DNA of 12,976 bases from Robiginitomaculum sp. Lineage in GTDB: Bacteria; Pseudomonadota; Alphaproteobacteria; Caulobacterales; Maricaulaceae. The notes under the pieces are model-generated. The model was not told where the DNA came from. It was given only the letters and a program-made list of their open reading frames with translations, and made no database searches. Below are positions 1-12,976 of the stretch, one piece after another. A program made the translations under genes and the position numbers. The stretch covers positions 1 to 12,976 of the forward strand of contig JALWUB010000407.1 of assembly GCA_026993275.1 (NCBI GenBank), read 5' to 3'. Positions within the stretch are counted from its first letter, which is position 1. Every line of letters starts with the position of its first letter.

Positions 1-1157
1 CCGCGCGCCGCATATTCCCATTGCGCCTCGCTCGGCAGGCTGTATTCAAAACCGGTTTTCGCGGACAGCCAGCGGGCAAAGTGCTGCGCGTCATCCCAGC
101 TGACATTGATCACCGGGCGCGCACCGCGGCCCCAGCCATTGTCCCTTGGGATGGTCCGGCAGGCCTTGGCGGCCACGCAGGCATCCCATTGGGCAAAGGT
201 GATCTCATTAACGCCAATGGCGAAAGGGTGTGCAAAGGTTACCGGGCGCGCCGGTTTCTCATTGGGCCGGGCGCCCTCATCCCCCGCCGCCGCGCCCAGT
301 GTCGCCGTGCCCGGCGGCAGGCTCATCATCAGCGGGCAATCGCGGCAATCGCGAAACGTCTTGCCCGGCGACGGGCGCAGGCGTTCGATGGCCGCCATGG
401 CCTTGGCGACAAAGGCGCCGTGGGCGAAGCTGGTCAGATATTGCCGGTAAGCGGCAACGGTATCGGCGGCCTTTGCCTGGGCCCAGGCGGCGCGGTCGGC
501 GGCGCTGCGGCGCAAGGCGCTGATGCGGCGCTGCGCCTCTTTGGCATGTTGGCCAGCCGGGTGCCTGGTCAGATAATGGCCATAGCTGTCTATGCTGTTC
601 TTGCGTGCCGCCGCCTCCCAGTCCGCCGTGTCTTGCGCCGCGCGCTCGGCGGCATCCTTGGCGATGGCCTCGGCCCTGGCTTTCATCTGCGCCACCAGTT
701 CGCGCGCCTTGCCTGCGTGCAGCCCTTCGGGCCAGGCGGCGAGATAATCCTGATAGCCCGCCATGGTCTGGCGCTGCTGGGCAATCTCCCAGGCACGGTT
801 GTCATAGGCATTGATGGCATCGTGCGCCTCTTGCGCATGCTTGCCGTTGGCAAACAGGGCGAGATACTGGCGATAGCCTTCCAGCGTATCCTGCTCCAGC
901 GCCTTGACCCAGGCCGCATCATCACTGCTGACCTGCACCGCAGGCGCAGGCCGCGCCGGCCTCGGAGCACTGTTTGCGGGCGCCGGCGCAGGCGGGCGGG
1001 CGGGCACCACCACCCTGACCAGCAGCCACAAGGCGGCCAGGGCGACCAGGCCCAGGGCCAGGGCGCCGACCACCCAGCGCACCCAGGGCGGCCGCTCCGC
1101 GCCGGGTGCAAACTCTTCGCCCGGGGCCGGGCCATCCTGTCCGGGGGGCGCCGTCAT
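1..1157 (-). CDS. Membrane-anchored FGE/SUMF1-like (formylglycine-generating enzyme family) protein with tandem W/Y repeats; C-terminus cut off by window edge
   Basis: Open frame from the ATG at 1157 to the left edge; 385 residues are visible and the C-terminus is missing. The start overlaps the stop of the upstream channel gene by 4 bp (ATGA), which implies translational coupling. A short Pro/Gly-rich cytosolic tail is followed by one transmembrane helix (about residues 27-51) and a Pro/Ala linker. Four imperfect repeats begin at W83, W123, W180 and W225, with the pattern W..A....T...Y..YL....G.HA..A. From about residue 268 an FGE-sulfatase (SUMF1) domain begins: FRDCRDCP, then the family blocks ARPVINVSWDDA (346-357) and LPSEAQWEYAAR (374-385). 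Family members either oxidise a cysteine to formylglycine or, more often in bacteria, act as non-catalytic binding domains. The catalytic cysteines would lie beyond the window, so activity cannot be judged. Predicted topology puts repeats and FGE domain in the periplasm. Confidence 0.88.
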   Translation of the reverse strand, partial: MTAPPGQDGPAPGEEFAPGAERPPWVRWVVGALALGLVALAALWLLVRVVVPARPPAPAPANSAPRPARPAPAVQVSSDDAAWVKALEQDTLEGYRQYLALFANGKHAQEAHDAINAYDNRAWEIAQQRQTMAGYQDYLAAWPEGLHAGKARELVAQMKARAEAIAKDAAERAAQDTADWEAAARKNSIDSYGHYLTRHPAGQHAKEAQRRISALRRSAADRAAWAQAKAADTVAAYRQYLTSFAHGAFVAKAMAAIERLRPSPGKTFRDCRDCPLMMSLPPGTATLGAAAGDEGARPNEKPARPVTFAHPFAIGVNEITFAQWDACVAAKACRTIPRDNGWGRGARPVINVSWDDAQHFARWLSAKTGFEYSLPSEAQWEYAAR

Positions 1158-1933
1158 GCCTGTGCGGTGCTCTCGTCATGGCCCAGGCGCAAGATCAGAT
1201 TGTCGAGACAATACTGCCCGGCCTCATTGAGGGCGCGTTCTTCCTTGGCCTGCACCAGCGACTGGATCAGCACGATGACCGCCGACATCAGCAGCGCCAG
1301 CAAGGTGGTGGTGAAGGCCACGCCAAGCCTGTTGGTGACCTGATAGAGAAAATCATCGGCCTGGGCATTGGCTGGAACACCGGCATATTGCAGCGCCAGC
1401 ATGATGCCCATGACCGTGCCGATAAAGCCCAAAGAGGGGATCAGCCAGATCAGATAGCGCATGGGGGCATAGCGCAGGTCAATTTCGTGCATGTAAAGCT
1501 CCAGTGAGGAATTGAGCACCGAGATTGCCTGATCCTCCTTCTTGCTCATGCTGTATTGATCAATGGTGCGCAGGATCATGCGCGGCAAGAAGGCCTCCTT
1601 GCCAAAGCGCCGGTTGAGAATGCCATCGCGGATCTTGTCGATCATCCGCGCCGTCAGCAGCACGCCATCCGTTGGCAGATAGCCGCGCTTGAGCTGGTTT
1701 TCCTCCTCGGTGGCCGCACTCCAGCGCAGGAACAGCTCCCCCAGGGCAATATAGAACGCGATCCACATGATGTTCTGAACGGTAAACGGCCAATAGCCTG
1801 CATTGCCGTCGATCAGGATATCCTGCACCAGCGCCGAGCCGGACACCCGGATAATGCCAATGGTCACGAGCGCCGCAATGACCGAGACGAGAGTGACAAA
1901 GGCATGTCTGAAAAAGGATCTGTAATGCTTCAT
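1154..1933 (-). CDS. MotA/TolQ/ExbB-family proton-channel subunit
   Basis: 259 aa. The start is the ATG at 1933; the frame is open further upstream but that would run into the preceding vWA gene, and no in-frame ATG/GTG/TTG lies in the 25-bp gap. Four hydrophobic segments are visible: about 11-30, 50-69, 160-182 and 203-226. An approximately 90-residue charged loop lies between helices 2 and 3, the MotA-like layout rather than the three-helix TolQ/ExbB one. The family signature is in the last two helices: PSLGFIGTVMGIMLAL (166-181) and GVAFTTTLLALLMSAVIV (204-221), the Gly/Thr-rich pore-lining region. In this family a pentamer surrounds two single-helix partner subunits and uses the proton or sodium gradient to drive work across the envelope. 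The likely partners are the two vWA proteins encoded just upstream. It is too short and in the wrong context for flagellar MotA. Confidence 0.9.
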   Translation of the reverse strand: MKHYRSFFRHAFVTLVSVIAALVTIGIIRVSGSALVQDILIDGNAGYWPFTVQNIMWIAFYIALGELFLRWSAATEEENQLKRGYLPTDGVLLTARMIDKIRDGILNRRFGKEAFLPRMILRTIDQYSMSKKEDQAISVLNSSLELYMHEIDLRYAPMRYLIWLIPSLGFIGTVMGIMLALQYAGVPANAQADDFLYQVTNRLGVAFTTTLLALLMSAVIVLIQSLVQAKEERALNEAGQYCLDNLILRLGHDESTAQA

Positions 1934-1958
1934 GCCTGCGGTTTTCCACTTGCTGTCA

Positions 1959-2933
1959 TCATGCGCATACGCCGGGATTGGGCGAGGCCAGCGCCATGAA
2001 CTGGCCGCCATTGGCCTTGGCCAGGGATTCCATGAATTCCACCGTGCCATCGTAGTCGAAGTAATTGCCGACAACAATGGTATGGATTTCCTTGCGGCCG
2101 CCATTCATGCGGGTGATGGCGCGCACCAGCTGCGCCGGGCTGAGGCCGTCATTGGCGCGCGGATTGGGCAGGCCGTCACTGACCAGGAAAATCGCGCCGC
2201 CCGGCCCGTCGAGCAGGCGGCGGAAGGCGTTCAGCATGGAGGACGAGCCGCCAAAGCGGTGCGTCAGATCATCGGCGAACCGCTCCGCAGCCGTGCGGGT
2301 TTGCGCCGTAAAGGGCCGCAAGTGCCCATCCCTTGGCCAGGTATAGAGATGCGGCCCGGAATCGGTCTGCTGGAAGCCTGCCACCAGAAGCCGGTGATTG
2401 GGCTGCAGGGAATCGATGATGCGGTGCACGGCGCGCTTGATCGAGGCTTCATGGCCTTGCAGGCAGCGATTCATGTCCAGCGCCACGACAATATCGTTCT
2501 GCCTGGTCTTCAGCCCCAGAAAGCGAAAGGTGATGCGCGCCTTGCCTCTGGCAGGGGCCGGGCTTTGCGCCACCGGCTCGGGAAGCCGGGCGGCGGCCCG
2601 GGCCCTGGCCTGCTTGGCCTGCAATGCGGCTTCGGCGCCGCGCAGGCGCTCCAGCAGCTTTTGCGCCTCGCTCCTGATCTGCGACACTTGGGCCTGCGCC
2701 GCATCGCGCCTGGTCTCCAGCGCCTTGCGGCGGATGGTGTTTTGCCGGGCGCTGTCCTGTGCGGCGCGGGCCAGATCGGCAATGGCGTTTTGCGGCGTGC
2801 GCGCGCGCACTTCCTTCTGGTAATAGGGCATCAGCACGATGGTCAGCAGCGCAAACGCCCCCATGGCGGCCGCAAACAGGTCGATGGCGGACAGCGAAAA
2901 GATCTCGATTTCCCGGTCAGCGCGGCGCTTCAT
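1959..2933 (-). CDS. Single-pass membrane protein with coiled coil and degenerate-MIDAS vWA domain (stator 'B'-like paralogue 1)
   Basis: 324 aa. The ATG at 2933 overlaps the stop of the paralogue upstream (ATGA, 4 bp). A basic N-terminus (MKRRADR) precedes one membrane helix (about 16-37) that contains D18 in the motif FSLSAIDLFAAAMGAF, reminiscent of the Asp-bearing helix of MotB/ExbD/TolR. An Ala/Gln/Arg-rich coiled coil follows (about 48-115), then a Pro/Ala linker and a vWA fold from about 140 to 315. The metal-site (MIDAS) motif DxSxS reads D153-M-N-R-C157, so both serines are replaced, although the second aspartate is kept in FLVSDG (D253) and a Ser-rich GGSSS sits where the MIDAS Thr normally is. 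The domain should lie in the periplasm. It may bind a partner without a canonical metal ion. Function unknown; the fold call is firm, the channel link is inference. Confidence 0.85.
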   Translation of the reverse strand: MKRRADREIEIFSLSAIDLFAAAMGAFALLTIVLMPYYQKEVRARTPQNAIADLARAAQDSARQNTIRRKALETRRDAAQAQVSQIRSEAQKLLERLRGAEAALQAKQARARAAARLPEPVAQSPAPARGKARITFRFLGLKTRQNDIVVALDMNRCLQGHEASIKRAVHRIIDSLQPNHRLLVAGFQQTDSGPHLYTWPRDGHLRPFTAQTRTAAERFADDLTHRFGGSSSMLNAFRRLLDGPGGAIFLVSDGLPNPRANDGLSPAQLVRAITRMNGGRKEIHTIVVGNYFDYDGTVEFMESLAKANGGQFMALASPNPGVCA

Positions 2934-3862
2934 CGGGCTCTCCCCACGAATTCGCCGCGATTGCGCAGGGCCAGTTCCTGCAGGAACAGGGTCAGGCGCG
3001 GGTCCTGGGTGTAATCGCCAATGGCCACGGTATGGATTTCCGTGCGGCCGCGATTGCGGGCGCTGATATTGCGGATGATCGAATCCGGATCGCCATCGTC
3101 CGGGGCGCCGTCACTCATCAGGATGATCGCTTCGGGGTGCAGGTTGAGCGCCCGCACCAGGGCGTTCTGGGTTGGCGTGCCGCCGCCAAAGCGGCGCGCC
3201 ATGCCGGCCACAAAACGCCGCGCCGCGCGCACCGTCGATGCGCTGGCAGCCACCATCCGTCCATTGGGCGGAAACGCATCATAGGTTGGCCCGCCGCGAT
3301 AGCCCAGAATGACAAAGCGAAAGTCCGGCTGCATCTGGTCGAGCACTTCATTGATGGCGGCGACCACCGCGCCGCGGTGCGCCTCCATCGAGCCGGACAT
3401 GTCGACAAGAATGGCGATTTTCTTCTTCGACGTGCCCAGCCCGAGGATGGAAAACGCCTGCCCCCGGGCCACGCTGCGCGGCGGCGCGGCCACCGGGCGG
3501 GGGGTCTGCACCGGCTGCGCCACCGGTTTGGGAATGGTGATGCTGGCGGTTCTGGCCTGCACCTCGCGCAAGCGCTGCTGCATCCGGGACATTTGCGCCA
3601 TGCGGGTTCTGTATTGCGCCTCCAGCAGCCGGATTTGCGCCTGCAGGGCGCGGATCTGCGCCATCTCGCTGTGGCTGGTCTGCGCCGCAAAACGCCGCGC
3701 TTTGACCAGGTCTTCCAGTTCCTCCATGGACTGGTCCGTGCCGCCCTGGCGGTAATAGGGAAACAGCACCAGCACGATCAGGATGAAGGCGCCCAGCGAG
3801 GCGGCAAACAGATCCAGCGCCGAAATGGAAAACACCGAAATGTTGTGCCTGCGGCTGCGCAT
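2930..3862 (-). CDS. Single-pass membrane protein with coiled coil and intact-MIDAS vWA domain (stator 'B'-like paralogue 2)
   Basis: 310 aa. The start ATG at 3862 lies 6 bp after the upstream stop, with no strong ribosome binding site. Layout matches the next gene: basic N-terminus, one helix (about 15-37) with D17 in FSISALDLFAASLGAF, a Gln/Arg-rich coiled coil (about 44-105), a Pro-rich linker (111-130) and a vWA domain (about 135-308). All three MIDAS elements are present: DMSGS (D154, S156, S158), T229 in GGTPTQ, and D251 in LMSDGAPDD. It should therefore bind a divalent cation, usually Mg, and could engage a ligand through an acidic residue as integrin-like domains do. The shared helix motif and adjacency to a MotA/ExbB-type gene suggest that it packs inside that channel as a MotB/ExbD-like subunit. 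The two paralogues look like products of a local duplication. Confidence 0.87.
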   Translation of the reverse strand: MRSRRHNISVFSISALDLFAASLGAFILIVLVLFPYYRQGGTDQSMEELEDLVKARRFAAQTSHSEMAQIRALQAQIRLLEAQYRTRMAQMSRMQQRLREVQARTASITIPKPVAQPVQTPRPVAAPPRSVARGQAFSILGLGTSKKKIAILVDMSGSMEAHRGAVVAAINEVLDQMQPDFRFVILGYRGGPTYDAFPPNGRMVAASASTVRAARRFVAGMARRFGGGTPTQNALVRALNLHPEAIILMSDGAPDDGDPDSIIRNISARNRGRTEIHTVAIGDYTQDPRLTLFLQELALRNRGEFVGRAR

Positions 3863-3868
3863 GGGCGC

Positions 3869-4678
3869 TCAAAAACCGCTCAGGATCTGCAGCAGGGTGA
3901 CCAAGGAGCGCTTTTTTTCCTGTTTCTTGTTGTTTGCGGTCATGTCCTTGGATGTGGCCACGGCCGTGGACAGCGCCTCGCGGTTCATTTCCGCATTGGC
4001 CATATCGTTCGACTTCGCCAGGCGTTTGTCGAGATCGGTCATGTAGAGCGCTTCCAGTGCATCAACATCATGATTGAAGGCCTTGTATTCGATCTGGTTG
4101 CGGGTGCGCACAAGGGCGCGCTCATAGGCCAGCACGCTGGCGCCATATTGCGGGTCCAGATGCGCGTTCTGGCGGCGCAGGGCATCGGCGAGGATCTGGC
4201 GCAGGAACAGCGCATCCTGGTCGATCGTGCTGTTGAAATCCGCTTTGGCAAGGTCCGGGTCATAGGCGCGCAGGCTTTCGATCTGGCCGGATATGACCGG
4301 CTGGCAGGCCTTGGCGAAATCAATCAGATAGGCAATCTGGCCAACCACCAGCGCCGGTTCCGCCTGGCGCAGAACCGGGTTGGCAATGCCCTTGACGACC
4401 TCCAGGATCGGGGTCCTGGCGCTGACCCTGGAACGGCCATAATGCGCCAGCATGGCGCGAAACTCCGGCGTGGCATCGCGCGCCAGTGCCTCGGTCAGGC
4501 GGAACAGCTGATAGCGGGCGCCGGTATCGCGGGCAGGAAACCCGCTCAAGGTGGTGATGCAGTGCTCTTGCACCGGCGCCGGGCTGGCCCCGGCAGAACC
4601 GGCCGGGGCGGTTTTGGCAGCCGCAGGGACTGCCGCCAGCCAGAAAAGGGCCAGCGCAAGACCCATTGCCCGGCCCAT
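3869..4678 (-). CDS. Secreted (periplasmic) helical protein of unknown family
   Basis: 269 aa. The start is the ATG at 4678, 1 bp after the stop of the lipoprotein gene; a second in-frame ATG at 4666 (M5) is possible. Residues 1-21 form a Sec signal peptide ending VPAAA with likely cleavage before K22. An Ala/Pro linker follows, then an almost entirely alpha-helical, highly charged body. Two cysteines, C40 and C125, could form a disulfide. The tail is Lys-rich (about 249-258) and ends hydrophobic (SLVTLLQILSGF). I do not recognise a family or any catalytic motif. Its place between an outer-membrane-type lipoprotein and the vWA/channel genes suggests a periplasmic component linking the inner-membrane complex to the envelope; that is inference from context only. 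The frame is open well upstream but that part lies antisense-like within the lipoprotein gene and is not used. Confidence 0.75.
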   Translation of the reverse strand: MGRAMGLALALFWLAAVPAAAKTAPAGSAGASPAPVQEHCITTLSGFPARDTGARYQLFRLTEALARDATPEFRAMLAHYGRSRVSARTPILEVVKGIANPVLRQAEPALVVGQIAYLIDFAKACQPVISGQIESLRAYDPDLAKADFNSTIDQDALFLRQILADALRRQNAHLDPQYGASVLAYERALVRTRNQIEYKAFNHDVDALEALYMTDLDKRLAKSNDMANAEMNREALSTAVATSKDMTANNKKQEKKRSLVTLLQILSGF

Positions 4679-4679
4679 G

Positions 4680-6668
4680 TCAGGCCCCCGGTGCATTGGC
4701 CCTGTCCGGTGCGCGGGCGGCCACAGGCGGCGCCTGTGCTCCGGCATCGGCAGGCGGTGCAATGCGGGCATCCCTCGGCGCCGGGCCAATATCCCTGCCG
4801 CCTTTGAAGCGGCGCAAGGACGGCCGCGCGCCGGGGCGTGATACGCGCGCAATGCCCTCGGCCCGCCCGTCAACGAAATAGCCATCAATGCCATAGTCGC
4901 CATTGCGGCCGTGCACGATGGCATAGCCGCGGCCATTGGCCTTGCCGTTTCGTGCCGCGCCGAAATATTCGCGCGATGTGCCGCCGGCAAGACGCAGCAC
5001 GCCCAGTCCCTGCCCGGCCGCCAGGCCGTCCTTGCAGACACCGGACCAGACCCCCTTCGCGCCGCCCTCGTCCCCGCCGAGGGGCAGGAACTGGCAGCGT
5101 GTGGCGATGGTCTCCAGCGCCCGCTGGTTTTTGCCATACAGCGCCTTGAGCTTGGCCTGCAAATCCTCAAACCGGATGGCGGTGATGGTTTCGTTCGAAT
5201 CGATCAGATTCACCTGCACGGCAGTTTGCTCGTCCAGGGCCGGAATGATGGAGGCAAAATAATTGCTGCCAACAGCCCTGGAGCGGCGCTTGTAGGCAAA
5301 CACCTGGGAGCCGGCATAAACGCTGGCGCCCAGAATGGCATTGCTCAATATGGTGTCGCCATAGCTGTTGTTCTTGTTGCCCGAGGAGATGGCGCTGGCG
5401 GCGACCACGCCCAGAACCGCCAGAAACGCCGCCGCATTCTGTTTGCGGGCCAGGCTGCGCCGTTCCTGAAGGACATCCTCTTCCGCCGCCAGCATGTCGC
5501 GGACCTCGGCGCCCATTTCGCCATTGCGAATGCCGTCATAAATGCGCAGGGACTGCACCGAGAGATATTTGCGCTCTGCGTCCAGAAGCCGCTCGGCATA
5601 GCGCAGGCGCGCCTGGTAGTCCTCGTCAGGCGAGCCCGCCACCGTCAGGGCGGCAAGGGTCGGGTCGATCCCGGCCACGGCGGCGGCCTTGCCCACCATC
5701 ACCGCCTTGCCCGCATCCAGGCGGTTGAGCATGGCGACAATGCGATCGGCAAAGGCGCTGGAAAAGGCGCCGGAGAGCGGATCGACCGTGCCGGTATCAT
5801 CGCCTTGCAAGGCGCGCAGGGCGTCGCCGTCCAGGCGGATCTTTTCCAGCGGGTAGATTTGCACGGCATTGCGCTCTGGCCTTTGCGTCAGGGGCTGCGT
5901 GGCCAGCGCCGCCTGCCTGCCATTGGCCAGATAGGCGATAAAGGCATGTGCGGGCGGCGGCGCGGCGAGCTTGCCAGCCTCCAGCGATTGCAGCGAATGC
6001 TCCACGATCTCGCGCCCCTGCCCGCCCGCATAGGCCAGCAAGGGCCGGCTTGCCAGCAAGACGCCGTCCGTGGCCGGCGCGGCGCGGTAATCGGTGCGCA
6101 CCACCACCAGCGGCGTGACCAGATCGCCAAAGGTCAGCGGCGTGCTGTCCATCATCCGCTTCAGATCGGGAAAGGAATAGGTGGCAAAATCAATGGTCAG
6201 CACACTGCCCAGGCTTTCCGCGCGGGTCACCGGCACCGAGGTCAGGGCGCCATCATCATCCAGCTTGACCAGATGCGGCGACAGCAGCACGGAATGCTCC
6301 GGCAAGCGCTTGACCAGGTCCTGATAGAGCGACAGGGCGAAATAGCTGGATTTGACAATGACACTGCTGGCAATGGCGGCGCTGTCCGGCGAACTGGCGT
6401 ATTGCCGCGACACCCCTCCGCCAATGGGCGAGGCGGCATAGGCCTGCTCATAGGCGTTTTCCGCTTCTGGATCGACCATGGCCGGATAGCGGATCACCAC
6501 CAGGACAGACCCTGGCGGCGCCTTGGCGGTCAGATGCTCAGCCGGACCCCGCAAGGCAGAGGCGGAGGTATAGTGACCCGTCGCGGTCGTGGCGCACGCC
6601 CCCAGCAGCAGCAACAGCCCCAGCATGGCCAGTCTGATGGCCAGGGGTTGGCACGGAGTGTGTTTCAT
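4680..6668 (-). CDS. Outer-membrane-type lipoprotein with MORN-like C-terminal repeats
   Basis: 662 aa. The ATG at 6668 is chosen because it begins a lipoprotein signal peptide: a Leu-rich core and the lipobox L22-G-A-C25. Residue +2 is Ala, not Asp, consistent with sorting to the outer membrane. A GGGAG ribosome-binding sequence lies 11 nt upstream (6680-6684). No known domain is recognised in residues 30-400, which look like a mixed alpha/beta globular region ending in a charged helical stretch. Two Gly/Ala/Ser-rich hydrophobic stretches follow (about 412-430 and 439-459), perhaps membrane-inserting or buried. Residues about 541-605 contain MORN-like units (G.G.G, REYFG...GKANGRGYA, DYGIDGYFVDGRAEG), then a Pro/Ala-rich tail. 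First gene of the six-gene block; the next start is 1 bp after its stop. Function unknown; an envelope scaffold or anchor for the vWA/channel proteins is plausible. Confidence 0.82.
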   Translation of the reverse strand: MKHTPCQPLAIRLAMLGLLLLLGACATTATGHYTSASALRGPAEHLTAKAPPGSVLVVIRYPAMVDPEAENAYEQAYAASPIGGGVSRQYASSPDSAAIASSVIVKSSYFALSLYQDLVKRLPEHSVLLSPHLVKLDDDGALTSVPVTRAESLGSVLTIDFATYSFPDLKRMMDSTPLTFGDLVTPLVVVRTDYRAAPATDGVLLASRPLLAYAGGQGREIVEHSLQSLEAGKLAAPPPAHAFIAYLANGRQAALATQPLTQRPERNAVQIYPLEKIRLDGDALRALQGDDTGTVDPLSGAFSSAFADRIVAMLNRLDAGKAVMVGKAAAVAGIDPTLAALTVAGSPDEDYQARLRYAERLLDAERKYLSVQSLRIYDGIRNGEMGAEVRDMLAAEEDVLQERRSLARKQNAAAFLAVLGVVAASAISSGNKNNSYGDTILSNAILGASVYAGSQVFAYKRRSRAVGSNYFASIIPALDEQTAVQVNLIDSNETITAIRFEDLQAKLKALYGKNQRALETIATRCQFLPLGGDEGGAKGVWSGVCKDGLAAGQGLGVLRLAGGTSREYFGAARNGKANGRGYAIVHGRNGDYGIDGYFVDGRAEGIARVSRPGARPSLRRFKGGRDIGPAPRDARIAPPADAGAQAPPVAARAPDRANAPGA

Positions 6669-6705
6669 GCCGGCACCGGCTCCCGTTCTGTCCGCCGTGC
6701 GGCGG
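6669..6705. repeat. Two short GC-rich inverted repeats in the leader of the lipoprotein gene
   Basis: Two perfect inverted repeats lie just before the lipoprotein start. One is at 6669-6680 (arms GCCGG and CCGGC, 2-nt centre) between the ribosome-binding sequence and the ATG. The other is at 6692-6705 (arms CCGCCG and CGGCGG, 2-nt centre). In RNA they could fold on both sides of the ribosome-binding site (6680-6684). They could modulate translation or be chance in GC-rich DNA. The rest of the gap to the hutF stop (up to 6802) shows no convincing promoter and no hairpin followed by a T-run. Confidence 0.4.
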
Positions 6706-6802
6706 TGTGGCATCCCCCGTCTTGCCTTGTCCGTCAATGCAACCAGCCCAGAGCGCCTGTTTACCATGTCCGGCCGCAACGGGGCAAGGCACGCCTGACC
6801 CT

Positions 6803-8158
6803 CTATGCGTTCAAGCTGTGCATGACCTGCACAAAGGCCTGTTCTATCCGCGCTGCATCCTTGTGGCGGCCCTGATGCACAACGCGGCGGCCGCGCACAT
6901 ACACATCCTGCACCGGGCTGGCGGCCGCAGCGTAAATCCAGCCATCCAGCCAGGCATCGCCCGAGCGCGCCACCAGCGCCGGATGGCCTGGGTCAAGCGT
7001 GACGATATCGGCGCTGTGCCCTTGCGCCAGAGCACCTGTCTCTTGCCCCAAGGCCTGCGCCCCGCCCTGCAGCGCCCGGGTGAACAGCGCCGCACCGGCA
7101 GAGCGGCCAGGCGGGGCCAGCGGCGTGCGGGTGCCGCTGATCAGCCTCTGGCCATAATCCAGCAGCCGCACTTCGCCCGCAAGGTCAATGCGCACGCAGG
7201 AATCCGAACCAAGGCCGAAACGGCCGCCTTCGCCCAGATAGGCAATGGCGGGAAAAATCCCGTCGCCCAGATCGGCCTCGGTTACCGGGCACAGCCCGGC
7301 AACCGCACCTGAACGGGCAAGATCGCGCGTCTCCTGCGCATCCATGTGGGTGGCGTGCACCAGGCACCAGCGCCCGTCCACACCGGCATGGTCCAGGAGC
7401 CAGCGCACTGGCGGCGCCCCAAGCGCGGCGCGGCAGTCCTCCACCTCGCGCGGCTGTTCGGCGGCATGCATGTGCACCGGCAGGCCGGGAAACATTTCCA
7501 CAAGCGCGCGCACGTCCCTGGTGCTGACAGCGCGCAGGGAATGCGGCGCAATGCCCAGGGGCAGGTCCGGAAACCGGTCCATCAAGGTGGTCACCAGCAT
7601 CGCATAGTCCTGCAAGGACTGGCCAAAACGCCGTTGCCGGGGCTCCAGCGCGCTGCCGTCAAACCCGGCGCGGGCATAATAAACCGGCAGCAGGGTCAGG
7701 TTGATGCCGGTTTGCGCGGCAGCCCTGACGATCTGCACCGCGGTTTCGGCCGGGTCGTCATAGACGCCGCCATCGGGCCGGTTGTGCAGATAATGGAACT
7801 CGCCAACACCGGTAAAGCCGCTGCACAGCATTTCCATATAGGCCATGGCGGCGATGGCGCACAAATCGCCGGGGCCAATGCGCGCCGCCACGTCATACAT
7901 GGTTTCGCGCCAGCTCCAGAACGTGTCCTGCCCGCCCGGGCTGGCCCGTTCGGCAAGGCCCGCCATGGCGCGCTGCAAGGCATGGCAATGCAGATTGCCC
8001 ATGCCGGGCACGGCAATGGCGGCGCGGGCATCGCCCGGCATGGCCTTCGCCCCCTTTGCAAGGCTGGCAATGCGGCCTTCATCATCAAATGCCATGCGCA
8101 CGTTTTCCGCCCAGCCATCGGGCAGCAAGGCATGACCGGCATGAAGCGCGCTTTCCAT
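6803..8158 (-). CDS. hutF: Formimidoylglutamate deiminase (HutF)
   Basis: 451 aa, full length for the family. HutF hydrolyses N-formimidoyl-L-glutamate to N-formyl-L-glutamate and ammonia in the cytosol, the step before HutG in the five-enzyme histidine pathway. It is a metal-dependent amidohydrolase. Visible metal and catalytic motifs are the HxH of NLHCHALQRAMAGLAE (H57, H59), H206 in IAPHS, VHMHAAEQ (228-235), LVHATH (H268), and GSDSCVRID with D319, followed by the HutF-typical LLDYGQRL (332-339). The start at 8158 matches the normal N-terminus; the frame stays open far upstream but only as an antisense extension through hutI. A weak AAGG sits 3 nt before the ATG. It is divergent from hutI with a 72-bp gap, so the two transcription units probably share control. 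The six-gene envelope block lies 134 bp downstream on the same strand. Confidence 0.95.
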   Translation of the reverse strand: MESALHAGHALLPDGWAENVRMAFDDEGRIASLAKGAKAMPGDARAAIAVPGMGNLHCHALQRAMAGLAERASPGGQDTFWSWRETMYDVAARIGPGDLCAIAAMAYMEMLCSGFTGVGEFHYLHNRPDGGVYDDPAETAVQIVRAAAQTGINLTLLPVYYARAGFDGSALEPRQRRFGQSLQDYAMLVTTLMDRFPDLPLGIAPHSLRAVSTRDVRALVEMFPGLPVHMHAAEQPREVEDCRAALGAPPVRWLLDHAGVDGRWCLVHATHMDAQETRDLARSGAVAGLCPVTEADLGDGIFPAIAYLGEGGRFGLGSDSCVRIDLAGEVRLLDYGQRLISGTRTPLAPPGRSAGAALFTRALQGGAQALGQETGALAQGHSADIVTLDPGHPALVARSGDAWLDGWIYAAAASPVQDVYVRGRRVVHQGRHKDAARIEQAFVQVMHSLNA

Positions 8159-8190
8159 ACGCCTTGATAGCGCACCGGCGCGGCGGAAAA

Positions 8191-8210
8191 AAGACTTGCC
8201 GGACTGTCTT
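8191..8210. promoter_or_regulatory. Short inverted repeat in the hutF-hutI divergent gap, candidate operator
   Basis: AAGAC-N10-GTCTT, a perfect 5-bp inverted repeat spanning 20 bp. It lies inside the only intergenic DNA between the two divergent hut units and overlaps the candidate hutI -35 element, where a repressor would be expected. It does not match the TGTA-N2-TACA type palindrome known for HutC of other proteobacteria, so a HutC site is not claimed. A 5-bp arm can occur by chance. Confidence 0.3.
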
Positions 8211-8223
8211 GCTCTGCTAATTC
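8196..8223 (+). promoter_or_regulatory. Candidate sigma-70-type promoter for hutIHG
   Basis: A TTGCCG element (8196-8201) and TAATTC (8218-8223) are separated by 16 bp. The last base of the -10 is only 7 nt before the hutI ATG (8231), so transcription would begin at or within a base or two of the start codon and give a leaderless mRNA. No ribosome-binding sequence is visible before that ATG, which fits. This is motif reading only. Confidence 0.35.
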
Positions 8224-8230
8224 CCCTTCC

Positions 8231-9463
8231 ATGACTCCTGCCCCTGCTCCGCGCCAATGGCTGCTGACAGATGCGGACCTGGCCACCATGGTGCCGGGCG
8301 GTGCGCCCTATGGGCTGGTCAGGGATGGCGCCATCGCCATTGACGGCGCGCGCATTGCCTGGCTTGGCCCAAAGCACAAGGTGCCGGAAGACTATGCCGC
8401 ATGGCCGCGCGAAAGCGCATCCGGCGCCCTGGTCACTCCGGCGCTGATCGATTGCCATACCCACCTTGTCCATGGCGGCAACCGCGCCAGCGAGTGGGAG
8501 CGGCGTTTGCAGGGCGAAAGCTATGCCGCCATTGCCCGCTCCGGCGGCGGCATCCTCTCCACGGTCGCGGCCACCCGCGCCGCCAGCGAGGACGGCCTGG
8601 TGGCCTCTGCCCGCAAGCGCCTGGATGATTTCACCGCCCAGGGCCTCGGCACCATCGAGATCAAGTCCGGCTATGGGCTGGACCTGGAAAACGAACGCAA
8701 AATGCTGCGTGCGGCGCGGCGGCTTGGGCGCGAAAGCGGCGTCACGGTCAAGACCAGTTTTCTCGGCGCCCATGCCCTGCCGCCCGAATATGCGGGCCGC
8801 AAGGACGCCTATATCCGCGTGATAACAGAAGAAATGCTGCCCGCCATCGCCGAAGAGGGCCTGGCCGATTATTGCGACGGCTTTTGCGAAACCATCGCCT
8901 TCAGCCCGGCGGACATGCGCACGGTGTTCGAGGCTGCCAGAGCGCTTGGCCTTGGCCTGCGCCTGCATGCGGAACAGCTGTCCAACTCTGGCGGGGCGCA
9001 GATGGCGGCGGAGATGGGGGCGCTGTCCTGCGATCATCTGGAATATCTCGACGCAGACGGCATCCGCGCCATGGCCAGGGCCGGAACCAGGGCGGTGCTG
9101 CTGCCAGGCGCATTCTATTTTCTGCGCGAGCAGCGCAAACCGCCCGTGCAGGCCCTGCGCGATGCCGGTGTCGGCATGGCGCTGGCCAGCGATTGCAACC
9201 CCGGCTCCTCGCCGCTGACCTCGCTCCTGCTGGCGATGAACTTGGGCTGCACCCTGTTTGGCCTGACGCCGGAGGAAGCGCTCGCCGGGATCACCCGCGA
9301 GGCGGCGGCAGCGCTTGGCCTGGAAGCGGATCGCGGCACGCTCGGCGCTGGCAAAATTGCCGATCTGGCGCTTTGGGATGTGGATCATCCGGCGCAGCTT
9401 GCCTATGCTCTGGGCGCAAATCCGCACCGTTCGCAGATTCGCGCGGGATGCTGGCTGACATGA
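8231..9463 (+). CDS. hutI: Imidazolonepropionase (HutI)
   Basis: 410 aa, the usual family length. HutI opens the ring of 4-imidazolone-5-propionate to give N-formimidoyl-L-glutamate, the substrate of HutF. It is a cytosolic metal-dependent amidohydrolase. Motifs in order: [12 protein letters not shown] (74-85, metal ligands H76 and H78), [10 protein letters not shown] (142-151), FLGAH (H181), [12 protein letters not shown] (H246), the CDHLEY block (267-272), and [10 protein letters not shown] (D321, 319-328). The ATG at 8231 is the first in-frame start fitting the family N-terminus. It has no Shine-Dalgarno-like sequence and lies very close to a candidate -10, so the mRNA may be leaderless. 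It is the first gene of the plus-strand hutI-hutH-hutG operon; its stop overlaps the hutH start by 4 bp. Confidence 0.96.
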
Positions 9464-11004
9464 GCGAAACCCTGACCATCACGCCGGGCGAAGCCCGCCA
9501 CCAGGACTGGAAGCGCCTGCGCGCGGGCGCGAAGCTGGCGCTGGCCGATGCGGTCTGGCCGCAGGTGCAGCGGTCGGCCGATGCCATTGCCGGGATACTG
9601 GCGGGCGGCAACACCGTCTATGGCGTCAACACCGGCTTTGGCAAGCTGGCGACCACGCGCATTGCCGAAACGGACCTGGCGGACCTGCAACGGCGCATCG
9701 TGCTGTCGCATTGCGCTGGGACCGGCGCCGCCCTGCCCGAAACGGTCACGCGCCTGGTGCTGGCAATGAAGGCGGCAAGCCTGGCGCGGGGCTATTCCGG
9801 CGTGCAGCCGCGCACCATCCGCCTGCTCGTGGACATGCTCAACCGTGGCGTTTTGCCGGTGATCCCGGCGCAGGGCTCGGTCGGCGCATCGGGCGATCTG
9901 GCGCCGCTGGCGCACATGGCGGCGGTGCTCATCGGCGCGGGCGAAGCCCGTTATCAGGGCGCCCTCATGCCAGGCGGCGATGCGCTGAAACAGGCCGGGC
10001 TGGAGCCGCTGACGCTTGGCGCCAAGGAGGGCCTGGCCTTGCTCAACGGCACCCAGGTCAGCACCGCGCTGGCGCTGGAGGGGCTTTACGGCGCCGAGCG
10101 CAGTTTCAAGGCGGCGATGCTGGCCGGGGCGCTGTGTGTCGAGGCGGTGCGCGGCTCGCACGTGCCCTTTGACGCGCGCATCCATGCCCTGCGCGGCCAG
10201 AGCGGCCAGATCGCCGTGGCGCGCGGCTTTGCCGCCTTGCTCAAGGGCAGCGCCATCGTGTTGTCCCATGCGGATTGCGGCAAGGTGCAAGACCCCTACA
10301 GCCTGCGCTGCCAGCCCCAGGTCATGGGCGCGGTGCTGGACCTCCTGCGCCAGGCGGCGCAGACCCTGGCCATCGAGGCCAATGGCGTGACCGACAATCC
10401 GCTGATCTTTGCCGGTGATCACGAAGCGCTTTCGGGCGGCAATTTTCATGCCGAGCCGGTGGCTTTCGCCGCGGACCAGCTGGCGCTGGCGCTGTGCGAA
10501 ACCGGCGCCATGGCAGAGCGGCGCATTGCCATGCTCATCGACCCGGCCCTGTCGGACCTGCCGGCATTCCTGACCCCCAGTCCGGGGCTGAATTCGGGCT
10601 TCATGATCGCCCAGGTGACCGCCGCGGCCCTGGTCAGCGAAAACAAGCAGCGCGCCATGCCCGCCAGTGTCGATTCCATCCCCACATCAGCCAATCAGGA
10701 AGACCATGTTTCCATGGCCACCCATGGCGCCCGGCGGCTGCTGGCCATGGCCGGCAACACCGCCGGCGTGATCGCCATCGAGTTGCTGGCGGCGGCACAG
10801 GGCCTGGACTTGCAGGAGCCATCCTTGCGCAGTTCGGCGCCGCTGGAGCGGGTGCGCGGCGCCATCCGGGCCGCGGTGCCGATGCTGCGCGATGACCGCA
10901 TGATGGCGCCGGACATGGCGGCCATCAAGGCGCTGGTCCAGTCCGGGGCGCTGTTGCGCCTGGACGGCGTGGACACCGCCCTGCCCTGGGTGTGCGCGCC
11001 GTGA
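9460..11004 (+). CDS. hutH: Histidine ammonia-lyase (HutH)
   Basis: 514 aa, standard for the family. HutH deaminates L-histidine to trans-urocanate and ammonia, the first committed step of histidine use; active enzymes are cytosolic homotetramers. The A143-S144-G145 triad in [11 protein letters not shown] autocyclises to the MIO prosthetic group. Other family blocks are [12 protein letters not shown] (53-64, with catalytic Tyr54), [18 protein letters not shown] and the [17 protein letters not shown] block near the C-terminus. The ATG at 9460 overlaps the hutI stop (ATGA); an alternative in-frame ATG at 9448 would add four residues. The preserved triad and full length argue for an active enzyme. 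The product urocanate needs HutU, which is not in this window. Confidence 0.97.
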
Positions 11005-11798
11005 GCGCGCTTTTCACCCTCCATGAAGGGGCGTCGCCATTAATCCTGAGCTTTCCCCATTCGGGCACCCGCATCCCGGAAGACATCGCGCAAAACCTGA
11101 CGCCCGCAGGGCGCGCCGTGGCCGATACCGACTGGCATGTGCCGCGCCTCTATGCGTTTGCCAGGGCGCTGGATGTGACCTGGATCGAGGCGAAGCTCTC
11201 CCGTTATGTCATTGACCTGAACCGCGCCCCCGATGGCGCGCCGCTCTATCCGGGACAGCAGACCACCAGCCTGTGCCCGCATGAAAGTTTTACCGGAGAG
11301 CCCTTGTGGCAACAGGGCCGTGCCCCGGACGAGGCCGAAACCGCGCGGCGGCTGCAGCGCTATTTCACGCCCTATCATGACGCATTGACGGCCCAGATTG
11401 ACCGGGTGAAGGCCCGCCACGGCTATGCCATTCTCTATGACTGCCATTCCATTCGCGGCACCATCCCCCGCTTGTTCGACGGCGCCCTACCGGTTTTGAA
11501 TCTTGGCACCAATTCCGGCCGCTCCTGCGATGGCGGCCTGCAGAATGCCGTTGAAACGCAAATGGCCCAACACCCCTTCAGCCAGGTCAGCAATGGCCGC
11601 TTCACGGGCGGCTGGATCACCCGCCATTACGGCCGGCCGGAGGCGCATGTCCACGCCCTGCAAATGGAAATCGCCCAGCATGCCTATATGGACGAAGCCC
11701 CGCCCTGGCGCTGGGATGCGCAAAAGGCGGCACGCCTGCAACAGGCCTTGCGCGCTATCGTGAAGACGGTCTTGGACTGGCCTGCTCGGCCTGCCTGA
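11001..11798 (+). CDS. hutG: N-formylglutamate deformylase (HutG)
   Basis: 265 aa. HutG hydrolyses N-formyl-L-glutamate to L-glutamate and formate, the last step of the pathway that uses HutF. Family blocks seen: [10 protein letters not shown] near the N-terminus, [44 protein letters not shown], and the C-terminal [15 protein letters not shown]...HALQMEI. The start is taken as the GTG at 11001, which overlaps the hutH stop by 4 bp (GTGA); a GTG at 10992 would add three residues. It is the last gene of the hutIHG operon. Its stop codon directly abuts the stop of the convergent kinase gene, leaving no space for a separate terminator. This family differs from the arginase-like HutG of the four-step pathway. 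Confidence 0.95.
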
Positions 11799-12976
11799 TC
11801 AACTGGCGCGCCGGTCCTGAGGCCGAGCCTCGGCACGCCGGTTGATACACTTGAACACGCTCAGGAACAACTGGCGCTGGCAAACGGGCTTGCCGACAAA
11901 GCCGTTCAGGCCCATGGCCTTGCAGGTTTCAGGCTCGCCTATGCTGTGATCCGCGGTCACGGCGATGACGGGAATGCTGCGCCATGGCTTGTCGCTGGCG
12001 CGGATGCGGGCCATGGTTTCCGGACCGCTGAGCACGGGCATGTGCATGTCCAGAAGCACCAGATCAAACGTCTCTGCTTCAAGCAGATCAAGCGCTTCCT
12101 GGCCGTTTACGGCTTCGCTGATGGCAATGCCGGTGGCCGACAGCAAGGTGCGGATGACCTTGCGGTTGGTGGCGCAGTCATCAACCACCAATACACGACG
12201 GCCGGTCAGGCTGGTCTTGGCCGGGCGGGCCCCCGGCATGCCTTGCGGCTTTGTTTCCGGCACGCGGGCCTTGAAGGTGAAGTGAAACACCGAGCCCTTG
12301 CCCGGCGTGCTGTCCACCGTCACATCGCCGTCCATCAATTGCGCCAGTTCATGGGTGATGGCAAGGCCCAAGCCGGTGCCGCCAAACTCGCGCGAAATGC
12401 TGTTGTCGGCCTGCACAAAGGACGAAAACACCCGCTCGCAGGTCTGCGCATCCATGCCGATGCCGGTATCGCTGACGCTGATCCTGACAAGCTGGCTCTC
12501 GCCCTCCGCGCCGCAGACGGCAACCTTGACGGCAACCTTGCCCTGTTGCGTGAACTTGACGGCATTGGAGATCAGGTTGTTGAGGCACTGGCGCACCCTG
12601 ACCGGATCGAACAGCAAATGCTGCGGCAGGTCCGGGGCAATATCCAGATCAAAGTCCAGGCCCTTGTCCCGCGCCTGCTGTTCAAACAGCTTGCAGGCCT
12701 GGCGCAACACCTTGCCCAGATCGCCCTCAACGCAGGACAATTCCAGCTTGCCGGAGGCAATTTTTGAAATGTCGAGCACGTCATTGAGGATGGTGAGCAG
12801 CATCTCGCCAGACTCAACGATGGTCTTCACCTTGTCGGCATCATCCGCCGCCAGCGGGCTGTATTGCAGCGCCTGGGCCATGCCCAGCATGCCGTTCAGC
12901 GGGGTGCGGATTTCATGACTCATGGTCGCCAAAAACGCGCTCTTGGCTTCGCTGGCCTGCTCGGCCTCCTTGCGGG
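11799..12976 (-). CDS. Hybrid sensor histidine kinase/response regulator, N-terminus cut off by window edge
   Basis: 391 C-terminal residues are visible; the frame stays open to the right edge, so the sensor region is missing. Domains in order, numbered from the first visible residue: the end of a coiled linker; HisKA with the phospho-accepting His in ATMSHEIRTPLNGMLG (H20); HATPase_c with the N box NLISNAVKFT (N137), SDTGIGMD (D169 in the G1 box) and GGTGLGLAI (198-206); a linker; and a receiver domain with acidic D265-D266, phospho-acceptor D309 in LVLLDMHMPV, T340 in IAVTA and K362 in VGKP. All key residues are present, so an active kinase with internal phosphorelay is expected. A partner phosphotransferase would be encoded elsewhere. 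It runs convergently to hutG, and nothing in the sequence ties it to histidine use. Confidence 0.93.
   Translation of the reverse strand, partial: RKEAEQASEAKSAFLATMSHEIRTPLNGMLGMAQALQYSPLAADDADKVKTIVESGEMLLTILNDVLDISKIASGKLELSCVEGDLGKVLRQACKLFEQQARDKGLDFDLDIAPDLPQHLLFDPVRVRQCLNNLISNAVKFTQQGKVAVKVAVCGAEGESQLVRISVSDTGIGMDAQTCERVFSSFVQADNSISREFGGTGLGLAITHELAQLMDGDVTVDSTPGKGSVFHFTFKARVPETKPQGMPGARPAKTSLTGRRVLVVDDCATNRKVIRTLLSATGIAISEAVNGQEALDLLEAETFDLVLLDMHMPVLSGPETMARIRASDKPWRSIPVIAVTADHSIGEPETCKAMGLNGFVGKPVCQRQLFLSVFKCINRRAEARPQDRRAS

Follow-up and report, generated by a model that had tools for sequence, protein, structure and literature searches.

A seven-gene block for envelope proteins

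The window, i.e. the whole stretch of 12,976 nucleotides analysed here from Robiginitomaculum sp., is an entire contig (JALWUB010000407.1). Six genes on its minus strand form one block, encoding a lipoprotein (Lip), a helical secreted protein (Sec), two transmembrane (TM) vWA proteins (vWA2 and vWA1), a channel protein and a TM-repeat-FGE protein (Table 1). Gaps of 1 bp separate Lip from Sec, 6 bp Sec from vWA2, and 25 bp vWA1 from the channel gene, while the vWA2/vWA1 and channel/FGE pairs each overlap by 4 bp. The original prediction of a six-gene block on one strand was exact as regards coordinates, strand and spacings. Its count of six genes is right for the window, but a seventh gene was missed. 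This gene is borne by contig C245, whose end is identical to the first 127 bp of the window. The FGE gene, truncated only by the contig start, is completed by the same contig: its frame continues on C245 and ends in GFRLVRKIEQ. The block therefore comprises seven genes.

Table 1. Features of the block and of its continuation on contig C245
Feature	Position	Strand	Basis
Overlap with contig C245, 127 bp	1..127	.	Identity to the end of C245
FGE protein with a short tail in the cytoplasm, a single TM, repeats of the W..Y type and an FGE-fold domain	1..1157	-	Pfam
MotA/TolQ/ExbB-family channel, 259 aa	1154..1933	-	PF01618, hydropathy, alignment A4
Channel Thr209-Thr210 codons	1304..1309	-	T210 invariant, T209 at least 90% (57 rows)
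Channel Thr173 codon	1415..1417	-	Invariant in the 57-row alignment A4; aligns with the TolQ GTV threonine, E 0.05
vWA1: partner paralogous to vWA2, has Asp18	1959..2933	-	Alignment A2
vWA1 Asp18 codon	2880..2882	-	Alignment A2 and partner-wide Asp count
vWA2: helix of the TM axle type bearing Asp17, then a linker region and a vWA domain	2930..3862	-	Pfam, 7-row alignment A1
vWA2 Asp17 codon, candidate ion-binding residue	3812..3814	-	Alignment A1 and partner-wide Asp count
Sec: all-helical secreted protein, 269 aa, terminal 88-residue helix	3869..4678	-	AF2
Lip: lipoprotein of the outer-membrane type, 662 aa, with lipobox Cys25 and a putative MORN-like beta repeat near the C terminus (about residues 520-640)	4680..6668	-	
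Gene 7: secreted protein rich in Q/A/G/S, length about 361-404 aa depending on the start codon	C245, about 4308-5411	-	Family composition

The window neighbours of the block resemble histidine-degradation genes.

The channel and its vWA partners

The channel protein matched PF01618 in Pfam with an E value of 4e-11 (44.3 and 43.1 bits, curated cut-off 22.9), and four hydropathy peaks were found, at residues 12-30, 51-69, 161-179 and 205-223. PDB chains of TolQ, MotA and PomA gave matches at E 0.05-0.4 only. The Pfam score above the curated cut-off, together with Thr173 and Thr210, invariant in 57 rows, bears out the earlier assignment to the MotA/TolQ/ExbB type.

vWA2 matched PF13768 (E 5e-14, Pfam), and its metal-site motif DxSxS is intact (residues 154-158). 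The vWA match of vWA1 is below threshold (16.6 bits for a Pfam cut-off of 27), and its metal-site motif is degenerate: it reads DMNRC in the window, and the third position is Cys in 7 of the 7 aligned sequences (A2). The Asp of the TM helix was found in all 126 aligned partner sequences having a letter at that place, 3 more rows being gapped; these sequences had been retrieved with a profile in which the Asp position was masked. Among 12 distant partners, mean column identity was 33%, and the 13 invariant columns all fell within the first 35 residues, a pattern biased toward the conserved helix by the choice of these partners with TM/vWA profiles.

In 74 of the 80 channel loci the fetched DNA contained at least one partner, and in 43 it contained two or more. 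For the six remaining channel genomes, a partner was detected elsewhere in four (in two of these, an in-frame stop interrupts the matched stretch), and a genome search at E<=1e-6 revealed no partner in two. In the draft genome G206, the partners and the channel are on separate contigs; the neighbours of the partners seem unrelated, and the channel lies near a contig end. No tolR or exbD gene accompanies the window channel, as judged by the lack of ExbD/TolR Pfam matches among window proteins, and the ExbD matches of the same genome are all on a different contig, C332. When the axle-helix profile was compared to those of ExbD/TolR, Asp faced Asp, but the match was not significant (probability 0.75%). 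We conclude that the vWA proteins are very probably MotB/TolR/ExbD-type partners, as had been proposed: the helix Asp found in 126 of 126 sequences argues for it, as do the 74 of 80 channel loci that have a partner.

Motors of this kind have been predicted in part. Williams-Jones et al. 2025 (PMC12204202), whose seed organism was an Idiomarina, proposed a TolQ-like 5:2 motor in which vWA proteins form the axle in place of TolR/ExbD. Section 8 of that paper gives AF3 models and the Asp/Thr arrangement for the vWA-motor family; the AF3 model is that of another member than the window block, and the helix-in-ring vWA class is presented there with models, without a phenotype. As far as that account goes, its TPH-vWA motors and the window have in common a TolQ-like gene, TM-vWA partners, a helix Asp, and no TolR/ExbD. 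The TPH-vWA partners are mostly heterologous pairs, and the window likewise has an unlike vWA pair. Idiomarina and Pseudidiomarina loci (L075 and L079) fall in the channel family of the window, and are presumably the paper's own loci. The words 'kinase', 'phosphatase' and 'formylglycine' have 0 occurrences in its main text, and the part of the paper drawn on here does not describe a kinase-free seven-gene version with lipoprotein, FGE protein and gene 7. The core of the original prediction, which knew of no named system with this gene set, is therefore already in print.

The lipoprotein, secreted and FGE components

No Pfam family was matched by Sec or Lip at E<=0.01. The AF2 model of Sec, for which the start codon is our choice, has a mean pLDDT of 85.8, and Foldseek found no match to it in the PDB at E<=0.001. 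The FGE domain of the FGE protein matched PF03781 (E 2e-20, Pfam), and NCBIfam scores were far under the family cut-offs. The best PDB match of the complete homologue from locus L016 is PvdO (E 2.5e-36); the FGE-fold domain is a feature that the window protein has in common with PvdO, PorK-GldK and FGE fold proteins. In a formylglycine-generating enzyme, a catalytic Cys pair is expected after the GGSW motif. The window protein departs from this: no Cys follows RGGSW, either in the 6 complete aligned FGE sequences (0 of 6) or in the C245 part of the gene itself.

Conservation of the block

The arrangement goes beyond chance, as all six genes were found in identical order in 6 of the 6 same-family genomes examined closely. 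The channel-FGE spacing is about 450-490 bp in loci L014 and L015. Among 33 close loci, the channel, both vWA genes and FGE were present in 33 (FGE counts in close loci predate a frame correction in the L016 seed of the profile), Sec in 32 and Lip in 31; the missing Sec and Lip genes concern L038 and L039, on contigs starting inside or beside the block. The channel and both vWA genes, whose co-occurrence was the check suggested with the original prediction, were together in every close locus. The commonest family among the variable upstream flanks occurs in 6 of 29 loci. On the downstream side, gene 7 was detected in 27 of 30 loci, followed by a family present in 5. The block recurs in Caulobacterales amid varied flanks. 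Its presence is patchy: 35 of the 137 genomes of the family have it, and 1 of 18 in the genus itself.

A kinase/phosphatase/FHA module in distant relatives

The fetched DNA of 47 distant loci was searched with profiles for FHA, PP2C phosphatase and kinase, which were found in 46, 38 and 40 loci respectively. These are not Pfam counts, because the profiles were self-built (three Pfam-identified seeds each, and one iteration round), and the kinase count includes the degenerate locus L054, also the sole locus without FHA. The Ser/Thr kinase is often fused to the FGE protein in these distant relatives. One of the kinase-bearing clusters (L062) belongs to Aliiglaciecola lipolytica E3. FGE itself was found in 17 distant loci with a profile made from seven seeds, and in the same number once the frame of the L016 seed was corrected. 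By contrast with the distant loci, FHA, PP2C and kinase were each found in 0 of the 33 close loci (fetched DNA, exceeding 20 kb in 16 of the 33). The draft genome that contains the window, 87% complete, gave 0 Pkinase matches in a search that was positive in 11 of 14 control genomes.

The channel tree and the FGE tree both place locus L054 as sister to the close clade, each with an SH-aLRT of 97; the backbone is poorly resolved, and L054 was flagged as a long branch by the tool. The FGE tree left out L028, L044 and L051, whose rows are cut by contig ends, as well as loci below L021 and L123. Gene order in L054 is vWA2-vWA1-channel-FGE-gene 7. Its FGE protein begins with a kinase-profile match (25 bits) in which the catalytic HRD and DFG aspartates are absent; judged by its sequence, this N-terminal region is a kinase remnant without catalytic residues. 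Two kinase-bearing clusters, L086 and L087, have counterparts of Lip and gene 7, and in them a counterpart of the close-clade Sec was undetectable. Since they lie outside the clade of the window in the channel tree, the shared lipoprotein may also reflect transfer.

The window lineage thus appears to have shed a cytoplasmic control module, and the block appears to be a phospho-regulated envelope motor stripped of its control. We infer loss as the direction of change by parsimony. A kinase/PP2C/FHA link of such motors was not found in open-licence PMC papers, among the matches listed. The vWA-axle motor core is known as a prediction (PMC12204202); the kinase/PP2C/FHA association, its absence from the window lineage and the version with gene 7 were not encountered in these sources.

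Proposed mechanism and alternatives

We lean towards the reading that the block encodes a trans-envelope ion-driven motor of the 5:2 type, whose cytoplasmic phospho-control was lost in the window lineage. Five channel subunits would form a ring, and one vWA1 and one vWA2 would provide two axle helices, each with an ion-binding Asp. In this putative 5:1:1 assembly, ion flow would move the axle and produce force, and the two periplasmic vWA heads, one with its metal site intact, would act on Lip and, within the periplasm, on Sec and the FGE and gene-7 proteins, the lipoprotein, secreted and FGE parts serving as candidate effectors. In distant relatives, the motor would be controlled from the cytoplasm by the Ser/Thr kinase, PP2C phosphatase and FHA proteins, the kinase often making up that half of the FGE protein which lies in the cytoplasm. 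As the control module appears to have been lost and the envelope parts kept, the output is probably in the envelope, and phosphorylation would be the regulation. Of the ion-driven stator proposed originally, the partner role is supported; the phosphorylation genes of the relatives and the loss of the kinase had been missed.

A bolder version, which we put forward tentatively, makes of the block a third trans-envelope energy machine beside Ton and Tol-Pal, with a 5:1:1 assembly, unlike vWA heads and a kinase switch, the kinase having turned into a pseudokinase and then gone. With Tol-Pal and Ton it would have in common an ion-driven ring and axle energising outer-membrane work (PMC12204202, in the part used, and general knowledge), but the axle heads of the window are vWA domains. 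The periplasmic half of the switching kinase would belong to the machine, in loci labelled as several phyla, and one alphaproteobacterial lineage would be left with a motor running constitutively or gated mechanically.

It is also conceivable, if rather doubtful, that the channel-vWA complex is an envelope-state sensor, responding to damage of the outer membrane or to ion motive force and signalling inward, by analogy with TagQRST-PpkA-Fha-PppA, in which TagR is FGE-like. The T6SS threonine phosphorylation pathway (TagQRST, PpkA, PppA, Fha1), as far as the sources go, unites an extracytoplasmic vWA domain with an outer-membrane protein, a kinase, PP2C and FHA, and in distant relatives of the block kinase, PP2C and FHA do occur together with extracytoplasmic domains of the vWA and FGE-fold types. 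In the accounts drawn on for P. aeruginosa, the vWA domain of PpkA lies outside the cytoplasm, and activation of PpkA involves TagR in the periplasm and TagQ in the outer membrane (PMC3224232, PMC10482370). However, that pathway has the ABC-transporter-like TagST instead of a MotA/TolQ channel and its vWA domain on the kinase, whereas the window block has no kinase and vWA is on the axle protein in the partners tested. Moreover, the envelope parts are still conserved where kinase, phosphatase and FHA are missing from the fetched DNA of all 33 close loci and Pkinase from the draft genome; a sensor would there have to signal via another route or be retained in reduced form.

Outer-membrane tethering, or a Tol-Pal-like role at the division site with Lip as Pal and Sec as TolB, is unlikely: one operon does hold a TolQ-type channel, an outer-membrane-type lipoprotein and a secreted partner, but Pal (OmpA-like), TolB and TolA domains are absent from the six proteins (Pfam, E<=0.01), and patchy presence speaks against an essential division role.

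Zorya systems have ZorAB, a MotA-like channel plus a one-helix partner, together with ZorC/D or ZorE. A Zorya-like anti-phage defence, in which phage at the envelope would set off the motor as an alarm or effector, would fit the patchy presence, weak matches of ZorA profiles to the channel and a weak match of Sec to the candidate defence family PDC-S01 (E 0.0085), but is very improbable given that the best PADLOC match has an E value of 7e-4, that the ZorA matches span part of the channel only, that ZorB, ZorC, ZorD and ZorE are unmatched among the six proteins (PADLOC), that the channel partner bears vWA, and that the neighbours resemble genes for histidine degradation.

With the phospho-regulated motor reading, the vWA motor class gains a probable regulator and two further conserved envelope components, and the kinase-free lineage amounts to a natural experiment on such a motor lacking its regulator. 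Because the kinase-free version is small and named strains carry it (Litorimonas cladophorae KCTC 23968 and Algimonas arctica KCTC 32513), the idea of a motor is directly testable, and so is the direction in which signals travel.

Gene content and recurrence of the block

The block is transcribed from the minus strand in the order Lip (lipoprotein), Sec (secreted helical protein), vWA2, vWA1 (both TM-vWA proteins), channel (MotA/TolQ/ExbB family) and FGE protein (TM-repeat-FGE fold); adjacent genes are 1, 6 or 25 bp apart or, in two cases, overlap by 4 bp. The nearest named relatives are Hellea, Robiginitomaculum, Litorimonas and Algimonas (Caulobacterales). The window is a whole contig (C407) of a draft assembly (2.44 Mb, 520 contigs, 87% complete), and the contig end cuts the FGE gene. 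Contig C245 ends in 127 bases identical to the start of the window; there the FGE frame carries on up to a stop and is followed by gene 7, a secreted protein from a Q/A/G/S-rich family.

Scanning a genome collection with the channel alignment located relatives in 150 stretches; the best 80 were analysed, many of them metagenome bins or contig ends. In the 33 closest loci, Sec was found in 32 and Lip in 31. Among the 30 close loci having downstream ORFs, clustering places a member of the gene 7 family within 6 kb on the downstream side in 27; by profile, the family is present in 29 of 33, and also in L054, the sister locus of the close clade (76 bits). Given this recurrence, we conclude that the natural unit is seven genes, not six. 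All six genomes of the same family in which the channel matches strongly keep the six genes in the same order, and flanks vary: the commonest upstream neighbour family is common to 6 of 29 close loci, and the commonest downstream one, gene 7 apart, to 5 of 30. The block is patchily distributed: 35 of 137 family genomes have the channel, as does 1 of 18 within the same genus.

The vWA partners and the channel

According to PMC12204202, TM-vWA genes, predominantly as heterologous pairs, are in close linkage with tolQ homologues that have no tolR/exbD beside them, and AF3 models show a pore-inserting helix, its Asp and a Thr ring. The central inference of the original prediction, that the vWA proteins partner the channel, is therefore already published. 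The co-occurrence of channel and vWA genes that it led one to expect held in the close loci, all 33 of which carry the channel, both vWA genes and FGE; in 6 of the 80 loci no partner was found. Partners were present in the other 74, two or more in 43 (best 80 of 150 stretches). Four of the six genomes concerned encode a partner away from the locus, two of them with an in-frame stop in the match, and search beyond the locus found none in the genomes of L090 and L096. In one draft genome (G206), partners and channel lie on separate contigs.

Both vWA1 and vWA2 open with a helix S-x-S-A-x-D-L-F-A-A-x-x-G-A-F. With the Asp masked in the search profile, it was found in 126 of 126 partner sequences having a letter there (3 were gapped). 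In 12 distant partners, chosen by TM/vWA profiles, invariant columns occur only in the first 35 residues, the remainder having diverged, which is the pattern to be expected of a helix enclosed by a ring. The metal-site DxSxS is kept in vWA2 and lost in vWA1, whose third position is Cys in 7 of 7. Direct profile comparison of ExbD/TolR helices with the partner helix gave no significant link.

The channel matches PF01618 well above cut-off and has four hydropathy peaks. Its Thr173 and Thr210 are kept in 57 of 57 aligned members, and the TolQ threonines fall on them in a weak alignment (E 0.05).

Beside a more distant channel (421-aa ORF, locus L020), a neighbour bears an Asp helix of the same kind (NLSMMDVVTGAMGAF), with no vWA recognisable by eye; from this neighbour, the periplasmic head of the axle protein may be exchangeable.

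Phosphorylation genes in relatives

By record title, the 47 distant loci belong to Alpha- and Gammaproteobacteria, Thermodesulfobacteriota, Latescibacterota, Gemmatimonadota, Binatota, Bacteroidota and Rhodothermota. Custom-made profiles detected FHA genes in 46 of them, PP2C genes in 38 and kinase genes in 40; FGE was detected in 17, and in 15 loci a single ORF encodes both kinase and FGE (L054 is counted among the kinase-bearing and the fusion loci). Pfam confirmed FHA, PP2C, kinase, FGE and vWA on the distant members tested. The same custom profiles found FHA, PP2C and kinase in 0 of the 33 close loci in the DNA examined (more than 20 kb in 16 of 33). The window's own draft genome gave no Pkinase match, in a search positive in 11 of 14 control genomes.

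In the channel tree and the FGE tree alike, the sister of the close clade is L054 (SH-aLRT 97), a locus on a 5.5-kb contig of a Sphingomonadales bin; its long branch calls for caution. Its gene order is vWA2-vWA1-channel-FGE-gene 7. The start of its FGE protein matches the family kinase profile (25 bits), has neither the catalytic HRD Asp nor the DFG Asp, and is no longer detected as kinase by Pfam. Parsimony, on a tree of weak backbone, would make the direction one of kinase loss.

Two kinase-bearing clusters, L086 and L087, have a lipoprotein that is a homologue of Lip by HHalign (98.3%, E 1.2e-14, 481 columns); the reverse profile search recovered 28 of the 31 Lip proteins of the close loci, the best at E 5.7e-16. 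Their large secreted protein, without Pfam match for the 1161-aa ORF of L086, has a 55-column motif in common with gene 7 (96.3%, E 1.8e-9). Envelope parts are thus shared, and the cytoplasmic phospho-module differs. In the channel tree, neither cluster joins the clade of the window, so the shared lipoprotein could also stem from transfer.

In an Aliiglaciecola cluster (L062), FHA domains are fused to an M4 (thermolysin-type) peptidase and to a weakly matching trypsin-like domain that stays below the Pfam cut-off; a kinase gene and two PP2C genes adjoin. In a Kiloniellales bin (L055), a right-handed beta-helix (NosD-like) replaces FGE in the kinase fusion; the extracytoplasmic half of the kinase also varies.

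The FGE domain is unlikely to be a formylglycine-generating enzyme: at the catalytic position, after RGGSW, Cys is missing from the six complete aligned homologues and from the C245 part of the window's own gene. The best solved relative of one complete homologue (L016) is PvdO.

Proposed mechanism

The simplest account of these sequences would be an ion-driven ring-and-axle motor whose two unlike vWA heads act on envelope partners, under phosphorylation control in most relatives seen, and from which the window's lineage would have been freed. Alternatively, the channel-vWA complex may be an envelope sensor: T6SS senses membrane damage via kinase, FHA, PP2C, TagQ/TagR and a vWA domain (PMC3224232, PMC10482370). 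Because envelope parts outlive the kinase, we infer that the output of a motor more likely lies in the envelope than in a phosphorelay. The main text of PMC12204202 has zero occurrences of kinase, phosphatase or formylglycine (its Figure 4c may show such neighbours), and vWA is absent from that of PMC12505986, a survey of MotAB relatives. Among the matches listed in the open-licence literature, no paper dealt with the seven-gene block or with a link to kinase and FHA genes.

Genes beside the block

The Hut names in the table are presumptive; the HutI frame is typical of the genus, its ten best matches all coming from congeners at 66-72%. Past gene 7, the same contig C245 carries a phosphodiesterase-like frame. 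L035 and L037 have, in their flanks, ORFs related to the window's hybrid histidine kinase-like frame.

Coordinates of features in the window and in related loci
Locus	Position	Strand	Feature	Remark
Window	6803-11798		Histidine-degradation genes (HutF-, HutI-, HutH-, HutG-like frames)	Adjoin block
Window	11799-12974	-	Apparent hybrid histidine kinase with receiver domain, C-terminal part	Cut by contig end
L123 (C245)	about 1-895	-	Lipoprotein-like frame resembling phosphodiesterase/nucleotide pyrophosphatase	By eye only
L086	6190-9675		Very large secreted-looking protein (1161-aa ORF)	Just upstream of FHA-channel
L087	5176-9600		Very large secreted-looking protein (1474-aa ORF)	Just upstream of FHA-channel
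L020	8094-10202	-	More distant channel and Asp-helix neighbour	
L062	12323-20229		FHA-peptidase fusions	
L055	7093-9519		Kinase-beta-helix fusion
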